DNA from: Spirosoma aureum
Lineage (GTDB): Bacteria; Bacteroidota; Bacteroidia; Cytophagales; Spirosomataceae
Assembly: GCF_011604685.1 (NCBI RefSeq)
Contig: NZ_CP050063.1
Coordinates: 3,432,501-3,496,500 of the forward strand
DNA length: 64,000 bases
Direction of reading: 5' to 3'
The position numbers and the translations under genes were made by a program. The notes below the pieces were generated by a model. It had not been told where the DNA came from. It saw nothing but the letters and a program-made list of their open reading frames with translations, and searched no databases. Shown piece after piece: positions 1-64,000 of the stretch. Numbering within the stretch: position 1 is the first letter of the stretch; every line of letters begins with the position of its first letter.

Positions 1-1251
1 ACTTACGGCCCGCTTATGAGCATCAAGCGATTCTGCTTCGGCCATGGCCTCCACAACTGGCCCCAGATTCTGTAATCCTTCGGGAGTAATGTGCTGAACC
101 GTGATTTTCTTGACAAAACTATCCAGTGAAACCCCACTGTATGCCCGCGCGAAACCGTTGGTGGGCAGGGTGTGGTTCGTTCCCGATGCATAGTCTCCCG
201 CTGATTCGGGCGTATAGTTTCCCAGAAAGATCGAACCGGCATTGACAATCTGCTCCGCCACCGTCTCGGCATTTTTGATGCTTAAAATCAGGTGTTCAGC
301 CGCGTAAGCATTCAGTAAATCAATGGCTTCTTCCTGAGTTTCGACCAGAATTGCCTTGCTGTTTGCTAATGCTCTGGCCGCCAGATCGCGACGGGAGAGT
401 CGGCTCAATTGGGTAGGAAGTACCAGATTGACGAGTTCAATAAGGCGTTTGCTGGTTGAAACCAACAGCACCTGGCTATCGGCACCATGTTCAGCCTGGG
501 ATAACAGGTCAGCCGCCACGAATGCCGGAACTGCCGAATCGTCGGCATAAACCGCTACTTCACTTGGTCCGGCGGGCATATCAATAGCCATCCCTTCTTT
601 GGCGACCAGCATTTTGGCGGCTGTAACATATTGATTGCCCGGTCCGAAAATTTTGTAAACCTGCGGAACGGTTTCTGTTCCATAGGCCATGGCTGCAATG
701 GCTTGTGCACCACCAATGCGGAATACCCTCGTAACGCCGACCAGTTTGGCTGCAAAATAAATAGCAGGGTGATTGCTGGGTGTGCAGAGTACAACGTCAC
801 GGCAACCGGCCAGTTGTGCCGGAACACCCAGCATCAGAACCGTGCTGAACAGGGGGGCAGTTCCTCCCGGAATATACAGCCCCACTTTCTCAATGCCGAC
901 GCTCCGACGCCAGCATACGACACCCGGCATGGTTTCGATTTTTTCAACGGGTTGCTTTTGGCGCTCATGAAACGTACGAATGTTCTGGTACGCCTGACGA
1001 ATGGCGGCTTTCAGCTCATCGCTCAATTCCGCTTCAGCGGCATCAAGTTCAGTAACGGGAATTTCGAGGCCAGTGGCCGACAAGTCAATCTTGTCGAACT
1101 TCTGAGCCAGTTCGATCAGTGCAACATCGCCCCCGGTGCGTACCTGTTCCAGAATCGGAGCAACGGCCGCTTCGATCTGCTGCGTTGACTGCACAGGGCG
1201 GGCCAGTAACTCAGGCCATTCGGTGCGATTGGGAAAAGGAATAATGTTCAT
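1..1251 (-). CDS. hisD: Histidinol dehydrogenase, partial (3' end beyond window)
   Basis: Catalyses the last two steps of histidine synthesis, oxidising L-histidinol to L-histidine with two NAD+ in the cytoplasm. The 417 codons present cover nearly the whole family length; only the last few residues lie left of base 1. Visible family motifs are GPGNQYV near residue 202, AGPSEV near 225, QAEHGADSQ near 246 (zinc ligands Gln and His), YAAEHL (catalytic Glu-His pair) and SAGDYASGTNHTLPT near 348 (the Asp zinc ligand). The start is the ATG whose complement is at 1249-1251, giving MNIIPFPNR. It follows hisG on the same strand after an 89-base gap, so it is probably the second gene of a his operon running out of the window. 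Confidence 0.97.
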   Translation of the reverse strand, partial: MNIIPFPNRTEWPELLARPVQSTQQIEAAVAPILEQVRTGGDVALIELAQKFDKIDLSATGLEIPVTELDAAEAELSDELKAAIRQAYQNIRTFHERQKQPVEKIETMPGVVCWRRSVGIEKVGLYIPGGTAPLFSTVLMLGVPAQLAGCRDVVLCTPSNHPAIYFAAKLVGVTRVFRIGGAQAIAAMAYGTETVPQVYKIFGPGNQYVTAAKMLVAKEGMAIDMPAGPSEVAVYADDSAVPAFVAADLLSQAEHGADSQVLLVSTSKRLIELVNLVLPTQLSRLSRRDLAARALANSKAILVETQEEAIDLLNAYAAEHLILSIKNAETVAEQIVNAGSIFLGNYTPESAGDYASGTNHTLPTNGFARAYSGVSLDSFVKKITVQHITPEGLQNLGPVVEAMAEAESLDAHKRAVS

Positions 1252-1263
1252 TTTCTGGAAGCA

Positions 1264-1332
1264 GGGAGTGAGTAGTGACAATACGCCGTAGCTTCGTTGA
1301 CTTGCCGTGGCGTATGTTCACCCCTCACCCTT
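1264..1332. repeat. Imperfect inverted repeat between hisG and hisD
   Basis: Arms 1264-1287 and 1309-1332 pair at about 17 of the first 22 positions around a 21-base loop. It fills most of the short hisG-hisD gap. It looks like a decayed member of the long gene-border hairpins seen elsewhere in the window and could tune hisD expression or mRNA stability. No T-run follows it. Confidence 0.45.
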
Positions 1333-1340
1333 AAGGCTAT

Positions 1341-2201
1341 TTAATAGATCATTTTCTCAATTGGAATCACCAGAATCCCTTCGGCACCCGCGGCCCGAAT
1401 GGCTTCGATATTTTCCCAGAATTCATTTTCATTCAGCACCGAATGAACCGAACTCCAGCCTTCCGTTGCCAGAGGTGTCACGGTTGGGCTTTTCATACCC
1501 GGCAATAAAGACGTAATCTGGTCGAGGGCGTGGTTGGGTGCATTCAGCACAATATATTTGTTATTCTTGGCAGCCTGTACCGACTTAATCCGGAACAGAA
1601 GTTTATCGACCAACGCCTGTTTGTCGGCATCCAATTCGGAACGGGAAATAAGAATGGCTTCTGATCGAAAAATGGTTTCGACTTCCTTAAGGCCGTTGCT
1701 CATGAGCGTACTGCCTGAACTAACAATATCACAAACCGCTTCGGCCAGGCCAATACTCGGCGCGATCTCGACCGAACCGCTAATTTCATGAATTTCCGCC
1801 CGAACCCCCTGACCCGCCAGGTAATTGCCGAGCAGGTTAGGGTATGAGGTTGCAATGTTTTTACCGTCCAGACTCTGAATGCCCGTCCAATCGCTACCAC
1901 GCGGAATCGCGATCGACAGCCGACACTTTGAAAAGCCCAGTTTATGAACGGTCTGCACCGGGCGGCCCGTTTCAACGGCTACGTTTTCGCCCACGATGCC
2001 GAGGTCAGCAACACCATCTTCGACATAGCCGGGAATGTCATCGTCGCGAAGGAATAGAAATTCTGCGGGAAAGTTCGATGAAACGGATTTGAGTTTGCCA
2101 GTACCGTAGTCGAAACGGATACCGCATTCTTTAAAAAGCTGGTACGAATCTTCGCTCAGCCGACCGGATTTTTGTAAGGCAATGCGTAATACAGAAGACA
2201 T
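1341..2201 (-). CDS. hisG: ATP phosphoribosyltransferase, long form
   Basis: First and committed step of histidine synthesis: joins ATP and PRPP to give phosphoribosyl-ATP. At 286 residues it is the long HisG form with its own regulatory domain, so no HisZ partner is needed. The N-terminus MSSVLRIALQKSGRLSEDS and the central ISGSVEIAPSIGLAEAVCDIVSSGSTL segment region are typical of the catalytic domains. The C-terminal ACT-like domain, from about residue 212, carries PGMKSPTVTPL, characteristic of feedback-inhibited HisG. It heads the operon with hisD downstream. The roughly 250-base leader upstream carries a histidine-rich peptide and hairpins, which suggests attenuation control by charged tRNA-His. 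Confidence 0.97.
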   Translation of the reverse strand: MSSVLRIALQKSGRLSEDSYQLFKECGIRFDYGTGKLKSVSSNFPAEFLFLRDDDIPGYVEDGVADLGIVGENVAVETGRPVQTVHKLGFSKCRLSIAIPRGSDWTGIQSLDGKNIATSYPNLLGNYLAGQGVRAEIHEISGSVEIAPSIGLAEAVCDIVSSGSTLMSNGLKEVETIFRSEAILISRSELDADKQALVDKLLFRIKSVQAAKNNKYIVLNAPNHALDQITSLLPGMKSPTVTPLATEGWSSVHSVLNENEFWENIEAIRAAGAEGILVIPIEKMIY

Positions 2202-2281
2202 TACTGAATGGATGATGTACGATTTAGGAAGTATAATTGACTGAATACGATCCGTAACTCGTTGATTGTAGGATTAAAACC

Positions 2282-2308
2282 AGCAACCGACGGCTTTAGT
2301 GTCGGGCT
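2282..2308 (-). terminator. Candidate his attenuator terminator hairpin
   Basis: On the minus strand AGC-CCGAC (2308-2301) can pair with GTCGG-TT-GCT (2291-2282), an 8-bp stem with a two-base bulge and a 9-base loop, followed by GGTTTTAAT. It sits 80 bases upstream of hisG and about 80 bases after the leader-peptide stop. AGCCG inside the hairpin (complement of 2291-2295) could instead pair with CGGCT at the end of the leader peptide (complement of 2391-2395), the kind of alternative pairing an attenuator needs. Fold inferred by eye. Confidence 0.5.
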
Positions 2309-2325
2309 ATGTTTGAATTAAGGGG

Positions 2326-2333
2326 CAAAAGTA
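2326..2333 (-). promoter_or_regulatory. Second TAnnTTTG -7 element upstream of hisG
   Basis: The minus strand reads TACTTTTG, an exact match to the Bacteroidota -7 consensus TAnnTTTG. A transcript from here would start near 2319 and bypass the leader peptide. No good -33 TTTG is seen at the right spacing, so it may be fortuitous. Confidence 0.35.
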
Positions 2334-2385
2334 AGGAAAACCGTGGACCAACAGGCGATAGGTCGCAGAATTGACCAGCAGCGGC

Positions 2386-2448
2386 TTAGCAGCCGTGATG
2401 ATGGCGACGATGTCGAAATGAAGAAAGGAGTGCCAGTTGGGAAATCAT
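2386..2448 (-). CDS. hisL: Histidine operon leader peptide
   Basis: A 20-codon reading frame ending FRHRRHHHGC then TAA, with four histidines in six residues (13, 16, 17, 18). It lies about 185 bases upstream of hisG, on the same strand, just after a TAnnTTTG promoter element. His-rich leader peptides are the sensing element of his operon attenuators: ribosomes stall at the His codons when tRNA-His is uncharged and let the antiterminator form. The His run sits next to the CGGCT segment that can form alternative hairpins with downstream AGCCG copies. The AUG lies almost at the predicted transcript start, so the peptide may be read from a nearly leaderless mRNA. The symbol is by analogy; homology was not tested. 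Confidence 0.72.
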   Translation of the reverse strand: MISQLALLSSFRHRRHHHGC

Positions 2449-2453
2449 GGACA

Positions 2454-2461
2454 CAAAGGTA
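2454..2461 (-). promoter_or_regulatory. TAnnTTTG -7 promoter element for the his leader
   Basis: The minus strand reads TACCTTTG, an exact consensus match placed directly before the leader peptide ATG at 2448. Transcription would begin about 2447-2450. No clear -33 element was found. Confidence 0.55.
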
Positions 2462-2538
2462 GAAAATAAATTGGGTAAGTAGTATAGGGATGCCTGGAAA
2501 AGCTCAGGAGATATGTGGTAATTAAGTCGAAATTTCGT

Positions 2539-2546
2539 TATATTTG
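2539..2546 (+). promoter_or_regulatory. TAnnTTTG -7 element of the helicase gene
   Basis: The plus strand reads TATATTTG, an exact consensus match, with a weak TGTG at about -33 (2514-2517). Transcription would start near 2553. This places the first in-frame start (2515) upstream of the transcript and favours the TTG start at 2617. Confidence 0.5.
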
Positions 2547-2616
2547 TTTCCAAATCAAGCGGTTTGCTGACCGGGAAATCAAGGTCAGCGGTTTTTCACC
2601 CTCACTAGCTGTTACC

Positions 2617-4134
2617 TTGACATTTCAGGAATTTAATCTTCACGACGACCTGCTGGCCGGCGTGGACGCCATGAACTACTTAAAGGCCACGCCCATCCAG
2701 GAGCTGGCCATTCCCAAAATCCTCGCCGGACGTGATCTTATCGCCAGTGCGCAGACGGGCACCGGCAAGACGGCAGCCTACCTGATTCCACTGCTCGACC
2801 GTATCTCTCACGCTGATCATGATCATACCAGTACGCTCATTCTGGTGCCAACGCGTGAACTGGCCAAGCAAATAGACGAACAGGTTGAAGGATTCGGATA
2901 TTTTGTTCAGGCCAATAGCATCGCAATTTATGGCGGAGGGAAAGGTGACGATTGGGATAAGCAACGTAAAGCCCTCGAAACAGGTGCCGACATTATTATC
3001 GCAACGCCCGGCCGACTCATTGCTCACATGCAACTGGGTTACGTCAATTTCGATAAGATTGATTATTTAGTCCTCGATGAAGCCGATAAAATGCTTGATA
3101 TGGGCTTCTCGGATGATATTCTCAATATCGTAAACAAGTTACCATCAAAGCGTCAAACACTGCTGTTTTCGGCAACGATGCCCAACAAAATCCGGGAGTT
3201 TTCAAGTCGGATTCTGATTGAACCCGAAGAAATACGGCTGGCCGTTTCGAAACCAGCCGCAGGTATCGATCAGCAGTTTTACCTGGCATTCGATAATCAA
3301 AAATTGCCTTTATTGGCTCATTTAATTCAAAATAGCCCAACGCCAGTGCAGAGCATGGTGCTGTTTACTTCACGAAAATCGGAAGTGAATGGGATCGTGC
3401 GGGCGTTGAGTAAACTAGGATACGAAGCTCGTGGTATTAGCTCCGACCTCGATCAGGACGATCGTGAAGTCGTGCTACGTGATTTCAAGAACAAGGCTTT
3501 TCCGATACTTGTCGCTACCGACGTTCTTTCGCGGGGGATTGATATCGATAATCTGACGCATGTGGTGAACTACGACATTCCACGCGATGCCGAAGATTAC
3601 GTACACCGTATTGGCCGGACAGCTCGGGCGGCAACGACCGGTACTGCCATTACATTCATCAGCGATCAGGACCAGAATCGAATAGTAAGTATCGAAAAAC
3701 TCATTGAGCGCGAAGTCGAAAAACAGTCTATCACGGAAGAGTTAGGCATGGGTAAATCGCCTGTGTTCGATCCCCGGCGCTTTAGCGGATTGCGCGGAAA
3801 AGCCGGTTTTGGCCGGGGGAAAAGTCGGGGCAAAGGACGGGATGGTCAGAAACGACCTGAGAGCGGAGGTGTACCAACCGCAGAAGGCCAGACTGATCGC
3901 CGATCGCGGGAAAAGCGAAAACCTCGCCCGGAAGGATCAGCGACGCCAACCGAATCTGTAACGAATTTCGCAGTCGATGGCGAGCCTCGCCCTGTTCTTG
4001 CCGAAGGGCAGGTAACGGATAAACCAAAGCGCCGGAAAAAACGTCGTCGCGGGCCAAAGGGCGAAAAACGGGAAGGGAGTGACGCCGGATCTCGTCAGGG
4101 GCAGCCCACAGCTTCAGTGCCCGTTGGTGAATAA
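2617..4134 (+). CDS. DEAD-box ATP-dependent RNA helicase
   Basis: Cytoplasmic RNA helicase of the RhlE/DeaD type, acting in ribosome assembly, RNA decay or cold adaptation. All core motifs are present: Q motif (ATPIQELAIP), Walker A AQTGTGKT, PTRELAKQ, TPGRL, DEAD (VLDEADKMLD), SAT, ATDVLSRGID and HRIGRTAR. The last 120 residues are a low-complexity basic tail rich in Arg, Lys and Gly, ending near KRRKKRRRGPKG, likely for RNA contact. The frame is open from GTG 2515, but a promoter element lies at 2539-2546 and family proteins begin with TFQEF, so TTG at 2617 (506 residues) is chosen. It is transcribed away from hisG. Confidence 0.93.
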   Translation: MTFQEFNLHDDLLAGVDAMNYLKATPIQELAIPKILAGRDLIASAQTGTGKTAAYLIPLLDRISHADHDHTSTLILVPTRELAKQIDEQVEGFGYFVQANSIAIYGGGKGDDWDKQRKALETGADIIIATPGRLIAHMQLGYVNFDKIDYLVLDEADKMLDMGFSDDILNIVNKLPSKRQTLLFSATMPNKIREFSSRILIEPEEIRLAVSKPAAGIDQQFYLAFDNQKLPLLAHLIQNSPTPVQSMVLFTSRKSEVNGIVRALSKLGYEARGISSDLDQDDREVVLRDFKNKAFPILVATDVLSRGIDIDNLTHVVNYDIPRDAEDYVHRIGRTARAATTGTAITFISDQDQNRIVSIEKLIEREVEKQSITEELGMGKSPVFDPRRFSGLRGKAGFGRGKSRGKGRDGQKRPESGGVPTAEGQTDRRSREKRKPRPEGSATPTESVTNFAVDGEPRPVLAEGQVTDKPKRRKKRRRGPKGEKREGSDAGSRQGQPTASVPVGE

Positions 4135-4215
4135 AATGCAACAAAGCTGATATAGGTAAGCAGGGCTGTTTTTCTTTTAGTATCTTTTGTTCGTTTAACG
4201 AAAAATCGATATTAA

Positions 4216-5325
4216 ATGGCGGCCCTTATTTCTCGTAGAACCTCCCTGCAAGCACTTTCTTTGGCCGTTGGCGGAGCACTCGTTCAACCAGCAGAATTGG
4301 TTGCCGATCGTGCGCCTAAAGCAAAAAAACTGGGTATTGCACTCGTAGGGCTCGGTAATTATGCCACGAATCAGCTGGCTCCGGCCCTGCTCGAAACCCA
4401 GAATTGTTACCTTGCCGGTATTGTAACGGGGTCGCCCGAAAAGGCTAAATCGTGGGCGGCTACCTACAACATTCCGGAAAAGAACATCTACAACTACCAG
4501 ACATTCGATCAGATTCGGGATAATCCAGCCATCGATATTGTCTATGTCGTTTTGCCTAATTTTCTGCATGCCGAATATACGATTCGGGCTGCCCAGGCGG
4601 GTAAACATGTCATTTGTGAGAAACCAATGGCCATGAACGCGGCCGAAGCCAGGCAGATGATTACGGCCTGTGAGAAAGCCGGGGTTCAGCTATCGGTCGG
4701 TTATCGGCTTTATTTTGAACCGCACCATCTGGAGATGCGCCGGTTGGCAACCGAGAAAACATTTGGTCGTGTAAAGGTGATTGAATCGGGACTGGGGTTT
4801 ACTGTACCGGGACCAAATTCCTGGCGACTTGACAAGAAAATCGGTGGGGGTGGAGCTATTATGGACCTGGGCGTTTATGCGATCCAGGGTGCTCGCCGAA
4901 CACTCAATGCCGACCCAATCAGCGTGACAGCTCAGGCATTTACATTCGATAAGGAGCATTTCAAGGATATTTACGAGACTGTGTTCTGGCAGTTTGAATT
5001 TCCGAATGGCACGGTAGCCCATTCCAGCACGACCTATTCGTCGTACGTAGATAGACTTTACGTTACCTGCGAACGTGGCTGGTTTAAACTTGAACCGTCT
5101 TTCAATGCAACGGGGGCGCAGGGAATCACCAGCAAAGGGGCGATGGATGTACCCTCACCCCGTTTCCAGCAAACAGCCCAAATGGATGCCTTTATTCAGT
5201 CAATTCAGAACAAAACAAAACCGGAAGCATCGGGCGAAGAAGGTTGGAAAGATATCAAGCTAATCGGTGCTATATTACAAGCTGCCGATACCGGCCGAAA
5301 AATAACCATCGACTGGCGGGTCTGA
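4216..5325 (+). CDS. Gfo/Idh/MocA family oxidoreductase, Tat-exported
   Basis: NAD(P)-dependent sugar oxidoreductase of the glucose-fructose oxidoreductase family. The N-terminus has a twin-arginine signal (SRRTSLQALSLAVGG), so it should be exported folded with its cofactor. The Rossmann fold follows (IALVGLGNYA), then the family EKP motif (CEKPMAMN) near residue 135 and the C-terminal sheet domain (GGGAIMDLGVYAIQ). At 369 residues it has normal family length. The substrate cannot be told from sequence. It stands alone between the helicase and a convergent LysR gene. Confidence 0.9.
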   Translation: MAALISRRTSLQALSLAVGGALVQPAELVADRAPKAKKLGIALVGLGNYATNQLAPALLETQNCYLAGIVTGSPEKAKSWAATYNIPEKNIYNYQTFDQIRDNPAIDIVYVVLPNFLHAEYTIRAAQAGKHVICEKPMAMNAAEARQMITACEKAGVQLSVGYRLYFEPHHLEMRRLATEKTFGRVKVIESGLGFTVPGPNSWRLDKKIGGGGAIMDLGVYAIQGARRTLNADPISVTAQAFTFDKEHFKDIYETVFWQFEFPNGTVAHSSTTYSSYVDRLYVTCERGWFKLEPSFNATGAQGITSKGAMDVPSPRFQQTAQMDAFIQSIQNKTKPEASGEEGWKDIKLIGAILQAADTGRKITIDWRV

Positions 5326-5470
5326 TAGCTAGTTAAGAAGACGTTTTTGGGGATAACGTGACCATTGCGAATTCGCCCGATTCACTGGAAACGATAGAGT
5401 CATAACTGGGAAACGAAGGGTTATTCTGATAGGCTTCTAGTGAGGGTATGACTTCTGAACAGACAATGGA

Positions 5471-6370
5471 TTAAAGATTCTGTGTTTCGAAAATCTCTTG
5501 AATCCGGCTAATTTCATGGGCATAGATCGTTTTCTTCCGTGTACCGAAGTAAAGCGTGTTTTCAATTACGTTCTGCCCCGCCCAAACCAGTTTAACTTTA
5601 CCAGCCTCAATTTCATCCCGGCATAAAAAATCAGGAATAATTGAAAAGCCTACGCCATCGCTCAGGCACCGTACAATGGAGCATATATTAGGAACAATGT
5701 AGTTGGGTTTAAAATCGGGGTGTTTGAAAAAATTCTGATGCCAGAATTTTTTCAGGTTGTCCATATCGGCAGCTGTACTATACCACACCTGCTTTTTTAA
5801 CCAGGCTTCGGCTTCACCAAATGCTTTTTTTTCGAGAAGATCACTCAACGCGTCGGTATTCGATTTCGCTCCTCCGATCAGGACAATTCGCTCTTTAGAA
5901 AAAGGACGATAATCCAGATTGGCCTGTATGCCTTTTTGTGGAGTGATAATTAAGTCGAGTAACCCTTTGTCGAGGTCCTGTTGCATAGCAGGGTAGTCGC
6001 CAAACTTGATAATAACATTAAAAGGCAGGGTGGCCAAATGCGGTTCCAGTGTAAACTGAAAGGTTTCAAAGCACATACCGATGCTAATGGTTGCCTTATC
6101 GGTTTTTGAGCTTTTTTGAAACTGCTGTTCAGCGGCTTCCAACTTATTTATAGGTTCTACAATATAATTATACATCACCTTTCCCCGCTCTGTGGGGACC
6201 ATTTTTCGCGCGGCCCGGTCAAATAACTTATAGCCCGTATGGGCTTCGAGCGAATTTAGATGCAAGCTTACTCCAGGTTGCGAAATATACAGAACCTGAG
6301 CCGCGGCTGTCAGTGAGCCGGTTTCATAGATAGCCTTAAACGTACGAAACCATTCCAGGTTGATCACCAT
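5471..6370 (-). CDS. LysR family transcriptional regulator
   Basis: DNA-binding regulator of 299 residues. The N-terminal winged helix-turn-helix is clear (EWFRTFKAIYETGSLTAAAQ, then QPGVSLHLNSLE), followed by a type 2 periplasmic-binding-like effector domain. It is divergent from the quinone reductase gene at 6512, the standard LysR arrangement, so it likely controls that gene and itself. Its own -7 element is at 6390-6397. Confidence 0.93.
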   Translation of the reverse strand: MVINLEWFRTFKAIYETGSLTAAAQVLYISQPGVSLHLNSLEAHTGYKLFDRAARKMVPTERGKVMYNYIVEPINKLEAAEQQFQKSSKTDKATISIGMCFETFQFTLEPHLATLPFNVIIKFGDYPAMQQDLDKGLLDLIITPQKGIQANLDYRPFSKERIVLIGGAKSNTDALSDLLEKKAFGEAEAWLKKQVWYSTAADMDNLKKFWHQNFFKHPDFKPNYIVPNICSIVRCLSDGVGFSIIPDFLCRDEIEAGKVKLVWAGQNVIENTLYFGTRKKTIYAHEISRIQEIFETQNL

Positions 6371-6377
6371 ATCTATT

Positions 6378-6422
6378 AGTATTATGATGCAAAGCTACTA
6401 GTTGTGTTATTTTTATGATACT
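6378..6422. promoter_or_regulatory. Candidate operator between LysR and quinone reductase genes
   Basis: AGTATTATG (6378-6386) and TATGATACT (6414-6422) form an inverted repeat matching at eight of nine positions with a 27-base spacer. The arms bracket the two divergent promoters. A LysR-type regulator would bind such a site; this is inference from position and symmetry. Confidence 0.3.
6390..6397 (-). promoter_or_regulatory. TAnnTTTG -7 element of the lysR gene
   Basis: The minus strand reads TAGCTTTG, an exact consensus match 20 bases upstream of the LysR ATG, predicting a very short 5' leader. Confidence 0.5.
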
Positions 6423-6433
6423 TTTTGCGCCTT

Positions 6434-6441
6434 TAATTTTG
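6434..6441 (+). promoter_or_regulatory. TAnnTTTG -7 element of the quinone reductase gene
   Basis: The plus strand reads TAATTTTG, an exact consensus match 71 bases upstream of the ATG at 6512. Confidence 0.5.
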
Positions 6442-6511
6442 TAGCCAGAATTCCGGTAGCAGGTTTTTAACTTAGTTACCCGGAGCAAAAAACTTAGTAA
6501 AGAAGAAGGAT

Positions 6512-7123
6512 ATGAAAACGGTTTTTGTCATCAACGGCGGTCAAAAGTTTGCTCACTCGGGTGGGGCATTTAATGAAACACTAACAGGCTGGACACTGGA
6601 TTTCCTGCGGCAACACCCTGAATTTGACGTAAAAGTTACCAACATCAACGATGAATACGATCCATTTGAGGAAGTCAAAAAATATGTCTGGGCTGATATT
6701 GTGATTTATCATACACCGGTCTGGTGGTTCCAGTTACCTTACCGGATGAAAGAATATCTTGACCGTGTATTTACGGCTGGCCATCAGCAGGGAATTTATA
6801 CCAGTGATGGACGGTCGCGTAAAAACCCAGCTGTAAACTATGGTACTGGTGGTACACTTCATGGTCGGCACTACATGCTTACCACAAGCTGGAATGCTCC
6901 TAAAGAAGCATTTACACTACCAGGCGAATTTTTTAATCAAAAAAGTGTGGATGAAGGAGTCATGTTCGGTTTTCATCGAATGAATGCGTTCACGGGTATG
7001 GAGCCGCTGGAAAGTATTCACTTTCACGACGTTGAAAAAAATGTGAATATCGCTCGGGATAAACTGCTTTATAGGGCTCATCTGGAGAAAGTACTAATAG
7101 GCCAGTCCGTTGTTGCTATATAG
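6512..7123 (+). CDS. NAD(P)H-dependent quinone reductase, MdaB-like flavodoxin fold
   Basis: Flavodoxin-fold FAD/FMN enzyme that reduces quinones by two electrons and so protects against redox cycling. The 203 residues match the MdaB/KefF-type NAD(P)H oxidoreductase family: KTVFVINGGQ at the N-terminus (flavin phosphate region), HTPVWWFQLPYRMKEYLDRVF (flavin and quinone pocket) and GGTLHGRHYMLTTSWNAP. It lies opposite a LysR gene that probably induces it in response to an electrophile or quinone. Confidence 0.9.
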   Translation: MKTVFVINGGQKFAHSGGAFNETLTGWTLDFLRQHPEFDVKVTNINDEYDPFEEVKKYVWADIVIYHTPVWWFQLPYRMKEYLDRVFTAGHQQGIYTSDGRSRKNPAVNYGTGGTLHGRHYMLTTSWNAPKEAFTLPGEFFNQKSVDEGVMFGFHRMNAFTGMEPLESIHFHDVEKNVNIARDKLLYRAHLEKVLIGQSVVAI

Positions 7124-7206
7124 ACAATTGCATCACGTGTCTGGATTCCGTAACCTGGCTAACACCCAACTAAACTAAGGCTTTTCCAAATTCTAGTTTA
7201 TACCTA

Positions 7207-7265
7207 CTAGTGCTCGCTCGGCCCATTTAAACCGTATCGGTTTAAATGGGCCGAGCGAGCACTAG
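7207..7265. terminator. Perfect 28-bp inverted repeat after the quinone reductase gene
   Basis: Arms 7207-7234 and 7238-7265 are perfectly complementary with a 3-base loop (TAT). It lies 83 bases after the quinone reductase stop and ahead of the next plus-strand gene. No T-run follows. It is probably a terminator or an mRNA 3' stabiliser, but the stem is far longer than a usual bacterial terminator. Confidence 0.75.
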
Positions 7266-7396
7266 ATTTATGGTTCGTTGACGGGGATTGATGAGCAGGA
7301 ATTTGTGGCGATTTTATGGGTTAGAGAGTAAAGGTTTCCGGTAAATTGATTTATAGGTAGAAAGCCTTCAGTTGAAGTAAAAATCAGTACCTGTCA

Positions 7397-9907
7397 ATGC
7401 AAGACAAAAAATCAACCCGTTTACTCTTCCTTCTAATCGTTTCCCTGCTGATACAGGGAATACACGCTCAGTCACTGCGACCACCTGCTTACCCGCTCGT
7501 GACGCACGATCCCTACTTTAGCGTCTGGAGTACCACCGATAAACTTACGGATTCGCCAACGCGTCACTGGACTGGTAAACCACAGTCGCTCGAAGGAATG
7601 ATTCGGGTCGATGGAAAAGTATACCAGTTTCTGGGAGCTGTTCCAACCACCTACGCGCCAATTCTGCCGACTGCCGAACTGAAGCCTTATACCGCTTTAT
7701 ACACAACGACGAAACCCGGCGACGGTTGGGAAAAGCCCGGCTTCAATGCCAGCAACTGGACTTCGGCACCGGGTCCTTTCGGCGATACACCCGAAGCGAG
7801 AACCCGCTGGACAAACAGCGAATCCATGAAAGATGGAATCTACATCCGGCGCGAGTTTACCTATGATGGCAAGGCTGATCCGGCCAATTTGCTGTTGTCG
7901 ATCAACCACGATGACGATGTGGAGGTGTATCTGAATGGCACCAAAATTTTAGCCAAACCGGGCTATATCAACGAATACGTAAACCTGCCCCTCTCGGCTG
8001 AAGGACAAAAGGCTTTACATACTGGTAAAAACGTGCTGGCCATTCACTGCGTCAGTCCACGGGGTGGGTCGTTTATTGATGTAGGCATTGTCAATCCCAT
8101 TAAATCTTCTGCCGTATCGGCGGCCACGCAAACGGCGGTAACGGTCTCGGCTACCCAAACCGAATACACCTTTACTGCCGGGCCAGTCGGGCTGACCGTT
8201 AATTTTTTGTCGCCACTACTGCTCGACGAACTCGATGTAGCTTCCCGGCCCGTAACGTACGTAACATTCAATGCGCAATCGAGCGACGATAAACCGCATT
8301 CAGTGCAGATTTTGTTTACTGAATCGGCTACAATGGCTACCAACACTGCTGGACAGAATGTTCTGGCAAAAGCTGGCCAGGCTCCAGGGTTATCGTATCA
8401 AACAGTAGGCACACAGGATCAGCAGGTACTGGTCAAAAAAGGTGATAACGTTCGTATTGATTGGGGCTATGCCTATCTGGCAGTGCCGCAGCCATCGGCT
8501 GGCAGCCGTACCGGATCGGGGAAAGTAGCCGATCTCAAGCAGTTTTTCTTCGACAAAGGCCAGCTTTCGGCAGCCGTAAAGACTGCCGCCGAACCGGCGC
8601 AGACAATGGCCGTTGCTGCCGTGCTTGATTTGGGTAGCGTGACCAAACCGGTTGCCCGACATTTGATGCTGGCTTACGATGATCTATACTCGGTTCAGTA
8701 CTTTCAGCAGAATCTGCGGGCATGGTGGAATCGCGATGGCAAAACAACAATGCCCGATTTACTGCAAACGGCGGAGAAGGACTATACGCGGCTTCGGCAA
8801 AAGTGTACGTCCTTTGATGCCAAAGTACGTGCTGATGCTGAAAAAGCGGGTGGTAAAGAATATGCCGATTTGTGCGTTCTGGCGTACCGGCAGGCCATTT
8901 CTGCCCATAAAATTGTAGCTGGCCCAAAAAGTGCAGGAAAGGATGCACCTGTCCTGTTCTTCTCGAAAGAGAACTTTTCGAATGGGTCAATCGGAACAGT
9001 AGACGTAACCTATCCGTCGGCTCCTTTATTTCTCCTCTACAACAATGAGTTGGCTAAGGGTCTGCTCCGTTTTATCTTCGATTATAGTGAGTCAGGCCGG
9101 TGGAAAAAGGATTTTCCGGCTCATGACGTAGGCACCTATCCGCTGGCAAATGGGCAAACGTATGGCGAAGATATGCCCGTAGAGGAAGCCGGAAATATGA
9201 TGATTTTGACGGCTGCCGTTGCCCATGTCGACGGCAAGCCTGATTTCGCTCGTGAGCACTGGCCAACCCTGACCAAATGGGTTGGTTTTTTGAAACGCGA
9301 TGGATTCGATCCGACCAATCAGCTCTGTACCGATGATTTTGCCGGTCACCTGGCCCGTAATGCCAACTTATCCGCAAAGGCCATTGTCGGCATTGCCTGT
9401 TATGGTAAACTTGCCCGGATGATGGGTGATCAGAAAACGGCCGATGAGCATTTTGCACTGGCTCGCGAGTTGGCTCGAAAGTGGATGCAACTCGATGCGG
9501 ATGGCGATCATTATGCGCTTACGTTCGACAAAACTGCCGGAAGCTGGAGCCAGAAGTATAACATTGTCTGGGATAGATTGCTTGATTTGAACGTATTTCC
9601 GGAGGAGGTAGCCAAAAAAGAGATTGCGTTTTATCTCAACCATCAGAATACATACGGACTGCCGCTGGACAGTCGGAAAACCTACACAAAATCGGACTGG
9701 ATCATGTGGACCGCAACCCTGGCCGATTCAGATGCCGATTTTCAAGCCTTAATTAAGCCAGTCTGGAAGTTTGCCAACGAAACGCCAAGCCGTGTGCCGC
9801 TCACCGACTGGCACGAAACTACAAACGCCAAACAGGTTGGTTTTCAGGCTCGGTCGGTCGTGGGGGGATACTACATTAAATTGCTACAGAAGCAGATGAA
9901 AAAATAG
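7397..9907 (+). CDS. Secreted glutaminase A-like protein (DUF4964/DUF5127/DUF4965/DUF1793)
   Basis: Large exported protein of 836 residues resembling the glutaminase A (GtaA) family found in fungi and Bacteroidota. A signal peptide ends near residue 25 (LLIQGIHAQ). The N-terminal RPPAYPLVTHDPYFSVWS is the DUF4964 signature. An insert at about 100-240 (NHDDDVEVYLNGTKI, NVLAIHC) looks like a galactose-binding jelly roll. The DUF5127 and DUF4965 segments follow (AHKIVAGP, FFSKENFSNGSIGTVDVTYP), then the alpha-helical DUF1793 barrel to the C-terminus. Family members are annotated as glutaminases, but in Bacteroidota the true substrate is open and a glycan role is possible given the carbohydrate neighbours. 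Confidence 0.85.
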   Translation: MQDKKSTRLLFLLIVSLLIQGIHAQSLRPPAYPLVTHDPYFSVWSTTDKLTDSPTRHWTGKPQSLEGMIRVDGKVYQFLGAVPTTYAPILPTAELKPYTALYTTTKPGDGWEKPGFNASNWTSAPGPFGDTPEARTRWTNSESMKDGIYIRREFTYDGKADPANLLLSINHDDDVEVYLNGTKILAKPGYINEYVNLPLSAEGQKALHTGKNVLAIHCVSPRGGSFIDVGIVNPIKSSAVSAATQTAVTVSATQTEYTFTAGPVGLTVNFLSPLLLDELDVASRPVTYVTFNAQSSDDKPHSVQILFTESATMATNTAGQNVLAKAGQAPGLSYQTVGTQDQQVLVKKGDNVRIDWGYAYLAVPQPSAGSRTGSGKVADLKQFFFDKGQLSAAVKTAAEPAQTMAVAAVLDLGSVTKPVARHLMLAYDDLYSVQYFQQNLRAWWNRDGKTTMPDLLQTAEKDYTRLRQKCTSFDAKVRADAEKAGGKEYADLCVLAYRQAISAHKIVAGPKSAGKDAPVLFFSKENFSNGSIGTVDVTYPSAPLFLLYNNELAKGLLRFIFDYSESGRWKKDFPAHDVGTYPLANGQTYGEDMPVEEAGNMMILTAAVAHVDGKPDFAREHWPTLTKWVGFLKRDGFDPTNQLCTDDFAGHLARNANLSAKAIVGIACYGKLARMMGDQKTADEHFALARELARKWMQLDADGDHYALTFDKTAGSWSQKYNIVWDRLLDLNVFPEEVAKKEIAFYLNHQNTYGLPLDSRKTYTKSDWIMWTATLADSDADFQALIKPVWKFANETPSRVPLTDWHETTNAKQVGFQARSVVGGYYIKLLQKQMKK

Positions 9908-9978
9908 AAATGGGTCCGTCGGTGCGCCAGCAAAAAATACCCGGTCATGCTAATGCACCGGCGGACTCATCTTTACAA

Positions 9979-11541
9979 TCAATACGTTCCCTTATACCGG
10001 TGATCGTTGCGCTTTTGCCGGATAGGGTGAAGCGGAATTTGCAACCCGCCCGTCGATTCGAGCCAGTCGAATACCTGATTGCGCATGTCCTGGGCAATTT
10101 TTTGATGCTCTGAACTACGAATCAGGTTGTTAACTTCCTGCGGGTCGCTCTGTAAATCATATAGTTCATTCGCATCCCAGACACCGTGGTTGAAAATGTA
10201 CTTATACCGGCCCGTTCTGACACCGAACATGGTGGGTGTTTGCGGAAAATCTGCTTCCCAATAATACTCGTAGAAAGCCCGGTCGCGCCAGGGAATAGTT
10301 TGGCCTTTAAGCAATGGCAAAAATGAATTCCCCTGCATCTGCGCTGGTTTAGCAAGACCTGCATACGCCATTAAAGTAGGGGCAATATCTACATTCTGAA
10401 TGACCTGATCCAGTTTTGTGCCGGGTTTGATGATGTCGGTACAACGTATCAGCAGCGGCACCCGCATCGATTCTTCATACATGTGTCGCTTGTCGATCAG
10501 GCCGTGTTCGCCGAAACTGAAACCGTTGTCACCCATGTAAACGATCAGGGTATTTTCTAACTGATTGTTCGCTTCCAGCCACTTTAGTACGCGTCCAACG
10601 CTGTCGTCTACGCCCATAAGTGTTTCACAATATTGCCGGTAAAAATCATTGAAGCCAATTTGCCCGTCGTACATATAATCGACCCCATGCCAGCTATACC
10701 GTTGATTTTTCACCCAGGCAGGCATGTCGGCCATGTTAACTTTTAATGCACCCGTTTCCGGACTTTGAGTCAGCGGTTTCGGCCCCCAGATTTTACTGGT
10801 ATCTGTGGCCGTAAAATACATGCTCTGCGGGTAGTTGATAGGAATGTTGCGGTACATACCCCGGTGACGTTTGGCGGGCTGAAATTCGGCATGAACCGCT
10901 TTATGCGAAAGATAGAGGCAGAACGGTTTGTTCTTGTCGAGCGAACTGAGCCACTTCAGGGCATAATCGGTCAGTAAATCGCTGGTGTAGCTGCTGTCGG
11001 CATAACTGACCTGTTTTCCATTGATGTTGAAGGTCGGGTTATAATAAACGCCCTGCCCTTTAAAGCTGAGCCAATAATCGAAACCGGGCTGGGGAGCATC
11101 GTCGGTATTGCCCATATGCCATTTACCCAGAAATGCCGTTTTATAACCTGCCTGTTTCAGGTAGTGCGGGAAGAATTTCAGGCCCGGCGTTAATGCCGCA
11201 AAGTTGTCGACCACCTTGTGTGTATGCGCATACTGTCCTGTCAGAATACTGGCCCGGCTGGGCGAACAAAGGGCGGTACTTACAAACGCATTCCGAACAT
11301 GAGCCCCTTCGCTGGCCAGCCGATCGAGGTTCGGCGTTTTCAATCCGGCAACTTTACCCGTAAACCCCATGAAATCGTAGCGATGGTCATCGGCCAGAAT
11401 GTAAATAATATTTTTGGGTCGGGCCGCGTTCGGTCGGGCCGCGCTCGGTCGGGTGGGAGGATTGTCAAACTGGGGGCGAAATGAGGTCAGTATGCCTATA
11501 AAGACAAGCGTACTAAACCCACTTAATAGAAAGTACTTCAT
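9979..11541 (-). CDS. Sulfatase (S1 family), exported
   Basis: Formylglycine-dependent sulfatase of 520 residues that removes sulfate from a glycan or small ester. The signature ALCSPSRASILTG contains the Cys (residue 92) converted to formylglycine. The calcium-site ILADDHRYD is at about 49-56, and GKWHMG and GDNGFSFGEHGL are the other metal and sulfate contacts. A hydrophobic N-terminus is followed by a repetitive Pro/Ala/Arg linker. The arrangement resembles iduronate or N-acetylglucosamine-6-sulfatases, but the substrate is not decidable. It is convergent with the glutaminase-like gene. An anaerobic or FGE-type maturase must lie elsewhere. Confidence 0.93.
   Translation of the reverse strand: MKYFLLSGFSTLVFIGILTSFRPQFDNPPTRPSAARPNAARPKNIIYILADDHRYDFMGFTGKVAGLKTPNLDRLASEGAHVRNAFVSTALCSPSRASILTGQYAHTHKVVDNFAALTPGLKFFPHYLKQAGYKTAFLGKWHMGNTDDAPQPGFDYWLSFKGQGVYYNPTFNINGKQVSYADSSYTSDLLTDYALKWLSSLDKNKPFCLYLSHKAVHAEFQPAKRHRGMYRNIPINYPQSMYFTATDTSKIWGPKPLTQSPETGALKVNMADMPAWVKNQRYSWHGVDYMYDGQIGFNDFYRQYCETLMGVDDSVGRVLKWLEANNQLENTLIVYMGDNGFSFGEHGLIDKRHMYEESMRVPLLIRCTDIIKPGTKLDQVIQNVDIAPTLMAYAGLAKPAQMQGNSFLPLLKGQTIPWRDRAFYEYYWEADFPQTPTMFGVRTGRYKYIFNHGVWDANELYDLQSDPQEVNNLIRSSEHQKIAQDMRNQVFDWLESTGGLQIPLHPIRQKRNDHRYKGTY
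11417..11461. repeat. 15-bp tandem repeat inside the sulfatase gene
   Basis: Two nearly identical 15-base units (11417-11431 and 11432-11446) and a diverged third encode the RPSAARPNAARPKN linker just after the signal peptide. Such in-frame repeats can change copy number without breaking the gene. Confidence 0.7.
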
Positions 11542-11579
11542 TCGTTTTTAACGTAATTTGATTTAGGTATTGGCTAGGT

Positions 11580-11622
11580 GAAATCAACCATTTCATTGTC
11601 AAATCATGAAATGGTTGATTTC
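11580..11622. terminator. 17-bp inverted repeat downstream of the GMC gene
   Basis: Arms 11580-11596 and 11606-11622 pair perfectly around a 9-base loop. It lies between the GMC oxidoreductase end and the sulfatase start, both on the minus strand, so it is a likely terminator for the GMC transcript. Confidence 0.7.
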
Positions 11623-11641
11623 GCAAGCTGTTAAAAGGCTA

Positions 11642-11718
11642 AAGCTGTTTAAACTTTTTAAAATAGTGGCGACTGGATTAGCTTAATGTTGACACAAAAA
11701 GAAACGTTTAAACAGCTT
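11642..11718. repeat. 13-bp inverted repeat flanking the GMC gene end
   Basis: Arms 11642-11654 and 11706-11718 pair perfectly across a 51-base spacer; each arm contains the palindrome GTTTAAAC. It ends 4 bases from the GMC stop codon. Possibly a second 3' structure of the same transcript. Confidence 0.5.
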
Positions 11719-11722
11719 CAAT

Positions 11723-13450
11723 TTATAAATTCTGCCTTTTCAATTCGCTGACGGCAAAATTGGCCGCTCGGGCTGTTAGGGCCATAAACGTGAGCGATGG
11801 GTTTTGACAGGCTACAGAAGCAAACGAAGCTCCGTCGGTAACGAACACATTCTTAGCTGCCCAAAGCTGATTGTGGGCGTTAAGCATCGACGTTATGGGA
11901 TCGCGGCCCATTCGAACGCCACCCGTTTCATGAACAGCCAGGCCGGGTATCGAATGGTTATCGTACGTCGTGATATTTTTCAGCCCAGACGCTTCGAGCA
12001 TTTCGGCGGCATCGTTCATCATGTCCTGACGCATACGCTCTTCATTTTCACGGAATTTCACGTCGAATATGATCGTAGGTAACCCCCACTTGTCAGGCCG
12101 ATTATGATTCAGCGTAATCGTGTTGTCTTCATAGGGTAAACATTCACCGAAGCCCATGATGCCCATTGTCCACGGACCCGGCTGAGTCGCCCTTTCCTTC
12201 AGTGCTGCTCCGAAATTACCCTCAACACTGGATGCTTCCGCAATCAGTCGCTGCCAGCCGGAACGGGAAGCTCCGCCCTGATAGCCAAAGCCTCGCAGGT
12301 ACGTACGCTTGTCGGTTCCGATATTCCGATAGCGGGGGATGTAGATGCCATTCGCCCGACGTCCATAGTAGTATTTGTCATCGAACCCCAAACCATCGGC
12401 CTGTGCATTAGCCCCTACCTGAAAATGGTGGTCCATGATGTATTTACCTAAGGTGCCGCTATCATTGCCGAATCCATTTGGAAAACGGCCTGAAACCGAG
12501 TTAAGTAGAATGAAATTCGTGGCCATGGCCGACGCATTCAGAAAGATAATCCGGGCGTAATACTCGGTTGTCTGATTCGTTTTGGAGTCGATAACCCGAA
12601 CGCCGGTAGCTTTCCCTTTTTTCTCGTCAAACAACACTTCCGATACAATACTATCCGTCCGAACCGTGAGCCGATCGGTTTTGCGGGCGGCTGGCAACGT
12701 TGCAGAAAGTGAACTGAAATAGCCACCATACGGGCAGCCTCTGGCGCACTGATTTCGGTACTGGCAGGGAGCGCGGCCGACCGAGGTATGGATCGGATTG
12801 GCTTTCGACAGATTGGCGGTTCGGCCAATCGTCATCACGCGATTCATTTTGGTTTTCAATTTCCCGCGAACGTGCTCCTCTACGCAGTTCAAATCCATAG
12901 GCGGCAAAAACTCACCGTCGGGCAATTGTGCCAACCCCTCCTTATTGCCTGAAATACCGGCGAATGGTTCGACGTAGCTATACCAGGGAGCCAGATCCTT
13001 ATACCGAATTGGCCAGTCGGTACCGTAGCCATCGCGGGCGTTAGCCTCGAAATCCATCTCGCTAAACCGATAGCTCTGCCGCCCCCACATAATCGACTTA
13101 CCACCCAGTGTGTCAGGACGATACCAGAGAAAAGGGTGTATTTCTTTGTATGGTGCGTTTCGATTATCGAATACAAAATGGCCATTTTGTTCATTATAGC
13201 CAAGAACCCGAAAATCAGGAGCTGGGTTGTCTTTTGGTAAAATCGTACGATCGCGATGGGCAAACTCCCAGGGAGCCTTCAGGGCGGTATCGTAGCCCGT
13301 AATGTGCTGAAGGTCGCGCCCTCGTTCGAGCATCAGTACCCGCAACCCTTTCTGGGTGAGTTCTTTCGCGGCCCAGCCACCACTAATGCCCGAACCAACC
13401 ACAATGGCATCGAACGTATTATTGAGTTGTGCTTTAAGATTAAGGTTCAT
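11723..13450 (-). CDS. GMC family FAD-dependent oxidoreductase
   Basis: FAD enzyme of 575 residues that oxidises sugars or alcohols. The FAD-binding site FDAIVVGSGISGGWAAKEL is at the start and the LERGRD strand follows. PCQYRNQCARGCPYGG in the middle is a cysteine cluster typical of the sugar-dehydrogenase branch (gluconate 2-dehydrogenase large subunit-like). The C-terminal domain ends with HETGGVRMGRDP and CQNPSLTFMALTARA, carrying the catalytic His region. No signal peptide is seen. Bacteroidota relatives are usually preceded by a gluconate 2-dehydrogenase subunit 3 gene carrying a Tat signal; none is present here, so its partner is missing or encoded elsewhere. Confidence 0.92.
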   Translation of the reverse strand: MNLNLKAQLNNTFDAIVVGSGISGGWAAKELTQKGLRVLMLERGRDLQHITGYDTALKAPWEFAHRDRTILPKDNPAPDFRVLGYNEQNGHFVFDNRNAPYKEIHPFLWYRPDTLGGKSIMWGRQSYRFSEMDFEANARDGYGTDWPIRYKDLAPWYSYVEPFAGISGNKEGLAQLPDGEFLPPMDLNCVEEHVRGKLKTKMNRVMTIGRTANLSKANPIHTSVGRAPCQYRNQCARGCPYGGYFSSLSATLPAARKTDRLTVRTDSIVSEVLFDEKKGKATGVRVIDSKTNQTTEYYARIIFLNASAMATNFILLNSVSGRFPNGFGNDSGTLGKYIMDHHFQVGANAQADGLGFDDKYYYGRRANGIYIPRYRNIGTDKRTYLRGFGYQGGASRSGWQRLIAEASSVEGNFGAALKERATQPGPWTMGIMGFGECLPYEDNTITLNHNRPDKWGLPTIIFDVKFRENEERMRQDMMNDAAEMLEASGLKNITTYDNHSIPGLAVHETGGVRMGRDPITSMLNAHNQLWAAKNVFVTDGASFASVACQNPSLTFMALTARAANFAVSELKRQNL

Positions 13451-14042
13451 AAAGGGTTCAGTAATCGCTAGTCGTGCTCAGGAACTGGCACAGCTAAAGC
13501 TAGTCTTTTTGTGAAACGGTTTACGTACTAAAAAGCCGATGCTGGACGATTATACCTACCCGAAAAACTGATGAGGCTGTTTTAACTTTCCATACAAGTC
13601 TCGTGCTGTCGTCAGGCCGAACTTGTTTCGGCCTGACATTGAATCCACCGAATCTCTTCCGAATAGAACGATTAAACAAGTCCAAAGTAAAGCCGCTTTT
13701 GTCAACGATAGTAGTGGCGAAAATAATTTAGAAAACATCCACTACTTATTTAGTGTCAAGTAGTTTTGCCAGCCCGATGCGAAGTCCTTCTGGTCCGCGG
13801 ATATACATACAGAGCGAATATTGTGAATTTAATGATGCATAGGTTTGTCTAGGGTTTTCCCTAATTTTCTATAAAATTGGGTTTTCACTATTCTATAGCT
13901 GGCCTACTTAGTCCTACTTTTGCTAAACAAAATTCTATTTGTAGCGAGAGGCAAGCATCCAATTGAACTTTTAGCCGATTGGCTATTTATAAAGCCTTAA
14001 CCGATAACTGTTTTGCTGCACCTTCTTGCTGATAAAGATTAC
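13451..14042. other. Divergent intergenic region, GMC gene to response regulator
   Basis: About 590 bases without a convincing gene. It holds a GC-rich 10-bp hairpin (13611-13620 with 13628-13637) and a promoter element at 13915-13922. A 60-codon minus-strand frame at 13556-13738 is not supported by any recognisable feature. Confidence 0.6.
13915..13922 (+). promoter_or_regulatory. TAnnTTTG -7 element of the two-component operon
   Basis: The plus strand reads TACTTTTG, an exact consensus match 121 bases upstream of the response regulator ATG. No clear -33 element. Confidence 0.45.
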
Positions 14043-14690
14043 ATGATACGAGTTCTAATAGCTGACGACCACAATGTCTTTGTCGAAGGGATCGAGTCGC
14101 TTATTTCAGGATCGCCGGATATCAAAGTGACTGAACGGTGCTACACAGTCCAGTCGGTTGTTGAGCGGTTGGCCCAGGTGTCAATCGATGTTGTTTTACT
14201 GGATATTTCCTTTCCGCAGATTGAAGATGGTCTTGGCCTATGTGAACATATAACGCGCACCTACCCAAAAACGAAAGTTGTAGCACTAACCATGCACGAC
14301 GATGCCAGCCTGATCAAACGGGTCGTAAAGAAGGGGGCAAAAGGCTACTTATTGAAGAATACAACCAAAACAGAGTTACTACAGGCAATCCAGACGGTTC
14401 ATCACGAGAAGCAATATTTTAATGAAACCATTATGCATATTCTGCTGAACGAAGGACCTAAAAACCGAAAGTCGACTGCGGGTGTGGGCGTTAAACCAAA
14501 CCTGACACCCCGTGAATCGGAAGTACTTATCCTGATTGCACAAGGCCTGACAACCCAGCAAATGGCTACCCAGTTATTTGTGAGTGCAAAGGCTGTTGAA
14601 TTTCATCGAAGCAGCCTGCTGATGAAGTTTGGCGTTCCTAATACGGCCTTGTTGATCAAGACCGCTATGGAAATGCAATATATTGATTGA
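14043..14690 (+). CDS. NarL/LuxR family response regulator
   Basis: Cytoplasmic DNA-binding regulator of 215 residues. The receiver domain has the acidic pair DD at residues 8-9, the phosphoacceptor Asp54 (VVLLDIS) and the Lys of KKGAKGYLLKN. The C-terminal LuxR helix-turn-helix reads LTPRESEVLILIAQGLTTQQMA and AVEFHRSSLLMKFGV. The frame is open from TTG 14013, but ATG 14043 gives the usual MIRVLIADDH start. It is translationally close to the sensor kinase and lies directly ahead of susC, so it likely controls the downstream mannan locus. Confidence 0.94.
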   Translation: MIRVLIADDHNVFVEGIESLISGSPDIKVTERCYTVQSVVERLAQVSIDVVLLDISFPQIEDGLGLCEHITRTYPKTKVVALTMHDDASLIKRVVKKGAKGYLLKNTTKTELLQAIQTVHHEKQYFNETIMHILLNEGPKNRKSTAGVGVKPNLTPRESEVLILIAQGLTTQQMATQLFVSAKAVEFHRSSLLMKFGVPNTALLIKTAMEMQYID

Positions 14691-14718
14691 TAGACGCCTG
14701 GTTAAACTGTTTTCCCTG

Positions 14719-16497
14719 ATGAGGTCATATTCTACGTATTCTGTATTGCCTGCCTGGTGGATTTCAGTCCTGTTGCTCCTTGGGGTAACTGGCTGGTTCC
14801 AGCCGGTGATGGCTGTATCGGAACCAGCGTCGATCGATAGCCTGAAAAGGCAGATCAGGCAACTGGTTCAGGATAAAAAATACGATCAGGTCGCCAAATC
14901 ATACGATCATCTGGGCTGGCTTTATCATCAGCGGTATGGCTATAACAAATACACGATGGACTCCTATTTCAGCGGGCTAAACTATTACGGCCTGATGGGT
15001 GATTCGGTAGGGTACTACAACGAGTATATTGTTATCGGTGATTATTACACGCACGATTATTTCATGCAGGCCTATGCGGAAAAATACCTGCAAAAAGCGC
15101 AACAGTTTTTTGAACGAACGCATAACATACCCAAAGTCATCGAGTGTCGATTGGGATTTGCCAATATTGCTCAGAAAAAAGACCCACTGCCGAATGACTT
15201 GTTCACGCAATTACGGGAAACCGAACGGTTGAGCGCCCAGTATAAGCAGGCGTATTCGCAGGCCTATGCGCTGAATCTGCTGGCAAATACGTATTCACGG
15301 GTTAAGAAGCCAGATTCTGCTTACTACTTTGCCAATAAGAGCCTGTCTATAGCCCGGAATCTAAAAACGAACTGGCTGATTGCCCTGAATCACTTCTATT
15401 TAGGCCTTGTCAAGCAGTTCAAAAATCAGTCGAAAGAAGCGATTGACGAATACCAGCAGAGTTTTAAACTCGCAGAAGCTGAAAATAACCTGTCGATGGT
15501 GCGGGAGTTATCCAGGCATACCGCCGATAGTTACTTCCGGATGGGTGATTATAAAAATGCCTATGCCGCATCATTAAAGACACTCGACTTCACGAATCAG
15601 TTCTATTCGTCCGAACAAACGAAAAGTATTCGATTGCAGGAACTCGACAACCAGATCAAAACATTGGCGGTAGAAAAACAACTGGTCGAGGAGAAGAGCC
15701 GCAACCAGCATGTACTTAATTCAATGTTGGCTATTGGTTTGGTTATTAGTGTATTAGGTGTTTGTGCGTTGGTCTACCTTCGCCGTCAGCAGAAGTTGAT
15801 TGCGCATCAACAAACCGTTATTGCCCAGCAGCAGATTCGTCAGCTCGAACTAAAGTCATTGCGGGCCATGATCGAAGGACAGGAGGGCGAACGGAGCCGA
15901 ATTGCCCGCGACCTGCACGATGGCCTGGGAATTCAGTTGTCGCGTATAAAGTTATTTGTTGAAGCGCATCAGGAACAATTACCCTTATCCGTAAAAGAAC
16001 CGTTAAACCAGTTTTTAGATGAAGCCTGTACCGAAACCCGCCTGATTTCCAATGATCTCCGGCCCTATGCATTATCCACCTTTGGATTCATTCCTGCCCT
16101 GGAAGATCTGGTTCAAAAGTTAAACCTTGTCAATCAGACGAAACTGATTCTGGAACATTACGGCGAGGTTCCGGCTCTGGGCGATGAGGCTTCTGTGATG
16201 ATCTACAGGGTTGTTCAGGAGTTACTGAATAATGCGTTGAAACATGCTCATGCTCAGGTGGTTACTGTGCAGATTATGGCCAGTGACGAAACCACCTTGA
16301 TCAGTGTCGATGACGACGGACAGGGAGCCGATTTTGAAAAAAAGCCATCAAAAGGCAATGGTATTGCCAACATCAACTCACGAATTGCTTACCTCGGTGG
16401 GCAGGTTATGTGGCAGAGCGAAGCCGGGAAAGGAACCTCTGTCATGATCTCGCTGCCAATGCAAAAACAACTCCAAACAACAACCGCAATTAGCTAG
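14719..16497 (+). CDS. Sensor histidine kinase with periplasmic TPR region (NarX/DesK type)
   Basis: Partner of the response regulator. An N-terminal membrane segment or signal (WISVLLLLGVTGWF) is followed by about 300 helical residues with tetratricopeptide-like repeats, a transmembrane helix (MLAIGLVISVLGVCALVYL, about residues 335-353), a coiled segment, and a HisKA_3 dimerisation domain (RSRIARDLHDGLG; phosphorylated His near 399). The HATPase domain closes the protein (VQELLNNALKHAHA, DDDGQG, GNGIANINSRI). The repeat region should face the periplasm as sensor. ATG 14719 is chosen because it gives a clean signal segment; TTG 14683, overlapping the regulator stop, is an alternative. Confidence 0.92.
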   Translation: MRSYSTYSVLPAWWISVLLLLGVTGWFQPVMAVSEPASIDSLKRQIRQLVQDKKYDQVAKSYDHLGWLYHQRYGYNKYTMDSYFSGLNYYGLMGDSVGYYNEYIVIGDYYTHDYFMQAYAEKYLQKAQQFFERTHNIPKVIECRLGFANIAQKKDPLPNDLFTQLRETERLSAQYKQAYSQAYALNLLANTYSRVKKPDSAYYFANKSLSIARNLKTNWLIALNHFYLGLVKQFKNQSKEAIDEYQQSFKLAEAENNLSMVRELSRHTADSYFRMGDYKNAYAASLKTLDFTNQFYSSEQTKSIRLQELDNQIKTLAVEKQLVEEKSRNQHVLNSMLAIGLVISVLGVCALVYLRRQQKLIAHQQTVIAQQQIRQLELKSLRAMIEGQEGERSRIARDLHDGLGIQLSRIKLFVEAHQEQLPLSVKEPLNQFLDEACTETRLISNDLRPYALSTFGFIPALEDLVQKLNLVNQTKLILEHYGEVPALGDEASVMIYRVVQELLNNALKHAHAQVVTVQIMASDETTLISVDDDGQGADFEKKPSKGNGIANINSRIAYLGGQVMWQSEAGKGTSVMISLPMQKQLQTTTAIS

Positions 16498-16587
16498 ATC
16501 GTCAGGCTAACTGGCTGCTCATTAGACATGGGATAGTCAAAAACGCCTACTATTTCTATATTCTAAGTTGACTTTAAATTTCCCCTT

Positions 16588-19500
16588 ATGATTAAACATA
16601 TGCTTTCAGGCGTGTTCGTCCTGAGTAGCTGGCTTACTGTCTCTGCTCAGGACCGAACCCTCACCAGAATGGCCTTCGATAAAAACCGGGCTGTTCTGGC
16701 GACTACCAAAGATGCTAAAGCTGGCATCGACATCATATCCGATGTAAAAGACCTTATCAAAGGCATTGTGTCCGACGAAAAAGGAAATACGTTACCCGGA
16801 GCAACAGTATCGGTGAAGGGTACGCAGCTTGGTACAACCACGGATGTGGAAGGCCGTTTTTCGATCAATATGCCTGCCGGGGCGAAGGTGCTGGTTATCT
16901 CGTTCATTGGCATGAAGACCCAGGAAGTGGAAGTCGGTACGCGTACCACCCTCAATATTACGCTTCAAACCGGCGATCAATCGCTGGACGAAGTGGTCGT
17001 GATTGGCTACGGTACGGCAAAGCGGTCAGACGTAACATCGTCGATCACGACCGTGAAAGCCGCCGACCTGAAAGATATTCCGGCAGCTGGTGTTGACCAA
17101 TTGCTTCAGGGCAAGGCAGCCGGTGTAACGGTCACCAGCAATGGTGGCCAGCCGGGCGGTGGTGTGTCGGTTAAAGTGCGTGGGGTAACGTCCATCAATA
17201 GCAATGACCCACTGTTTGTAATCGATGGTGTTCCGTTTGTTGGCGGAAATACCTCATCGAGTACGGGTTATGCTGGCTTGGGCGGTGGCGATGGTCAGAC
17301 CGGCAACTCGGTTATGGCCATGCTGAATCCCAATGACATTGAGTCGATCGATGTGTTGAAAGATGCATCGGCACAGGCCATCTACGGTTCGCAGGCGGCA
17401 AACGGAGTGATTCTGATCACAACCAAAAAAGGCAAACAGGGCGAAGGGAAGATCAATTACGAGATGTATACGGGCGTATCGGAAGTGACCCGCCGACTCG
17501 ATCTGATGAATCTGCGCGATTTTGCCAAATACCAGAATGAAGTGCTGCCAATCATTGGTAATCCTGTTGCCGATGAGTTCAAAAATCCGGATCTGCTCGG
17601 CAATGGGACCGACTGGCAGGAAGCTATGTTTCAGCGGGGAGCCATCAATAACCACCAGTTGAGCTTTTCGGGTGGACGTGAAAAAACGACGTATTACCTG
17701 TCGCTCAATTATTTCGACAACAAAGGAATTCTGCTGGGTTCCGACTTTAAGCGGTATGCCTCCCGGTTTAGCCTCGATAGCCAATTAAAGAGCTGGGCCA
17801 AAGTGGGTATCAGTGCCAACGTCTCCCGCAGCATTCAGAACGTGTCGCTGGCCGATGCCGCCGAGGGTACGATCTGGTGGGGTGCATCGACCAGTCCGCT
17901 GACTCCCGTTAAGAATCTTGACGGTTCATGGGGTGGTGGCCAAACCATTGGTGGTGTACAATACAACAACTCAAACCTGGTCGGAAATAGCCAGTATCGG
18001 GGCAATACCAAAACGTCGAACAATATATTTGGTAGCCTGTACGCTGAGTTTCAACTGATGAAAGACCTGTCGTTACGCAATGAACTATCCTACTCGTTAG
18101 GGCAGGATAACAACGTTGCGTTTCAGAAAGCCGGTAACGTTGGCGGTACGTCGTTCCGTAGTAAACTGATCGATTCCCGGTCCGACAGTTACTACTATTC
18201 GATTACCAACTACCTGAATTACAATAAATACATCAAGAAACACGGGATTCAGGCAACGTTGGGCCACCAGGCCCAGCACTCCTACTACGAGTCGATCTCG
18301 GGTACAAAGGTCGACTTACAGGCCAATATTTTTGACCTCAACACGGGTAGCTCCGACCAGACAACCTGGGGTTTGAGTGGCGGTAAAGGGCAGTGGGCTA
18401 TGGAGTCCTATTTCGCCCGCGCCAACTATACCTACGATGATCGGTATTCGCTTTCGGCCAGCTTCCGGGCCGATGGATCGTCGAACTTCGGGCCCAATAA
18501 CCGTTGGGGTTATTTCCCTGGCGTATCGGCGGGCTGGACAGTGTCGAACGAGAAATTTATGAAGGGCGATATTTCGAAAGTGCTGAGTTATGCAAAAGTA
18601 CGTCTGGGTTACGGAATCGTTGGTAATCAGAACTTCCCCAGCGGGGCACCTAATCCGGCCTATGTGGGTGCTGTCCAGTTTTTCTCGGGTCCGGTAGGCT
18701 TTGGTTCCTCAAACATGATCAATGGCATTCCGAATCCGAACCTGAAATGGGAGTCCGTCAAAACGTCCAATGCAGGGGTTGATTTAGGGTTCTTTAACGG
18801 TCGGATCGATGCTACGATTGATGTCTATAAGAAAGTGACTTCCGATATGATCATCTTCCTGACAGGTCCAAACCTGATTGGGGTAGGCGACCAGTGGGAT
18901 GATCTGAAGGCACCGCTGGGAAATGCCGGTCAGATGACCAATACCGGGATCGATATCGGCCTGACAACGACCAACATCCGGAAGGGTAACTTTAGCTGGA
19001 AGACCAACCTCGTATTTACGCAATTTACCAACAGCTACGACCGGGCGGCCAGTGCGGCTTCGGCGCTGGATGGGAAGGTATATTACAACAACTACCTCAT
19101 CACGCACACGACACCCGGCCGTCCTGTTGGCTCGTTCTGGGGATTGGTAACCGATGGATTGTTCCGTACCCAGGCCGATCTGGACGCCAGTCTTCCCCAG
19201 TTTGGCTACAAGGTCAACAGGAATGAAACCTGGCTGGGCGACATTCGCTATAAAGACATTAACGGCGATAAGAAGATCGACGCGCAGGACCTGACCTTCA
19301 TTGGTAGCCCGTTGCCCAAATTCAGTTGGGGATTCACGAATACGCTCAACTACGGCGATTTCGACTTTTCGTTATTCCTCCAGGGCAGTCAGGGTGCCAA
19401 AGCGTATAACTTCCTCCGCTGGCAACTGGAAGGGCTAAATAATGCCTATACGAACCAGATGAAATCGGTAACGGATCGGTATACAGAAACGAATCTGAAC

Positions 19501-19815
19501 GGTGCACTACCTCGTTTCACGAACACGAACAAGAATAACACGGCTATGTCGGATCGGTATGTAGAAGATGCCTCCTACGCCCGAATTCAGAACGTTACCC
19601 TTGGCTATCGGCTCCCCAAAAACTTAATAGGTAAGGTTAAAGTCACAAATCTCCGGATTTACGGATCGATTCAGAACCTGAAAACTTTCACGAATTATTC
19701 AGGCTATGATCCCGAAATCGGCGCTTTTAACAACAGCATCAAGCTCATGAATGTGGATACGGGTCACTACCCAAACCCACGTACGTTTACTGTAGGCGCG
19801 AATCTGCAATTCTAA
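16588..19815 (+). CDS. SusC/RagA family TonB-linked outer membrane protein
   Basis: TonB-dependent outer-membrane channel for oligosaccharide import, 1075 residues. A signal peptide ends at VSAQ, then comes a roughly 40-residue spacer, a carboxypeptidase-regulatory-like domain (IKGIVSDEKGNTLPGATVSV), the conserved DEVVVIGYGTAKRSDVTSSI TonB-box/plug entry, the plug (NSNDPLFVIDGVPF, LKDASAQAIYGSQAANGVI) and a 22-strand barrel ending in GANLQF. It is followed by susD and lies after its probable two-component regulator. The GH26 mannanase downstream suggests manno-oligosaccharides as cargo. Confidence 0.97.
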   Translation: MIKHMLSGVFVLSSWLTVSAQDRTLTRMAFDKNRAVLATTKDAKAGIDIISDVKDLIKGIVSDEKGNTLPGATVSVKGTQLGTTTDVEGRFSINMPAGAKVLVISFIGMKTQEVEVGTRTTLNITLQTGDQSLDEVVVIGYGTAKRSDVTSSITTVKAADLKDIPAAGVDQLLQGKAAGVTVTSNGGQPGGGVSVKVRGVTSINSNDPLFVIDGVPFVGGNTSSSTGYAGLGGGDGQTGNSVMAMLNPNDIESIDVLKDASAQAIYGSQAANGVILITTKKGKQGEGKINYEMYTGVSEVTRRLDLMNLRDFAKYQNEVLPIIGNPVADEFKNPDLLGNGTDWQEAMFQRGAINNHQLSFSGGREKTTYYLSLNYFDNKGILLGSDFKRYASRFSLDSQLKSWAKVGISANVSRSIQNVSLADAAEGTIWWGASTSPLTPVKNLDGSWGGGQTIGGVQYNNSNLVGNSQYRGNTKTSNNIFGSLYAEFQLMKDLSLRNELSYSLGQDNNVAFQKAGNVGGTSFRSKLIDSRSDSYYYSITNYLNYNKYIKKHGIQATLGHQAQHSYYESISGTKVDLQANIFDLNTGSSDQTTWGLSGGKGQWAMESYFARANYTYDDRYSLSASFRADGSSNFGPNNRWGYFPGVSAGWTVSNEKFMKGDISKVLSYAKVRLGYGIVGNQNFPSGAPNPAYVGAVQFFSGPVGFGSSNMINGIPNPNLKWESVKTSNAGVDLGFFNGRIDATIDVYKKVTSDMIIFLTGPNLIGVGDQWDDLKAPLGNAGQMTNTGIDIGLTTTNIRKGNFSWKTNLVFTQFTNSYDRAASAASALDGKVYYNNYLITHTTPGRPVGSFWGLVTDGLFRTQADLDASLPQFGYKVNRNETWLGDIRYKDINGDKKIDAQDLTFIGSPLPKFSWGFTNTLNYGDFDFSLFLQGSQGAKAYNFLRWQLEGLNNAYTNQMKSVTDRYTETNLNGALPRFTNTNKNNTAMSDRYVEDASYARIQNVTLGYRLPKNLIGKVKVTNLRIYGSIQNLKTFTNYSGYDPEIGAFNNSIKLMNVDTGHYPNPRTFTVGANLQF

Positions 19816-19834
19816 ATTAAAGAGCGAAAGCATA

Positions 19835-19932
19835 AATGAGTGAAAGAGCGAATTGCTGATGCAAAGCGTTCCGAAGGCTCTTTATTCTGAAAGATGATAG
19901 GACTCACTCATTCTTTCGCTCTTTCACTCATT
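19835..19932. repeat. 18-bp inverted repeat between susC and susD
   Basis: Arms 19835-19852 and 19915-19932 pair perfectly across a 62-base spacer that occupies the susC-susD gap. A second copy of the inner motif (AAAGAGCGAAAG at about 19820) can also pair with the right arm. It may cause partial termination or protect the susC message, changing the SusC:SusD ratio. Confidence 0.55.
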
Positions 19933-19943
19933 AAATACAAGCC

Positions 19944-21512
19944 ATGAAATTTAAGCCACTATATACTCTGCTGTTTCCGGCAATGGTGTTATCGTCCTGT
20001 TCGAAAGACTTCATTGAACGGCCCTCACTTTCGGGTACAACGACCGGCAACTATTACAACAATGCGGACGAAGTACGGTCTGCAACCAGTACGCTTTATA
20101 GCGGTTTACCCTGGCGAAACTACGAGAGCAGGGCGCAGGATGCCATTGGCGATGTGATGGCGGGAAACATGTTTACGTATACCGATGTAGAATACCTGAA
20201 CTTCACCGTATCATCTGCCTCCGAGCGAATTGGCGCTGCCTGGGGAGCGTTTTATAAGATCATCGGCTATGCCAATGTGATGATTAAAACCTTTGAGGAA
20301 AAGAAGGCCGCTGGGGGTGGTGCTGCTTATCTGGACCCGGCAATTGCTGAATGTCATTTTATTCGCGGTACGCTTTACTTATACATTGCCCGCACCTGGG
20401 GAGCGGCACCGATTATTACCGATCCGGGCGAAACGGCGCTGTCGGGCAACTTCAATATCCCACGGTATCTGCAAAAAGATGTACTGCGTTTTGCGTTGGA
20501 GGAGTTGAAACTGGCCGAAGCCGGCCTCCCAGAATCGGACGTGGCCGGACGATTGACGAAGTATTCGGCTAAAGGAATGATGTCGAAGCTGTATCTGTAC
20601 AGCAAAGACTACGCAAACGCCAAAGCGAAGGCCGAAGAAGTGATCAATTCGGGCAAATACAGTCTGGTTGCTGATTACAACGGCATGTTCACGAAAATGA
20701 GCATGAACAACAACGTGGAGTCGTTATTCTCGATTCAGCATCAACTGGCGCAGGACCCCTGGGGAACGGGTAACCTGAAAAATCCGGATCGGGGAGCGGG
20801 TAACCTTCGTACCGCCGAAGCCGATGCCTGGGAAATGTACATTCCGTCGCTCGATATGCTGAAAGAGTATGAATTTGGCGATCTGCGCCGAAAATGGTCG
20901 GTGATGGAACACGGATGGACCAATCCGAACTGGAAACCGCAACGTGTCAATGCGCCCAAATACAATGCGTTTATGGCCAACGGATATAAATACGATACGC
21001 TGCAACCAACCGAAGATGGTGGAATTCTCAACGCGACCCGCTCCAATATTGCCAAGTACTTTGCCGGTCCCGGCAAGAGTTTTGGTGGCGAATCGGTTCT
21101 CGGTCAGAACTCGGGAAATAACGTGGTGCTGCTTCGCTATGCCGACATCCTGCTGATTTATGCCGAGGCTACGCTGGCCGGTGGCGCATCGACAAATGAT
21201 GCCAAAGCACTCGAAGCTTTGAATAAAGTACGGACGCGTGCTGGTTTATCGCCCAAAACATCGTTTACGCTCGACGACATTCTGCACGAACGGCGTGTGG
21301 AATTTGCCTTTGAAGGCGACTACTGGTACGATATTCAGCGTCAGGGTTTTGCAAAAGCGAAAGCAATAATTGAAAAGCAAAACCGGGGAACGGTCACTGG
21401 AGCGAACTACATAACCAATTTCACCGAAGACAAGATGTATCTGCCGATACCGGCCGGAGAGATCGTGCAGGACCCCGAATTGGGCAAAGATCCAGTGCCT
21501 TATTACAAGTAG
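19944..21512 (+). CDS. RagB/SusD family nutrient uptake outer membrane lipoprotein
   Basis: Surface glycan-binding lipoprotein that forms the lid of the SusC channel; 522 residues. The lipobox is VLSSC (Cys near residue 19). The helical TPR-like SusD fold is visible in YYNNADEVRSATSTLYSGL, ECHFIRGTLYLYIARTWGAAPII and RYADILLIYAEATL, with the C-terminal HERRVEFAFEGDYWYDIQR signature. It is the direct partner of the preceding SusC. Confidence 0.97.
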   Translation: MKFKPLYTLLFPAMVLSSCSKDFIERPSLSGTTTGNYYNNADEVRSATSTLYSGLPWRNYESRAQDAIGDVMAGNMFTYTDVEYLNFTVSSASERIGAAWGAFYKIIGYANVMIKTFEEKKAAGGGAAYLDPAIAECHFIRGTLYLYIARTWGAAPIITDPGETALSGNFNIPRYLQKDVLRFALEELKLAEAGLPESDVAGRLTKYSAKGMMSKLYLYSKDYANAKAKAEEVINSGKYSLVADYNGMFTKMSMNNNVESLFSIQHQLAQDPWGTGNLKNPDRGAGNLRTAEADAWEMYIPSLDMLKEYEFGDLRRKWSVMEHGWTNPNWKPQRVNAPKYNAFMANGYKYDTLQPTEDGGILNATRSNIAKYFAGPGKSFGGESVLGQNSGNNVVLLRYADILLIYAEATLAGGASTNDAKALEALNKVRTRAGLSPKTSFTLDDILHERRVEFAFEGDYWYDIQRQGFAKAKAIIEKQNRGTVTGANYITNFTEDKMYLPIPAGEIVQDPELGKDPVPYYK

Positions 21513-21545
21513 AGAATAAAGCACCAACACCAACGAAACATTCAG

Positions 21546-22639
21546 ATGAAATTCAATAGATTCAATCGAATAGCAGGATTATCAGTACTGACGGTTCTGA
21601 CCGCGTTTGTGATCAGCTCCTGCGAAAAAGATACCGATGGAAGCCCACAAATTGGGACTGGTAATCCAGTAGCTAAAGCCCTCTCGCCCGATTCGGCGGC
21701 CGGCGGAACAACCATTACGCTGACCGGTTCTGGTTTAGGCGATATACGCAGTATTGTGTTCGACAAAGGAAACGTGCCAGCCGGTTTTCAGCCTACGCTA
21801 AATACCGATAACGCGCTCATTTTTCGAGTGCCATCCGAAGTTGCAGGCGGGTCGCAGAACATTGTGTTCACCAATAGTGCCGGCAGAACACTGACTGTAC
21901 CATTTAAAGCCCTGGCGTACCCTACTGTTTCTGATGTATCCAATTACAACTTCACAAAAGGTACGGTCATTACGATTACGGGAAATAACCTCGATGACGT
22001 TACGACGGTTGCCGTTGCTGACTCAGTAAAGGGCATTTCGGATGCCGTGACCATTGTTTCGAAGGATAAAAAGCAACTGGTTGTTCAGATGCCAGCTACT
22101 ACACTGAGCCGGGGTACGCTGAGCATTACAAACGGTACCGGGCGTATCCGCACTAAGCAGGAGTTTATTAATACCGACAAGGCGTACCAGGTCTTTACCG
22201 ATGCCTACGGAACGGGTTTTCAGGATGGCTCATGGGGGAGGCCGCTGCTGTATCGACCAAGGAGTTCAAATCAGGAACCGCGTCGATTGGAAAGAACTTC
22301 CAGAAAGGCAACTGGCATCTGATCGCTTTTGCCAACTGGTCGGGGTCAGCCATTCCGTATTCTGCCGATTATGCCTACGTAACAGGCTGGATCAAAGGGG
22401 CTTCTGCCGATTATTCACTCTATCTAACAACGGATGCCGGTAAGGGTGGATTTGGCGACTTTTCCGACAAAAACAAGATTGATGTAAAAGCCGGAACGTG
22501 GACTTATTTCAAGCTCAAGCTTTCCGACATCGACTTCTGGGTACCCGGCAAATCGCTTACTCAGCTTGGCTTCCGAATTCAGGGCCCCGATAAACAGGAC
22601 GAGACATTCTATTTCGACGACGTGATGCTGGTTAAGTAG
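21546..22639 (+). pseudogene. IPT/TIG surface glycan-binding lipoprotein, frameshifted
   Basis: Third gene of the SusCD operon. The first frame (21546 to about 22235) gives a lipoprotein signal (VISSCEKD) and two IPT/TIG immunoglobulin-like domains (VAKALSPDSAAGGTTITLTG and TKGTVITITGNNLDD). The second frame (from about 22232 to 22639) continues with a beta-sandwich ending FYFDDVMLVK, typical of SGBP-B-like glycan-binding domains. The frames join at a run of five G (22234-22238): one extra G would restore a single protein of about 364 residues reading DGSWGEAAAVSTKEF. Either the gene is broken, it uses frameshifting, or the base is a sequencing error. Confidence 0.85.
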
Positions 22640-22647
22640 TTGCAGCT

Positions 22648-22698
22648 GGAAAGACTACCTTCCCGAATAGTCAGCGCTTTCGGGAAGGTAGTCTTTCC
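22648..22698. terminator. 20-bp inverted repeat after the glycan-binding gene
   Basis: Arms 22648-22667 and 22679-22698 pair perfectly around an 11-base loop, starting 9 bases after the stop. It probably terminates or trims the SusC-SusD-SGBP message before the mannanase gene. Confidence 0.7.
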
Positions 22699-22780
22699 GC
22701 TTCATTTTCCTTCGCGACTATCCTTTTAAAAGCAGCGAACCTGCTTTCCGGCTATTCCTTTACCCTTAGTTTCCTGACCT

Positions 22781-24757
22781 ATGCTTTTGGGTTTATTCAG
22801 TTCGTTACAATGCTTTCTCCCATTGTATGGGCACGTACGAGCTCTTTCTTTAGCAATTGGCTTAGGGTATGGCATTACAGGATTTGCCGCTGATCCCATA
22901 CGGATTGAAGCCGAGGCCAGTGAGGGCGTTACGCGAAATGGCGTTCAGGTTACGAATGAGAAACTCGGGTTTTCAGGGACCGGCTATGCCTGGGGCTTTG
23001 ACGATGATAGCAATGGGGGCGACAATATTGTTTTTGCCGTGCCTGCCGCAGCGGGAGCCTATGAATTAACCATTGGCTATTATTCGCCCTACGGGGATAA
23101 AAAGACTTTACTAGCCGTAAATGGAGCCGTTAGTGAGCAGGATTTAAAGGCGACCGGCGAAAAGTTCAGCGCGGTTATGGTTGGTACATTTCAACTCAAT
23201 GACGGTCAAAACACCATTTCCCTGACGAAAAATTGGGGTTACTACGGAATCGACTACATTATGCTGACACCGGCTGCTCCCAAACCGCCTGCCATTGTTC
23301 CCCTGGTGAATGGCCGCGCTGAGGCCGAACTGGGCGATCTGACCGGTGTCGATATAGCCACGATCAATCCGGGTTTTTCGGGAACTGGCTATGTGACAGG
23401 CTTTGATAATGCGACGGATAAACTAAGTCTGACGTTCAATGCACCAGCAGGCTTGTATGAGCTTAGCCTTGGCTATGCATCGCCATATGGTGATAAAAGA
23501 GTTGATTTTCAGGTTAATAATGAAAAGGGGAGTGGTACGTTAAAACAAACGATCACCGGGTTTAGTAGCGCCAACGCAGGCAAGTTTCTGTTGCAGGAAG
23601 GCCTGAATACCCTGATAATTTATCGGGGTTGGGGGTACTATGACATTGATTATATTCAACTGACACCCACAACCGCACCACTGCCAGTCAGACCACCCAA
23701 ACTGCTTGTCGATGCCCAGGCTACCCGCTCGACCAGGGGATTGTTCTCGTATCTGGTTGATCAATATGGAAGCAAGGTAATTTCGGGACAACAGGACGAC
23801 GTGGAGTACGTGCTGGAAAAAACCGGGAAAGAGCCCGCCATCGGTTCATTCGATCTAATCGATTATTCCCCGACCCGCGTTCAGTTTGGGGCCAATCCGC
23901 AGCGAACCAGCGAAGCCATTATCAAGTGGGCAAAGAAAGGTGAAGGGCGGGGAATCATTAGCCTGATGTGGCACTGGAATGCGCCTGCCGACCTGATCAA
24001 TCAGTCGCCAGACAAACTATGGTGGCGTGGTTTTTATACAGATGCGACAACGTTCGACATTGACGCCGTGCTGGCCGATAGGAATAGCGAACAGTATCGA
24101 CTCATTCTGCGGGACATGGACGCGATTGCATCGCAGCTCAAAAAATTCCAGGCAGCCGATGTACCTGTGCTCTGGCGACCCCTTCACGAAGCATCGGGCG
24201 GCTGGTTCTGGTGGGGAGCAAAGGGTTCTGGCGCATTCAAAGAACTCTGGCATATTTTATACGACCGGCTAACGAACTACCACCAATTACATAACCTGAT
24301 CTGGGTGTATACAGCCACGGATACGTTTAACCCGGACTGGTATCCCGGCGATCAGTATGTCGATATTGTGGGCGAGGATATCTACGCTGATTCGACCGCG
24401 AACATGAGCGGAAACTGGGCCAGCGCACAAAATCAGCTGAATGGAAAAAAACTCGTAGCTCTTTCCGAAACGGGTAACCTGCCAAATCCTGACAAGATTC
24501 GTGGGTTCGGAACGTGGTGGTCCTGGTTTACCGTCTGGACAGGCGCTGATTATATCAAAAAGCAACCGATCGACCTACTGAAAGCCGTATTTACGGATAA
24601 GGACGTGATTACGCGGGATGAACTTCCTGACTGGCGACTGCCAATTACGCTGAAAGTTCAGTATCAGGAGGGCAATAACGGTAAGGCGACCAACAATACT
24701 GGCAAGCCGAAGCTGATCAACGAAGGGCCAACAGCTCAGTCACGCTCAAAATTCTAA
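22781..24757 (+). CDS. GH26 endo-beta-1,4-mannanase with two CBM35-like domains
   Basis: Exported enzyme of 658 residues that cuts the beta-1,4-mannan backbone. After an N-terminal signal region (about 1-37) come two tandem CBM35-like modules (about 38-165 and 172-300), each with GFSGTGY, SPYGDK and a final WGYYxIDYI motif. The GH26 catalytic domain follows: the acid/base Glu lies in WRPLHEASGGWFWWG (near residue 469) and the nucleophile Glu in VALSETGN (near 563). WHWN and IVGEDIY are further family motifs. The gene sits downstream of SusCD and fixes mannan or glucomannan as the likely substrate of this locus. Confidence 0.94.
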   Translation: MLLGLFSSLQCFLPLYGHVRALSLAIGLGYGITGFAADPIRIEAEASEGVTRNGVQVTNEKLGFSGTGYAWGFDDDSNGGDNIVFAVPAAAGAYELTIGYYSPYGDKKTLLAVNGAVSEQDLKATGEKFSAVMVGTFQLNDGQNTISLTKNWGYYGIDYIMLTPAAPKPPAIVPLVNGRAEAELGDLTGVDIATINPGFSGTGYVTGFDNATDKLSLTFNAPAGLYELSLGYASPYGDKRVDFQVNNEKGSGTLKQTITGFSSANAGKFLLQEGLNTLIIYRGWGYYDIDYIQLTPTTAPLPVRPPKLLVDAQATRSTRGLFSYLVDQYGSKVISGQQDDVEYVLEKTGKEPAIGSFDLIDYSPTRVQFGANPQRTSEAIIKWAKKGEGRGIISLMWHWNAPADLINQSPDKLWWRGFYTDATTFDIDAVLADRNSEQYRLILRDMDAIASQLKKFQAADVPVLWRPLHEASGGWFWWGAKGSGAFKELWHILYDRLTNYHQLHNLIWVYTATDTFNPDWYPGDQYVDIVGEDIYADSTANMSGNWASAQNQLNGKKLVALSETGNLPNPDKIRGFGTWWSWFTVWTGADYIKKQPIDLLKAVFTDKDVITRDELPDWRLPITLKVQYQEGNNGKATNNTGKPKLINEGPTAQSRSKF

Positions 24758-24789
24758 AGCCTTAAGAACACAATAGAAGCGAAGTTTAT

Positions 24790-24826
24790 AAACGGGCGGG
24801 TCATCTTGTACCTGCCCGTTTTTTTA
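24790..24826 (+). terminator. Rho-independent terminator after the mannanase
   Basis: A 12-bp stem with one G-T wobble (24790-24801 with 24810-24821), an 8-base loop and a run of T. Classic intrinsic terminator closing the mannan operon. Confidence 0.9.
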
Positions 24827-24856
24827 TGAAGAAACGAAATTGTTTTTACCTATGGA

Positions 24857-25624
24857 CTAGGAATCCAGGATTGCAACGACTCGGGCCGGTGCGGCAGAGG
24901 CACCTATAATCTTGAGTGGAAAAACGCAGACCTTAAAGCCAGATGCCGGTAAGGCGTCCAGATTGACGAGTTGTTCCATGTGGCAGTATTCCAGCTCGCG
25001 GCCAACCAGATGGGCTTGCCAGAATAATTCACGATTCTGGCTGATTTTAGCCTGTTTGATCATGTAAGGAAATGGCAAATCCCAGCCCCACTGATCAATT
25101 CCCATTACGTTAATACCCTGATTTATTAACCAGCGCGTTGCTTCCGGACTCATTCCCGTGCCTTTTTCGGCAAACTCTTTTGTCCCATTGAGCTTATCAC
25201 GCCCGGTTCGGATGAGAACAATCATGGTCGGTTTTAGCTCAACCCCTGTTTTCTGAAGCGCATTCTGTAGATCGTCTACCGTAATGGGATCAAAATCCGC
25301 TTTATGACTCATATCAATCACCAAACCGTCACCATAGCACCAGTCAAGTGGAATCTGATCGATTGTTTTGGCTGGTTGCCCGGCCACAATTGGTGCATAA
25401 TGCCAGGGCGCATCGAGGTGGGTCGTTGAATGAACACCCATAGACTGAATGGTGTCATCGGCCCAGCCCGTGAAATCTTTAGGAAATAACCGGAAGGGAA
25501 GACCCAGCAACCGAATGAGCCATTTAGCACGGCTATGCGGTTTATGCTTGATCCTGACCCGCATAAACCACGGATCGTTGGGATTGTAACGGATGGGTTT
25601 TGACAGGTCGATCAGGCGCGACAT
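24857..25624 (-). CDS. Cyclase family protein (kynurenine formamidase-like)
   Basis: Metal-dependent hydrolase of 255 residues in the cyclase/formamidase family. The signature GVHSTTHLDAPWHYAP supplies the metal-binding His and Asp residues (HxxTHxDxPxH). It starts at ATG 25624 (MSRLIDLSKPIRY); the frame runs open further upstream but would overlap the end of the GH9 gene. It lies 76 bases behind that gene on the same strand and may be co-transcribed. The substrate is unknown: family members open kynurenine formamide, isatin or lactone-like rings. Confidence 0.85.
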   Translation of the reverse strand: MSRLIDLSKPIRYNPNDPWFMRVRIKHKPHSRAKWLIRLLGLPFRLFPKDFTGWADDTIQSMGVHSTTHLDAPWHYAPIVAGQPAKTIDQIPLDWCYGDGLVIDMSHKADFDPITVDDLQNALQKTGVELKPTMIVLIRTGRDKLNGTKEFAEKGTGMSPEATRWLINQGINVMGIDQWGWDLPFPYMIKQAKISQNRELFWQAHLVGRELEYCHMEQLVNLDALPASGFKVCVFPLKIIGASAAPARVVAILDS

Positions 25625-25700
25625 AAGCGGTAAGCAGGTAGTTAGCTCGCCAAAACTAATGATTCGCCGGGTAGAATGTACACCCGGCGAATCGCAGAAT

Positions 25701-28700
25701 TTAGTCGACAACCAGACGTTGCGTAATCTGCGTTGTCTGACCATAAACGGTAAGCAAATAAATGCCCGTACGTAGTTTGTCGAGCGTTATCGACTGCTCA
25801 CGACCAGCGAGTATATGATTCTGCTGATGGACTGCTCGGCCCTGCTCATTGACAAGCTGAACAGTTACTGTCTCGTTGACCGGGAAGTTACTGAACGACA
25901 AACGGACAACTCCCTGATTGCCCGAAACCGGGTTTGGCGAAATCAGTATCGTTGCTTTCTCTTCCGTTTGTTCCGCAATCACCCGCGCCGACGATAACTT
26001 GACCAGTTGCAGGTTATCGATGTAATACGGTGTACTGATCGAACCACCCGTGTCCTGAATATACAGATCTTTCAATGTTGCCGGACTGTTGAGCGTCGAT
26101 AACGGAATCGAAACCAGAGTCCAGGTGTTGGCCGTGGGTTGAACCGTGTAAGTTTTGTAGTTGTCGTTAATCATAACGTCGAACCGCTTGCCAGTTGCAT
26201 TACCACCGTGTACCCAGAACTGGAGGTGCGTGTAGGCTGACAGATTGATCGCTGTTTCCGGATGCAGATACAAACCACCCCAGCCTGCCGTGTATTGTAC
26301 GGACAGAGACTTCGAGCCAACTTTTACGGGCGTTCCGTTGGCATAATTGCGTGTCGTGCTCCATGACCAGTCATACCACTGCGCTTTGAGTGCGTCATCG
26401 TAAATCAGATAACCGGTTGGAACAGGGTCAGGATCGGTCGTGCCGCCTGTTATGGTAACGCTGGTTGTGGCCGTACTGGCACATCCGGCCAGATTGACGG
26501 TCAATGTGTATTGGCCTGATGCCGCCGTCGTTACCGAAGAAATAGCCGGATTCTGATTGGTAGATGTAAAACCGTTTGGTCCATTCCATTGATAACTGGC
26601 TCCCGAACCCGCGTTGGCCGCCGTTAGATTCAGTGTCTGTCCTGCCACTACCGGGCTGTTGCTGGAAGCCTGAGCTATTGGCAAGGGCTTAACTGTAACC
26701 GTGGTGGTTGCCGTATAGGAAACGGCATTGCTTACTACGGTTAGCTTATACGTTCCCGAAGCCAGTGAGGTCGCAGCAGGAATCGTTGGGCTGGGGGCCG
26801 ATGACGTAAAACCATTCGGACCACTCCATTGGTACGTTGCGCCGACCTGAGCATTCGTTACCGTTGCCGATAAATTCAACGGTTGGGCTACACAGATGGG
26901 GCTATTGCTTGATGCGCTGACGATGACCGAAGGTGGTGGATTGTCGCCCTGCCCGGAGGCTAACTGCAACTGGTCGATGTAGTAGGCAGGCTGAGCCTGA
27001 TTCGTTACATCCTGAATGAATATATCCCGGAGCGTTGCCGGATTGCCGAAAGCCGAGAACGGAACGGTGATTAATGTCCATTGGTTGGCTTTGGCGCTGA
27101 ACTCATACGAGCCACTGCTGTTAATCACAACCTGCATTCGCTGGGTTCCGCTGGTTCCGCCATGCACCGAGAATTTCAGATATGGATAAGTGCTTAACGT
27201 AATTGGCGTCTCCGAATGAAGATACAATGCGCCCCAACCGGCAGTATGCTGTACGGCCAGCGATTTAGCCTGACTATAAACCGGCGATGTATTGTTGTAG
27301 TTGCGCGTTGTGCTCCACGACCAGTCGGCCCAGCCCGTTTGCAGGGCGTCTTCGTAAATAATCTGCGAACCAGCACCGGGTCCGGGTGTTGTGCCCGTAA
27401 CAGATACAACTGTCGTAGCCGGGCTGGTGCAACCATTTAATCCGACCGTTACCGTGTAGGTGCCTGACGCGGATGCTGTTACGTTTGCCACTGAAACGGT
27501 CTGGCCGTTTCCAGCATAGCTGTTTGGGCCTTGCCAACTATACGTTGCTCCGGCACCTGCGTTGCCAGCCGTCAATGTTAAGGTTTGCCCAGCCGCGACG
27601 GGGCTATTGCTCGACGCCGAAGCGATTGGCAAGGCATTAACCGTGACAACAATACCAGCTGTTTTGGGCGCTTCTGTGCTGCTGGTCACGGTGAGCGAGT
27701 AGGTGCCGGAAGCTGCCGTCGTTGCGTTCGGGATGCCCGGATTAGCCACCGTCGAGGTAAACCCGTTCGGGCCACTCCACTGAAAAGTGGCTCCGGCAGG
27801 AGCGCCATTAGCTACCAGGTTCAGCGTTTGTCCGGCACAGACTGGACTGTTGCTCGATATTGTCAGCGTGGCTGGTGGGGGCGTATCGGAGGGCGTTGTG
27901 AAATACGCGACCAGGAACGTATAGCCAGCCTGATTATAAATGGCCGGTTCGGTGATTTCCCACGAGGGTTCCGGGTAAGATGTATTCCAGTTCCGATAGG
28001 CTTTCATCGCGGGTTGACCTTTTGGTGGAGAAGCCGTACCGCCATAATAGACATTCGGTCCACCAACCACATAACCTGGTGGTGGCCCAAACTGAGATCC
28101 GGCACCATCATAACGGGTCGACCCATCCCGAAACCAACTGTGGTAGAACTCATCGACGCTGTTGTCGCCCCCGGCGTTGGCTCCCCGGCTTCCCATATTA
28201 CTGAGATAAATCCATGACAATGGATTCCGGCCATGAAAGTAGTGAAGATACTCTTCGGCAATCTCTTTGTACAGAGCGTTCTTGGTGGGATTGACATTTA
28301 GATCGACGGCCAGAATCGGCAGCATCGCCCAGAGTGCTTTTTGTAGATTTGACCCCCACGAATAATGTCCGGTCCACATAAAGCCCAGATAGGGGTCGTT
28401 CTTCTGGGTGTAATACGCTTCCACAGGCCAGTCCATTGTATTCTTGAACTTGTCTTTAATGGCCGAAACGATGGCTGGCGTAGAGCCGCTGGCTTTGGCA
28501 TAGACGTAGTAGGCTCGGTTCAACTCCCAGCACAGCGACGCATCCAGATGGCCCGCCGAGAACGGATGAAATCCGTTTTCACTGGTGCCGCTAATGTCGT
28601 TGTAAGTAGCCTCAAAAAACGATTTGTATTTAGCCGTACCTGTTGTGGCGAATAGTTCGGCCGCTGCGGCAATCCGCCGTCGTTTGTCGTCATTTAAGTC

Positions 28701-29792
28701 AGAACCGGCATCAGCCGCAGCTGTGCTGGCACCGTCTTTTCCTGATGCGGGTTGCATGGTCGCATTGGCTTCTAGGTAGGCCCAGGCATTTTCGGCGGCT
28801 GTACGGAGTGTGCTGGCGTAGGCTGGATACTGACCGGCATACCCACTGTAAATACGGGCGGCATGTGCCATGACGGCCGCGAAGGTGGCTGTCGACCAGG
28901 TGGTTATGGGCGTGTAGTAACGTGGCTGTGTATCGGTTGAAGGATCGTCTGTACCGTTTTCATAACTGGTAACGGTAACACGATTATGGACTCCGCCATT
29001 GGTAGCCTGCATTCGCAGCATCCAGTCGAGCTCCCACTTGAGTTCATCGAGCAGATCCGGCACGCCATTGCCCGATTCCGGAATGCTGGTGTTGTCTGCG
29101 AATGCCGATGGGCGGAGTTCATAACCCACCATCAGATTCCAGAGCGTGTGGTTCAGAAACGGGATATACTTGTTGTAATCACCCGCATCATACCAGCCAC
29201 CTGTTACGTTACGCTGCGTACCTGCCTGGGCAGAACCCGTATAGAGCAACGCATTCGCATCCTGCATGTGAGCTGGGCCATGGGTCCAGTTGCCACCGTA
29301 TTGCGCCGGAATTGATGTGCCGGAACGCTGGTAATAGAACGTTCGTGTCGATGCTTTCAGGGCCGCTGCGTAAATATCGTCTCGCAGTTCGAAGTCATAC
29401 GACCGAAGGTTATTCGTTGGGTCATAAACGTAATAGGTCCCCGGCGTTGTCAGGCTCGAAAAATCGCCATGCCATGCTTTATCGCCCGAATCTTCGTGCG
29501 TGCTGCCGCCATTCCACTGGACCACTGCGCCCGTAAACACAGCCACATGATCGGCCGATCGACGCACCTGAAACTGCCCACCCGGTATGTAGGGCGTTCC
29601 GGCGTTCTGGCCCGTTATAGGATTCGCAAAGACAACAACTTTCTTTGCCGACAGTCGCCACCCGAACTGATCGACAATAATCTGTTTACTGACCGACTGA
29701 GCCCTGACGGCTGGCGGACTTAACCAGCCTGCCAAAATCCAACTCAGGCAGAAGCCTACACCTAAACGGAAAAACCGTTTTGCTTTTTTCAT
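25701..29792 (-). CDS. GH9 glucanase with duplicated Ig-Ig-CBM block and T9SS sorting domain
   Basis: Secreted 1363-residue endoglucanase or glucan hydrolase. Order: signal peptide (to about 32, AVRAQ), N-terminal cellulase Ig-like domain (KQIIVDQFGWRLSAKKVVVF), GH9 (alpha/alpha)6 barrel with the catalytic Asp in GGWYDAGDYNKY (near 205) and the catalytic Glu in ITEPAIYNQAGY (near 615), then Ig-Ig-CBM twice (about 640-950 and 955-1267), and a type A T9SS C-terminal domain (ISPNPVSGNQ to the end, ending RTGIYLLTVYGQ and QRLVVD). The CBM-like units share DWSWSTTRNY and TAGWG motifs. ATG 29792 is chosen over 29846 because MKKAKRFFRLG begins a proper signal peptide. It is probably exported through the type IX machinery to the surface and likely acts with the mannanase on glucomannan or cellulose. 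Confidence 0.93.
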   Translation of the reverse strand: MKKAKRFFRLGVGFCLSWILAGWLSPPAVRAQSVSKQIIVDQFGWRLSAKKVVVFANPITGQNAGTPYIPGGQFQVRRSADHVAVFTGAVVQWNGGSTHEDSGDKAWHGDFSSLTTPGTYYVYDPTNNLRSYDFELRDDIYAAALKASTRTFYYQRSGTSIPAQYGGNWTHGPAHMQDANALLYTGSAQAGTQRNVTGGWYDAGDYNKYIPFLNHTLWNLMVGYELRPSAFADNTSIPESGNGVPDLLDELKWELDWMLRMQATNGGVHNRVTVTSYENGTDDPSTDTQPRYYTPITTWSTATFAAVMAHAARIYSGYAGQYPAYASTLRTAAENAWAYLEANATMQPASGKDGASTAAADAGSDLNDDKRRRIAAAAELFATTGTAKYKSFFEATYNDISGTSENGFHPFSAGHLDASLCWELNRAYYVYAKASGSTPAIVSAIKDKFKNTMDWPVEAYYTQKNDPYLGFMWTGHYSWGSNLQKALWAMLPILAVDLNVNPTKNALYKEIAEEYLHYFHGRNPLSWIYLSNMGSRGANAGGDNSVDEFYHSWFRDGSTRYDGAGSQFGPPPGYVVGGPNVYYGGTASPPKGQPAMKAYRNWNTSYPEPSWEITEPAIYNQAGYTFLVAYFTTPSDTPPPATLTISSNSPVCAGQTLNLVANGAPAGATFQWSGPNGFTSTVANPGIPNATTAASGTYSLTVTSSTEAPKTAGIVVTVNALPIASASSNSPVAAGQTLTLTAGNAGAGATYSWQGPNSYAGNGQTVSVANVTASASGTYTVTVGLNGCTSPATTVVSVTGTTPGPGAGSQIIYEDALQTGWADWSWSTTRNYNNTSPVYSQAKSLAVQHTAGWGALYLHSETPITLSTYPYLKFSVHGGTSGTQRMQVVINSSGSYEFSAKANQWTLITVPFSAFGNPATLRDIFIQDVTNQAQPAYYIDQLQLASGQGDNPPPSVIVSASSNSPICVAQPLNLSATVTNAQVGATYQWSGPNGFTSSAPSPTIPAATSLASGTYKLTVVSNAVSYTATTTVTVKPLPIAQASSNSPVVAGQTLNLTAANAGSGASYQWNGPNGFTSTNQNPAISSVTTAASGQYTLTVNLAGCASTATTSVTITGGTTDPDPVPTGYLIYDDALKAQWYDWSWSTTRNYANGTPVKVGSKSLSVQYTAGWGGLYLHPETAINLSAYTHLQFWVHGGNATGKRFDVMINDNYKTYTVQPTANTWTLVSIPLSTLNSPATLKDLYIQDTGGSISTPYYIDNLQLVKLSSARVIAEQTEEKATILISPNPVSGNQGVVRLSFSNFPVNETVTVQLVNEQGRAVHQQNHILAGREQSITLDKLRTGIYLLTVYGQTTQITQRLVVD

Positions 29793-30109
29793 ACACTTTA
29801 CTGTTTTAGTTAAAAAATGAGCCAGCAAAGTAGAGTAGACTGCCAACCTAAAGGAGTATGATCCGCCTGAAGCGTATATTTTGGGGAGTCGACTGTGGTT
29901 TTTTCTGCTTAAACAAATTGTGAAATGTTTACCAGAAGATGTTGATTGGTGTTGATTTGAATTAACTAGTTTGCTTTATGAGAAAAATTTAAACTTTTTC
30001 CATCGCCATTTTGAATGACTTTAGTTCTGACTGATGGCTATTTTTCGGGTAGAAACGTTCCATTCGCCAGTTTTAAAGATACTATAGACGTTTTAACCCG
30101 ACGCTACGA
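29793..30109. other. Divergent AT-rich intergenic region
   Basis: 317 bases between the GH9 gene and the BNR_4 gene. It should hold both promoters, but no exact TAnnTTTG element was found on either strand and no strong hairpin is visible. Confidence 0.6.
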
Positions 30110-31555
30110 ATGTTCCGTATCCTTGTCGCTGTGCTGTGTCTGACCGTAACTTTTACGGGGCAGGCACAGACGCTTGATCAGAAAGCCGCTGGTTATCGCG
30201 GAATCTGGTATTTCATTGGGCCTACCAACAATGAGTTCGCTTATAAATACAGTGGTGGTTTAGGCACCTACCCCGCGAATCATTACCCGTTTTCGGTCTA
30301 TGCCCCGACTGTTCAGCGGACGTTTTTCTGTTATGGAGGTGTGACAGATTCTACTTCCCGTGATCTGTGCCATATGATCGGCTACTTCGACCATAAAACG
30401 GGCATGGTATCCCGGCCAACGCTCCTGCTCAATAAAAAGACCGATGACGCCCACGATAATCCGGTGATTCAACTGGATGCTCAGGGATACATCTGGGTGT
30501 TTTCTACCTCACACGGCACCGAACGACCATCTTTCATTCACCGGAGTCGTAAACCATACGATATTAGTTCGTTTGAGCCAATCAGCGCAACGCGTCAGGA
30601 TGAAGCCGGGAAACGCATTCCGTTCGACAACTTTTCGTACCTGCAAACCTATTATCAGCCGGGTCGGGGTTTCTTCAACCTGATGACGCATTATGATCGT
30701 GGCGTTCTGATTTATGGAGCAAACAAGCCCCGCCGTACAATCTCGTTCATTACCAGTCCCGATGGCGTGAACTGGTCGGCCTGGCAGGATATCGCGACAA
30801 TTGAAGAAGGTCACTATCAATCCAGTGGGCAATGGCGAAATAAAGTGGGCAGTGCGTTTAATTATCACCCAAATACAAAAGTTGGAGCGGGTCTGGACTA
30901 CCGTACCAACATCTATTACGTGGAAACCGATGATTTTGGGAAAAGCTGGCACACCGCTGACGGGAAGCCGCTTCGTCTGCCGTTGACAGAAATAGCCAAT
31001 CCGGCCCTGGTGAAAGATTATAAAAGTCTGGGATTAAACGCGTACATCAGCGATGTGAATTATGATGATGTTGGTCGTCCTATTATTTTGTATATCACCA
31101 GCAAAGGCCCCGACCCCGGCCCTGCCAACGGACCACATGAATGGCATGTTGCCCATTGGACCGGTAAAGAATGGGCCATTCATCGCGTGGCCCAATCCGA
31201 CCATAATTACGATATGGGCTCACTTTATGTACAGGGCAAAACCTGGCAAATTATTGGGCCAGTCGAAGCGGGGCCACAACCATATGGTACGGGAGGCAAC
31301 CTAATCATGCTGAAAAGCACAGATCAGGGAAAGAACTGGACAGCATTGAAAGCAATCACTAAAAACACGGTTCGCAATCAGACCTACCCACGGCGGCCGG
31401 TGGCAGCACAGCCTGGTTTCTACGCGTTCTGGGCCGATGGAAACGCCCGAAAGCCCTCAGCTTCCTATCTCTATTTCTGCAATCAGGATGGTCAGGTTTT
31501 TCAGCTCCCCGCCGAGATGAAGACTGATCTGGAGAAACCAATGCGGGTTAAATAA
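30110..31555 (+). CDS. BNR_4 family secreted beta-propeller protein
   Basis: Exported 481-residue protein with a signal peptide ending near VTFTGQAQ. It has the BNR_4 propeller features: DAHDNPVIQLDAQGYIWVF, a TDDFGKSWHT Asp-box-like turn and STDQGKNWTALKAI. Such propellers in Bacteroidota include uronic-acid polysaccharide lyases (PL24-like) and uncharacterised sugar-binding proteins. It stands alone, convergent with an M14 peptidase. The catalytic activity cannot be decided from sequence. Confidence 0.82.
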   Translation: MFRILVAVLCLTVTFTGQAQTLDQKAAGYRGIWYFIGPTNNEFAYKYSGGLGTYPANHYPFSVYAPTVQRTFFCYGGVTDSTSRDLCHMIGYFDHKTGMVSRPTLLLNKKTDDAHDNPVIQLDAQGYIWVFSTSHGTERPSFIHRSRKPYDISSFEPISATRQDEAGKRIPFDNFSYLQTYYQPGRGFFNLMTHYDRGVLIYGANKPRRTISFITSPDGVNWSAWQDIATIEEGHYQSSGQWRNKVGSAFNYHPNTKVGAGLDYRTNIYYVETDDFGKSWHTADGKPLRLPLTEIANPALVKDYKSLGLNAYISDVNYDDVGRPIILYITSKGPDPGPANGPHEWHVAHWTGKEWAIHRVAQSDHNYDMGSLYVQGKTWQIIGPVEAGPQPYGTGGNLIMLKSTDQGKNWTALKAITKNTVRNQTYPRRPVAAQPGFYAFWADGNARKPSASYLYFCNQDGQVFQLPAEMKTDLEKPMRVK

Positions 31556-31564
31556 AAAGTTTAG

Positions 31565-31633
31565 ACACAAGAATGTCGGGCAATCCAGCGATTTAAATAG
31601 ATTAAATCGCTGGATTGCCCGACATTCTTGTGT
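31565..31633. terminator. Perfect 32-bp inverted repeat between convergent genes
   Basis: Arms 31565-31596 and 31602-31633 are perfectly complementary around a 5-base loop (ATAGA). It begins 9 bases after the BNR_4 stop and ends 17 bases before the peptidase stop, so it can serve both as a two-way terminator. It is the longest perfect stem in the window. Confidence 0.85.
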
Positions 31634-31650
31634 GTTCAGAAAGTAATCTG

Positions 31651-34212
31651 CTAGTTGCCAACCATGAATACGGCATTGCCAAAGAGCAGCTTGCCGTTGT
31701 ACCAGAATCCCCGGAAAAGCGGATCATCGGCCAGATAGACAATACTTCCCCGACCGTAATTCTGAACACCCATCAGCAACGTATTTTTTAGCTTATCCTT
31801 GGCATTTTTACCCGAGAAGCCAGCTACGTAATTATCGGCCTTCAGGTAACCAACGTTCCAGCCATCTTTCAGGAAGTCGTAATTGAACGTGTTCTGCACA
31901 AGGGTGTAATAGCCACCTGTCAGTCCGAAACCGAGCGGGTGCGTTGTGTCGATGTTCACGCGGTAAATGCTGCCCGGTGTTTCATCCGAAATAGTTGCCC
32001 GTTCGCGGTTGCCATAGAGTTTGAGCGAATCGGCCGGAAGGCTTTTCTCTTTGGCTTTGTCCTTAACGCTTTTATCTTCTTTCTCTTTCAGATCAAACCC
32101 ATCTTTTCCCGCCAGAAACGATGTAGCACGTTCCAGAGCAATGAGTTTACCTCCAGCCCGAATCCACTCTCTGATGGAAGACAGGTTCTTATCGTTCAGA
32201 AAACGAGCATAATTGTAGTTCGTTGGCAGAATTAACACATCCAGTTTGCTCCACTCAACGTTACCGAGCGTGTTCCCATCGATAAGCGAAATGGGGTAGC
32301 CCAACTCTTGATCGAAAAAATGCCAAACCTCGCCCGCTGCCGGTGGTGGTGTACCTTCGCCTACAACGAGACCCACACGGGGTGCTTTTAATCCTGTCAC
32401 AAAATCAGACCCGAAGTCAGACCCTTTTGCTACGAAACCGGTCTGTACGGGTGTAAGATCGGCCCCTGCCTTGGTTGCTTCGGCCCGAACGAGGGCATCG
32501 AAACGATCGCCGAAGCGTTCATTTCCGGCGCGCGTCACAATGAGCGTTCCTGATGGGTACGTCTTGTTTTCTAATTCAAACGGTTTCTCGGCTGCTCTCA
32601 CTCTGACTTTTTGCTTCAGCAAACCAGCGAGTAGTTGCACGGCCGGAAGTGACTGCCAGCGCGCAATATAGGCATATGGTTTCGTGATCGTTGTCGAAGC
32701 GGGCGCACTCGTTGCAGGTTGCGAAGCGACGGGTGTCAATCGGGTTGTCAGGCCATAAGTTTGCAGGCCGAAAGCATAGGGCAGCGACCAGGCCGTAATG
32801 TCATACGTTGCGGAGTCTTCCAGCGCTGAATTGGGTTCAAACAGGATTTTGAGCAACGTCGACTTTGACTGGTAGGCGCTGATAAGCATGTCTTCGGCAG
32901 CAATAGCAACCGATTTTTCGCTTTTCTGGCTTGTGTAATTGAATCCGGCTACTGTCTGTGCTTTGCCCGCATAGCCATACGTAATTTTATTGCGATCCAG
33001 AAGCTGTTGCAGTGATTTTAGGCGCCCGGCATCCCCATTGGATTTAATGAGGTAGCTTTTGTAAGGCCCGATAGGTGTGTTCCGCGATTTGTCGAAAAAC
33101 TGACCAAATTCTTTCACAACCTCCGCCGGACGGTCGGCGACCGATTCGAGCGTGGCAATACTGGCTACATAATGGTGGTCGATCCGTTGGCGAAGAGTCA
33201 GCGTATCGCCATCGTTTTTTTCAATGGCCAGACCAGCTCGTGAATTACCACCCTGTTCGTAGGTCATGCCGATGGCCCCATTATAGGTTGGGTAGGTGTC
33301 GCCGTAGCTGGGATAAAAGAGATCAAAACGCTCGCGGGTGTAGTAGAGCCAGCCCTTCTGATCAAAATAGCGGCTGCAATACTGCCCAATGGTTTGCTGA
33401 AACTGCCGCTGAAACGGCGTAATATCTTCGTGATAAGGTTTAGCTGAAGGCGCGAAATAATACGGGCTTTCAACACCCATTTCGTGAAAATCGCCGTGGA
33501 GGTGGGGCATCCATTGCTGATAAAGCGCCATGCGATGCTGAGTAATTTCCTGTGTTTGCCAGGCCCAGTCGCGGTTTGGATCGAACAGGTAGTGCGTGTA
33601 TCGACCACCTGGCCAGGGCTCAACGTGTTCACGGGCGAACGGTGTCGGATCGGCGTTCTGACCCATCATCTGATTGTACCAGTTTACATACCGGTCATGC
33701 CCATCCGGATTCAGGCCGGGGTCCAGAATAACAACCGTCGTGTTCATGATTTTCTGGGAAATCGGATCTGTTGTATTCAACAGCCGATACAACACTTCCA
33801 TGAAGGCTTCAGAACTAACCGCTTCGTTACCGTGAACGTTATAGCTGAGCCACGCAATGGGCGGTTGGGCTGCTGTTGTGGGCTGGCCATCGATCATGCC
33901 AATGCGTTTGAGGTTGTTGGTTCGAATCTCGTCGAGACGAGCCAGGTTCGCTTCCGAAGCGATGGCAACGGCCATTAACTGGCGGCCTTCATAGGTAGTT
34001 CCATAGGGGAGGAGTTTGACCCGGGAAGGCATCTGTCGGGCAACCTGCTCAGCATAAGCCAGAACGCGATGATGGGGTGTAAATCGTTCGCCAATTTTAT
34101 AGCCGAGGAATTGAGCGGGTGAATCCAGTCGGGTGGATGAGGAGTTGGTCGTTTGCGATGAAGCCGACAGCGACGCGACCATAAGGCCCGCCAGCAGCAA
34201 AAGGTGTTTCAT
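31651..34212 (-). CDS. M14 family zinc carboxypeptidase-like protein, exported
   Basis: Secreted metallopeptidase of 853 residues. The signal peptide is LLLLAGLMVASLSASSQ. The zinc site is H127-x-x-E130 in NVHGNEAVSSE with a third ligand in HGDFHEMG. The long C-terminal part has a class I amidotransferase-like fold (DVLILPTNYNYARF, IREWIRAGGKLIALE), a common accessory domain in Bacteroidota M14 proteins. It may trim peptides or peptidoglycan fragments outside the cell. It has its own promoter element at 34248-34255. Confidence 0.92.
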   Translation of the reverse strand: MKHLLLLAGLMVASLSASSQTTNSSSTRLDSPAQFLGYKIGERFTPHHRVLAYAEQVARQMPSRVKLLPYGTTYEGRQLMAVAIASEANLARLDEIRTNNLKRIGMIDGQPTTAAQPPIAWLSYNVHGNEAVSSEAFMEVLYRLLNTTDPISQKIMNTTVVILDPGLNPDGHDRYVNWYNQMMGQNADPTPFAREHVEPWPGGRYTHYLFDPNRDWAWQTQEITQHRMALYQQWMPHLHGDFHEMGVESPYYFAPSAKPYHEDITPFQRQFQQTIGQYCSRYFDQKGWLYYTRERFDLFYPSYGDTYPTYNGAIGMTYEQGGNSRAGLAIEKNDGDTLTLRQRIDHHYVASIATLESVADRPAEVVKEFGQFFDKSRNTPIGPYKSYLIKSNGDAGRLKSLQQLLDRNKITYGYAGKAQTVAGFNYTSQKSEKSVAIAAEDMLISAYQSKSTLLKILFEPNSALEDSATYDITAWSLPYAFGLQTYGLTTRLTPVASQPATSAPASTTITKPYAYIARWQSLPAVQLLAGLLKQKVRVRAAEKPFELENKTYPSGTLIVTRAGNERFGDRFDALVRAEATKAGADLTPVQTGFVAKGSDFGSDFVTGLKAPRVGLVVGEGTPPPAAGEVWHFFDQELGYPISLIDGNTLGNVEWSKLDVLILPTNYNYARFLNDKNLSSIREWIRAGGKLIALERATSFLAGKDGFDLKEKEDKSVKDKAKEKSLPADSLKLYGNRERATISDETPGSIYRVNIDTTHPLGFGLTGGYYTLVQNTFNYDFLKDGWNVGYLKADNYVAGFSGKNAKDKLKNTLLMGVQNYGRGSIVYLADDPLFRGFWYNGKLLFGNAVFMVGN

Positions 34213-34247
34213 GAATCAGGTGAAAAAAATATAAAAGCTAACACCTT

Positions 34248-34255
34248 CAAAAATA
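34248..34255 (-). promoter_or_regulatory. TAnnTTTG -7 element of the M14 gene
   Basis: The minus strand reads TATTTTTG, an exact consensus match 36 bases upstream of the M14 ATG. Confidence 0.45.
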
Positions 34256-34306
34256 GCAGTAAATCGGTCAAGAACGCTTTTTTTGAAAAAATTTTGAGGG
34301 TACCTA

Positions 34307-34336
34307 TTGCATTATAAAAACATCGCCTTACCTTTG
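34307..34336 (+). promoter_or_regulatory. Promoter of tRNA-Glu
   Basis: TTGC at 34307-34310 and TACCTTTG at 34329-34336 are separated by 18 bases, close to the TTTG-N19-TAnnTTTG consensus. Transcription should start near 34343, giving a roughly 54-base tRNA leader that contains two small hairpins (CCAACG 34349-34354 with CGTTGG 34375-34380, and GTCTTG/CAAGAC at 34381-34396). Confidence 0.65.
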
Positions 34337-34396
34337 CACCACGATTCGCCAACGCAGCGGCAAACAAGCTAAAACGTTGGGTCTTGGTCACAAGAC

Positions 34397-34468
34397 GGCC
34401 GATTCGTCTAGCGGTTAGGACATCGCCCTTTCACGGCGGTAACACGGGTTCGATTCCCGTATCGGTCA
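34397..34468 (+). tRNA. tRNA-Glu (anticodon TTC)
   Basis: 72 bases forming a full cloverleaf: acceptor GGCCGAT with ATCGGTC (one G-T pair), D arm with GCGGTTAGGA, anticodon loop CTTTCAC with anticodon TTC, T arm GGGTTCGATTCCC, and discriminator A. CCA is not encoded. It decodes glutamate GAA/GAG. Confidence 0.96.
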
Positions 34469-34494
34469 CTAACAATCACAACTGTTGTTGTACA

Positions 34495-34534
34495 AAAAGC
34501 CCTGAATACGTTGTTATTCAGGGCTTTTCTGTTT
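34495..34534 (+). terminator. Terminator after tRNA-Glu
   Basis: A perfect 14-bp stem (34495-34508 with 34515-34528), a 6-base loop, then a T-rich stretch. It closes the single-gene tRNA transcript. Confidence 0.9.
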
Positions 34535-34743
34535 TTAAATTGTTCGGTATACTACACGCCGTCTCACTAAACTTCGTCATGCGTTCCAGGATGCCGAACC
34601 AACGACCATCAGCCTGTAATTTGTTTATACCGATAACTAAACAAGTGCCGGGTCTGCAAGAAATTGTTTCGTTTATTTAAGCAAGCGAAACCCCAGGGTT
34701 TCATGTGCTTAGGTAACTTTCCCACATTTGGCGAAACAATGGT

Positions 34744-36240
34744 ATGGCAACGAATCGCGAAACTCCAATCCAAATCAGGAAAGAAGAATTTAAAAAAATT
34801 GGCTATCAGTTAATTGATGCCGTTGCCGATTTTTTTGACACCATTGAGGAAAAACCCGTGACCACTGGAGAGTCTCCCAGGCAGCTGCAAACAATTATTG
34901 GCACACAATCCATACCCGAAGAGGGAAAGTCTGTTGAAGAAATTCTTACTAAAGCCACAGACTTACTATTCAACCATTCGCTCTTTAATGGCCATCCCAA
35001 ATTTTTTGGCTATATCACGTCCTCTCCCGCTCCAATTGGTGCATTGGCTGATTTATTAGCTGCCGCTGTTAATCCCAATGTCGGTGCCAACAGTTTAAGC
35101 CCCATTGCCACTGAAATTGAAAAACAAACCGTGAAATGGCTGGCTGAATTAATTGGCGTTTCTCCCAATTATGGGGGCCTGTTGGTTAGCGGTGGTAATA
35201 TGGCCAATTTCACCGCTTTTTTAGCGGCTCGAACGGCAAAAGCGCCTAAAACAATAAAAGAAGAGGGAATGGCTACTGTCGCTCAACAATTGACAGTCTA
35301 TTGCTCAAAAACAACGCATACCTGGATCGACAAAGCGGCTGTTTTATTTGGCCTTGGTACAAATGCCATTCGCTGGATTCCGACTGATAGCCAGAATAAA
35401 ATGGACAATAACGTTTTGGAACAAACCATTAAGGCGGATCTTGCCAATGAGTGTCAACCCATTATGGTCATCGGAACAGCCGGAGATGTTAGCACCGGTG
35501 CGGTGGATAATCTGAAGGGGATTGCGTCAATCTGCCAGGCGTATGACTTGTGGTTTCATATAGATGGGGCTTATGGTATACCGGCGGCTGTAATACCAGA
35601 ACTGAATGATGTATTTGAAGGCATTCAGGCCGCCGATTCGATTGCCCTCGACCCTCACAAATGGCTCTATAGCCCATTGGAAGCAGGCTGTACGTTAGTG
35701 AAAAACCCCAACCACTTACTGGAGACTTACAGCTCTCATCCAGTCTATTATAATTTCAGTACTACCGACGAAGTACCAGCACTAAATTATTATGAATACG
35801 GCTTTCAGAATTCGCGGGGTTTCCGGGCGTTAAAAGTCTGGCTTACTTTACAACAGGTGGGGCAAAGGGGTTATATCAAAATGATTGGTGAAGATATCGC
35901 CTTATCTAAGTTATTATTCGATCTGGCCAACAAACATTCAGAACTCGAAGCCATTACGCAGAACTTAAGTATTGCAACGTTTAGATACATTCCGCTAGAT
36001 TACAGACCTGCCACTGAAGAGGAGACGGATTATTTGAATCGATTAAATGAATCCCTGCTGAACGAACTGCAACAGGGAGGCCAGGTATTTTTATCGAATG
36101 CTATTGTCAATGGCGCGTATTGCTTAAGAGCCTGTATTGTTAATTTCAGAACATCAAAGAAAGATATAGAGGAAATTATAGCTATCATCGTTGATGAAGG
36201 CAGAAAAAAACACAACCAACTCCTGACGAAAATCGACTGA
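34744..36240 (+). CDS. Pyridoxal-phosphate-dependent group II amino acid decarboxylase
   Basis: Cytoplasmic PLP enzyme of 498 residues in the aromatic-L-amino-acid/glutamate decarboxylase family. The PLP lysine lies in DSIALDPHKWLYSP (near residue 305); the Asp that holds the ring nitrogen is in WFHIDGAYGIPA. The N-terminal HPKFFGYITSSPAP and the LVSGGNMANFTAF stretch are family typical. Base composition is more AT-rich than the glycan genes around it, which may mean transfer. The substrate (tyrosine, tryptophan, DOPA or another) cannot be assigned. Confidence 0.92.
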   Translation: MATNRETPIQIRKEEFKKIGYQLIDAVADFFDTIEEKPVTTGESPRQLQTIIGTQSIPEEGKSVEEILTKATDLLFNHSLFNGHPKFFGYITSSPAPIGALADLLAAAVNPNVGANSLSPIATEIEKQTVKWLAELIGVSPNYGGLLVSGGNMANFTAFLAARTAKAPKTIKEEGMATVAQQLTVYCSKTTHTWIDKAAVLFGLGTNAIRWIPTDSQNKMDNNVLEQTIKADLANECQPIMVIGTAGDVSTGAVDNLKGIASICQAYDLWFHIDGAYGIPAAVIPELNDVFEGIQAADSIALDPHKWLYSPLEAGCTLVKNPNHLLETYSSHPVYYNFSTTDEVPALNYYEYGFQNSRGFRALKVWLTLQQVGQRGYIKMIGEDIALSKLLFDLANKHSELEAITQNLSIATFRYIPLDYRPATEEETDYLNRLNESLLNELQQGGQVFLSNAIVNGAYCLRACIVNFRTSKKDIEEIIAIIVDEGRKKHNQLLTKID

Positions 36241-36504
36241 TACTGGTCATAAATTAATTTTAATCCGTTGATTTTCAGATTATACATTCATGTTCCAGTG
36301 GCACTCTTCGCTCATGGCATCCCCGCCCTGTACTGACTCCTGGTGAGGTCTTATGAGTTGACAGAACTACTGGCCATGGCTAAAGCCGGGTGCATTTTTG
36401 AGACGTATTAACTTCTTTATAAATTCATGTTTTGACTACAACAACAAAAGATTTGATTACAAGTCGTTCTTCGTGGCTGCAGAACTTTGTAAAAAAATAG
36501 AAAG
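36241..36504. other. Intergenic region, possible gene remnant
   Basis: 264 bases with no complete gene. A short open stretch at 36337-36411 reads YELTELLAMAKAGCIFETY and may be the tail of a decayed gene; no family was recognised. Confidence 0.35.
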
Positions 36505-37395
36505 ATGAAAGTTGTAGTAACAGGTTCGTTAGGAAACATCAGCAAGCCACTGGCTAGGGAGTTAGTAGAAAAAGGGCATGCAGTTACGGTTATAAGCAGC
36601 AAACCAGAAAAGCAAAAAGACATTGAAGCAATAGGAGCCACCGCAGCCATTGGCTCCCTGGACGATGTTGATTTCCTGGTATCTGCCTTTACGGGTGCCG
36701 AGGCCGTTTATACGATGGTGCCGCCCAATTATGCCGTGCCTGACATGAGAGCGTATTACCGGAAAATTGGCAATAGCTATGCGCAGGCTATCAGGCAGGT
36801 AGGTATAAAGCGTGTGGTTAATCTCAGTAGTTACGGCGCAGATTTAGATAAGGGCACTGGATTCATCCTCGGTGCTTACGATGTAGAAGGCATACTAAAT
36901 GAATTGTCGGACGTTGCCATTACGCACCTTCGCCCTACTTATTTTTATTACAACCTGTACAGTTTTGTCGATATGATAAAAGAAATGGGTTTCATTGGCG
37001 CGAATTACGGGGGCAATGACAAGCTTGTTATGGTTGCCCCAGTCGATATTGCTACCGTCGCTGCCGAAGAACTGGTGATATTGGATGCTGTCCAGGCCAT
37101 ACGCTATATTGCCAGCGATGACCTTACTGCCAGCGAAGTAGCGCATCGTTTAGGCGTTGCCATTGGTAAGCCAGATCTGAAGTGGGTCACCTTTACCGAT
37201 GAGCAGGCAAAAAGTGGCTTCGAAGCTCGAGGAATATCTGCCTATCTGGCCGCAAACTTTATTGATTTGGGAGCCAGCATTCATAGTGGCGCCATGCGAC
37301 TTGATTATGACCTGAACAAACCAACGGCTATGGGCAACGTAAAGCTCGATGATTTCGCCCGAGAGTTTGCGGCTGCATTTATAGGAAATAGATAA
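36505..37395 (+). CDS. NmrA-like NAD(P)-binding protein
   Basis: Atypical short-chain dehydrogenase of 296 residues, related to NmrA redox sensors and NAD(P)H:quinone-type reductases. The Rossmann motif is VVVTGSLGNISKPLARELVEKG. The catalytic Tyr/Lys pair of classical SDRs is not evident, so it may sense rather than convert. It ends 1 base before a 24-bp hairpin and is followed by an AraC regulator on the same strand. Confidence 0.88.
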   Translation: MKVVVTGSLGNISKPLARELVEKGHAVTVISSKPEKQKDIEAIGATAAIGSLDDVDFLVSAFTGAEAVYTMVPPNYAVPDMRAYYRKIGNSYAQAIRQVGIKRVVNLSSYGADLDKGTGFILGAYDVEGILNELSDVAITHLRPTYFYYNLYSFVDMIKEMGFIGANYGGNDKLVMVAPVDIATVAAEELVILDAVQAIRYIASDDLTASEVAHRLGVAIGKPDLKWVTFTDEQAKSGFEARGISAYLAANFIDLGASIHSGAMRLDYDLNKPTAMGNVKLDDFAREFAAAFIGNR

Positions 37396-37396
37396 T

Positions 37397-37445
37397 TGTT
37401 TTGAACCCGTAATGGCTGTCTGACAGCCATTACGGGTTCAAAACA
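37397..37445. terminator. 24-bp palindrome right after the NmrA-like gene
   Basis: Arms 37397-37420 and 37422-37445 are perfectly complementary with one central base, so the real hairpin loop is a few bases. It starts one base after the TAA stop. Probable terminator. Confidence 0.8.
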
Positions 37446-37486
37446 GCAATTGTTTCAGCTATTTTCGTATAATCATTCATTTACTA

Positions 37487-38401
37487 ATGAAAAGCATACA
37501 ACCCCTCAGAATTAAGACTATAACAGAATATCATAAACTCATGGCTTTGCCGAAGCCGGAGCATCCATTAATTAGCGTACTGAATTTTGAAGCGATAAAG
37601 CGTTTATCGGACGGTAAGCCAACAAGCATTATTCATGATTTTTATTCCATCGCGCTTAAACGAAATTTTAACGGCAAGATGAAATATGGTCAGCAGGAAT
37701 ATGATTTTGATGAGGGAGTACTAATTTTCATTTCGCCCGGTCAGGTTTTTACCATCGAGGCAAATGAAGAACTGCAACATTCGGGCTGGTTGTTACTCGT
37801 TAATCCTGATTTTTTGTGGAATACGCCTTTAGCCAAACTAATAAAACAATACGAATATTTTAGTTATTCGGTACATGAAGCCCTGCATCTTTCAGAAAAA
37901 GAAGAAGCAATAATTACGGGAATAATAAAAAATATTGAACAGGAATATCATTCACCCATCGATGGATTTAGTCAGGCCGTAATTATTGCACAGCTTGAAT
38001 TATTACTGACCTATGCTGATCGATTTTACCATCGCCAGTTCATAACCCGAAAAATTACGAACCATAAGCTCCTAAATCGATTGGAAGTTATTCTTGCCGA
38101 CTATTTTAATAGTAATGATTTAGCGGAAAAAGGATTACCAACGGTTCAATACATTGCCGACTTGTTAAATGTATCGCCTAATTATTTGAGCGTATTATTA
38201 AAAGTATTGACGGGCCAAAGCACCCAGCAGCATATACACGATAAATTGATCGAAAAGGCGAAAGAAAAACTGTCGACTACCGACCTGACCGTAAGTGAAA
38301 TCGCTTATGAATTAGGCTTTGAACATTCGCAGTCTTTTAGCAGCTTATTCAAGAGCAAAACCAATTGTTCGCCGTTGGAATTCCGAAATTCTTTTAATTA
38401 A
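37487..38401 (+). CDS. AraC family transcriptional regulator
   Basis: Regulator of 304 residues. The N-terminal region is a cupin-like sensor (EYDFDEGVLIFISPGQVFTI). The C-terminal pair of helix-turn-helix motifs is clear: VQYIADLLNVSPNYLSVLLK and LTVSEIAYELGFEHSQSFSS, ending LFKSKTNCSPLEFR. It may act on the NmrA-like gene before it or another nearby stress gene. Confidence 0.93.
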   Translation: MKSIQPLRIKTITEYHKLMALPKPEHPLISVLNFEAIKRLSDGKPTSIIHDFYSIALKRNFNGKMKYGQQEYDFDEGVLIFISPGQVFTIEANEELQHSGWLLLVNPDFLWNTPLAKLIKQYEYFSYSVHEALHLSEKEEAIITGIIKNIEQEYHSPIDGFSQAVIIAQLELLLTYADRFYHRQFITRKITNHKLLNRLEVILADYFNSNDLAEKGLPTVQYIADLLNVSPNYLSVLLKVLTGQSTQQHIHDKLIEKAKEKLSTTDLTVSEIAYELGFEHSQSFSSLFKSKTNCSPLEFRNSFN

Positions 38402-38497
38402 CCAAACGTATTGGTGTTTTGTGAGGTGATGGCAGCCATTGAAAGCACCTATTCTTACTCCATTCTCCTGGCGATATGGCACGGGCAGGTGGACTAA

Positions 38498-38854
38498 TTA
38501 TTTCCCCAGCAATTGTTTGCGGTGATTAACACCCCAGCTATGCAGTTCCATCATGACCTTCTTCAGCGAACGGGAATAATCCGTAGCGATATATTCAATT
38601 AAAACAGGGTGATCGTCATGAACGATTCGCTTGATCAGCTGATGTTCTTCCATGTCTTTCAATTCTTTGGATAGAACCTTGGGATTGATTTTGGGAATGC
38701 TTGTCTGTATTTCCGTAAAACGCCGATTGCCATGCATAATCGACGTTAAAATCAATACTTTCCACTTGCCACTTATAACATCCAGCGCATCACGGATCGG
38801 AAGCATCTGTTCTATACAATCGATTTGTTTCGTTTTGCCCTCTGTTAAAATCAT
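38498..38854 (-). CDS. HxlR family winged-helix transcriptional regulator
   Basis: Small regulator of 118 residues. It has the HxlR core: DVISGKWKVLILTSIMHGNRRFTEI, PKINPKVLSKELKDME and the wing YIATDYSRSLKKV. Cys12 near the N-terminus (IDCIEQMLP) matches the redox-sensing position of related regulators. It is divergent from the DoxX gene and probably controls it. Confidence 0.93.
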   Translation of the reverse strand: MILTEGKTKQIDCIEQMLPIRDALDVISGKWKVLILTSIMHGNRRFTEIQTSIPKINPKVLSKELKDMEEHQLIKRIVHDDHPVLIEYIATDYSRSLKKVMMELHSWGVNHRKQLLGK

Positions 38855-38938
38855 GCTGCTTACGTTCAGGTAACTGCTTACTTTTTGAAAGTAAAAGTAG
38901 AGACCTTTGACAGACTAATCAACTCCTGCTTGACCAGT

Positions 38939-39331
38939 ATGGTAAGTCAACAAAAAAAGTCAACAAAACTGCAAATGGCCTTATGGGCCGCTCAGATACT
39001 TCTTGCACTTTCCTTTATTGGATCGGGGCTTTTTAAATTGGTTACGCCTGTTTCTACGCTTGCCGACATGTGGCCCTGGGCGGGAGAATACCCGAACCTG
39101 CTTCGTTTCACGGGTACCCTCGATCTGTGTGGTGGGATCGGCGTCATTTTGCCCGCCTTTATCCGTAAACCAGGATTGATTGTATGGGCAGCATCGGGTT
39201 TAGTGACGCTTATGGTGTGCGCCATTGTCTTTCATTTGTCTCGGGGAGAGGCAGCCAACACGCCGTTCAATTTTGTCATGCTGGGGCTCGCCCTGTTCGT
39301 TTTCTGGGGGCGACGTATGAGTCGTTGGTAA
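38939..39331 (+). CDS. DoxX family membrane protein
   Basis: Inner-membrane protein of 130 residues with four predicted helices (LWAAQILLALSFIGSGLFKL, LDLCGGIGVILPAF, GLIVWAASGLVTLMVCAIVF and FNFVMLGLALFVFW). ATG 38939 is preferred; the frame is open from TTG 38885 but adds only a polar stretch. DoxX proteins often pair with HxlR-type regulators and are linked to redox or thiol stress; the molecular role is unclear. Confidence 0.88.
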   Translation: MVSQQKKSTKLQMALWAAQILLALSFIGSGLFKLVTPVSTLADMWPWAGEYPNLLRFTGTLDLCGGIGVILPAFIRKPGLIVWAASGLVTLMVCAIVFHLSRGEAANTPFNFVMLGLALFVFWGRRMSRW

Positions 39332-39864
39332 AAGCTACCTTGATGAAGGGCTTTGGCCAAAAAACTGCTTTTAAGCAACCGAAAAATGAGAGTAATCTTT
39401 AAAGCCAACCTCCTGATTAACTAGATATGGCTACTATAGGGTCTTAACTTTTTATCATTTTTGGTACTATTTCGAGCATTTACGGTGTGTATACGGCCAG
39501 TCTATGGCTTCATTACAAGAACAACTTACAGCCCGCAGTGAAAATAATGCAAATAGCTTTTTTAATACTATTGATAATTTTTTATATATATAAGTAAATT
39601 TTATTTTTAAAATAAACCCATATAATGTGTCTTATAATTTTTATATACATACTTAAAAATATTAAATCTATTTAGATTCAATATTGGTGACTTTTTTGGT
39701 GATTTCGTCCGGTAAAATGGTGATTTCAGACGTAAAGAGCTTCCTGACCTTAGTCAATAAGCCAGTGAATCCCGTTTTTTACGGCGAAAGCCCCACGACA
39801 GTTTGGCGACCGGACGCGGGGCTTTACAGGAGTCTAATGTTTCACCATTAAACAGTCAAATGTA
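39332..39864. other. AT-rich intergenic region
   Basis: 533 bases, very AT-rich at 39540-39690 and unlike the flanks. A 29-codon frame from 39504 (MASLQEQLTARSENNANSFF) is probably a remnant. Near the right end an 8-bp GC-rich stem (39787-39794 with 39828-39835) sits just upstream of the next gene. Confidence 0.5.
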
Positions 39865-40755
39865 ATGCAAAATCTATCCATTTTAGTCAGAACGTTATGC
39901 ATTAGCGTTGTGATAGCCGGTTCTTCTTTATTACTTAGTCAATGTTCACCGCCTAGTGTGGGTTTGGAGCCGACTACCGCAATTGACTCGGAACTATTGA
40001 AATTTGCTGTGGCTCATCACATGAAATTGGCAAAGCAAGATTTGTCCACTAAACCTTTGTTGTCGTTTGCATCTCCACAAGCAGCGAAAGCTTATTTTAA
40101 GACTAATCCTAATGGCTTACGTCTTAACCTTCGAAAAATGCCATTTAAAGATAAAACTTTGGAAAAGGCCCGATTAGCCCAAGGTGTTTATTATTCGTCT
40201 GGAACGTAATATCTGGACAATACAAACCAGTATGGACTAAAAACTTTATTATTATCTATCAACTTGTCAGTTGTTTATGACTATTGCACAGGATGGAATA
40301 CATTCAATAGCGTTATCTCGCATACTTCTCAAGGTGTTAGACAATCAGCGGCAGCAACCTTGTGTACTTGGGAAGAAGGCTCTTTTTTCGGGTGGGTCTA
40401 CCCCGATAAAATAGAGCTAGATCTACGAGGAAAAATAGCTTACAAAATTCAGATAATGGGCTATGATTTTAATGTTACTGACGTTGAGTACTCATTTTTA
40501 GACCTAATTAGCTCACAAGAAATTCCAACAGTTGCGGATGGTTCTTCATGTAATCCACCTAATACTGGTAATAACGGCGATGCTGGTGGCGATGGTTGGG
40601 CTGGTGGTGGCGAAAATCCCTCACCGGCTCCCACTCCTGGAAATCCAATTATTATAATTTTTGGCCCGGACCCTACTCCGACCCCCACACCTGCCCCTAC
40701 GCCTGAACCTACTCCTACTAATCCCCAACCCCCAGGCGGCCCTGAGTATGTATAA
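39865..40755 (+). pseudogene. Lipoprotein with Pro/Thr-rich tail, split by an in-frame stop
   Basis: The first part (39865-40209, 114 residues) has a lipoprotein signal ending LLLSQC. The reading frame stays open after the TAA at 40207-40209 all the way to 40755, with no other stop. Read through, it would be one protein of about 296 residues: an N-terminal lipoprotein region, a middle domain with YDYCTGW and GWVYPDKIELDLRG, then a low-complexity tail (PDPTPTPTPAPTPEPTPT). This looks like one gene with a single nonsense mutation. No family recognised. The alternative is two separate genes, the second starting at TTG 40264. Confidence 0.65.
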
Positions 40756-40824
40756 ATTATAACCCGTTAGTTACGTTTTAAATAAGACGTAGCTAACGGA
40801 TTGAATCTGTTAAAGCCAAGCCAT

Positions 40825-41238
40825 ATGAATCACTTTATGAATTCTACTGTATTTAGATTGGCAATTATTTCTCTTCTATGCTTTGCCAACTACTTATCTA
40901 ATGCCCAATCATCCAGAGATAGTATTCTCTATGAATCGGACCGATCAGCCCAGTTTCCAGGTGGGATTGGTGGGCTATATGATTTTATTAAACAATCAAT
41001 TCATTATCCCCCCAGTGCTTTAGCTGAAAAGCACAAGCAGAAAGTGGGCGTCCAAATGACAATTAGCGAGAATGGCGCGATTAGAAGCATTATTACCCCT
41101 CCTAATCTACGAAAAGATTTCGACGACGAAATTCATCGGCTAATCGCTTCAATGCCCAAATGGCTTCCTGCCTCCAAAAACAATCAATTAGTAGAAAGTA
41201 CTGTCTTCTTCTTTGTCAATTTCATTCCACCTAAATAG
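40825..41238 (+). CDS. Small exported protein with TonB C-terminal-like domain
   Basis: 137 residues with an N-terminal signal (LAIISLLCFANYLSNAQ). The rest resembles the TonB C-terminal domain of Bacteroidota energy-transducer-like proteins: FPGGIGGLYDFIKQSIHYPPSA, then VGVQMTISENGAIRSI. There is no transmembrane-proline linker, so it is not a full TonB; such stand-alone domains are common in this phylum and of unknown job. ATG 40825 is chosen over TTG 40801. Confidence 0.75.
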   Translation: MNHFMNSTVFRLAIISLLCFANYLSNAQSSRDSILYESDRSAQFPGGIGGLYDFIKQSIHYPPSALAEKHKQKVGVQMTISENGAIRSIITPPNLRKDFDDEIHRLIASMPKWLPASKNNQLVESTVFFFVNFIPPK

Positions 41239-41468
41239 GAGAGTCATTCACATTCGTACGAAATACTCCATCAAAGACGATTGACATAGATAATCAGCTT
41301 CTTACGAGGTGAGATAAGGAAATCGTTCGTAGCTTTCGTAATTCCTACAATGTTAGATATATCCATGTGATAATGTTCATGGGACATTCCGTAAGGAATG
41401 TTGACTATCCCTAATAATCTATTAAAAGGGGTAGTTAACGTATTGGAGGATGGTGCTCTGTTGGACAT

Positions 41469-41650
41469 TTAGCGAGTTAATTTAAGATATTGCCTGCCGA
41501 CTGGGAAATTGTATTTTTCTTCCCCTTTGCACCCTCAATATACCATTGGGCCGGAGTTTGGTAATCCAGCGACTGGTGTTTGCGACCATAATTATAAAAA
41601 TGGAAGTAATTTGATAAACTGCACTCTAAAGCTAAACCGTTTTTTGCTCC
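41469..41650 (-). pseudogene. C-terminal remnant of an IS3-family transposase
   Basis: The minus strand reads YFHFYNYGRKHQSLDYQTP then AQWYIEGAKGEEKYNFPVG and ends KLTR-stop. The YNxxRxHQSLxYxTP motif is the conserved end of the IS3-type rve integrase domain. Only about 60 codons remain; the DDE core and both terminal inverted repeats are absent or not recognised, so the element is dead. Confidence 0.85.
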
Positions 41651-41923
41651 GTCATTATTGGGCCATATAGCTAGGCTTCGGTTATTCGTAAGATCTATCT
41701 ATTTTGGCTTACTCTAGTGGCCTTTGAGCTAGCAATCATGAACTTTCTATTCTCAACGGCTATCCTGTCGATAGAAATATCATACTGAATGAAGGCAAAA
41801 CTACAGGCTCACGGCTCGGTAGACATTGTTCTAAGGATCAAGTTTGATTGGTGTGAAGTCCAATTTTGAGGAAGTACTTTCCTGGGAGACATCCAGAAGT
41901 TGTGTGGGATGAAATAGGAAACA

Positions 41924-41974
41924 TGAAAGCCAGTGTAGTACACTCTGAAACAGAGTGTACTACACTGGCTTTCA
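41924..41974. terminator. Perfect 24-bp inverted repeat before the FG-GAP gene end
   Basis: Arms 41924-41947 and 41951-41974 are perfectly complementary around AAA. It lies 58 bases after the minus-strand stop at 42033, so it likely ends that operon's transcript. Confidence 0.8.
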
Positions 41975-42032
41975 GATATAAATTGGATAGGTTTTCAACC
42001 TGAAAATACGAATAATACCGTTGGAAAAACGC

Positions 42033-43298
42033 CTATTTCTTCATCTTATTCTCAAATAGGAAAACGCCATTTTTATTGGCCACAACAATGTCGGTTTTCT
42101 TGTCACCGTTCATGTCCTGCGCAACAATATTGAGCCCCGCACCCGAATCGTTGTCGATCACATGCTCTTTATAATAAGGCTCTCTACCCGGTATAAACTC
42201 GAACCACATGAGAATGGCCGGGTCACTGTCGCCGGGGTCACGACCGTGGTGAGCCAGAAATCGCTTTCCGGTTATGTAATCCTTACGACCATCTCCGTTC
42301 AGATCAGCCATGATCGACGAATGAGTCTGGGCCGTAGTGTTACTCATTAAGTGGGTTTTGAAATTAAGCTTACCCTGCTCATCGACTACCTGCTCATGCC
42401 ACCAGACACCCAATGCATGGGCCGATGCACTTACGACGTCGTTTTTCCCGTCGCCATTCACATCCAGTACCTGCATGTGGGAACAGGGTTCGCCCAGGTT
42501 TGTCGGATGGAATACCCAGTTGCCAGATTTTTTATCAGCTGTTCCTTCAAACCAACCTTCACGAACCACTACATCATTAAACCCGTCCTTATTCACATCA
42601 CCATACCCAATTCCATGCGAAAAGATCTCGGTTCCGGGTACGTTCTCCCGGCTTAGGGCGAAACGTTTCCAGGCGGTTTCACCTTGTTTTTCGGGCGCTT
42701 TTAGCCATACAATCTGTTTCTTCGCCTTATCTCCGCAAAGAATATCGAGTCGGCCATCGCCATCAATATCAATAAAGCCCGGCGACTCATTGGCGATGCC
42801 AACGGAATCGTCGAGGGCGTGTTTTTTCCATTGGCCCGGTTGGTTTTTGGGATTCTCGAACCAGAAGCCAGGTTTTCCGGGGAAATCAACAATGACGACG
42901 TCATCCCATCCATCCTGATTCACATCCATTCCCATATTCAGGAACGAATCACTATACTCCTTTCGAGGGTCATAGACGCGGGAAGGCGCCATCTCGTGGC
43001 GTTTCCAGCTGGGCGCTTCAAACCAATAATAACCGGCAACAATGTCCATTCGCCCATCCTTGTTCAGATCAGCGACGGCTACTCCTTCGGAAATGAAATC
43101 TCTCGTTATTTCTGTCTTTTTAAAGTCATCAGACAGCACGATGGACTTTGAATCAGGGGCGTTTGCGGTTGTATTGGCGGCCTGCTGCTGGCGTACTTTA
43201 AACAGGGATTTATCCTGACTATACGCGTTTGTAATCCAGCCGAAAAGGAGTAGGCCGCTCAGCAAATGTCGGCTATTCAGGTCTATTCTTGTCATCAT
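42033..43298 (-). CDS. FG-GAP/VCBS repeat secreted protein
   Basis: Exported beta-propeller of about 421 residues. Repeated calcium-binding FG-GAP units are clear: VADLNKDGRMDIVAGYYWF, MDVNQDGWDDVVIVDF, IDIDGDGRLDILCG, GDVNKDGFNDVVVREG, LDVNGDGKNDVVSA, ADLNGDGRKDYITG and QDMNGDKKTDIVVANK. The start is taken at ATG 43298 (MMTRIDLNSRHLLSG, signal ending NAYSQ). It is the last gene of a three-gene minus operon with the cupredoxin fusion and DUF1080 genes. Its role is probably binding or scaffolding. Confidence 0.9.
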   Translation of the reverse strand: MMTRIDLNSRHLLSGLLLFGWITNAYSQDKSLFKVRQQQAANTTANAPDSKSIVLSDDFKKTEITRDFISEGVAVADLNKDGRMDIVAGYYWFEAPSWKRHEMAPSRVYDPRKEYSDSFLNMGMDVNQDGWDDVVIVDFPGKPGFWFENPKNQPGQWKKHALDDSVGIANESPGFIDIDGDGRLDILCGDKAKKQIVWLKAPEKQGETAWKRFALSRENVPGTEIFSHGIGYGDVNKDGFNDVVVREGWFEGTADKKSGNWVFHPTNLGEPCSHMQVLDVNGDGKNDVVSASAHALGVWWHEQVVDEQGKLNFKTHLMSNTTAQTHSSIMADLNGDGRKDYITGKRFLAHHGRDPGDSDPAILMWFEFIPGREPYYKEHVIDNDSGAGLNIVAQDMNGDKKTDIVVANKNGVFLFENKMKK

Positions 43299-43423
43299 GG
43301 CAAGTAAGGGATTTATGAACAATGAAGGTTGAATAATAAACCATACGGGCGGCCTACTTGTCAGTGCTTACCACCGCGATTCATTGTACATCCTCCCTTG
43401 TTTATTCTATGGTATAGAGGTTT

Positions 43424-46294
43424 TTACTCTTCCAGTACTTTGGCAATCAACGCCTGAATTTCATGGCTTTCGTGTGAATGATCCAGTTTGCCGACCCGGT
43501 TATTCAATTCTTTCAGGACTTTTTTAGAATCCTCCGTACCGATTGCCGCAACGCGCTGAATGGTGTAGGGAAGATGCTTCGGCATTTTGGATTTTTGCGC
43601 CAGTTCCAGCGCTCGCTTCATATCGATAGCGGCCAGTGGTTCGGCGGCATACCATAGCATCAAAGGCAGGTTATGATCATCCTTGTCTTCCGCTTTTTGA
43701 ACGAGCGCGTCCAGTACATCCCAGCGTTGTGCTGGTTCCAGCCTCAGCATGGCCGATGCCAGATAAAGCCGAACCAGTGCCGAATTATCGTTCTGAGCCA
43801 TGGTAACAAACTGTTTTAACGTTTCGGGAGAAACGCTTTTGTCTTCGGCCAGTAGCTGAATGGCCCAGCTTCTGACATATTCATTTTCATTCGCCAGTAA
43901 ATCGGTCAACTCCTTGTCGGTGAGTCCCTTTGTGACATGCAGCGCCCAGAGTGCTCGTAGTTTTCGGGTAGCATCTGGATTTTTAGTAAGGATTTCTTTC
44001 AGGGCTTTATGTACCTTTTTATTGGGTCCGCGTTCCTGTAAAATCGTTCGGGCTTGTCGTACATACCATTCGTTGGGGTTCAACTGATAATTGACCAGGT
44101 CCATATCCGATGCCTTAGCTAAATCGACCTGTACCCATTTATCATTCTCATGGGTAATCTTGAAGATTCGGCCCATGGTTTTGTCATGTACATCAGGATT
44201 GGGGCTGTGGCATTGGTTCTTATCGTACCAGTCGATGGCATAAACCGAACCGCTTGGGTCGTACTTGAAATTCAGCCACTGCGACCAGGAGTCATTCATC
44301 GCCATGAAATCCGGTTTGTGGGTGACCATATAACCCGATCCGGACCGGGTCGGATGATCCTGATTGAACCGGGAGCCGTTGATGTTATTCATGAAAATAT
44401 CATTTCGGTATTCCTGGGGCCAGCTATTGCCGAGATAGATCATAGCCCCGGAATGAGCATGGCCACCGCCTGCAGAGGCCGACCGGAAATTACCCGCATG
44501 CGGGCCGCGTTCGCCCACCCAGTGTACGTGGTCGGCATGGGTTTTGATATCGTCGTAGGTGTACGGATTGAAATGTTTCCCTGCCTGCCGGAAATAACGC
44601 CCTCCCTGAATCATGTGGTACATGTGCGGGATCACGCAGGCCGTGACGAACGCATGACCATAGTCGTTGAAATCCAGCCCCCAGGGATTACTGGTACCTT
44701 CCGCAAATAGTTCGAACTGGTGGTTCGTTGGATGGTACCGCCAGACCCCGGCGTTCAGCTTCAACCGTTCGGAGTCTGGAGCCCCCGGCTTACCTACGTT
44801 TGAATGGGTAAATACGCCGTGTGTGCCATAAAGCCAGCCATCTGGCCCCCACCGCAGGCTATTCAGAACTTCATGGGTATCCTGAGTGCCCCAGCCATCG
44901 AGAAGTTTTTGAGGAGGTCCAGTCGGCTTATCATTTTTGAAATCGGCCGGAATAAACAACAGATAGGGTGCCGCACCGAGCCATACACCACCCATGCCAA
45001 CCTCAATACCGCTCACGAGGTTTAACCCCTCCGCAAAGACTTTCCGGCTGTCGAGCGTACCGTCGCCATTTGTATCCTCAAAAATCAGAATACGGTCCCG
45101 CCCCTGACCTTCCGGGGCCGGCACTGGATAAGTATGGGATTCAACGACCCAAAGCCTGCCCCGTGCATCGAGCGTGAAACAAATCGGTTTGACAATATCG
45201 GGTTCGGCGGCTGCCAGTGTGATTTTAAACCCTTTGGGCGGTGTCATCGCCTGAGCCGCCTTGATTCCAGAAAGACCTGCATTCAGGACGGGGTCCAGCG
45301 GTGGCAAGATGATGATGTCCTTTTGTTTCAGCTCGTTCGGAAAATTTGGGCGAGTGGCGTAAAACTGAAAATCATCGAAATTGATGTGTGCCCATTTATC
45401 ATTCGGAATGTACGGAATCTGCGAAATCCCCGTCTCATTATCGACGATGCGGATAAAGATATCCTGATTTAAATATGGTTGCAGATCAGCAATGACCGGT
45501 TGAAGGGTCGCTCGACCTTGCCCGGTGCTATGAAAAATGACTTTATCTGTCCCGGCCAGCACGAGTTCTACCCGCGTATCCTGCAAGGCACCGCCCGAAA
45601 CTTTAAAAGCGGCAAACGGCTGGGTTACGGTGAAGGGAACAGACGTTAAGGTTCCAGTCTGTTTGTAGTTGGTGGTTCCTCCGCTGCTCAGGAAATATTT
45701 TCCGTCAAAGCCGATGTGCATGTCTTTTTCATGAACGGGGGATGGGTCATCCTGAGCGAAAAGCGGACTGGTAAAGGCATCTCCGGTGGCCGTCCAATCC
45801 TTTAATGTTCCCGTTTCGAAATTCAGGTTCAGGGGTTGCCCATTTTTCATTGGTGTCTGACCGGCAACCGTAGCCGCCGTGATCGACCCTTCGACCACCT
45901 CAAAATTTCCAACCATGCCTGCTGCCCGGTGTCCGGGAACAGTACAGTAATACGTATCGCTTTTATCGGCCTTGAACGAGATGCTGGTTCGCGTTCCTTT
46001 TTCCTGAAGGGTCTTACTTTTAAGTCCGAGTTTTTCCAGCGCAATATCATGCGTCATCAGTTCGCCGTTGATGATCGTAATGCGGACCAGATCGCCTTTA
46101 TTGGCTTTTAAGATAGGGTTACGGGAGCCATCTTTGGCAAAAAAGCCCAGCATGGTCGCTTCAAGAGTATAATCACGATCAACTTTCGCCGTGTCCTGAA
46201 CGACTTTGGTTTGGGAAGATTGGGCTACACTATCCATTACAGGTAGTATAAGGGTACTAATTAGGAAGGGCATGAGCAACCAGAACTTGTTCAT
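43424..46294 (-). CDS. Cupredoxin - sugar-binding-like - NHL/PQQ-type propeller - HEAT fusion
   Basis: Exported 956-residue multidomain protein. The signal peptide ends at DSVAQ. Residues 40-135 are a blue-copper domain with a complete type 1 site: His82 (MTHDIAL), Cys117 and His122 (YYCTVPGH) and Met127. Next is a beta-sandwich (about 150-330, LNFETGTLKDW), then the membrane-bound-dehydrogenase propeller seen in PVC and Bacteroidota proteins (LDARGRLWVVESHTYP, FEDTNGDGTLDS), and finally HEAT-like repeats (WAIQLLAED). Related proteins usually end in a cytochrome c; here no CxxCH is found, so copper may replace heme as the electron carrier. It lies downstream of DUF1080 in the operon. Confidence 0.88.
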   Translation of the reverse strand: MNKFWLLMPFLISTLILPVMDSVAQSSQTKVVQDTAKVDRDYTLEATMLGFFAKDGSRNPILKANKGDLVRITIINGELMTHDIALEKLGLKSKTLQEKGTRTSISFKADKSDTYYCTVPGHRAAGMVGNFEVVEGSITAATVAGQTPMKNGQPLNLNFETGTLKDWTATGDAFTSPLFAQDDPSPVHEKDMHIGFDGKYFLSSGGTTNYKQTGTLTSVPFTVTQPFAAFKVSGGALQDTRVELVLAGTDKVIFHSTGQGRATLQPVIADLQPYLNQDIFIRIVDNETGISQIPYIPNDKWAHINFDDFQFYATRPNFPNELKQKDIIILPPLDPVLNAGLSGIKAAQAMTPPKGFKITLAAAEPDIVKPICFTLDARGRLWVVESHTYPVPAPEGQGRDRILIFEDTNGDGTLDSRKVFAEGLNLVSGIEVGMGGVWLGAAPYLLFIPADFKNDKPTGPPQKLLDGWGTQDTHEVLNSLRWGPDGWLYGTHGVFTHSNVGKPGAPDSERLKLNAGVWRYHPTNHQFELFAEGTSNPWGLDFNDYGHAFVTACVIPHMYHMIQGGRYFRQAGKHFNPYTYDDIKTHADHVHWVGERGPHAGNFRSASAGGGHAHSGAMIYLGNSWPQEYRNDIFMNNINGSRFNQDHPTRSGSGYMVTHKPDFMAMNDSWSQWLNFKYDPSGSVYAIDWYDKNQCHSPNPDVHDKTMGRIFKITHENDKWVQVDLAKASDMDLVNYQLNPNEWYVRQARTILQERGPNKKVHKALKEILTKNPDATRKLRALWALHVTKGLTDKELTDLLANENEYVRSWAIQLLAEDKSVSPETLKQFVTMAQNDNSALVRLYLASAMLRLEPAQRWDVLDALVQKAEDKDDHNLPLMLWYAAEPLAAIDMKRALELAQKSKMPKHLPYTIQRVAAIGTEDSKKVLKELNNRVGKLDHSHESHEIQALIAKVLEE

Positions 46295-46369
46295 AGGAAT
46301 AGGTCGTATAACTTGCATGTAAGGATAAGGGGTTTTCTGAGCAGAATTTGGGCATTGCAGGGCTGAAGG

Positions 46370-47089
46370 TTAAAGCTCGGATATGGTCAGGTCTCTGAAT
46401 TCAACCTGGGCAACACCCCCGCTGTGAATCTGAACGGCGATAACACCCTTGGATGGAATTTTGCTATCCTGCTCCGTATAATCACAGGTTTTTATGCCAT
46501 TGATATACAGTTCGTGCCGATTGCCTTTACAGCGGATGATGTAACTATTCCAGCCATCTTCTTTAAGGATACGCTTAAGGGTTTTCAAATCGCCACCAAC
46601 CAGTTTACCCCGCCGGTGTTCATCATAAATATCGCCCCAATACCCATTGCCGATGTCAGCCTGATAACCCACTATTTTACCACCTTCAAGGACCGATCGG
46701 TATTGAATTCCGCTGTTGATCATCCCCGTTGACGGGTTGCCTGACAGCCGAAACAGGCAGCGAAATTCAAAATCACCATACTCTTTCAGGGTATACAGGT
46801 ATGTATTCTCTGGTATCTTTTTTACACCGTCCCCACTTCTGATCACACTATCTTTTACAAACCACAGGTTGGAGTGAGCGGGATCAACGGTCTTCCAGCC
46901 AGCCAGGGTTTTTCCGTCAAATAAGGATTCCGTTTTGGGAAGTGATTGGGCAGAAGACTGTACTCCATTGACAACCTGAAAAAGTAAAATGAGGAGCAGG
47001 GTCAGAAACCGGTTCGATGTGACAGGAAGCAGATACTTCCAGCGGGCGTCGATCCGGTTCCTGTTTTGGGGTGATTGTCCAGTTTGCAT
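46370..47089 (-). CDS. DUF1080 secreted protein (3-keto-disaccharide hydrolase family)
   Basis: Exported lectin-fold protein of 239 residues, hallmark LFDGKTLAGWKTVD at the start of the domain and INSGIQYRS, WNSYIIRCKGNRHELYING later. DUF1080 has a concanavalin-like jelly-roll fold, and some members cleave 3-keto-glycosides. The N-terminal stretch before the membrane segment (FLTLLLILLFQVVNG) is polar and may belong to the leader; the true start may be further in. First gene of the minus operon. Confidence 0.87.
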   Translation of the reverse strand: MQTGQSPQNRNRIDARWKYLLPVTSNRFLTLLLILLFQVVNGVQSSAQSLPKTESLFDGKTLAGWKTVDPAHSNLWFVKDSVIRSGDGVKKIPENTYLYTLKEYGDFEFRCLFRLSGNPSTGMINSGIQYRSVLEGGKIVGYQADIGNGYWGDIYDEHRRGKLVGGDLKTLKRILKEDGWNSYIIRCKGNRHELYINGIKTCDYTEQDSKIPSKGVIAVQIHSGGVAQVEFRDLTISEL

Positions 47090-47632
47090 ATGGTATAGGC
47101 TTCAACGAAAGTTTGATAACCTGTCAGGGAATTATCCTTACTAAAATACTAAAAGTAATAATTATATTGGTAAGCAGACTAGATCAGGCCATTCGCAGTG
47201 AGCTGAGCCACGGTTAGCCATAACGATCTAAAATAACCGTGGCACGGCTCGATGCGAATGGCCTGTAGATGTAGTCACATGTTAACAAGCATTTCCAACA
47301 AGTATATACCCCAAATCCAGTTCCTTTTATAAGCCATATGCTACCTTCCTTATTGAGTTATTGAAGGGCTTACTGACGAACTGAATGGAAATTTTCGCTA
47401 TTGAGCGTTTACACTTCCTGAAAACAGTAGTCAGTTACTGAAGTATACAATCTGCGTTATTTACTGATCAACGATCCGGCTTTCAGCGTGGAGAAGTGGC
47501 TGCCGTGTCACGGCTCGAAAAGCCTATGTAAATCCCTCTGTTTTTTTAACAACGTGAACGGAGTAGGTGCATGCCCTTGATATGCTTTATCAATCATAGC
47601 AAAGTTGTCAGCCCGAACCTATTCCAACGACC
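47090..47632. other. Divergent intergenic region with large imperfect palindrome
   Basis: 543 bases between the DUF1080 operon and a plus-strand propeller gene. It holds the 47185-47265 palindrome. No exact TAnnTTTG element found; a near match (TACTTTTA) lies on the minus strand at about 47150. Confidence 0.5.
47185..47265. repeat. Imperfect 32-bp inverted repeat in a divergent promoter region
   Basis: Arms 47185-47216 and 47234-47265 match at 28 of 32 positions around a 17-base loop. It lies upstream of both flanking genes, so it is not a terminator of either. It could be an operator, a 5' RNA structure or a remnant of a small mobile element. Confidence 0.6.
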
Positions 47633-48616
47633 ATGAAAGCCTGCTTTACGTGTTTGGTTCTCTGCTTAATGAGCCTTGCAGTCGGCGCACAGGTGGCCCA
47701 ACTGCCTGGCAAAGGACTAAGTCAGCATCCGTTTTTATACGCCGGAGAATGGGATTATCGCAATCCGATGCAAATGCTCTGGGTTGTGCGGGATGGTAAA
47801 GTTGCGTGGTCGTATGGTATCCCGATCAAGGCACCTAATGGCGAGCTACAGGAACTGGGCGATGCACATATGCTTTCGAATGGCAACATCCTCTTCTCCC
47901 GAAAAGTAGGAGCCAGCGAAATTACGCCCGATAAAAAAATAGTCTGGAACTACGAGGCACCGCCAAAATGTGAAATCCATACATCGCAGCCCATTGGTAA
48001 AGATCGGGTTATGTTGATGCAGAATGGCAATCCGGCAAAGCTATTGATCATCAATAAAGTGACGGATAAAACCGAAAAAGAACTGATCATTCCGACCGGC
48101 AGACCCGACAGTCCGCATGGACAGTTTCGCCACGTCCGTATGACTAGAGCAGGTACATTTCTGGTGGCGCATATGGAGGGAAGAGTCGTGGAATATGATT
48201 CGACGGGTAAGGTGCTCTGGTCGGTGGATGTGCCTTCACCCTGGGCCGCTGTTCGGCTTAAAAATGGGAACACAATGATCAGTGGTGATGCGAGCCGCTA
48301 TGCCCGGGAAGTGAATCCCAAAGGCGAAACGGTTTGGGAGTTTACTCAGAAAGACCTGCCCGGCATTCCCTTGTTCAATGTGCAGGAGGTAAATCGGCTG
48401 GCCAATGGCAACACTGTAATTTGCAGTTGGTGCGCCAATGGTATAAAAGACGCCAAAGACTGGCCGGGTTCTGTTCAGGTTTTTGAAGTAACGCCCGATA
48501 AAAAAATCGTTTGGGCGTTGAGTTCCTGGCAGGCTCCTGCCGATCTGGGGCCTGCATCAGCCATTCAACTGCTCGACGAGCCGGGCATTGTCGAAAACGG
48601 CGATTTACAGCGTTAG
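47633..48616 (+). CDS. Secreted PQQ-like beta-propeller protein
   Basis: Exported 327-residue protein (signal LCLMSLAVGAQ). Repeated blades carry the PQQ-propeller pattern: GKVAWSYGIP, DKKIVWNYEAP, TGKVLWSVDVP, KGETVWEFTQ and DKKIVWALSSW. No enzyme motif was recognised; arylsulfotransferase-like or PQQ-independent propellers are alternatives. It is convergent with the esterase gene. Confidence 0.85.
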   Translation: MKACFTCLVLCLMSLAVGAQVAQLPGKGLSQHPFLYAGEWDYRNPMQMLWVVRDGKVAWSYGIPIKAPNGELQELGDAHMLSNGNILFSRKVGASEITPDKKIVWNYEAPPKCEIHTSQPIGKDRVMLMQNGNPAKLLIINKVTDKTEKELIIPTGRPDSPHGQFRHVRMTRAGTFLVAHMEGRVVEYDSTGKVLWSVDVPSPWAAVRLKNGNTMISGDASRYAREVNPKGETVWEFTQKDLPGIPLFNVQEVNRLANGNTVICSWCANGIKDAKDWPGSVQVFEVTPDKKIVWALSSWQAPADLGPASAIQLLDEPGIVENGDLQR

Positions 48617-48649
48617 ATCCGTGTTAATGCTGGGGTAAATCGCCGTTTT
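48594..48649. terminator. 15-bp inverted repeat overlapping a stop codon
   Basis: Arms 48594-48608 and 48635-48649 pair perfectly; inner bases add further pairs around GATCCGTG. The left arm lies inside the last codons of the propeller gene and the right arm ends 2 bases before the esterase stop, so it is a shared two-way terminator. Confidence 0.75.
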
Positions 48650-48651
48650 GC

Positions 48652-49554
48652 TCACCTGGATGCCTTATTGGTTTGGTCAGATCTAGGGGTCAATAAGTTC
48701 GTGTCGGCCATCCAGTCGGCCATGCGTTGAGGCCAGGTTTTTATCGAATTCAGTTTTGACCGATCACCCATGTTGAACCCGTGCTTGCCCTGGGTATAAA
48801 TATGGACCTCTATCGGAACATTGGCGGCTCGGTATTTCTGGAGCAAACTGACAATCGGCCCGGAGCAGCACACATCGTCATTCGCGGCCAGCATAAAAGC
48901 GGGTGGTGCGTCGGCTGGCACTGTTTCGGGAACACCCAGCGGACCCGGATAAATCAGCATTTGAAAGTTTGGTTTGCCATCCAGCCGGTCAACGGGGTCG
49001 GGCGCGTCGGGCTGGCCTTTGCCGGGTGCATAAGCGACCATCTCGACAACTTCGCCACCCGCCGAAAAACCCAGCATTCCAAGCCGATCTGGGTCGATAC
49101 CATATTCTTTTGCTTTACTGCGAACGAGCCGCATCGCCCGGTAAGCATCTTCCCTAGGATGTTTATCCAGTGAGTAGGGTGAATTTTCTTCGCGGGCAAG
49201 CCGATATTTCAACACAAAAGCAGCTACGCCAATACTGTTCAGAAAGAGCGCTGGCTGATTGCCTTCTGCATTGAAAACAAGCTCCCGATGCCCACCTCCT
49301 GGACAAATCACAACGGCAGCGCCGGTGGCTTTTTCCTTTGGCGGCAGATAGACGGTAATCGATGGATTATGAATGTTTTTTACCCAGTAATCTTTCGCCT
49401 TTTCGGGTTCATTTCGCCGGTTTTCGAAACCGGGCGCCCCATTGGCCCAAAGCGGAACCTCCGTGGGGGTGGCCTGTGCCTGCAGCAGGTGAGGCACTAA
49501 TCCGATCAGCAGATACAGGGCAAGGTGTTCGTAAATAGGTGGGGTCCTGGTCAT
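48652..49554 (-). CDS. Exported alpha/beta hydrolase (acetyl-esterase type)
   Basis: Secreted esterase of about 300 residues. It has the oxyanion region VVICPGGGH, the nucleophile elbow GFSAGG and the terminal His in GKHGFNMGD, with the Asp in LAANDDVCC. It resembles the acetyl-xylan or carbohydrate esterases often found in Bacteroidota glycan loci. ATG 49554 (MTRTPPIYEHLALYLL) is chosen, just past the stop of the previous gene; frames starting earlier overlap it. Last of a three-gene minus operon. Confidence 0.87.
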   Translation of the reverse strand: MTRTPPIYEHLALYLLIGLVPHLLQAQATPTEVPLWANGAPGFENRRNEPEKAKDYWVKNIHNPSITVYLPPKEKATGAAVVICPGGGHRELVFNAEGNQPALFLNSIGVAAFVLKYRLAREENSPYSLDKHPREDAYRAMRLVRSKAKEYGIDPDRLGMLGFSAGGEVVEMVAYAPGKGQPDAPDPVDRLDGKPNFQMLIYPGPLGVPETVPADAPPAFMLAANDDVCCSGPIVSLLQKYRAANVPIEVHIYTQGKHGFNMGDRSKLNSIKTWPQRMADWMADTNLLTPRSDQTNKASR

Positions 49555-49576
49555 AAAAAGGGTTTCGTTTAGACGG

Positions 49577-50218
49577 TTACTGCTTAATTTGAACGTTCCT
49601 GACAATCGCTTCCTCTACTTTGGCTGGATTGTGCGAACAGATGTACAGCCCGACCATCACTTGTTTAGACAGGTTGCTCATGGTATGCGAACCGACAGTC
49701 TGTAACGACTCGCCTTTTTTTGCTACCCGCATGGTATATTCATCGTTCTTACGTTCCAGTTGAATGGTCTGAATCGACTTTTGTGGGCTAAAAATTTCGT
49801 CTTCCGGATCACGCATGGCCATCCCTTTTTTTTCCCGCCATTGCAGCACCGTCAGGCCATCCCCGTGATCGACCGCACTGATGTGAGAAGCATTGTCGTC
49901 TAATGATTCGCGGACCATCCAGCCCACTTTACGATGTGGATCGGTACCGGCTCCAACGAATTCAAAGTCTGCAGTGGCCGTAAAGTCGCCCGTCAGGTTC
50001 TTAAACAGATACTGAAATTCATCCCGCTCAAACCAGATGTTATACCCAGAACCTTTCAGCGTATATTCTTTGGTCTGTGTGTTGTATTGCGCCGAACCAG
50101 AGAGTTTAGGATTGCCGACATCGACACTTTGTTGAAAAACGCCAATCTTTTTGGCAGGCGCAAAGCTGACCGACAGTGCAATAGTTATAATGAGGATTAA
50201 TAAATAAGTTGTTTTCAT
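49577..50218 (-). CDS. Secreted lectin-fold protein (DUF1349-like)
   Basis: Exported 213-residue protein. Features such as GSGYNIWFERDEFQYLFKNL, GDFTATADFEF, KVGWMVRESLDD and VGLYICSHNPAKVEEAIVR match regulation-of-activity lectin-like domains often fused to TolB propellers. It likely binds sugars. Middle gene between the epimerase and the esterase. Confidence 0.75.
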   Translation of the reverse strand: MKTTYLLILIITIALSVSFAPAKKIGVFQQSVDVGNPKLSGSAQYNTQTKEYTLKGSGYNIWFERDEFQYLFKNLTGDFTATADFEFVGAGTDPHRKVGWMVRESLDDNASHISAVDHGDGLTVLQWREKKGMAMRDPEDEIFSPQKSIQTIQLERKNDEYTMRVAKKGESLQTVGSHTMSNLSKQVMVGLYICSHNPAKVEEAIVRNVQIKQ

Positions 50219-50236
50219 GACAAATGGGTAGTTGGC

Positions 50237-51598
50237 TCAATGGTCTGACGGTTTGGTTCGCGACTGATCGACACAACTCGTCAGGGCGCGATACGTATGG
50301 TAGGTTGCTTTCCAGATATGGCCTTTTAGACCCGTTTTGCGCTGAGGATCTTTGTCCAGCCCTTCTTCGTACCAGTCGCCGTGTTCGTGGTCGATCAGGT
50401 ACGTCTGACAGTATTGCCAAAGCAGCTTGTAGTTGTTGAAATATTGGGCAGGGTCGTTCGGGAATTTATTGGCCATGAGCAGGAGCGTATTGAGCCCTTC
50501 GGCCTGTGACCACCAGTTTTTGCTCTCTTTGATAATTGACATACCGGGCTTGTCTTTGAAGTAGTAGCCCTGGTCGTAGAAACCGCCTACGGTTTTGTCA
50601 AATCCCGTCGCCAGCGCATGGTCAACCATTCGTTTGCCCACCTCCAGCGTTTTGGTGTCATTTTTCAGACCCAATACATGCGACGCTTCGAGCATCAGGT
50701 AAGCGGTTTCAACATCATGGCCAAACGAAACGTGGTCGAGATTGCGATGCTTCAGAACAACCGCTTCCGATGAATCCCGGTAGGATACGGGTGTCCAGTC
50801 GGGCTGGAAAAACAGGACCAGATTGCCCTTGGGTGACGTAATTTTGTCCCGGATTAGCAGCAGCATTTCGTTAAGCCGTTCCCGAACCAGCGGATCAGGC
50901 CAAACGCCGTACAGCTCAGTTAAGGCTTCCAGCAGATGGATAGAGCTATTCTGATCTTTATAGCCGAGATCGGAGGTAGAGGGTACGGAGGCATCGCGCT
51001 TGATGGGTGTACCATCCCGGCGCAGGTGCTGAAAATAACCTTTGTGAACGGGATCGTGGCTATGCTTTTCCAGCCAGCCGAACGATTTTTTTGCCAGATT
51101 CAACGCGGCCGTATCGTGCGACATGTGGTAATAGGCGCTCAGGGCGTAGAGCCCAAAGGCGTTTCCATAAGCTTCTTTGTTGCCAACCCCTTTGACCGTG
51201 CCTTTTCGGTCGACCAGCGTATAAAAACCACCGAATTCTTTATCCCACATGACATCCCGAAGGAATCGGAAGCCATGCTGAGAATTGCTCTTATAATAGG
51301 CTGTAGCCGGATACCGCTCGGCAGCTTTGGCAGTCGTCCACGTATGGCGGGCCTGGGTAACAATCATCTTGTCCTGTGGTCCGGTGGGTTTGAAATCATA
51401 CGTGAAGGTGCTTAGGTAGCCGCCAAACTCCTTGTCAACCGCCTGAGGATACCAATCGTTGAGCATTTCAGTACGAACGGATTTTTCCATTTCGGTGGCA
51501 ATACGGCTCCGCTCCTCAGTCTTTTTTTGTGACACAACCTGATGCGTTAGCCCAAGGAGTAGGGCGATCAGGTTAAACGTAAAACCTGTGCTTTTCAT
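50237..51598 (-). CDS. AGE family 2-epimerase, exported
   Basis: N-acylglucosamine/cellobiose 2-epimerase family, an (alpha/alpha)6 barrel of 453 residues. The cellobiose-epimerase-type GHDVETAYLMLEA motif, ARHTWTTAKAAERYP and KNWWSQAEGLNTLLLM (catalytic His/Glu region) are present. Unusually for an enzyme often cytoplasmic, the N-terminus is a signal peptide (FNLIALLLGLTHQVVSQ). It could interconvert cellobiose with glucosyl-mannose or convert mannobiose outside the cytoplasm. It opens the minus operon. Confidence 0.88.
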   Translation of the reverse strand: MKSTGFTFNLIALLLGLTHQVVSQKKTEERSRIATEMEKSVRTEMLNDWYPQAVDKEFGGYLSTFTYDFKPTGPQDKMIVTQARHTWTTAKAAERYPATAYYKSNSQHGFRFLRDVMWDKEFGGFYTLVDRKGTVKGVGNKEAYGNAFGLYALSAYYHMSHDTAALNLAKKSFGWLEKHSHDPVHKGYFQHLRRDGTPIKRDASVPSTSDLGYKDQNSSIHLLEALTELYGVWPDPLVRERLNEMLLLIRDKITSPKGNLVLFFQPDWTPVSYRDSSEAVVLKHRNLDHVSFGHDVETAYLMLEASHVLGLKNDTKTLEVGKRMVDHALATGFDKTVGGFYDQGYYFKDKPGMSIIKESKNWWSQAEGLNTLLLMANKFPNDPAQYFNNYKLLWQYCQTYLIDHEHGDWYEEGLDKDPQRKTGLKGHIWKATYHTYRALTSCVDQSRTKPSDH

Positions 51599-52061
51599 AA
51601 AGTAGGGTTTCGGAATAGGTTCAGAACTTTACCAGTTCAAGTCATGCTTCCTATCTGAAGCGTAGTTTAAAATGATTCGACAATTTCCCGGTACAACAAG
51701 GCATTTTGGCCGGATTCATACCCGTTCTGCGTACTTGATTGGTGAATCCAGTCAAGTTTTTTTGAAATCTGGCCATCACCGCACAGTAGACAGGAGCGTC
51801 TATAAACTACCTGGAAGATAGTAGGCAAAATCTACGATGCTTTCTACGATAACGGCCTCGTTTAGTAAGCGAATGAGCCGATCCAGGCGGATGATAATAT
51901 CCTATACATTGCCGAAAAAATGATATAGATATTGGCACTTTTTTTAGCCTTATTTTGAGATTGATATACAATCTAGCCATTAACCGTGGTTTCGTATTCT
52001 CCAGATCAGATAAATCGTTGTTTATTAGGAGTATACGGGCACTTGACAGAAATTCCGTCAC
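51599..52061. other. Divergent intergenic region, epimerase to PL1 gene
   Basis: 463 bases. It holds a plus-strand terminator-like hairpin at 51734-51763 with no gene before it on that strand. No exact TAnnTTTG element was found. An 88-codon minus frame at 51807-52073 is not supported. Confidence 0.5.
51734..51763 (+). terminator. Orphan intrinsic-terminator-like hairpin
   Basis: A 9-bp stem with one mismatch (51734-51742 with 51748-51756), a 5-base loop and then seven T. There is no plus-strand gene upstream, so it may end a small RNA from the epimerase promoter region or act as a leader attenuator of the PL1 gene. Confidence 0.5.
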
Positions 52062-53705
52062 ATGAAGAAGCAACTTATTCCTGTACTCCTTTCGGCTGTT
52101 CTGCTTTTTGCATATCGACCAGCTTTAGCGCAATACCCGACAATTCCACCGGATGTTCAGAAGGAAAGTGACGATCTGCTCAATGAATCCAGACGTCAGT
52201 CTGATATTGCCTGGGAAAAGGCAAAACCAATCATCGATAAAGAAGCCAAAGAAGGTAAGCCCTACATTCCCTGGGCCGCTCGACCCGTAGATTTACCCCA
52301 GGCCAGTATTCCGGCGTTCCCTGGAGCCGAAGGCGGTGGAGCATATACATTTGGCGGTCGGGGTGGAAAAGTATACGTCGTGACCAGTCTGGAAGATCGC
52401 GGACCCGGCACATTACGGGAAGCCTGTGAGCAGGGTGGAGCGCGCATGGTGGTTTTCAATGTGGCGGGTATTATCCGGATTAAAACCCCAATCATCATTC
52501 GGGCTCCGTATATTACAATTGCCGGTCAGACAGCACCGGGCGATGGCGTTTGCGTGGCGGGTGAATCGGTCTGGATCAATACGCACGATGTCGTTATTCG
52601 CTACATGCGTTTCCGGCGGGGTGAAACCAACGTGGGCCGTCGCGACGATTCGATTGGGGGAAACCCGATCGGGAACATCATGATCGATCACGTATCAGCG
52701 AGCTGGGGGCTCGACGAGAATATGTCGATGTACCGCCACATGTATAACGACAGTACGGGCAAGACCGTAGAAGAGAAATTACCAACGGTAAACATTACGA
52801 TTCAGAACTCGATTTTCTCGGAAGCATTAGATACCTGGAATCATGCCTTTGGTAGTACGCTGGGTGGCGAAAACTGTACGTTCATGCGCAATCTATGGGC
52901 CGATAACGCAGGCCGGAACCCGTCGATTGGCTGGAATGGAATCTTCAATTTTGCCAATAACGTGATCTTCAACTGGGTGCACCGGTCAACGGATGGGGGT
53001 GATTATACGGCTATGTACAATATTATCAACAACTACTATAAGCCTGGTCCTGAAACACCGAAGAATTCGCCAATCGGCTACCGAATTTTGAAGCCTGAAT
53101 CGGGGCGGAGTAAACTGAGTTATCGGGTTTACGGTCGTGCCTACGTTAATGGCAACATTGTAGATGGCAATGAGAAAGTGACAAAAGATAACTGGGACGG
53201 GGGCGTACAGGTTGAAGATATGCCTGATGCGGGTAAATACACGGCTAACATGAAATGGAATGAACCGTTACCTATGCCCAAAATCACCATCCTGCCAGCC
53301 AAACAAGCCTATGACTATGTGTTAGTTAACGCAGGAGCCACACTTCCAAAGCGTGATCCGGTCGATACACGGGTAGTCGAGCAAGTGCGTACAGGTAAAA
53401 TTGCGTATAAAGAAGGCGTGAAATTGCCAGAATCGCAGTTTAAGCATCGTCGCTTACCCCTGGATTCATATAAGAACGGCATTATCACTGATCCGATTCA
53501 GGTAGGTGGCTACCCTGAGTATACCGGCAAACCTTATGTCGATTCGGATAAAGATGGTATGCCCGATGCCTGGGAAACGAAAAATGGCCTGAATCCAAAC
53601 GATGCGGCCGATGCCAGACAGGATAAAAACAAGGATGGCTATACCAACATTGAAGATTACCTGAACAGTGTCGTATCCGTTCAGCAGGTAAGACCGAGAA
53701 CGTAG
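52062..53705 (+). CDS. Polysaccharide lyase family 1-like pectate lyase, secreted
   Basis: Exported right-handed beta-helix enzyme of 547 residues that should cut pectate by beta-elimination. Signal YRPALAQ. The lyase pattern runs through FPGAEGGGAYTFGGRGGKVYVV, TLREACEQGGARMVVFNVAG, APYITIAGQTAPGDGV, DVVIRYMRFRRG (with the conserved region near residue 190) and MIDHVSASWGLDENM (Asp calcium ligands). The C-terminal DSDKDGMPDAWE/NPNDAADA part is a thrombospondin-type-3-like calcium repeat. It opens the pectin-like gene run. Confidence 0.93.
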   Translation: MKKQLIPVLLSAVLLFAYRPALAQYPTIPPDVQKESDDLLNESRRQSDIAWEKAKPIIDKEAKEGKPYIPWAARPVDLPQASIPAFPGAEGGGAYTFGGRGGKVYVVTSLEDRGPGTLREACEQGGARMVVFNVAGIIRIKTPIIIRAPYITIAGQTAPGDGVCVAGESVWINTHDVVIRYMRFRRGETNVGRRDDSIGGNPIGNIMIDHVSASWGLDENMSMYRHMYNDSTGKTVEEKLPTVNITIQNSIFSEALDTWNHAFGSTLGGENCTFMRNLWADNAGRNPSIGWNGIFNFANNVIFNWVHRSTDGGDYTAMYNIINNYYKPGPETPKNSPIGYRILKPESGRSKLSYRVYGRAYVNGNIVDGNEKVTKDNWDGGVQVEDMPDAGKYTANMKWNEPLPMPKITILPAKQAYDYVLVNAGATLPKRDPVDTRVVEQVRTGKIAYKEGVKLPESQFKHRRLPLDSYKNGIITDPIQVGGYPEYTGKPYVDSDKDGMPDAWETKNGLNPNDAADARQDKNKDGYTNIEDYLNSVVSVQQVRPRT

Positions 53706-53710
53706 TCCCC

Positions 53711-53748
53711 TTTTATGATGGCTCTGAATGGTCAGAGCCATCATAAAA
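53711..53748. terminator. 17-bp terminator after the PL1 gene
   Basis: Arms 53711-53727 and 53732-53748 pair perfectly around a 4-base loop. T-runs on one side and A-runs on the other make it usable in both directions. It separates PL1 from the DUF6298 gene. Confidence 0.85.
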
Positions 53749-53783
53749 TCGAATAAATCCAGTCCTAATCCCTCCTTCGAATC

Positions 53784-56700
53784 GTGTCGAAACCTTACTT
53801 ATTTATCGCTCTGCTTTATCTTCTGGTCGCCTTGGGGCGTGTTGAAGACGTGTATGCGCAGGGAAATAAACCGGTCAGGAAACAACCAGTTTCGCTCGAT
53901 AAGCAGGGGCATTTGATCTATGCACCCGACGAACGGGAGAATCGAATCCCTGACTTCTCTTATTGCGGCTATAAAGCTGGTGAACAGGCCATTCCGAACG
54001 CCGATATAAAAGTAGTTGTGCCCGTTCGGAAAGGTGATGCAACCCTCCGGATACAAACTGCTATTGATTACGTTGCCTCTTTGCCTGCCAATTCAGAAGG
54101 AATTCGCGGAGCTGTTCTGCTCGAAAAGGGCGTTTATGACGTAGCCGGTAGCTTAAAAATAACGGCATCCGGTGTGGTGCTTCGGGGTAGTGGAATGGGC
54201 GCTGGTGGAACGACGATTCTGGGAACGGGTTTCAGCCGGGATAATCTCCTGACAATTTCAGGTAAAAACGACCGCCAGCTAACCGCTGCGGTGCCAATTT
54301 CGGACGGTTATGTACCGGTAAATGCTACTAAAATTCGGGTCGCTCAACCGACAGGATTTGCCGTTGGCAATTTGGTGCAAATTCGCCGTCCGTCTACAAA
54401 AGAATGGATTCAAAAACTACAGGCTGATCATTTTGGTGGAGGAATTACGGCCCTGGGTTGGAAACCGGGCCAACGTGATCTCTATTGGGATCGTAAAATT
54501 ACGGCGGTTAATGGGACTGAGCTTACAGTCGATGCGCCCATAACAACCGCCTTAGATTCCGCTTTTGGAGGAGGCACGATTGCCCGGTATACCTGGTCGG
54601 GTCGAATTGAGCAGTCGGGCGTAGAGAATCTGGTTCTGGAATCGACCTACGACAAAAATAATCCGAAAGATGAAGATCATCGCTGGATGGCCATTGTGCT
54701 TGAAAATGTACAGGATGCCTGGGTAAGGCAGGTCGTTTTTCGCCATTTTGCCGGCTCGGCCGTATACGTGCAGGAAACGGCAAAACGGGTTACGGTTGAA
54801 GATTGCCAGTCGATGGCTCCGGTATCGGAAATTGGTGGAGAGCGTCGTTATACCTTCTTTACCAAAGGACAACAGACGCTCTTTCAGCGGCTTTATTCAG
54901 AGTATGGATACCATGATTTCGCGGTAGGTTTTTGCAATACCGGACCTACGGCATTTGTGCAGTGCGAAGCGCATTTGCCGTTCAGCTTTAGTGGGACTAT
55001 CGACAGTTGGGCATCGGGCGTGTTGTTCGATGTCGTGAACATTGATGGAAACGCCCTGCGGTTTGCCAATCTTGGCCAGGATGGTCAGGGAGCAGGCTGG
55101 AGTGCAGCCAATAGCGTGCTCTGGCAAAGTACAGCCGCCCGAATTGACTGTTATCAACCGCCCACTGCCCAGAACTGGGCGTTTGGTTTGTGGGCGCAGT
55201 TTTCAGGAGATGGGTACTGGGATATGTCCAATGAACATATTCACCCGCGTAGTTTGTATTATGCCCAATTGAAAGACCGGCTGGGCGACAAAGTTACCGA
55301 CCGAATTAGTGTTCTCCCAGTCGACTCGGAGGCTTCGAGCAGTCCTAAAGTAGAGGTAGCAGCTGCGTTGACCAAACTCGCTGTTACTCCTGCCCCGACA
55401 TTATACGATTTTATCACGGCTGCTTCCCGTCGGCAGCCCATTCCAACGATATCAACTGCCCGCTCTATCGACGCCATTGGCTTGCCCAGAGAAGCAACTC
55501 TCTCCAAAAACGAACCCATGCAGATTCAGCATGGAAAACTAGTGCGGGGAGCAAAATTACTGACGGGTCGTCGGCAGGAAGTGCCCTGGTGGAATGGTAG
55601 TGCCCGTCCGTATGGGCTCGATAATGCCAAACCACACATCACCCGCTTTGTGCCAGGCCAGACCGGGCAGGGCTTGACCGATAATCTGGAGGAACTGACC
55701 GATTCGATGAAAGCACGGAATGTGCTGGCGATCGATCACAACTACGGACTCTGGTATGAGCGCCGGCGGGATGATCATGAGCGTATTCGCCGGATGGATG
55801 GCGAAGTGTGGCCACCTTTCTATGAGTTGCCCTTTGCCCGTAGCGGTCGGGAAACAGCCTGGGATGGACTGAGCAAATATGATTTGACAAAATATAATAA
55901 CTGGTATTGGAGCCGCTTAAAACAGTTTGCTGACCTCGCCGACCGGAAAGGCCTTGCCCTGATCCACGAGAATTATTTCCAGCACAACATCATTGAAGCA
56001 GGCGCTCATTACGCCGATTTTCCGTGGCGACCCGTTAACAACATCAATAATACGGGCTTTCCGGAGCCGGTTCCGTATGCGGGCGACAAACGGATTTTCA
56101 TGGCTGAACAATTTTACGACGTGTCGCACCCGGTTCGTCGGGCGTTGCACAAAGCCTACATTCGGAAGTGCCTGGATAATTTTGCAGCCAATTCGGGGGT
56201 CATTCAACTCATCGGAGCAGAATTTACGGGACCACTGCACTTTGTACAGTTCTGGATCGATACCATTAGCGAATGGGAGAAGGAAACTGGCAAGAAAGTT
56301 ATTGTTGGCCTGAGTACGACCAAAGATGTTCAGGACGCCATTCTGGCTGATGCCAAACGAGCTGCGGTCATTAACCTGGTCGATATTCGTTACTGGCATT
56401 ATCAGGCCAATGGTACGGCTTATGCACCCGCCGGTGGGCAGAACCTGGCCCCGCGCCAGCACGCTCGTCTGGTCGTTCCAAAGAAAACGTCGTTTGAACA
56501 GGTGTATCGGGCGGTGCGGGAGTATCGCCAGAAGTACCCCGAAAAATCCGTGACCTATGCTGCCGACAGTTTCGAATCAATGGGCTGGGCCGTGTTGATG
56601 GCGGGTGGATCTATGCCTGCTATCCCATTGATTGCCGATCCTCAATTTTTAACGGATGCGGCTCAAATGCAGCCACTCGATTTAGCTCAGACAGCCCCAA

Positions 56701-56936
56701 ATCAATGGATTTTGGGCGCGGAGAAAACCGGCTATATCCTTTATAACGAATCGCCAAACCCTGTTCAGCTTGATTTGACAAAAGCCGTGGGTTCGTTCTC
56801 GGTCAGTTATGTAAATCCCAAAACGGGCCAGATCACGAAATCGAAGGAGGTGGTAAAAGGAGGAGGAATAGTCAGTCTGAAAAATCAGTCGACGGATGCG
56901 GAAGTAATTTGGGTTAAAAAAAGTAAAGGATTATGA
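53784..56936 (+). CDS. DUF6298 secreted beta-helix protein
   Basis: Exported protein of 1050 residues starting at GTG (53784). The N-terminal half is a pectate-lyase-superfamily beta-helix (RIQTAIDYVASLP, GAVLLEKGVYDVAGSLKITASGVVLRG), and the C-terminal half (from about residue 600) has a TIM-barrel-like stretch with LAIDHNYGLWYERRRDDHERI and VDIRYWHY, fitting DUF6298. The activity is unknown but the fold and neighbours point to pectin or rhamnogalacturonan. Its TGA overlaps an ATG of the next frame (ATGA). Confidence 0.85.
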   Translation: MSKPYLFIALLYLLVALGRVEDVYAQGNKPVRKQPVSLDKQGHLIYAPDERENRIPDFSYCGYKAGEQAIPNADIKVVVPVRKGDATLRIQTAIDYVASLPANSEGIRGAVLLEKGVYDVAGSLKITASGVVLRGSGMGAGGTTILGTGFSRDNLLTISGKNDRQLTAAVPISDGYVPVNATKIRVAQPTGFAVGNLVQIRRPSTKEWIQKLQADHFGGGITALGWKPGQRDLYWDRKITAVNGTELTVDAPITTALDSAFGGGTIARYTWSGRIEQSGVENLVLESTYDKNNPKDEDHRWMAIVLENVQDAWVRQVVFRHFAGSAVYVQETAKRVTVEDCQSMAPVSEIGGERRYTFFTKGQQTLFQRLYSEYGYHDFAVGFCNTGPTAFVQCEAHLPFSFSGTIDSWASGVLFDVVNIDGNALRFANLGQDGQGAGWSAANSVLWQSTAARIDCYQPPTAQNWAFGLWAQFSGDGYWDMSNEHIHPRSLYYAQLKDRLGDKVTDRISVLPVDSEASSSPKVEVAAALTKLAVTPAPTLYDFITAASRRQPIPTISTARSIDAIGLPREATLSKNEPMQIQHGKLVRGAKLLTGRRQEVPWWNGSARPYGLDNAKPHITRFVPGQTGQGLTDNLEELTDSMKARNVLAIDHNYGLWYERRRDDHERIRRMDGEVWPPFYELPFARSGRETAWDGLSKYDLTKYNNWYWSRLKQFADLADRKGLALIHENYFQHNIIEAGAHYADFPWRPVNNINNTGFPEPVPYAGDKRIFMAEQFYDVSHPVRRALHKAYIRKCLDNFAANSGVIQLIGAEFTGPLHFVQFWIDTISEWEKETGKKVIVGLSTTKDVQDAILADAKRAAVINLVDIRYWHYQANGTAYAPAGGQNLAPRQHARLVVPKKTSFEQVYRAVREYRQKYPEKSVTYAADSFESMGWAVLMAGGSMPAIPLIADPQFLTDAAQMQPLDLAQTAPNQWILGAEKTGYILYNESPNPVQLDLTKAVGSFSVSYVNPKTGQITKSKEVVKGGGIVSLKNQSTDAEVIWVKKSKGL

Positions 56937-57012
56937 ACGTGTACGTTAATCAACTTATCGGAATGTGTCGTTGGGCGGTGATCTCAAATCCGGCAAAACG
57001 ATCGGGAGTGAC

Positions 57013-57083
57013 TTGTCATTCCGACGCAAGAAGAATCGTAACACGAGCGAACCCTCAAGAATCTATTCAGGTCGCAATGACAA
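57013..57083. mobile_element. 71-bp MITE/REP-like inverted-repeat element
   Basis: Terminal arms TTGTCATTCCGAC (57013-57025) and GTCGCAATGACAA (57071-57083) are complementary at 12 of 13 positions. The form resembles short GTCATTCCGAC/GTCGCAATGACA interspersed repeats known in Bacteroidota. The right arm contains the ATG used by the next gene. Only one copy in this window. Confidence 0.6.
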
Positions 57084-58954
57084 AAAAGTTAGGTCAACTA
57101 TTTCTTCAAACGGTACTCCTGTTTTGCCTTACCCACTACGCATACACGCAGGATACCGTGCACTATGTCGGGCAAACGTTGTCCAATGTCGATTATCACC
57201 ACGGTCAGTTGAGTCCGGCGGTGGGCGTACACAATATTCAGGTATTTCGGGCCAATCGGGAAAATCCGGATCTGGCAGGTGGCACCAACTGGACGTACAA
57301 TCACGCTCCCATGCTCGCCTACTGGAACAACACCTTCTATCTGCAATACCTCAGCAATCCGGTTGGCGAACACGTACCACCGGGGCAAACGCTGCTTTTA
57401 ACCTCCAAAGACGGCTATAACTGGTCGAAGCCGACCATCATTTTCCCCCCATACAAACTACCGGATGGCTTGAAGAAAGAAGGTCGGCCAGAGGTAGCCA
57501 ACGATCTGTATGCAGTCATGCACCAGCGGATGGGCTTCTTTGTCGCGAAAAACAAACGGTTGTTAACGCTGGCTTTCTACGGAATTGTGATGGGGCCCAA
57601 AGACGACCCGAACGATGGGAACGGCATCGGTCGCGTGGTTCGGGAAATCTACCCGGACGGCAAATTCGGGCCAATTTACTTTATCCGTAATAACTCATCC
57701 TGGAACAAACGGAACACCGACCGGACTAAATCGACCTATCCGTTCTATACCAGTTCGAAAGACAAAGGATTTGTCGAAGCCTGCGATGAATTGCTCGGCA
57801 ATCCGCTAATGATGCAGCAATGGATCGAAGAGGCCGACCGCAACGATCCGCTCATTTCGCTCAGGAAGGATGTGAAAGCGTTTAGCTATTATCATTTGCC
57901 CGACAATCGCGTTGTCGGTCTATGGAAACATGCCTTAACGACAATCAGCAAAGACGAAGGCAAAACATGGCTGTATAATCCGCTTCGGGCACCGGGTTTT
58001 GTCAATAGCAACGCCAAGATATGGGGTCAGAAAACGTCGGATGGCCAATACGCTACGGTATATAATCCATCGGAGTTTCGCTGGCCCCTGGCTGTTTCGA
58101 CCAGCAAAGATGGCCTGGCCTACACGAATCTGCTGCTCGTAAATGGAGAAATTACCTCCATGCGCTACGGAGGGGCTTACAAGTCATACGGGCCGCAATA
58201 CGTACGGGGCATTGAAGAAGGCAATGGTACACCACCCGACGGCAATCTGTGGGTTACCTACAGCATGAATAAGGAAGATATCTGGGTATCCAGCATTCCG
58301 GTTCCGATCACCGACGAGGTTAAAAATCAGGTTAATGATGTGTTTGCCCAGCTACCAGCGGGCGAAGAGTTAAAATACTGGAACATCTACAGCCCGCTTC
58401 AGGCTACGGCAAAAATTGAAACAGCTGCTGGCACTAAAGCGCTGGTTCTTCGGGATAAAGACAAATTCGATTATGCCAAAGCCGAGCGCGTTATCCCTGA
58501 CGCAAAGAAAGTGGCGGTCGAATTTACAATCGTGCCCCAACAGGTTAATAAAGGTGTTTTACAGATCGAATTTCAGGATGCCAAAGGCAATGCGGCTGTT
58601 CGGCTGATGTTCGATTCGGATAGTCTTTTTAAAGCCAAAGTCGGCTACCGGGATTCGGGCATTCAGAAATACGAAGCGGGTAAACAATACGAGGTACGAA
58701 TCGAGCTGGATCGCGACAAACGGATGTTTACGACGTTTGTGAATGGGCAATCGAAAGGGGCTAAACTGTTCTTTGCCCCTGTAGCATCGTTCCGGCGGGT
58801 GGTGTTCCGAACCGGTGGTGTTCGCCGGTTCCCGGATGCCGATACACCGACCGACCAAAGTTATGATTTACCCAAAGCAGGCGAACAGGACGAAGAAGCT
58901 GTATTTGTGATTAAGTCATTTAAAACGAGTTCGTTAAGCAAATTTCAAGAATAA
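57077..58954 (+). CDS. Secreted BNR-repeat protein
   Basis: Exported protein of about 625 residues with a signal peptide (LGQLFLQTVLLFCLTHYAYTQ). BNR-type turns (SKDGYNWSKPTIIF, SKDEGKTWLYNPL, TSKDGLAYTNLL) fit a sialidase-like propeller, followed by a jelly-roll lectin-like C-terminal domain (VAVEFTIVPQQVNKGVLQIEF, YEVRIELDRD). The frame is open from ATG 56933, but only ATG 57077 gives a signal peptide; that ATG lies in the right arm of the MITE-like element. The enzyme activity was not recognised. Confidence 0.85.
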   Translation: MTKKLGQLFLQTVLLFCLTHYAYTQDTVHYVGQTLSNVDYHHGQLSPAVGVHNIQVFRANRENPDLAGGTNWTYNHAPMLAYWNNTFYLQYLSNPVGEHVPPGQTLLLTSKDGYNWSKPTIIFPPYKLPDGLKKEGRPEVANDLYAVMHQRMGFFVAKNKRLLTLAFYGIVMGPKDDPNDGNGIGRVVREIYPDGKFGPIYFIRNNSSWNKRNTDRTKSTYPFYTSSKDKGFVEACDELLGNPLMMQQWIEEADRNDPLISLRKDVKAFSYYHLPDNRVVGLWKHALTTISKDEGKTWLYNPLRAPGFVNSNAKIWGQKTSDGQYATVYNPSEFRWPLAVSTSKDGLAYTNLLLVNGEITSMRYGGAYKSYGPQYVRGIEEGNGTPPDGNLWVTYSMNKEDIWVSSIPVPITDEVKNQVNDVFAQLPAGEELKYWNIYSPLQATAKIETAAGTKALVLRDKDKFDYAKAERVIPDAKKVAVEFTIVPQQVNKGVLQIEFQDAKGNAAVRLMFDSDSLFKAKVGYRDSGIQKYEAGKQYEVRIELDRDKRMFTTFVNGQSKGAKLFFAPVASFRRVVFRTGGVRRFPDADTPTDQSYDLPKAGEQDEEAVFVIKSFKTSSLSKFQE

Positions 58955-59001
58955 ATGTAGTTCCAGAAAGACTTAAATCTTTCGGGAAGTTGCTCGGTCA
59001 T

Positions 59002-60477
59002 ATGCCCAGATTTATCGTCATATTTCTTGTTACAGTTTCGCTTTCGCTCCAACTGAAAGCCGAAATCATACTGCCCCGAGTTTTTGGGCACAATATGGTA
59101 CTGCAACAGGGGAAACCGGTGGTGATCTGGGGTAAAGGGGCGGTTGGCGAGACGGTGACGATTCAGTTTGCCGGGCAACAACAGACTACGTTTGCTGATG
59201 CCTCTGGCCAATGGAAGATTACCCTGAAACCACTGAAAGCCTCGGCGATACCATCGGAATTGCTTATTTCGGGCACGAATACCATCCGGCTGCAAAATAT
59301 TCTGGTGGGCGAAGTCTGGCTATGTTCGGGCCAGTCGAATATGGAATACACCATGCGGAAGAATAGCAAGGTGAATCGGGCATTGGCCACGGACACTGAT
59401 GGCCATAATCCAGTCGATGAGTTGGAGTACGCTACGAATCCTCAGATCCGCATTTTTCTGGTCAACCGGAAAGAACTTGGTAAACCTGATTCGCTGCATC
59501 GTGGCTGGAATATAGCTCAGGATTCGGCCTTACGGTCATTTTCAGCACCCGCTTATTTCTTCGCTAAAGAACTCTACAAAAACCTGAATGTGCCGATTGG
59601 CGTCATTTCGTCGGCCATACCGGGCAGCCGGATTGAGCCGTGGATTTCGGAAGCCGCTTTTCGGGAGGATGCTTATTATGGCGATCAGAAAGTAGACGGC
59701 GAACCCGGAAAGTTCTATGAACCCATGATTCGGCCGCTGGCACCGTTTGCGGTAAAGGGCTTTCTATGGTATCAGGGTGAAACCAACTGTTTCCTGAAAG
59801 AAACCAGTACGTATTCGCACAAGATGAAAACGCTGATTATGAGCTGGCGACGTGCGTGGAGTAACCCGAATCTGCCGTTTTACTACGTTCAGCTAGCCCC
59901 ATTTAAGTATTCGGAATCAAAAGGGAAAGTTGTGCTCACGCGCGAAACATTGCCTGAATTTAGGGAAGCGCAGGAATTGGTACTGAGTCTGCCCAAAACC
60001 GGTATGATCGTAACGACCGACCTGGCCGAAGATCTATCCGACATTCATCCACCCTACAAATGGGAAATTGGCCGACGGCTGGCCTTACTTGCTCTGGCTA
60101 CCGATTACGGAAAGCGTTCGGTTAGTTCGCAAGGCCCTGTTTATGAGGGTATGCGAGTGAAAAACGGCATGGCCGAACTTAGCTTCCGGAACATAGGAAG
60201 TGGTTTGGTTAGTAAAGACGGGCAACCACTTACTGGCTTTACGGTTGCCGGGACCAATGGCGTTTTTGTGCCCGCTCAGGCACACATCGACGGCAGGCAC
60301 GTGCTCATTTCGGCGGCTTCCGTTTCGAACCCTGTGGCTGTGCGCTTCGCCTGGGACGAAGCAGCCCAACCGAATCTGTTCAATAACGAAGGTTTGCCTG
60401 CCCGCCCGTTTCGAACCGATAATCCATTGAAGAATCAGCAGTATGAATTAGTACAACTTCCTGAACGCTCAAAATAG
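59002..60477 (+). CDS. Sialate O-acetylesterase family protein
   Basis: Exported SGNH-type esterase of 491 residues, removing acetyl groups from sialic acid or plant glycans. Signal IFLVTVSLSLQLKAE. Nucleophile Ser in WLCSGQSNMEY (near residue 111), further block FLWYQGETN, and the His in DIHPP. The frame starts at TTG 58990 but ATG 59002 is chosen. A short stem-loop (58961-58971 with 58978-58988) precedes it. Confidence 0.92.
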   Translation: MPRFIVIFLVTVSLSLQLKAEIILPRVFGHNMVLQQGKPVVIWGKGAVGETVTIQFAGQQQTTFADASGQWKITLKPLKASAIPSELLISGTNTIRLQNILVGEVWLCSGQSNMEYTMRKNSKVNRALATDTDGHNPVDELEYATNPQIRIFLVNRKELGKPDSLHRGWNIAQDSALRSFSAPAYFFAKELYKNLNVPIGVISSAIPGSRIEPWISEAAFREDAYYGDQKVDGEPGKFYEPMIRPLAPFAVKGFLWYQGETNCFLKETSTYSHKMKTLIMSWRRAWSNPNLPFYYVQLAPFKYSESKGKVVLTRETLPEFREAQELVLSLPKTGMIVTTDLAEDLSDIHPPYKWEIGRRLALLALATDYGKRSVSSQGPVYEGMRVKNGMAELSFRNIGSGLVSKDGQPLTGFTVAGTNGVFVPAQAHIDGRHVLISAASVSNPVAVRFAWDEAAQPNLFNNEGLPARPFRTDNPLKNQQYELVQLPERSK

Positions 60478-60479
60478 CC

Positions 60480-61178
60480 ATGAAAAAAATTGTCAATACC
60501 TGTTTGTTCATCGCTGGAGTCCTGTCGGCAGCGCCTGTATTCAGCCAGACTCAATCCGCCATGCCAGTAGCCTCAGCCGAAGCGAAAGCCGATGCTGAGC
60601 AGGAGAAAAAAGCCGCCGAGTGGATTAGTTCACTGAACCTGAATGATCCGGATAAGGAAAAACGCCTGACTGGAGTAGTCGCTACACACCTGAATGCCAT
60701 ACGCGACTGGCACAATGAACATCCCGTTACTACAGTTCCGGCAGGGATCAATCCCGTAACGGGCAAGCCATTATCAGAGCTGGACCGGCAGCTCATAGCC
60801 GACTCGGCCATTCCGAAAACCGTACACGAGGAGCTGATGACCGGGCTGCAAAAAGACCTCGATAAAAAGCAGGTTGACGCCGTGCTGGATAAATACACGA
60901 TTGGAAAAGTCGCGTTCACGATGAACGGTTACAGGGCCATCGTTCCCAACATAACCGCTCAGGAAGAAGAAACCATTCTGGGATTTCTGGAGCAGGCGCG
61001 GGAACAGGCTGTCGATTATAAAAGCATGAAAGAGATTTCGGCCATTTTCGAGATCTACAAAACCAAATCGGAGCAGTATCTCAATGCCAATGGCCGCAAT
61101 TGGCGAGAAATGTACAATACCTATACGGCTGCCATCAAAGCGAAAAAAGCCGCTGAGAAGAAACAGGCGACAAATTGA
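60480..61178 (+). CDS. DUF3826 secreted protein
   Basis: Exported 232-residue protein (signal CLFIAGVLSAAPVFSQ) that fits DUF3826: AAEWISSLNLNDPDKEKRL, then VLDKYTIGKVAFTMNGYRAIVP and YNTYTAAIKAKKAAE. This family is regularly found beside pectin and rhamnogalacturonan genes but has no known function. It starts 2 bases after the esterase stop, so it is co-translated. Confidence 0.88.
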   Translation: MKKIVNTCLFIAGVLSAAPVFSQTQSAMPVASAEAKADAEQEKKAAEWISSLNLNDPDKEKRLTGVVATHLNAIRDWHNEHPVTTVPAGINPVTGKPLSELDRQLIADSAIPKTVHEELMTGLQKDLDKKQVDAVLDKYTIGKVAFTMNGYRAIVPNITAQEEETILGFLEQAREQAVDYKSMKEISAIFEIYKTKSEQYLNANGRNWREMYNTYTAAIKAKKAAEKKQATN

Positions 61179-61249
61179 TAGCTCACGAATCTGCTTCTCG
61201 AAAGGGTAAAACCGTTGACCGGCTCCGTTTCGGAAAATTCTCCCGAAGA

Positions 61250-62383
61250 ATGAAAAACAAAATCCTATACCTGGCCCTGCTGACCAGTCTGACACTCTTC
61301 AGTACCACATTCGCTCAGTTAGCGAAATGGCAATCCGGATTGATAGTAGACGAGTTTGTGGTTGAAAAACCACCATTTCCGGAAAGCCATGCCTCCACCA
61401 TTGCCGAAACACCGACCGGGCTGGTATCAGCCTGGTTTGGCGGGACCAAAGAACGGAATCCAGACGTATGCATCTGGATAAGCCGTCAGGAAAACGGCAA
61501 ATGGGTGGCTCCACAAAACGTAGCCAATGGGATTATCAACGATACGCTTCGTTATGCCTGCTGGAATCCGGTTTTATACCAGATTCCGAAGGGAGATCTG
61601 ATGCTTTTCTACAAAGTTGGCCCAAGTCCGTCCAAATGGAAAGGCTGGCTGAAAACATCCTCAGATGGTGGCCGTACATGGTCTGCGGCTAAAGCCTTGC
61701 CCGAAGGGTATATCGGGCCAGTGAAAAACAAACCGGTATTGCTGGCCAATGGGAATTTGGTTTGCCCGTCCAGCACGGAAGGTGACGGGTGGAAACTTCA
61801 TTTCGAAGTGACTCCGGATTTCGGAAAAACCTGGCGGATGGTCGGCCCGATCAATGACGGCAAAACGATCAATGCCATTCAACCGAGCATTCTGAGATAC
61901 GGAAAGGGAAAACTTCAGATTCTGGCACGTAGTAAAGATCGCGCTATTGTCGAATCCTGGTCGACAGACAATGGGGAAACGTGGTCGCCATTAGCCAAAT
62001 CGTCATTGCCCAATAACAATTCAGGAACCGATGCCGTAACGCTCAGCGATGGTCGGCAGGTGCTGGTCTACAATCACGTGCTACCGCCGGGCGATCTGGC
62101 CAAAGGGCCGCGAACACCGCTGAATCTGGCCGTGTCGAACGATGGTAAAAACTGGTCGGCAGCGGTAATTCTGGAAGATTCACCCATCAGTCAGTATTCG
62201 TATCCATCCGTGATTCAAACGAGCGATGGGTTGATTCATGTGATCTATACATGGCGTCGGCAAAAGATCAAACACGCGGTCATTGATCCGAAGAAACTGA
62301 AATTGAAACCCATTGAAAACGGCGTTTGGCCCACTCTGGCAGGCTATACGGCACCCATAGCAAAAGAAATAACGAAGGATTGA
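61250..62383 (+). CDS. Sialidase-like BNR exo-glycosidase family protein
   Basis: Exported propeller of 377 residues resembling the sialidase/BNR_2 family. Asp-box-type turns SSDGGRTWSAAKAL, TPDFGKTWRMV, STDNGETWSPL and SNDGKNWSAA are clear, with YACWNPVLYQIPKGDLMLFYK and PSVIQTSDGLIHVIYTWRRQKIKHAVI characteristic of the subfamily found in pectin loci. Not a proven sialidase: the full catalytic Arg triad is not obvious. Start ATG 61250 (MKNKILYLALLTSL); a TTG at 61175 is possible but adds a polar stretch. Confidence 0.88.
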   Translation: MKNKILYLALLTSLTLFSTTFAQLAKWQSGLIVDEFVVEKPPFPESHASTIAETPTGLVSAWFGGTKERNPDVCIWISRQENGKWVAPQNVANGIINDTLRYACWNPVLYQIPKGDLMLFYKVGPSPSKWKGWLKTSSDGGRTWSAAKALPEGYIGPVKNKPVLLANGNLVCPSSTEGDGWKLHFEVTPDFGKTWRMVGPINDGKTINAIQPSILRYGKGKLQILARSKDRAIVESWSTDNGETWSPLAKSSLPNNNSGTDAVTLSDGRQVLVYNHVLPPGDLAKGPRTPLNLAVSNDGKNWSAAVILEDSPISQYSYPSVIQTSDGLIHVIYTWRRQKIKHAVIDPKKLKLKPIENGVWPTLAGYTAPIAKEITKD

Positions 62384-62452
62384 AACGGTTTTTTGTCATG
62401 CAGTCGCTCCGGCGGCCAGGCTACATCAGCAGGACAAAAACACTTTAGAACG

Positions 62453-63601
62453 ATGACTCAGGCTTTAAAAATACATTTTCCCGGCAAACTGGTTTTTGGT
62501 AAAGGCTCTCTGGGGAGCTTAGCCGATGAAATCGGTCTACTGTTGCCCCAGCGGGTACTACTCATAACAATTAGCCCGCTTCTGGGTCAGTTGAAAAGCC
62601 TGATCGATAGGCTTGAAAGCAATGGAATTGCGGTTAAGGTTGACACCAGTATTGTTCAGGAACCAACCTTCGATGATTTCGACGCATTACTGCAAGCTGT
62701 CGCTCCGTTTAATCCCGACCTCGTGGCAGGCATTGGCGGAGGAAGCGTGCTGGATATTGCCAAACTGGTAGCGGCCCAACTCGACAATGACCAGTCTCTC
62801 GCTGAAATCGTTGGCATTGGAAACCTGATCGGAAGGCGTAAAAAACTTATTTGTGTGCCTGCTACATCGGGAACGGGCAGTGAAGCGTCACCGAACGCCA
62901 TTTTAGTCGATACGGCCGATAACCAGAAGAAAGGGATCATCAGTCCGTTTCTGGTACCCGACATCGTTTATGTCGATCCGTTGTTGACCATGAGTGTTCC
63001 TCCGGCCATTACCGCAGCTACTGGCATTGATGCACTAACGCATTGCCTGGAGGCTTACACCAACAAATTTGCCCAACCGTTCATCGACATGTACGCCTTT
63101 GAAGGCATGCGTCTGATTGCGGCCAATATCGTGCAGGCCGTTCGGGATGGATCGGACGAAGAAGCGCGTACACAGGTCGCAATGGGTAGTCTGCTGGGTG
63201 GGTTTTGTCTGGGGCCTGTCAACACGGCCGGTGTACATGCCCTGTCATATCCACTGGGCAGTATGTTTCATCTGGCTCACGGACTCTCCAATGCTTTATT
63301 GCTCCCATATGTGATGGAATTCAACGCGTCGGCATCGCTTTGCCGACATGCGCAGGTGGCCGTTGCGCTGGGGTGCGAGCGGGGTAGCACTGATGCCGAA
63401 ACGGCAGCCCGCGGAGTAGCGAAAATCAATGAACTGATTCGCGATTGTGGCATCCCGTCCCGCCTGCGCGATGTAAATATTCCCAGAGAAGCCATTCCAC
63501 AAATGGCAGATGATGCTATGAAGATTACTCGGTTACTGAAAAATAATCCTCGTGAAATTACCCGTGAGGATGCTATTGCCATTTATACAGCCGCCTACTA
63601 A
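62453..63601 (+). CDS. Iron-containing alcohol dehydrogenase
   Basis: Cytoplasmic group III NAD(P)-dependent alcohol dehydrogenase of 382 residues. NAD region VAGIGGGSVLDIAK and VPATSGTGSEASPNAIL, then metal-ligand region THCLEAYTNKF, GVHALSYPLGSMFHLAHG (His residues) and LSNALLLPYVMEFN. It may oxidise or reduce a sugar-derived carbonyl in the downstream pathway. Start ATG 62453; the frame is open from 62393. Confidence 0.93.
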   Translation: MTQALKIHFPGKLVFGKGSLGSLADEIGLLLPQRVLLITISPLLGQLKSLIDRLESNGIAVKVDTSIVQEPTFDDFDALLQAVAPFNPDLVAGIGGGSVLDIAKLVAAQLDNDQSLAEIVGIGNLIGRRKKLICVPATSGTGSEASPNAILVDTADNQKKGIISPFLVPDIVYVDPLLTMSVPPAITAATGIDALTHCLEAYTNKFAQPFIDMYAFEGMRLIAANIVQAVRDGSDEEARTQVAMGSLLGGFCLGPVNTAGVHALSYPLGSMFHLAHGLSNALLLPYVMEFNASASLCRHAQVAVALGCERGSTDAETAARGVAKINELIRDCGIPSRLRDVNIPREAIPQMADDAMKITRLLKNNPREITREDAIAIYTAAY

Positions 63602-63603
63602 TT

Positions 63604-64000
63604 ATGAACCTAAAAAAGAAGTATCAGGGTGTTGTCGTTCCGCTTGTTACGCCCCTGACCGAAGCATACCAATTGGATAGGCCAGCGGTTGAGAAGATAG
63701 TGAGCAATCTTCAGGCGAATGAGGCTATGCCGTTTATTTTAGGAACAACAGGAGAATCGGCTTCGCTTCCTACACCGATAAAAAAGGATTATGTGCAGGA
63801 GGTGGTGCGGCTAAAATCGGCCGATATGATGATATACGCCGGTATTTCGTCAAACTGTCTGGAAGAAACGATCGATTTTGCGAACTACTGTTTCGACTCG
63901 GGTATCGATGCGGTTGCCGCTACACTGCCTTCCTACTACAGCCTCTCAGAAAGTCAGATGAAACGGTATTTCGAACAACTGGCTAATCAGTTGAACGGAC
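63604..64000 (+). CDS. DapA/dihydrodipicolinate synthase family lyase, partial
   Basis: Starts 2 bases after the alcohol dehydrogenase, ATG 63604, and runs off the window after 132 codons. N-terminal KKKYQGVVVPLVTPLTE and the FILGTTGESASL block are the family hallmarks; the Schiff-base Lys is past the edge. Members include DapA, N-acetylneuraminate lyase and keto-deoxy-sugar aldolases or dehydratases. With the sugar genes before it, a 2-keto-3-deoxy sugar acid aldolase or dehydratase is likely. Confidence 0.88.
   Translation, partial: MNLKKKYQGVVVPLVTPLTEAYQLDRPAVEKIVSNLQANEAMPFILGTTGESASLPTPIKKDYVQEVVRLKSADMMIYAGISSNCLEETIDFANYCFDSGIDAVAATLPSYYSLSESQMKRYFEQLANQLNG

Follow-up and report, generated by a model that had tools for sequence, protein, structure and literature searches.

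A conserved histidine-rich leader peptide, predicted to be leaderless, and a second promoter box upstream of hisG in Spirosoma

A described counterpart of the region upstream of hisG in Spirosoma aureum is the proteobacterial His_leader (RF00514): both have a short frame with a His-codon run ahead of hisG, which opens the operon here, and presumably the logic of ribosome stalling. The Spirosoma region differs from it in having no conserved terminator and in a frame that begins at the predicted 5' end of the transcript. No match to RF00514 was found at the gathering score in the window, the whole stretch of 64,000 nt that was analysed, and none at E ≤ 1 in locus L081; locus L212, from family f26, gave a sub-threshold match of 33.9 bits against a gathering score of 49 (E 0.075). 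Another relevant RNA, the Bacteroid-trp motif, is linked to trp genes, as its name implies. This motif (RF01692) resembles our locus as a candidate cis-regulatory RNA of Bacteroidetes (PMC2864571, in part) but serves another pathway, and the window contains no match to it at the gathering score.

Three further systems, each taken from the available part of the cited paper, come close in other respects. For Flavobacterium psychrophilum, strong clues are reported that amino-acid operons are attenuated through leader peptides, and hisG is preceded by a structured 5' element that other Flavobacteriaceae genera share and that has no Rfam hits (PMC9723704). That element belongs to the same phylum and precedes the same gene, although the text available to us mentions no leaderless start, missing terminator or second promoter. 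The polycysteine short ORFs of mycobacteria (Canestrari et al. 2020, via PMC9031893) are likewise leaderless, rich in one amino acid and responsive to its supply, but concern a different amino acid in a different phylum. Similarly, trpL of Sinorhizobium meliloti encodes an attenuator leader peptide on an mRNA that begins with ATG (PMC7298713), but it concerns tryptophan in the Alphaproteobacteria, and its leader RNA has a further role in trans once attenuation has released it. The structured hisG element of Flavobacteriaceae and leaderless amino-acid-sensing leaders in mycobacteria and Sinorhizobium are thus already in print, to the extent of the text seen. The leaderless Spirosoma form, the missing terminator and the second promoter were not found in the Bacteroidota his-leader literature covered, which included few subscription papers.

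The S. aureum region contains the following features.

1341..2201, minus strand: hisG, an open frame of 286 aa, named from the earlier note on this DNA and from homologues across the genus
2282..2308, minus strand: hairpin first taken for a terminator, unsupported as such
2326..2333, minus strand: P2, a second TAnnTTTG box, TACTTTTG, 52 nt past the leader stop and conserved in Spirosoma
2340..2382, minus strand: species-specific terminator-like hairpin, followed by TTTCC
2382..2395, minus strand: stop-codon hairpin CGGCT-GCTA-AGCCG (CGGCTGCTAAGCCG)
2386..2448, minus strand: leader peptide frame, MISQLALLSSFRHRRHHHGC, with its stop codon
2405..2415, minus strand: possible small hairpin in the His and Arg codons, CGACATCGTCG
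2449, minus strand: predicted start of transcription from P1, 1 nt ahead of the ATG
2454..2461, minus strand: P1, a TAnnTTTG promoter box, TACCTTTG

The leader frame has 20 codons, with His at positions 13, 16, 17 and 18, and its translation confirms what the earlier note had read from the sequence; the distance to hisG, given there as about 185 bases, is 184 nt from the leader stop codon to the hisG ATG. We compared 36 Spirosoma regions, in which one species is counted twice (L012 and L104); hisG was detected in 35/36 Spirosoma genomes. Over 25 distinct 20-codon Spirosoma frames, pN/pS was 0.45 in frame and 1.27 and 1.07 in the two shifted frames. All 25 have CGA CAT as codons 12-13, His16 and His17 are each kept in 21/25, and His18 is found in only 7/25; the commonest form of the peptide in the genus is MISQRATHSPFRHRRHHRGC. 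The conservation in relatives that the earlier note had asked for holds for the His codons, and does not extend to its hairpin at 2282-2308, for which no consensus fold was obtained. Judged by this pattern of substitution, the frame is real and coding-constrained in Spirosoma. The peptide it encodes is probably a sensor of histidine supply. Degenerate leaders occur in L011, L014, L017, L101 and L113 (the frames of L014, L017 and L113 have 15 residues), and L115 has none.

Frames of this kind are found well beyond the genus. We surveyed regions upstream of hisG for frames of 10-50 codons with at least three His within seven residues, ending no more than 330 nt before the hisG match. The named hisG loci were the best 80 listed, relatives came from lists of the best matches or from drawn samples, with a manual choice among these for the regions beyond Spirosoma. 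Such frames were present in 118/218 upstream regions, compared with 77/2180 dinucleotide shuffles, with 5/218 on the reverse strand, and with 2/46 regions upstream of trpE, ilvB, thrA and ask. The rule identified leaders in all named Cyclobacteriaceae (10/10), in f19 (14/14), f12 (6/6) and Runella (8/8), and in 46/46 regions of f23, f24, f25, f26, f27, f34, f41 and f52 pooled; from kinship and sequence style we infer that f26 is flavobacterial. No leader passing the rule was found in Larkinella (0/6), Emticicia (0/7), Dyadobacter-like genomes (0/23), f15 (0/6), f18 (0/5), f5 (0/4) or f20 (0/3), and the rule missed 9/36 Spirosoma regions. Since His18 is kept in so few frames, the rule fails in these nine regions and several species have degenerate leaders, histidine control in Spirosoma may be weak or fading. 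That the S. aureum frame arose by chance and has no function is extremely improbable: the shuffled regions that pass the rule show that such frames can arise at random, but chance would not account for the conservation, the coding constraint or the fixed spacing between promoter box and ATG described below. The earlier note's identification of a leader peptide is supported by the conserved frame, its His and Arg codons, the promoter spacing, and the occurrence of His-rich frames before hisG in many relatives.

Among 46 Spirosoma loci, we found no conserved leaderless leader peptides before trpE, ilvB, thrA or ask. One Spirosoma locus, L274, has a Thr/Ile-rich frame before thrA, MSKTTLINIVIINLR, 9 nt from a TATCTTTG box; it is the only such frame in 11 thrA loci and may be due to chance. 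Separately, L018, from a record titled Flavobacterium sp. SUN052, encodes a hisG 88% identical to that of the window and has a short promoter arrangement resembling that of Rudanella, so this record is perhaps mislabelled.

The exact TAnnTTTG element noted just ahead of the frame is the P1 box TACCTTTG at 2461-2454, and its first base lies 13 nt ahead of the leader ATG. With a search that permitted spacings of 11 to 14 nt, box and ATG were found together in 32/36 Spirosoma regions, at a spacing of 12 nt in 23 and 13 nt in 9; the degenerate frames of L014, L017 and L113 are counted among the 32. As for the other four, the contig of L006 ends within the leader, the box of L101 ends in A, the leader of L115 is absent, and L010 has the box TACCTTCG, with a spacing of 12 nt by eye. 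In F. psychrophilum the TAnnTTTG box occupies positions -12 to -5 (PMC9723704, in part), and transcription from P1 is therefore predicted to begin at about 2449, one base upstream of the ATG. Leaderless mRNAs make up 5.5% among 890 CDSs in F. psychrophilum (PMC9723704), and about 3.7% of 5' UTRs in Bacteroides thetaiotaomicron are shorter than 10 nt (PMC7366714), both from the parts of these papers available to us, so the phylum does have starts of this sort, if infrequently. The Spirosoma leader is probably translated without a 5' UTR, given a predicted start at or one base from the ATG in 32/36 regions, and the earlier suggestion of a leaderless leader peptide gains support from the conserved frame and promoter spacing, with the start itself predicted. 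The spacing varies by clade, from 15-17 nt in named Cyclobacteriaceae (10/10) to 32 nt, to a GTG, in Runella (8/8), and 15-43 nt in those f26 regions with an identified box (10/18); the leaderless form is therefore not universal.

A second box, P2, lies between the leader and hisG. P2-type boxes occur 79-137 nt before hisG in 35/36 Spirosoma regions vs 26/720 shuffles; the exception, L087, reads TACTTTTA. The TA and TTTG of the box are constant, and its two free positions are CT in 21 regions, TT in 10, TG in 2 and GG and GT in one each. With variation confined to the free positions of TAnnTTTG, P2 is more plausibly a promoter than an RNA element, and we regard the latter as unlikely. Elsewhere a box between leader and hisG is found in Runella (4/8), f12 (2/6), named Cyclobacteriaceae (1/10), f19 (1/14) and f26 (0/18). 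An extended P2-like motif had no matches genome-wide, a result that is little informative since the fixed letters of the motif do not fit the S. aureum P2.

Two small hairpins could form in the leader itself. The first (2382-2395) has most of the leader's stop codon in its loop and a 3-bp core that is able to pair in 19/24 Spirosoma leaders; in L007 one pair is changed on both sides, from G-C to A-U. A consensus fold of the leader end from these 24 sequences gave only the second, a CGAC/GTCG hairpin in the His and Arg codons (2405-2415); because the stop-codon hairpin is not predicted by this fold, we regard its support as moderate. The segments CGGCU and AGCCG, put forward earlier as partners in alternative pairing, do exist, but they are the adjacent arms of this one local hairpin, and a long-range switch is unsupported. 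Folds of 32 Spirosoma regions and consensus folds yielded no conserved alternative (antiterminator) pairing, and complementarity between leader and hisG reached p ≤ 0.02 in 0/32 regions. By eye, Cyclobacteriaceae-type leaders end in HHxHHSS codons, with the stop codon in the loop of a hairpin (approximately TTCCTCyTrAGGAGGAA) that has no T-run and whose 3' arm is Shine-Dalgarno-like. This hairpin was seen in L057, L063, L066-L068, L071, L079 and L080, in shorter form in L072 and L074, and also in L165 and L175 (f12).

Terminators were sought with a hairpin-plus-T-tract score between leader stop and hisG, compared with 20 shuffles (smallest possible p, 0.048), in a hand-picked, incompletely deduplicated set of 109 regions from loci with a leader; the rows with leaders from f9, f17, f22, f39, f41 and f47, and some of those from f12, f27 and f34, fall outside this set. 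At p ≤ 0.05 all 18 f26 regions passed, with a median score of -18.1, as did 19/24 hand-picked regions from other families, 3/32 from Spirosoma, 0/10 from Runella and 3/25 with Cyclobacteriaceae-type leaders. The His-rich frames of f26, with their strong predicted terminators, look like ordinary attenuators. One Runella locus, L042, has the look of a classical four-segment attenuator, with a His-codon stem closed by GCGTAG and then TACGCA...TGCGTA followed by TCTTTTT, and its terminator score misses the 0.05 threshold (p 0.10). In Spirosoma, hairpins directly before a T-run upstream of P2 gave a median p of 0.45, with two at p ≤ 0.1, in 30 of 32 regions (L013 and L106 have no T-run there and were omitted). 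By these scores, an intrinsic terminator is not conserved in Spirosoma.

S. aureum is one of the three Spirosoma regions that passed. Its best-scoring hairpin (2382-2340; -13.6 kcal/mol), with p at the 20-shuffle floor, is followed by TTTCCTT and, among the 32 Spirosoma regions, is also found in L082 only. The fold of 2341-2385 alone has a z of -0.66, and that of 2341-2398, which includes the stop-codon hairpin, -2.32. The terminator proposed in the earlier note is a different hairpin, at 2282-2308, and the corresponding version of the mechanism, in which this hairpin terminates transcription and CGGCU/AGCCG provides the alternative pairing, is very unlikely. The hairpin is present (-7.6 kcal/mol), and a TTTT lies 7 bases past its 5-bp core stem and 2 bases past a weaker outer arm; however, 17/200 shuffles fold as well or better (z -1.59), and a consensus terminator scan found no minus-strand site here and scored the hairpin only as a plus-strand reading. 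No consensus fold was obtained between P2 and hisG in 22 aligned Spirosoma regions, 10 of the 32 having been dropped beforehand as divergent or short, and the conserved P2 box stands between hairpin and leader. As the hairpin is downstream of P2, a transcript from P2 would contain it without the leader peptide. Between about 2204 and 2260 (minus strand), and at the same place in many Spirosoma, we also noted an inverted repeat, TGTATGA...TCATACA, together with short CATACATC repeats before hisG; the consensus fold of the 22 regions predicted no structure there.

We hypothesize, with moderate confidence and from comparative sequence evidence, that the leaderless His leader is a histidine-responsive attenuator of the his operon that acts on the P1 transcript, and that P2 feeds hisG independently. 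Judging from the spacing, transcription from P1 would begin no more than about one base from the ATG and translation would be leaderless. When charged tRNA-His is short, ribosomes would stall late in the frame, on RHRRHHH; when histidine is ample, they would move on to the stop codon, within the small hairpin at 2382-2395. As expected for a system of this kind, stalling would let P1 transcription continue into hisG, and fast passage of the ribosome would end it in the linker before P2. The ending step in S. aureum could be the hairpin at 2382-2340 with its short T-tract, or Rho, and would not be an intrinsic terminator conserved in the genus. Transcripts from P2 would be beyond the control of the leader peptide, which would therefore tune only the P1 share.

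A version of this scheme that relies entirely on Rho is doubtful but worth considering. Quick completion of the frame would expose a C-rich leader and linker to Rho, a His-stalled ribosome would mask the site, and no hairpin switch would be needed. The lack of a conserved intrinsic terminator in Spirosoma is in keeping with it; Rho is encoded in the S. aureum genome, and with 30 C and 16 G in its first 90 nt the leader stands at the 97th percentile when 90-nt windows from the two strands of the analysed stretch are ranked. The C excess is, however, partly due to the codons of the peptide itself, and some windows in his genes exceed it (maximum 0.18 vs 0.16). It is unlikely, in our judgement, that the leader is instead the remnant of a full ancestral attenuator, which would have lost its terminator and gained P2 in Spirosoma and would persist with little regulatory effect. 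Such decay would fit the strong terminators of f26 and other families and their lack in Spirosoma, the near-universal P2, which is kept in the five regions with degenerate leaders and in the one with none, and the absence of rule-passing leaders from Larkinella, Emticicia and Dyadobacter-like genomes. On the other hand, the in-frame pN/pS and the retained distance between promoter and ATG speak for selection acting on the leader today.

A separate observation concerns f26, f25 and f52. There, a segment between the attenuator terminator and hisG, about 26-45 nt from the gene, is a perfect complement, 9-14 nt long, of the terminator's 5' arm and loop (e.g. GTTTGAGTACA in L212). This complementarity reached p ≤ 0.015 in 13/23 regions of these three families (f26: L199, L204, L208, L211, L212, L214, L215, L217, L220 and L221; f25: L213 and L218; f52: L245) vs 0/15 regions of other families. 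The copy covaries with the arm, with 10.7 nt of complementarity within a species and 7.5 nt across species (0/20000 permutations) in a nine-species subset chosen after seeing the data, and 8.4 and 6.2 across all 21 compared regions. Translation of hisG could be locked by such pairing, either in cis or, by way of the released leader RNA, in trans.

Taken more broadly, we suggest tentatively that Spirosoma and the near-leaderless Cyclobacteriaceae may share a His-sensing leader without a recognisable intrinsic terminator, in which the stall would be read out by Rho access or by the stop-codon hairpin, and that in Spirosoma a promoter outside this control may have been placed between sensor and operon. 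Histidine leader peptides occur before hisG in many families of the phylum sample, as classical hairpin attenuators in some and, in others, as a leaderless form poor in terminators. One gene and one signal appear to be read out differently, which would make the coupling of translation and transcription testable in bacteria that mostly lack Shine-Dalgarno sequences.
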